DNA of 10,253 nucleotides from Chitinophagaceae bacterium (GTDB lineage Bacteria; Bacteroidota; Bacteroidia; Chitinophagales; Chitinophagaceae): positions 1 through 10,253 of the forward strand of contig JAOQAL010000800.1 in assembly GCA_025963615.1 (NCBI GenBank), read 5' to 3'. A program made the position numbers and the translations under genes. Below the pieces are notes generated by a model. The model saw only the letters and a program-made list of their open reading frames with translations, searched no databases and was not told the origin of the DNA. Shown here piece after piece: positions 1-10,253 of this stretch (position 1 is its first letter; each line of letters starts with the position of its first letter).

Positions 1-32
1 ATTTCGCATTACTTTAAATACTGAACAAGAAT

Positions 33-1340
33 TTATTTTAAATTAACTGCCGGTAAAAATTCATTTCCCGCTTTTCTGTTTTTATGATGCCGGAAAAAAA
101 ATCCAATCGCCATTACCATAATGATAACCGAAAGAATGGTTTGCATATATGAAAAATGCATCAGCACATTGGACCAACTCATTTCCTTCATAAAAAATTC
201 TTTGTACAACAGCAGTATCACGCTTCCGAGATAGCCAATCGCATCGCAGATGTATACAAAGAATCCTGCATTCGCCCGGATACGAAAAAGGGCAATCATT
301 CTTTCAAACATAGCCACCTGGAAAGGAATATACGCCAGGAAAAGGCCGGTACCCGACAATAACATCCACCAGAATGGAGACATCATATTTATATGAAATA
401 ATAAAGTGGAAAGACCACTTAAAATCAATCCGCCAATAATCAGGATATTGGTTGCCCCGAATCCTTTGCGGTTACTTTTAATCGTAGATAATAATCCTAC
501 CGCGGCCAATACAACGATGCCAGCAATGGTTTCTGTTTTTGCAAATATTGTTTTATTCCATCCCGGGTCTATTTCATTCCATATCTCTACTGAAAAATTA
601 TCCCTGAAGTCTCTTAGCGTGGCCAGCATGGCATACACAATGACCAATCCTATCAATCCAACGCCGTACTCGCGGAAAACATTTTTCTTATCGGTATTCG
701 TCATGGGTAACCGCGGCGACCGGCTCTGGATATCATCCGGAGTAGGAGCGGGAATTACAGAAAGCATCCATACAAAAAGAAAAAATAGAGGAAGAAACAA
801 TAAGCCCATGACAAATGGCATCCAGAATTCTGAAACAACGGGTAGCCATTCATGCACATAGAAATAAATTGTTTTTAAATACCCTGAAGAAATTATCAGG
901 CTGGTACTGAGACCCATGGCTAACAATTCCGTAAACCGCCTGCCTTCCAGATAACTGAATACAACACCCCATACCATACCCAGTGGCAATCCATTCAGGA
1001 ATAAACAAACAAAATTGTAAGGATAAGGAACCAATCCAAACAATAGCAAAGCCCCTTCGGAGATAAGAATCAGCAGAATGATCAGCTTGTTACGGCTGGA
1101 TGCCTTTAATTCCGAAATTATTTTTATGCCAATAAATTTTGAAAGCATATAACCCATCACCTGGGCGATAACGAGTATGCTTTTGTAATGCATCCCCCAT
1201 AAGGATAAACCGTTATAGGTTCCCGCATTAAAAGGCTTTCGGAAAGCGTACATACAGAAGTAAGCTCCAAAGGCGGCCACCATACACCATACTATGAAAA
1301 AAGTTTTAGAGCGGGTAAAGATTTGTTGAATTGCTTTCAC
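33..1340 (-). CDS. DUF5690-type inner-membrane transporter, GlpT/UhpT-like (MFS)
   Basis: This is a 435-residue, very hydrophobic protein with about twelve predicted membrane segments and a polar loop near residues 197-222, the layout of a major facilitator. I recognise it as the DUF5690 type of Bacteroidota. From memory it aligns with organophosphate:phosphate antiporters: Arg34-Lys35 in segment 1 matches the Arg45-Lys46 motif of E. coli GlpT, SKF at 67-69 matches SKF of GlpT segment 2, Arg243 (or Arg246) in segment 7 sits where GlpT has Arg269, and AGF...GYLGSV at 358-374 matches segment 11. The two arginines bind phosphate in GlpT, so import of an organophosphate or phosphonate anion is a reasonable inference; the substrate is unproven. 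The start is GTG at 1338-1340: an in-frame TAA lies four codons upstream and the next ATG (residue 20) would cut segment 1. No Shine-Dalgarno sequence is visible. It diverges from the regulator gene, which suggests shared control. Confidence 0.88.
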   Translation of the reverse strand: MKAIQQIFTRSKTFFIVWCMVAAFGAYFCMYAFRKPFNAGTYNGLSLWGMHYKSILVIAQVMGYMLSKFIGIKIISELKASSRNKLIILLILISEGALLLFGLVPYPYNFVCLFLNGLPLGMVWGVVFSYLEGRRFTELLAMGLSTSLIISSGYLKTIYFYVHEWLPVVSEFWMPFVMGLLFLPLFFLFVWMLSVIPAPTPDDIQSRSPRLPMTNTDKKNVFREYGVGLIGLVIVYAMLATLRDFRDNFSVEIWNEIDPGWNKTIFAKTETIAGIVVLAAVGLLSTIKSNRKGFGATNILIIGGLILSGLSTLLFHINMMSPFWWMLLSGTGLFLAYIPFQVAMFERMIALFRIRANAGFFVYICDAIGYLGSVILLLYKEFFMKEMSWSNVLMHFSYMQTILSVIIMVMAIGFFFRHHKNRKAGNEFLPAVNLK

Positions 1341-1411
1341 ACCAATAATTTAAATGCGATACTATCGTTTTAAAAAATAAGGACTGCCGGGGCCAGGTTA
1401 TCTAATGGTCA

Positions 1412-1422
1412 TCCTTCTGTTT
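1412..1422 (+). repeat. 11-bp direct repeat, copy 1 (TCCTTCTGTTT)
   Basis: TCCTTCTGTTT is found here and again at 1529-1539, 117 bp away in the same orientation. This copy lies just downstream of the possible leftward -7 element at 1431-1438, so a bound repressor could block transporter transcription. A related 19-bp sequence occurs at 2460-2478 before susC. An operator role is inference. Confidence 0.4.
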
Positions 1423-1528
1423 AGTATTTGTAAATATAATAAAATCCGGCATAGCATGAATTCTATAAATTTATATGTTTGATTAACCGGCTTTGAATGT
1501 ATGATAATTACGATGCGCTTGTGCTACT

Positions 1529-1539
1529 TCCTTCTGTTT
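1529..1539 (+). repeat. 11-bp direct repeat, copy 2 (TCCTTCTGTTT)
   Basis: This is the second exact copy of the element at 1412-1422. Its flank extends the similarity to the site before susC: positions 1525-1543 and 2460-2478 agree at 14 of 19 bases, including TACTTCCTT. It lies about 90 bp upstream of the regulator start, a place suited to autoregulation (inference). Confidence 0.4.
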
Positions 1540-1627
1540 TTGATGTTATCAAAATATTAATTACAGCAACATTGAATTTATTTTTACAGATAGCCTTATC
1601 TTGTCAATCCATTTTAATGTTGAAATC

Positions 1628-2212
1628 ATGGAAGAAGAAGTTCTGATTCAAATAAGCAATCGCATTAAACAGGTGCGGATCGAAAGGAAGATAACGGTAC
1701 AGGAACTGGCTACCAAGGCACAGGTAAGCAAGGGGTTGATCTCGCAGATTGAGAATAACAGAACGGTACCTTCCCTCTGGGTTTTAATGAATATTATCCA
1801 ATCATTGAACCTTGATTTCAATGAATTTTTTAAAGACATCACCCGGCAAAAAAAGAATCCGCATCCGGTTATCTTTAAAAAACGAAAAGATCACCAGGTT
1901 TTTGAAAAGGAAAATACCAGGGGTTTTCTTTATTACCGGGCATTTACGCGTACACTGCAGGGTGGTGCTGCCGACTTCGTGATTCTGGAATTAAAAAAAG
2001 GGGCTAAACGGAACCGGATGGTAAAGACTGATTCTTTTGAGTATAACTATATGATCAAAGGAAAGGTGGACTATACCATTGAAGACAAGAAGTATCTTTT
2101 TGAGGAAGGTGACTCGCTGTTTATGGACAGCCGGCTAAGCCACAAAATTTCAAATACCGGGAATGGCGATGCGCTGATGCTCGTAGTTTATTTCTTTATT
2201 GCCGGTAATTAA
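1628..2212 (+). CDS. XRE-family HTH transcriptional regulator with C-terminal cupin domain
   Basis: This 194-residue protein has an XRE-type helix-turn-helix at about residues 8-63 (recognition helix near 35-43, KGLISQIEN) and a cupin barrel at about 118-190. Proteins with this layout, such as PuuR and SutR of E. coli, are small-molecule-responsive regulators of nearby catabolic or uptake genes. The cupin lacks the histidine pair and glutamate of motif 1 and keeps only His172 of motif 2, so it probably binds a ligand without a catalytic metal. I chose ATG at 1628; the TTG at 1601, also in frame, would add nine residues unlike the family and overlap a possible promoter. Its position between the divergent transporter and the susCD operon makes it the likely regulator of both. 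The effector is unknown; a locus substrate is a guess. Confidence 0.93.
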   Translation: MEEEVLIQISNRIKQVRIERKITVQELATKAQVSKGLISQIENNRTVPSLWVLMNIIQSLNLDFNEFFKDITRQKKNPHPVIFKKRKDHQVFEKENTRGFLYYRAFTRTLQGGAADFVILELKKGAKRNRMVKTDSFEYNYMIKGKVDYTIEDKKYLFEEGDSLFMDSRLSHKISNTGNGDALMLVVYFFIAGN

Positions 2213-2390
2213 AAACCTGGTGAAATTAAACTGTGGTTATATTCAAAAAAAAGTTATGCACTTCCCTTGGCGTGATAATTCCCTGCATTCACCCAAATTA
2301 AGTATCCACTTTTAACGCTTAGCGCTTTGAATTCTCTATCATAAAACAGGTAACCGGTAATTTAAAGAACGCTGCATAGAATTTGCGGTG

Positions 2391-2407
2391 TGCATAAAAT
2401 TAATGCA
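2391..2407. repeat. Interrupted palindrome TGCAT-N7-ATGCA
   Basis: Two perfect 5-bp arms flank an AT-rich 7-bp centre, about 60 bp upstream of the likely susC -33 element. The shape fits a dimeric helix-turn-helix binding site, but arms this short can arise by chance in AT-rich DNA. Confidence 0.25.
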
Positions 2408-2466
2408 AACGTATGCGTAATTTTAAAATAAAGTTTAGTATTTCTTAACAAATTGATAATACTTCC

Positions 2467-2500
2467 TTTAGATTTAGGTAATCTTGGACTTAAATCTTTG
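2467..2500 (+). promoter_or_regulatory. Probable susC promoter (Bacteroidota -33/-7 type)
   Basis: AATCTTTG at 2493-2500 matches TAnnTTTG at five of the six fixed positions. TTTAG at 2467-2471 lies 21 bp upstream, where a TTTG-like -33 box is expected. Transcription would start near 2507, giving a leader of about 30 nt before the ATG at 2539. The 19-bp motif at 2460-2478 overlaps the -33 box, as a repressor site would. Confidence 0.45.
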
Positions 2501-2538
2501 CAACCAGACTTTCAATTAAAAACAAAACTACTGTTTCC

Positions 2539-3018
2539 ATGCTTAACTACTGTTCCCGCTTCAGGCGCTTTGGACTTACCATTTTAATGTTTATGGTGTC
2601 ATACGTTGTTATGGCTCAGCGGACCATAAGCGGTAAGGTTTTATCCGGTGAAAATAAACAGCCGCTTACCGGGGCGACAATTACAAACAAGAAATCAAAA
2701 ACACAGGCCATTACAGACGCAGAAGGTAACTTTAACATTCTCGCCTCCGATGGAGATGTGCTGGTAATCAGTAATATTGGATTTTCCAATAAGGAATTTA
2801 AAGCAGGAGATGCCACTTCGGTCATTGAACTGGCTGTTGAACAAACCAATCTTTCCGAAATCGTGGTAACCGCGCTGGGTATTAAAAAAGAAGTAAAGCG
2901 GTTAGGGTATTCTGTACAGGAAATAAAGGGTGCAGACCTGGTAAAAGCCAGAGAGGCCAATCCCATCAATGGTCTGGTGGGTAAAATAGCAGGGTTGGAT
3001 GTTGCCATATCCCGGTAA
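2539..3018 (+). CDS. SusC N-terminal part: signal peptide, CarboxypepD_reg-like domain, start of plug
   Basis: This 159-residue frame begins with a Sec signal peptide (charged RFRR, hydrophobic GLTILMFMVSYVVM, probable cleavage at AQ near residues 26-27). A carboxypeptidase-regulatory-like beta domain follows (about 28-103: RTISGKVLSGENKQPLTGATI, then DAEGNF). Next come the SusC-typical VVTALGIKKEVKRLGYSVQEI (TonB-box region and plug start) and the plug motif GLVGKIAGLDVAIS. It then meets the TAA. Alone it could be exported, but without the barrel it cannot transport. The ATG at 2539 fits because it begins a complete signal peptide about 30 nt from the candidate transcription start. Confidence 0.85.
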   Translation: MLNYCSRFRRFGLTILMFMVSYVVMAQRTISGKVLSGENKQPLTGATITNKKSKTQAITDAEGNFNILASDGDVLVISNIGFSNKEFKAGDATSVIELAVEQTNLSEIVVTALGIKKEVKRLGYSVQEIKGADLVKAREANPINGLVGKIAGLDVAISR

Positions 3019-5787
3019 ATGCTTGCAGCTCCGGCTGTTTCACTCCGTGGTCAGAATATCACGTTGTATGTCGTAGATGGCATGCCGATCAGTTCCGACA
3101 CTTGGAATATCAGCCCCGATGATATTGAAACCTATACCGTATTAAAAGGATTAGCCGCGACAGCCATTTATGGTAGCCGTGCACAAAATGGAGCTATTCT
3201 GATTACAACAAAAAGAGGCAAAAGAAATGCAAAAGGGTTTTCTGTTGACTTTAATTCCAGCACGCAGGTAGATAACGGTTTTATCGCTCTTCCGGAAACT
3301 CAGGCTTTATACGGTGGAGGTGAACGCACAGAATATGCATTTGGCGATGGTAAAGGCGGCGGATTAAATGATGGAGATTATGATGTATGGGGACCGAAAT
3401 TTAATGGTCAGCTAATACCACAATATGATAGTCCGATTGATCCTGCCACAGGTATCAGGCAAGGAACCCCTTATGTTGCCCGCGGCGTAAATAATCTTAA
3501 GAGATTTATACAGCCAGGCCTGCTCACTACTAACAGTATCAGTTTTTCAGGCGCGAGCGACCGTGCGAATGTCAGAGTTTCGTTTAGCAACAGTCACCAG
3601 AAAGGCATAATACCTAACACCAAACTAGATATTAATAACTTTAATATTACGGCTGGCTACGATCTCACCAGTAAATTAAAAATTGAAGGTGGCCTTAATT
3701 ATAACAGGCAGAATAGCCCTAATATTCCCGATGTACAATACGGCCCTAACAGCGTTATTTACAGCATGACGATATGGACCGGCGCTGACTGGGATGTAGA
3801 TGCTCCGGATATAAGAGGAATATGGCAACCCGGTAAGGAAGGGGTGCAGTCCGTTTTTGCAGAATATCAACGTTATCATAATCCCTGGTTTATGAGTTAT
3901 GAATGGCTTCGGGGTCATTACAAAACAGACGTGTATGGCAATCTTGGTCTAACTTATAAATTCAACACACATCTGGAAGCTGTTCTGCGCGCCAACGTAA
4001 GTACTTATGATGTGCTTCGGAACGAAAAAATGCCTTATTCTGCTCATCCCTACGGACGTGAAGAAAATCGCGGGGACTATCGCGAAGACCGCCGTTCATT
4101 GTATGATAACAATGTGGAAGGACTCGTGAAGTACAATAATAAAATAGGCAGCGCATTTACTATTGATGCATTGGCCGGTGTGAATGCCCGTAATTTTAAA
4201 TATAATTCAAGTTTTGTTACTACCGATTACCTGAACGTTCCGGGCTTATATAGCTTTTCAAACTCGGTTAACCCGATCAAAGCTTATAGCTACAATGCCG
4301 ACATGTTAGTTTTAAGTGCTTATTATTCTGTGGGACTTGAATTCAAAGATTATCTGACACTTACTACAACAGGACGTGTGGATAAAAGTTCAAGCCTGTT
4401 AAAAAATAACAATACTTATTTTTATCCTTCTTTTTCTCTGGCATCCGTTATCTCAGATTATGTTAAAATGCCAAAAGTTATAAGCTTTTTGAAAGTAAGA
4501 GCCAGTTATGCTACTGCTAAGGCCCCAAGCACTTCTGCTTACCTCGGACCAGCCGGTTATCCGCTTGGCTATGGAGCACCATATGTTACTACTTATGGTG
4601 GTCCGAATTTTGGTTTGTCTGATCCTGCTTACACAATAAGTCCTACTTATAATAATCTTACCGGCGCTTATGCTCCCGGAAATAAGATTGACCCGAATGT
4701 AAAATCTTCGGTTTTAAAAAGTACTGAATATGGTTTAGATATAAGATTTCTTGGAAACAGGCTTGGGTTCAGCGCTACTTACTATTCAAATTTGATAGGT
4801 CCCTATATCAGGCCTTTCCCATTGTCTGAAGCATCCGGACTTACGGCTTTTACCACCAACGCTATTACAACAAAGCTTTCTGGTGCAGAAATTTCTTTGA
4901 TGGGAACTCCGATTCAAACGAAAACGGGCTTCCGTTGGGATGTGTTAGTAAACTGGTCAACCTTTAAAGAGGTGTATAAAGATTATCCTTCCAATTTTGC
5001 AAACTATCAATTTCACCAGGGAGACCGGGTAGACAAGCTTTTTGCCAATTTGACAGCCAAGACTCCTGATGGACAGGTAATAAATAACGGTGCTGGTTTC
5101 CCGGTATATCTTCCCAAAGGTCAATATGTAGGTAATGGAGATGTTGACTGGAGCTGGGCCATTAATAATAGATTCACCTATAAGACTTTTAGTCTTTCAT
5201 TCCAGTTTGATGGTAAAGTTGGAGGTATTGTTCAGGATTATGTAAAAAGAAAATCAACAGAAGGTGGCAGCAATATTGAAACCGTACAGGGCGCCGTGGG
5301 TGTAGCAAGACAATATGAGAATGATCATCATAAAGATCCGGGTTTTGAAGGCTCTTATGTGGGCGAAGGCGTACAAGTGTCAAACGGTGCTGTTATACAA
5401 TATGATGATGTAACCGGTGTGATTACGAATTATAAAGACCTGCAGTTTGCCACGAATACTTCAAAAGTTAAATACATACAGGATTATGTGAGCAGCTTCT
5501 TTAATAATTTCGAACATACTTCTGTTGCAAAAACTTACGCAAAACTGAGAGAAGTAGTATTAACCTATTCTTTGCCAATGAAGGTATTTGGCGATAAATC
5601 GGTTATCAGGAAAATTGAAATTTCACTGGTCGGCCGTAACCTGTTGTATTTCTTTCCTTCGCGGTTTCATGATATTGATGTTGACCAGTATTCCGGAAGA
5701 AATATTTACAGTGGCAATAGCCGTGAACCCAATTTGCAAACACCCACGACCCGGAGTTATGGATTCAACATTAATGTTGGCTTCTGA
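3019..5787 (+). CDS. SusC C-terminal part: plug remainder and 22-strand-type outer-membrane barrel
   Basis: This 922-residue frame continues the SusC plug with LYVVDGMPI (residues 17-25) and the conserved YGSRAQNGAILITTKRGK (51-68). A long barrel follows, rich in aromatic and alternating polar residues, and ends in INVGF, with the terminal Phe of an outer-membrane beta-signal. In an intact gene this would be the TonB-driven pore that imports the ligand handed over by SusD, powered by ExbBD-TonB. The apparent ATG at 3019 is adjacent to the upstream stop and is very likely an internal Met codon of the original gene, because no signal peptide follows. The gene ends with TGA 35 bp before susD, so the two should be co-transcribed. 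Confidence 0.9.
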   Translation: MLAAPAVSLRGQNITLYVVDGMPISSDTWNISPDDIETYTVLKGLAATAIYGSRAQNGAILITTKRGKRNAKGFSVDFNSSTQVDNGFIALPETQALYGGGERTEYAFGDGKGGGLNDGDYDVWGPKFNGQLIPQYDSPIDPATGIRQGTPYVARGVNNLKRFIQPGLLTTNSISFSGASDRANVRVSFSNSHQKGIIPNTKLDINNFNITAGYDLTSKLKIEGGLNYNRQNSPNIPDVQYGPNSVIYSMTIWTGADWDVDAPDIRGIWQPGKEGVQSVFAEYQRYHNPWFMSYEWLRGHYKTDVYGNLGLTYKFNTHLEAVLRANVSTYDVLRNEKMPYSAHPYGREENRGDYREDRRSLYDNNVEGLVKYNNKIGSAFTIDALAGVNARNFKYNSSFVTTDYLNVPGLYSFSNSVNPIKAYSYNADMLVLSAYYSVGLEFKDYLTLTTTGRVDKSSSLLKNNNTYFYPSFSLASVISDYVKMPKVISFLKVRASYATAKAPSTSAYLGPAGYPLGYGAPYVTTYGGPNFGLSDPAYTISPTYNNLTGAYAPGNKIDPNVKSSVLKSTEYGLDIRFLGNRLGFSATYYSNLIGPYIRPFPLSEASGLTAFTTNAITTKLSGAEISLMGTPIQTKTGFRWDVLVNWSTFKEVYKDYPSNFANYQFHQGDRVDKLFANLTAKTPDGQVINNGAGFPVYLPKGQYVGNGDVDWSWAINNRFTYKTFSLSFQFDGKVGGIVQDYVKRKSTEGGSNIETVQGAVGVARQYENDHHKDPGFEGSYVGEGVQVSNGAVIQYDDVTGVITNYKDLQFATNTSKVKYIQDYVSSFFNNFEHTSVAKTYAKLREVVLTYSLPMKVFGDKSVIRKIEISLVGRNLLYFFPSRFHDIDVDQYSGRNIYSGNSREPNLQTPTTRSYGFNINVGF

Positions 5788-5797
5788 GAAAAGTAAA

Positions 5798-5811
5798 ATT
5801 GTTTAAACAAT
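5798..5811. repeat. 14-bp perfect palindrome in the susC-susD spacer
   Basis: ATTGTTTAAACAAT reads the same on both strands and occupies much of the 35-bp gap between susC and susD. As RNA it could form only a weak AU-rich hairpin of about five pairs with no following T-run, so it is not a terminator. It might be a protein site or chance. Confidence 0.3.
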
Positions 5812-5822
5812 AAAGAAATCAA

Positions 5823-7403
5823 ATGAAAAAGCATAATTATTATATAGTAGTCCTGTTTGCGTTACTACTGTCGACAAACAGTTGTAAAAAACAATACAAC
5901 GACTATACGCCGGATCCAAATAACCCGGTAACGGTTCCCCCCTACCTGGTTTTAAGACAAATCCTCAATGACATGGTAGTCTATCCTTTTGGCGATGCGG
6001 ATAAATTTGGACAGTTTGTTTTATCATCGTACACGTATTATGGCACCAATGAATACTGGACCGGCAGTGCCGATTTAAATTATGGTACCCTGCGTAATGT
6101 TGCGGCCATGGATAAAGAGGCTAAAAGATCGGCTGGCGATGTTAATAACCCTTATTCAGCGCTCGCCAAGTTTTTCAAAGCCTATTTTTTTATAGATATG
6201 AGCTTGAAAGTGGGAGATGTCCCGATGACGGAAGCATTGCTGGGTTTAGAGAATCCAACGCCAAAATATGATTCTCAGAAAGATGTTTTTAAACAATCGC
6301 TGGACCTGCTTGAACAAGCCAATAATGATCTTGCTGCTTTAATCAGCGCTGCTGATGTGTCATTACTGGGTGATTTCTACTTCCAGGAAAGAATTAATGG
6401 ACCTGAAACTCCTTTAAATGCTTTAAAGTCATGGCAGAAAGTTGTTAATACTTATAAATTACGGGTATTAATTGCATTAAGCAAAAAAGCTGATGATGCG
6501 GATCTTGGCGTGAAACAAAAGTTCAATGATGTCTTAAGTGATCCTGCCAAATACCCGATCATGGAAAGTTTAGACGATAACCTTCAATACGTCTATAACA
6601 ACGCCTTCAATAAATATCCGAATAACAAGGATAATTATGGTTTTGATGCTACCAGGATCACCGTAGGTCAAACCTGGATAAACACATTATCCAGTCTGAA
6701 TGATTTGCGTGTTATGAAAATTGCTGATCCAGCGCGTGGACTGGGCTTTGCTGACACCGATTACCGATCATTTGTAGGTGCCAGTAACGGAGAAGATGTA
6801 AGTACGATGGGTGGTAAAGTGGAACAGGGTTTATATTCATTGGTAGGAAGAAAAAGATACTATGATGGTTATTTAGGCGAACCTACCTTTATTGTAGGCT
6901 ATCCGGAAATGTGCTTCAATATTGCAGAAGCGATTAACCGGGGTTGGGTAACCGGCGATGCTGATAGTTGGTATCAAAAAGGGATTAAAGCTGATTTTGA
7001 TTTTTATGGAGTTGTGGATGGTGACAATACTATCAGCTTCTTAAGAACACTGGCACCCGGCGACTATGTAAATTACACCGTTAATTTTAGTTACGCTACA
7101 TATTTTAACCAACCTGCTGTTAAGTATGCAGGTGATAACGCCACTGGTCTGGGCCAGATACTCACTCAAAAATATTTAGCTTTTGGCAGGAACTCTGGTT
7201 ACGAAGCGTATTATCAGTGGCGCAGAACAAATGTACCGACATTTTCAACGGGTCCTGGCATCGGAAATAGTGGCGTGATACCTTTGCGGTGGCAATATCC
7301 AACTGCGGAATTATCTACCAATGCAGCAAATTATACCGCAGCCGTACAAAGTCAATATGGCGGTGACGATAACATCAATTTGCAGATGTGGATTATAAAA
7401 TAG
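5823..7403 (+). CDS. SusD/RagB-family nutrient-binding outer-membrane lipoprotein
   Basis: This 526-residue protein has a lipoprotein-type leader: Lys2-Lys3, a hydrophobic core at 7-16 and Cys21 followed by KK. The residues before the Cys (STNS) are a loose lipobox, which is common in this phylum. The mature part resembles the SusD-like group that follows SusC: an early segment NPNNPVTVPPYLVLRQIL, helix-rich TPR-like regions around 100-230, FKAYFFIDMSLKVGDVPMTEALLG (about 120-143), and a late EAYYQWRRTNVPTF segment (about 463-476). SusD proteins form the surface lid of the SusC barrel and capture the ligand. The frame is intact although its partner is interrupted. The ligand cannot be read from the sequence; gene context points to a phosphorus-containing organic compound rather than a glycan. 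The leader before ATG is A-rich without Shine-Dalgarno. Confidence 0.94.
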   Translation: MKKHNYYIVVLFALLLSTNSCKKQYNDYTPDPNNPVTVPPYLVLRQILNDMVVYPFGDADKFGQFVLSSYTYYGTNEYWTGSADLNYGTLRNVAAMDKEAKRSAGDVNNPYSALAKFFKAYFFIDMSLKVGDVPMTEALLGLENPTPKYDSQKDVFKQSLDLLEQANNDLAALISAADVSLLGDFYFQERINGPETPLNALKSWQKVVNTYKLRVLIALSKKADDADLGVKQKFNDVLSDPAKYPIMESLDDNLQYVYNNAFNKYPNNKDNYGFDATRITVGQTWINTLSSLNDLRVMKIADPARGLGFADTDYRSFVGASNGEDVSTMGGKVEQGLYSLVGRKRYYDGYLGEPTFIVGYPEMCFNIAEAINRGWVTGDADSWYQKGIKADFDFYGVVDGDNTISFLRTLAPGDYVNYTVNFSYATYFNQPAVKYAGDNATGLGQILTQKYLAFGRNSGYEAYYQWRRTNVPTFSTGPGIGNSGVIPLRWQYPTAELSTNAANYTAAVQSQYGGDDNINLQMWIIK

Positions 7404-7431
7404 ACCACAATATTTAAATTTTTATTCTTAC

Positions 7432-7464
7432 AGAGGCGAAGCTTTACAGTTTCGCCTCTTTTTT
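7432..7464 (+). terminator. Intrinsic terminator or attenuator after susD
   Basis: AGAGGCGAA (7432-7440) and TTCGCCTCT (7451-7459) form a perfect 9-bp stem around a 10-base loop, followed by five Ts, then AA and four more Ts. This is a strong rho-independent terminator. Only 17 bp separate it from the next ATG, too little for a promoter, so the downstream genes probably depend on read-through or on a promoter inside susD. It would set SusCD expression above that of the enzymes. Confidence 0.88.
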
Positions 7465-7481
7465 AATTTTATAAAATAAAC

Positions 7482-8555
7482 ATGAAAAAAATATTTTTCC
7501 TTGTTGCATGCCTGTTTACGTTGGCAGCATATTCTCAAAAAAGAAAAACAGAAAATATCATCATCGTTACATTAGATGGTATGCGCTGGCAGGAAATTTT
7601 TGGGGGCGTTGACTCAGTGATCCTGAATAACCCGGAATACACCCATGAAAGAGAAGGTATAAAATCTTTTTTATGGAGCGATGATGTGTCAGAAAGGAGA
7701 AAGAAACTATTCCCTTTTTTGTGGAACACGATTGGCAGTCATGGACAGTTATACGGAAACAGGAACAATGGAAACCTGGTGGATGTCGCCAATCCTTACC
7801 GGTTCTCCTACCCTGGTTATAATGAAATTTTTACCGGGTATCCCGATACGGCGGTTAATTCCAATGATAAAATACCCAATAAGAATGAAAATGTGCTGGA
7901 GTTTATCAACAAACAAAAAACCTATAAAAATAAAGTAGCCGCTTTCAGCACCTGGGACGTTTCTCCTTATTTTCTAAATAAATGGAGAAGCGGTGTGTAT
8001 GTGAATGCGGATAAAGATTCTATCCAATTTGGATCGCTTCAGTCCAAACTCATCAATGATATTCAACTCCTTTCTATGAAGCCCAATGGTGAACGGCTTG
8101 ATATCATAACCTTTATTGCCGCAAGGGAATATTTTAAACAACAAAAACCAAAGGTTCTTTATATTTCCTTTGACGAAACAGATGAATATGCTCACCAGGG
8201 CAAATATGACTACTACCTCGGCGCCGCCCATGCGGAAGATGGTATGATCGGGGATATCTGGAATTTGGCGCAATCATTACCTGAATACAAAGATAAAACC
8301 ACCCTGATTATAACCACTGATCATGGCCGGGGCGATAAAATAAAGAGCGAATGGAGAGATCATGGAAAAAAAATTGAGGACGCAAGCCAGATATGGTTAG
8401 CGGTAATAGGACCCGATACAACACCCCTGGGCGAAATAAAAACTCCCGGACAGCTTTATCAAAAACAATATGCCGCAACGATCGCAGCTTTACTGGGTTT
8501 TGATTTTAAACCAGCACAGCCCGTTGGAGAAAAAATACCTGGCATTCTGAAATAA
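7482..8555 (+). CDS. Secreted alkaline-phosphatase-superfamily hydrolase (nucleotide pyrophosphatase/phosphodiesterase-like)
   Basis: This 357-residue protein begins with a Sec signal peptide (KK, a hydrophobic core to about residue 17, cleavage near AYSQ), so it should act in the periplasm or outside. The fold's two-metal site is recognisable: Asp32 in TLDGMRW; Ser109 in FSYPGYNEIFTG, where phosphodiesterases of this type have a Thr nucleophile; Asp234 and His238 in DETDEYAH; Asp280-His281 in TTDHG; and His294 in WRDHG. All expected ligands appear present, so the enzyme should be active. The superfamily cleaves phosphate mono- and diesters, phosphonate esters and sulfate esters, so the substrate is not fixed by sequence. 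Next to susCD and an aminophosphonate-type oxidase, release of a free phosphonate or phosphate headgroup is the likely role (inference). The short length and absence of a C-terminal sulfatase domain argue against a classical sulfatase. Confidence 0.9.
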   Translation: MKKIFFLVACLFTLAAYSQKRKTENIIIVTLDGMRWQEIFGGVDSVILNNPEYTHEREGIKSFLWSDDVSERRKKLFPFLWNTIGSHGQLYGNRNNGNLVDVANPYRFSYPGYNEIFTGYPDTAVNSNDKIPNKNENVLEFINKQKTYKNKVAAFSTWDVSPYFLNKWRSGVYVNADKDSIQFGSLQSKLINDIQLLSMKPNGERLDIITFIAAREYFKQQKPKVLYISFDETDEYAHQGKYDYYLGAAHAEDGMIGDIWNLAQSLPEYKDKTTLIITTDHGRGDKIKSEWRDHGKKIEDASQIWLAVIGPDTTPLGEIKTPGQLYQKQYAATIAALLGFDFKPAQPVGEKIPGILK

Positions 8556-8589
8556 ACCAACGACCGACTTATCTTAACAATTAGTTTTT

Positions 8590-9714
8590 ATGTCACAACG
8601 CACTGCTATAGTTATCGGGGCCGGTATTGCCGGATTAGCTGCGGCAAGAGCTTTAGCCGCACGGGGTACTCAGGTGACTGTACTTGAAAGGACCCAGAAA
8701 GCAGTTGGAGCGTCTATCCGAAATTTTGGAATGATTATACCCTTTGGCCAGTCCGATGGAAAATATTACGAAAGAGCGATACTTTCGCGGCAGATATGGA
8801 AACAGGTTTGTAATGAAGCCGGAATCTGGTATCACGAAGCAGGTTCCTTGCAGCTTGCTTATTCACAGGAGGAATGGCAGGTATTGCAGGAAGTAAATGA
8901 GGCTTACCGACACCGGAACTATGAATTATTAAGTCCGGATGAAACCATCAATAAATCAGATGCAGTTGTAAGAGAAGGTCTGAAAGGAAGCTTATATAGC
9001 AAGGATGAAATAATTGTTGACCCCCGCGTAGCCATCGGCGCCATTCCTTTGTTTCTTACCGAAAAATATAATGTTGAGTTTTTATGGGGGAAAGCCGTTA
9101 CGGATATTTGTTACCCTGCCGTATATGCCGGCAAAGAACAATTCAATGCTGATGAAATTTATGTATGCAGCGGCGCTGACTTTGAAACATTGTACCCGGA
9201 ATTGTATTCGCAGTTACCAATAACAAGATGTAAACTGCAAATGCTGCGGATGGCGGCACAACCTGGAGGATGGCGTATGGGCCCCATGCTATGCAGTGGT
9301 CTTTCTTTAATTCATTACAATAGTTTTAAGGTGGCAGGTTCATTGGCCCAATTAACTAAGAAACTAGAGGCGGAATACCCCGAGTACCTTAAATGGGGTA
9401 TTCATGTAATGGCATCTCAAAACCAGGCTGGCGAGCTGACCATCGGAGATTCGCATGAATACGGGTTAACGCCTGATCCTTTTGATAAAAGTTTTATTAA
9501 TGATCTTATTCTTGCTTACCTGGATAAATTCGCCCGTTTTAAAAACAATCATGTTATTGAAACCTGGAATGGTGTGTATCCAAAATTAACCAATGGAGAA
9601 ATTGATGTAATTCTTAAGCCGGAAAATGGAGTGACGGTTGTAAACGGGCTTGGTGGCGCCGGCATGACTTTTTCATTTGGTTTGTTGGAACAGCTGATTG
9701 GAGAAAGGCGGTAA
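8590..9714 (+). CDS. TIGR03364-type FAD-dependent oxidoreductase, putative aminophosphonate oxidase
   Basis: This 374-residue protein belongs to the DAO/glycine-oxidase-like flavoproteins. The N-terminus has the dinucleotide-binding motif GAGIAG at residues 10-15 with the acidic end VLE at 31-33. It is followed by GASIRNFGMI(I)PFGQ at 40-54, which I recognise as the signature of the TIGR03364 subgroup. The C-terminal FAD contact NGLGGAGMTFSFG spans 352-364. There is no signal peptide, so it is cytoplasmic. That subgroup is defined by genomic association with phosphonatase-like hydrolases and phosphonate transporters, and is proposed to deaminate or dealkylate an aminoethylphosphonate-like amine with O2 as acceptor. 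The exact substrate here is unknown; generic amine or amino-acid oxidation is the alternative. It begins 34 bp after the phosphatase gene, so the two are probably co-transcribed. The usual HAD hydrolase partner does not follow it. Confidence 0.9.
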   Translation: MSQRTAIVIGAGIAGLAAARALAARGTQVTVLERTQKAVGASIRNFGMIIPFGQSDGKYYERAILSRQIWKQVCNEAGIWYHEAGSLQLAYSQEEWQVLQEVNEAYRHRNYELLSPDETINKSDAVVREGLKGSLYSKDEIIVDPRVAIGAIPLFLTEKYNVEFLWGKAVTDICYPAVYAGKEQFNADEIYVCSGADFETLYPELYSQLPITRCKLQMLRMAAQPGGWRMGPMLCSGLSLIHYNSFKVAGSLAQLTKKLEAEYPEYLKWGIHVMASQNQAGELTIGDSHEYGLTPDPFDKSFINDLILAYLDKFARFKNNHVIETWNGVYPKLTNGEIDVILKPENGVTVVNGLGGAGMTFSFGLLEQLIGERR

Positions 9715-9763
9715 AGCGACGAGCTGTGAGCTTCGAGCTGAGAGCTTCGAGCTATGAGCTGCA

Positions 9764-9783
9764 AGCTTCAAGACCTATAGTTC
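9764..9783 (+). repeat. 20-bp direct repeat, copy 1 (with 9812-9831)
   Basis: The 20 bases from AGCTTC to TAGTTC recur without mismatch at 9812-9831, a period of 48 bp. They sit in the left half of the heptad array and show that it also grew by larger duplications. Confidence 0.85.
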
Positions 9784-9811
9784 AGTAACTTAAGAGAAGC
9801 TTCGAGCTGCG

Positions 9812-9831
9812 AGCTTCAAGACCTATAGTTC
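9812..9831 (+). repeat. 20-bp direct repeat, copy 2 (with 9764-9783)
   Basis: This is the second exact copy, again closing with the heptads AAGACCT and ATAGTTC, which are not of the GAGCTNN form. The flanking bases differ, so the duplication boundary is sharp on the right. Confidence 0.85.
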
Positions 9832-9842
9832 GTATCTTATTT

Positions 9843-9922
9843 CAGTCTCGCAGCTCATAGCTTGCAGCTTGCGGCTTTCTCACAGTCTCGCAGCTCATAG
9901 CTTGCAGCTCGAAGCTTTCTTA
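9843..9922 (-). repeat. Tandem pair of 40-bp units in the right half of the heptad array
   Basis: Units 9843-9882 and 9883-9922 share their first 27 bases exactly (CAGTCTCG...GCAGCT) and then diverge at a few positions before a common CTTTCT. Read on the minus strand they contain GAGCTGC, AAGCTAT and GAGCTGC heptads, complementary to those in the left half. Confidence 0.85.
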
Positions 9923-10253
9923 GTCTTGCAGCACCGTTTCAATTTCACTCAATTCACCAGTTGAAAATTCAAGGTTGTTTAAACAGGCCAGGTTATTATC
10001 CAGTTGCTCTACTGAACTTACGCCAATCAGTACCGTGGTAATCCTTTTATCTTTCAGCAACCATGATAAGGCCATTTGCGAAAGTGATTGATTCCTTCTT
10101 TTGGCAATATCATTCAACCGGGTAATCTTATTTAGTTTGTGTTCATCTATTTCATCTGCTTTTAAAAACCCATGTGATTTGGAAGCTCTCGAGCCTTCGG
10201 GTATTCCTTTCAGGTACCGATCCGTCAATAACCCCTGCGCCAGGGGTGAAAAT
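9920..10253 (-). CDS. Aldo/keto reductase, YghZ-type (C-terminal part; 5' end outside window)
   Basis: The open frame runs off the right edge of the window. Reading on from the edge gives FSPLAQGLLTDRYLKGIPEGSR, closely matching the FTPLAQGLLTGKYLNGIPQDSR segment of E. coli YghZ (L-glyceraldehyde-3-phosphate reductase) as I remember it. The family's NADPH-binding region follows: ALSWLLKD, TTVLIGVSSVEQLDNN and FSTGELSEIE. About 110 C-terminal residues are visible, roughly a third of a normal protein. The apparent TTG start at 10226-10228 is not real, because conserved sequence continues upstream of it. The protein ends in LQD, shorter at the C-terminus than YghZ by about 14 residues, with its TAA inside the last heptad repeat. 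It is convergent with the oxidoreductase and probably not part of the same pathway; it may reduce small or methylglyoxal-type aldehydes. Confidence 0.92.
   Translation of the reverse strand, partial: FSPLAQGLLTDRYLKGIPEGSRASKSHGFLKADEIDEHKLNKITRLNDIAKRRNQSLSQMALSWLLKDKRITTVLIGVSSVEQLDNNLACLNNLEFSTGELSEIETVLQD

Follow-up and report, generated by a model that had tools for sequence, protein, structure and literature searches.

The window, by which we mean the whole 10,253-nucleotide stretch of Chitinophagaceae DNA analysed here, holds what is probably one half of a phosphonate utilisation locus, the half for uptake and first oxidation; we regard this reading, together with the whole route set out below, as well supported. 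Its SusCD importer sits with enzymes that act on C–P compounds, as it does in many relatives, and so probably delivers phosphonates rather than sugars. Bacteroidota are main degraders of complex organic matter, and their phosphonate uptake has been little described.

Gene content of the window

Six features make up the locus:

33–1340, minus strand: DUF5690 inner-membrane MFS protein (Pfam E 3e-156), proposed aminophosphonate importer
1628–2212, plus strand: XRE-cupin transcription regulator (HTH and Cupin_2 matches, searched as 1625–2212), proposed to be substrate-responsive
2539–5787, plus strand: SusC-type TonB-dependent outer-membrane transporter (TIGR04056 matches), with one in-frame TAA at 3016–3018
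5823–7403, plus strand: SusD-like_2 surface lipoprotein (Cys21), ligand-binding lid of SusC (PF12771, 178.7 bits)
7482–8555, plus strand: phosphoesterase, alkaline-phosphatase superfamily, taken as secreted from inspection of its N-terminus by eye
8590–9714, plus strand: PbfD (TIGR03364), FAD-dependent aminophosphonate oxidase (406.4 bits, cut-off 285.1)

All the genes named in an earlier note on this DNA are present on the strands it gave, as judged from open reading frames, Pfam and NCBIfam. The family scan covered eight window proteins, two overlapping antisense frames lying outside it, and among these eight it found no carbohydrate-active enzyme and, as the note had said, no glycoside hydrolase. 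A SusCD locus without carbohydrate-active enzymes is therefore PUL-like rather than a PUL. The window is the entire contig C749 of an assembly that is 79% complete, in 835 contigs, with 4.3% contamination. Because it is a whole contig of a fragmented assembly, the locus may be truncated at both ends; 33 bases separate the 3′ end of the DUF5690 gene from the end of the contig. There is no C–P-cleaving enzyme in the window, and for that reason the complete route that had been read from it is not there.

SusC and SusD form an adjacent pair, and the SusC frame of 1082 codons is split by a single stop, the TAA at 3016–3018, the remainder being open. TIGR04056 matches both pieces, each alone falling under the NCBIfam cut-off. 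No stop occurs at this position in the 22 relatives that cover it, all preselected for frames longer than 900 residues. The locus could be decaying in this organism. That it is a remnant, with a nonsense codon in SusC and a system now defunct here, would be compatible with any of the other readings, but we consider it rather doubtful: the TAA is the only stop in SusC and the remaining genes all have open frames, so that the stop is no less likely to be an artefact of sequencing or assembly, or a minor strain variant.

Neighbourhoods of PbfD

Relatives in the TIGR03364 family oxidise N-methyl-2-aminoethylphosphonate (N-methyl-AEP) to phosphonoacetaldehyde, and one also oxidises AEP; the N-methyl-AEP activity is established for two other family members (PMC10590968). 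By analogy, the window PbfD is predicted to convert N-methyl-AEP, and perhaps AEP, to phosphonoacetaldehyde. Among 248 genomes of the order, PbfD is accompanied by DUF5690 in 57 of 61 genomes (Fisher p 3e-31) and by a PhnX-like hydrolase in 56 of 61 (p 2e-35), where the p-values treat genomes as independent, although they are related, and leave kinship uncorrected. DUF5690 occurs without PbfD, PhnX-like and Phn-HD genes in 10 of the 248.

The earlier note had held that its reading would fall if SusCD and the phosphatase were not conserved beside the flavoprotein. They do recur around TIGR03364 genes, as do DUF5690 and PhnX-like genes: in 61 PbfD loci, comprising 60 fetched loci and the window and often truncated at contig ends, the neighbours include DUF5690 in 44, PhnX-like in 43, SusD in 29, SusC in 25, Phn-HD in 25 and the phosphoesterase in 23, and nine loci have no other gene of those searched. 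PhnX-like is absent from the window, and no TIGR03351 match was found at E 1e-25 in its own 79%-complete genome.

Neighbourhoods of SusD

Searches were also started from SusD. A phosphonate enzyme lies within 10 kb in 54 of 80 SusD loci and in none of 20 SusD-paralogue loci (Fisher p 1.8e-8, computed at 53/80 and likewise treating genomes as independent). The 80 are the best 80 of 460 relatives, drawn with an alignment of 13 rows that all come from phosphonate loci, a seed bias; at least five of them are seed loci or a near copy, L149, judged by identity (L148, L149, L169, L171 and L194), and leaving these five out gives 49 of 75. The paralogue loci were picked manually, and their shorter stretches (three of 20 kb, fifteen of 15 kb, one of 13 kb and one of 4 kb) mean that most have less flanking sequence than the 80. 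Gene labels in relatives come from BLAST to reference proteins at identity cut-offs that we set, family models being applied to examples only.

The phosphonate enzymes beside this one SusD clade are of four kinds. PbfD and/or PhnX-like genes occur in 38 loci, with one more that also has true PhnX; PhnA with PhnY occurs in eight, PhnW with true PhnX in two, and C–P lyase in one. PhnX-like and PhnA are never found together in the 43 loci that have either. On one quick SusD tree the module changes at least eight times, loci without a clear single module being left out of the count. Because one SusD clade adjoins four phosphonate modules, SusCD itself appears to be tied to phosphonates.

In the first SusD tree, which used 24 of 29 clustered SusDs after those of 350 residues or fewer were dropped, the window SusD (PF12771/PF12741) falls inside a clade of 18 phosphonate-locus SusDs with support 99/95. 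Phosphonate-locus SusDs as a whole are not monophyletic, since eight of 26 fall in another lineage, together with SusDs from other loci, and five label changes are needed. A second tree omitted two of the 80 SusDs, shorter than 480 residues. The lipoprotein cysteine, Cys21, is invariant across 13 alignment rows.

None of the phosphonate enzymes searched is present in 26 of the 80 loci. Sixteen of these 26 end within 7 kb downstream; among the 54 loci with at least 7 kb downstream, 10 are still enzyme-less, four Dyadobacter loci among them. Such loci would be expected if the cargo of SusCD were an unrelated glycan or peptide and a regulatory or insertion hotspot explained why the pair sits beside phosphonate genes, and several PbfD loci, as well as DUF5690 genes standing alone, do share a conserved sensor kinase/response regulator neighbourhood. 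Yet phosphonate enzymes are missing from every paralogue locus, gene order varies between SusD loci while much of the gene set is kept, and the window proteins scanned include no glycoside hydrolase, all of which make a glycan or peptide importer very improbable.

The secreted hydrolase

The nearest fold to the model of the hydrolase is that of PafA, a broad phosphatase, and the model also resembles NPP phosphoesterases, at 13–20% identity over the aligned parts in the structure comparison. As a single sequence it finds no match in the PDB at E 0.1, and as a profile it finds weak matches only (best E 0.0037). Asp32, Ser109, Asp234, His238, Asp280, His281 and His294 are invariant in 21 rows; by analogy with NPP and PafA, we take these residues to be the nucleophile and six metal ligands of a two-metal site. 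Judged by its residues, then, the hydrolase has the predicted nucleophile and ligand set of the PafA/NPP type. Sulfatase-type phosphonate monoester hydrolases have the motif C/S-x-P-x-R, with a formylglycine nucleophile. The window protein departs from this motif: with 19 more of the 21 rows it reads S-Y-P-G and lacks arginine at the fifth place; the hydrolase of one relative, L105, has arginine there and matches the Pfam Sulfatase model.

Phosphoesterase genes of three unrelated kinds, PHOS, PLC-like and GDPD, are widespread, at least one being present in 65 of the 80 SusD loci; the PLC-like esterase also occurs in three of the 20 paralogue loci. The locus might therefore be a phosphate utilisation system (PusCD) of general scope, serving mono- and diesters of phosphate in lipids and nucleic acids, with the phosphonate enzymes as accessory passengers. 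This would suit the recurrence of secreted phosphoesterases and the likeness to PafA; the window locus itself appears, from its genes, to combine SusCD with a predicted phospho(di)esterase (7482–8555), as in the definition of PusCD, and Flavobacterium is known to have Pi-induced PusCD systems, according to passages of PMC8115612. Against it, four kinds of phosphonate enzyme interchange beside the same SusD clade and none occurs in the 20 paralogue loci. Passengers are not expected to be exchanged for functional equivalents, and we consider this explanation unlikely.

DUF5690 and the regulator

The earlier note had called the divergent transporter GlpT-like. The predicted fold agrees: the DUF5690 model is an MFS fold whose nearest neighbours are organophosphate antiporters (OPA members). 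The sequence does not, as DUF5690 matches no NCBIfam model at E 1e-3, GlpT and OPA models included, and has no sequence match in the PDB. DUF5690 is present in 44 of the 80 SusD loci; loci L214 and L221 have a GlpT-related MFS protein and no DUF5690 within the stretch seen. Homologues of the XRE-cupin protein occur in 13 of 61 PbfD loci and 21 of 80 SusD loci.

A probable source of C–P cleavage

PhnY and PhnA convert phosphonoacetaldehyde to phosphonoacetate and then to acetate and phosphate, and PhnW handles AEP. Contig C606 of this assembly carries genes for all three, scoring above their cut-offs (PhnA 495 bits, PhnY 674 bits, PhnW 485 bits). C–P cleavage for the route of the window is most likely supplied by PhnY and PhnA of C606, which would complete it. 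Among the 80 loci, the single closest relative of each of the window DUF5690, regulator and phosphoesterase belongs to a PhnA/PhnY locus, and the four closest homologues of the regulator are all from loci with PhnA/PhnY. Of 10 sequences compared by tetranucleotide content, C606 also comes closest to the window (0.894), in a test that is weak because the organism's own contig L137 (4 kb, 0.775) scored below two foreign loci (0.876 and 0.868). C606 could be a binning error, given the 4.3% contamination. The occurrence of PhnY–PhnA in Bacteroidetes is noted in a passage of PMC12366243.

Proposed route

SusD would catch a phosphonate-bearing molecule, which may be a lipid, a polymer or a small ester, and SusC would take it through the outer membrane. 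The secreted PafA/NPP-like hydrolase may then free an aminophosphonate by cutting a phospho- or phosphonoester, and DUF5690, with its organophosphate-antiporter fold, would move it through the inner membrane. PbfD, by the published activity of its family, would oxidise N-methyl-AEP, perhaps AEP, to phosphonoacetaldehyde. The PhnY and PhnA whose genes lie on C606 would carry this through phosphonoacetate to acetate and phosphate, with PhnW serving plain AEP, and the XRE-cupin protein may control the locus.

The core of the earlier reading, a SusCD locus for phosphonate scavenging, is thus sustained by conserved neighbourhoods (54/80 against 0/20, with four modules), in contrast to its completeness within the window and its choice of substrate: an aminophosphonate-bearing lipid or polymer is not borne out, what is observed being only a recurring secreted phosphoesterase. 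A broader proposal, to which we give somewhat less than even chances, is a SusCD clade specialised in phosphonate-bearing macromolecules or lipids. Its front end would be constant (SusC, SusD, exchangeable phosphodiesterases, and DUF5690 as a new aminophosphonate importer), and its cytoplasmic C–P-breaking module would have been exchanged, no fewer than eight times, between four chemistries in several Bacteroidota families.

If these readings are true, DUF5690, a family of unknown function, receives a likely role, some SusCD systems presumed to import glycans import phosphonates instead, and there is a candidate uptake route for natural lipids and glycans that bear phosphonate. Species for which strains are on record, among them Limnovirga soli, Ilyomonas limi, Sediminibacterium magnilacihabitans and Mucilaginibacter flavidus, make the reading testable.

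Comparison with known systems

Literature searches found no paper mentioning DUF5690, none combining SusC, phosphonate and C–P lyase, and none combining phosphonate, TonB-dependent, Bacteroidota and 2-aminoethylphosphonate. The PbfD/TIGR03364 oxidases of PMC10590968, whose main text has no word starting with Bacteroid, TonB, SusD or Chitinophag, belong to the same TIGR family as the window protein, and in relatives of the window the family clusters with PhnX-like genes. The hydrolytic PhnW–PhnX and PhnW–PhnY–PhnA pathways for AEP both appear as exchangeable modules beside this SusD clade, but here the enzymes adjoin SusCD and, in many loci (44/80), DUF5690. The OPA antiporters GlpT, UhpT and SLC37A4 share the predicted fold of DUF5690 without an NCBIfam sequence match, and the PafA/NPP phosphoesterases share fold and metal-ligand set with the window hydrolase at low sequence identity.

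The closest known system is the PusCD/PUS of Flavobacterium, which, in passages of PMC8115612, likewise pairs SusCD with secreted phosphoesterases rather than glycoside hydrolases. Its PusD1 and PusD2 are given there as pf07980/pf14322, whereas the window SusD is PF12771/PF12741, and the main text of that paper has no phnW, phosphonoacetaldehyde, aminoethylphosph- or pf12771. Since PusCD complexes of Flavobacterium are said in the same source to co-localise with enzymes that degrade phosphonates, the idea of SusCD serving phosphonates is not wholly new. The window system is a wider and better-supported form of the SusCD–phosphonate link known, from those passages, in Flavobacterium.

Gene Content of the Locus

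The locus is real, and a role for it in phosphonate use is quite probable. The window takes up all of contig C749 and carries the following genes.

33–1340, minus strand: DUF5690 membrane protein
1628–2212, plus strand, divergent from the DUF5690 gene: XRE-cupin regulator
2539–5787, plus strand: SusC
5823–7403, plus strand: SusD
7482–8555, plus strand: secreted hydrolase of the alkaline-phosphatase superfamily
8590–9714, plus strand: TIGR03364 flavoprotein
9920–10252, minus strand: aldo-keto reductase gene, cut off at the end

This is the content described in the earlier note, SusCD, hydrolase, and flavoprotein genes with a divergent transporter and an XRE-cupin regulator, and the 34–78 bases between the plus-strand genes from SusC through the flavoprotein are an operon-like spacing. 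The complete route read from these genes in the earlier note is not contained in the window: none of the enzymes identified there cleaves a carbon–phosphorus bond. The susC gene has one in-frame TAA (3016–3018), immediately followed by an ATG, and the remainder of the 1082-codon frame is open; given the stop codon, the window copy of SusC may be non-functional. The gap between the flavoprotein and aldo-keto reductase genes (9715–9920) is dense with direct and inverted repeats based on AGCTTCGAGCT / AGCTTGCAGCT, possibly an intergenic repeat element belonging to this genome.

Recurrence of the Flavoprotein Neighborhood

The flavoprotein matches TIGR03364, the family of the aminophosphonate oxidase PbfD, with 406 bits (cut-off 285). 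According to PMC10590968, oxidation of N-methyl-2-aminoethylphosphonate to phosphonoacetaldehyde was shown for two PbfD enzymes, one of which is only 4-fold slower on plain 2-aminoethylphosphonate.

Among 248 genomes from the order, PbfD occurs in 61 at E 1e-60 (58 above cut-off), the PhnX-like hydrolase in 71 at E 1e-25 (13 above cut-off), the Phn-HD oxygenase in 50 at E 1e-15 (23 above cut-off), and DUF5690 in 82 at E 1e-30. The 61 PbfD genomes include 57 with DUF5690, 56 with a PhnX-like protein, and 37 with Phn-HD; DUF5690 is present in all 50 Phn-HD genomes, and in 10 genomes it occurs without any of the three enzymes.

We compared 61 PbfD loci, the window and stretches of at most 20 kb from 60 other genomes, many of them cut by contig ends. 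The outcome that the earlier note named as refuting its reading, SusCD and phosphatase not conserved with the flavoprotein, did not occur within these stretches: SusD is found in 29 of the 61 and SusC in 25, fewer than half in either case, and the secreted hydrolase in 23. DUF5690 (44/61) and PhnX-like proteins (43/61) recur alongside them, as do Phn-HD (25/61) and the XRE-cupin regulator (13/61); nine loci have none of these genes. The PhnX-like proteins keep a D-x-A-G-T motif, a lysine, and an arginine (D10, G13, T14, K50, and R153 invariant in 43/43, A12 in 41/43), which we take to be marks of phosphonoacetaldehyde hydrolase. Two PhnX-like genes stand in one locus at L168, L195, and L225, and the second of them shares only 35–37% identity with the reference set.

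Beside PbfD loci and lone DUF5690 genes (L038, L042, L046, L082, L096, L102, L104, and L106) there recurs a sensor kinase paired with a response regulator, PhoR/PhoB-like as judged by eye. A shared insertion site or a link to phosphate control are suggested possibilities.

Interchangeable Modules beside SusD

In the reverse comparison, which started from SusD, 13 SusD sequences were searched against named genome contigs; this turned up 460 relatives, and the best 80 were analyzed. A phosphonate enzyme lies within 10 kb in 54 of these 80 loci versus none of 20 distant-paralogue loci, most of whose stretches were shorter (15 kb). The seed has a bias toward phosphonate loci. Seed loci or near copies account for at least five of the 80; with these removed the count is 49 of 75. 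None of the searched enzymes was found in 26 of the 80. Where at least 7 kb is available downstream (54 loci), 10 are without an enzyme and 43, together with L188, have one. The SusD proteins of phosphonate loci form two lineages (18 and 8 of 26 tree rows), so the link was gained or lost more than once.

The enzymes beside SusD in these best 80 loci differ. PbfD and/or PhnX-like proteins occur in 38, and in one more, L217, together with the PhnX type; the PbfD closest to that of the window is from Mucilaginibacter (58%). PhnA and PhnY occur together in eight, none with PbfD, and Phn-HD is the sole enzyme in four. Two loci, L214 and L221, have PhnW and true PhnX (313 and 316 bits; cut-off 220) with a GlpT-related MFS transporter, and DUF5690 was not seen there. 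One locus, L188 of an uncultured Mucilaginibacter, has a C–P lyase operon in which PhnG, H, J, K, L, and M and a phosphonate-binding protein were identified. No locus among the 43 with either PhnX-like or PhnA has both. At least eight module changes are needed on the SusD tree (one quick tree). Because SusD stays while functionally equivalent pathways are swapped, the pattern is best explained by import, through the SusCD pair, of a substrate class common to these pathways. It is plausible that this substrate is a lipid or polymer.

The C–P lyase operon of L188 sits downstream of the SusCD pair and a GDPD gene. Downstream in L214, from Prolixibacteraceae, are apparent phosphate ABC transporter genes, recognized by eye. 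A second FAD oxidoreductase of about 410 residues is present in PhnA/PhnY loci L169, L171, L175, L178, L183, and L202 (L169 and L171 also carry the labels L099 and L105), and also in L179, there with PhnX-like and PhnW. N-methyltryptophan oxidase models are nearest to the three examples scanned, and the protein is possibly PbfC-like.

A Probable Pathway in the Window's Organism

The window's assembly (4.78 Mb, 835 contigs, 79% complete) has no match to PhnX-like at E 1e-25 or to Phn-HD at E 1e-15, and a clear match to PhnW. Its contig C606, placed with the window in one organism by the binning, encodes PhnA (495 bits, cut-off 408), PhnY (674, cut-off 636), and PhnW (485, cut-off 401). The tetranucleotide similarity of C606 to the window, 0.894, exceeds that of the nine other sequences compared, in a weak test that gives 0.775 for a 4-kb contig of the same assembly and 0.876 and 0.868 for two foreign loci.

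Among the best 80 of the 460 SusD relatives, the closest relatives of the window's DUF5690 (73%, 66%), XRE-cupin regulator (70%, 65%), and secreted hydrolase (72%) all lie in loci with PhnA and PhnY. In L183, a locus with PhnA and PhnY, the genes run DUF5690, XRE-cupin, SusC, SusD, PhnA, PhnY, hydrolase, the other FAD oxidoreductase, PhnW, Phn-HD; the window and C606 together hold this set, but with PbfD replacing the FAD oxidoreductase and Phn-HD missing. From this likeness, the most likely flow would be one in which PbfD or PhnW yields phosphonoacetaldehyde, which PhnY and PhnA would convert to acetate and phosphate.

Relation to Known Systems

The earlier note had regarded aminophosphonate-bearing lipids or polymers as a substrate class not usually assigned to SusCD. 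In a search that left most subscription papers outside, no published description was found of a PF12771-type phosphonate SusD clade (Chitinophagaceae, Sphingobacteriaceae, Spirosomataceae, Prolixibacteraceae), of its pairing with PbfD and in turn with PhnX, PhnY–PhnA, and C–P lyase, of a phosphonate role for DUF5690, or of an XRE-cupin regulator of such loci. The general idea is already published: as described in PMC8115612, Flavobacterium has Pi-induced, SusCD-like PusCD systems, and all six PusCD complexes are co-localized with PMEs, PDEs, and phosphonate-degrading enzymes.
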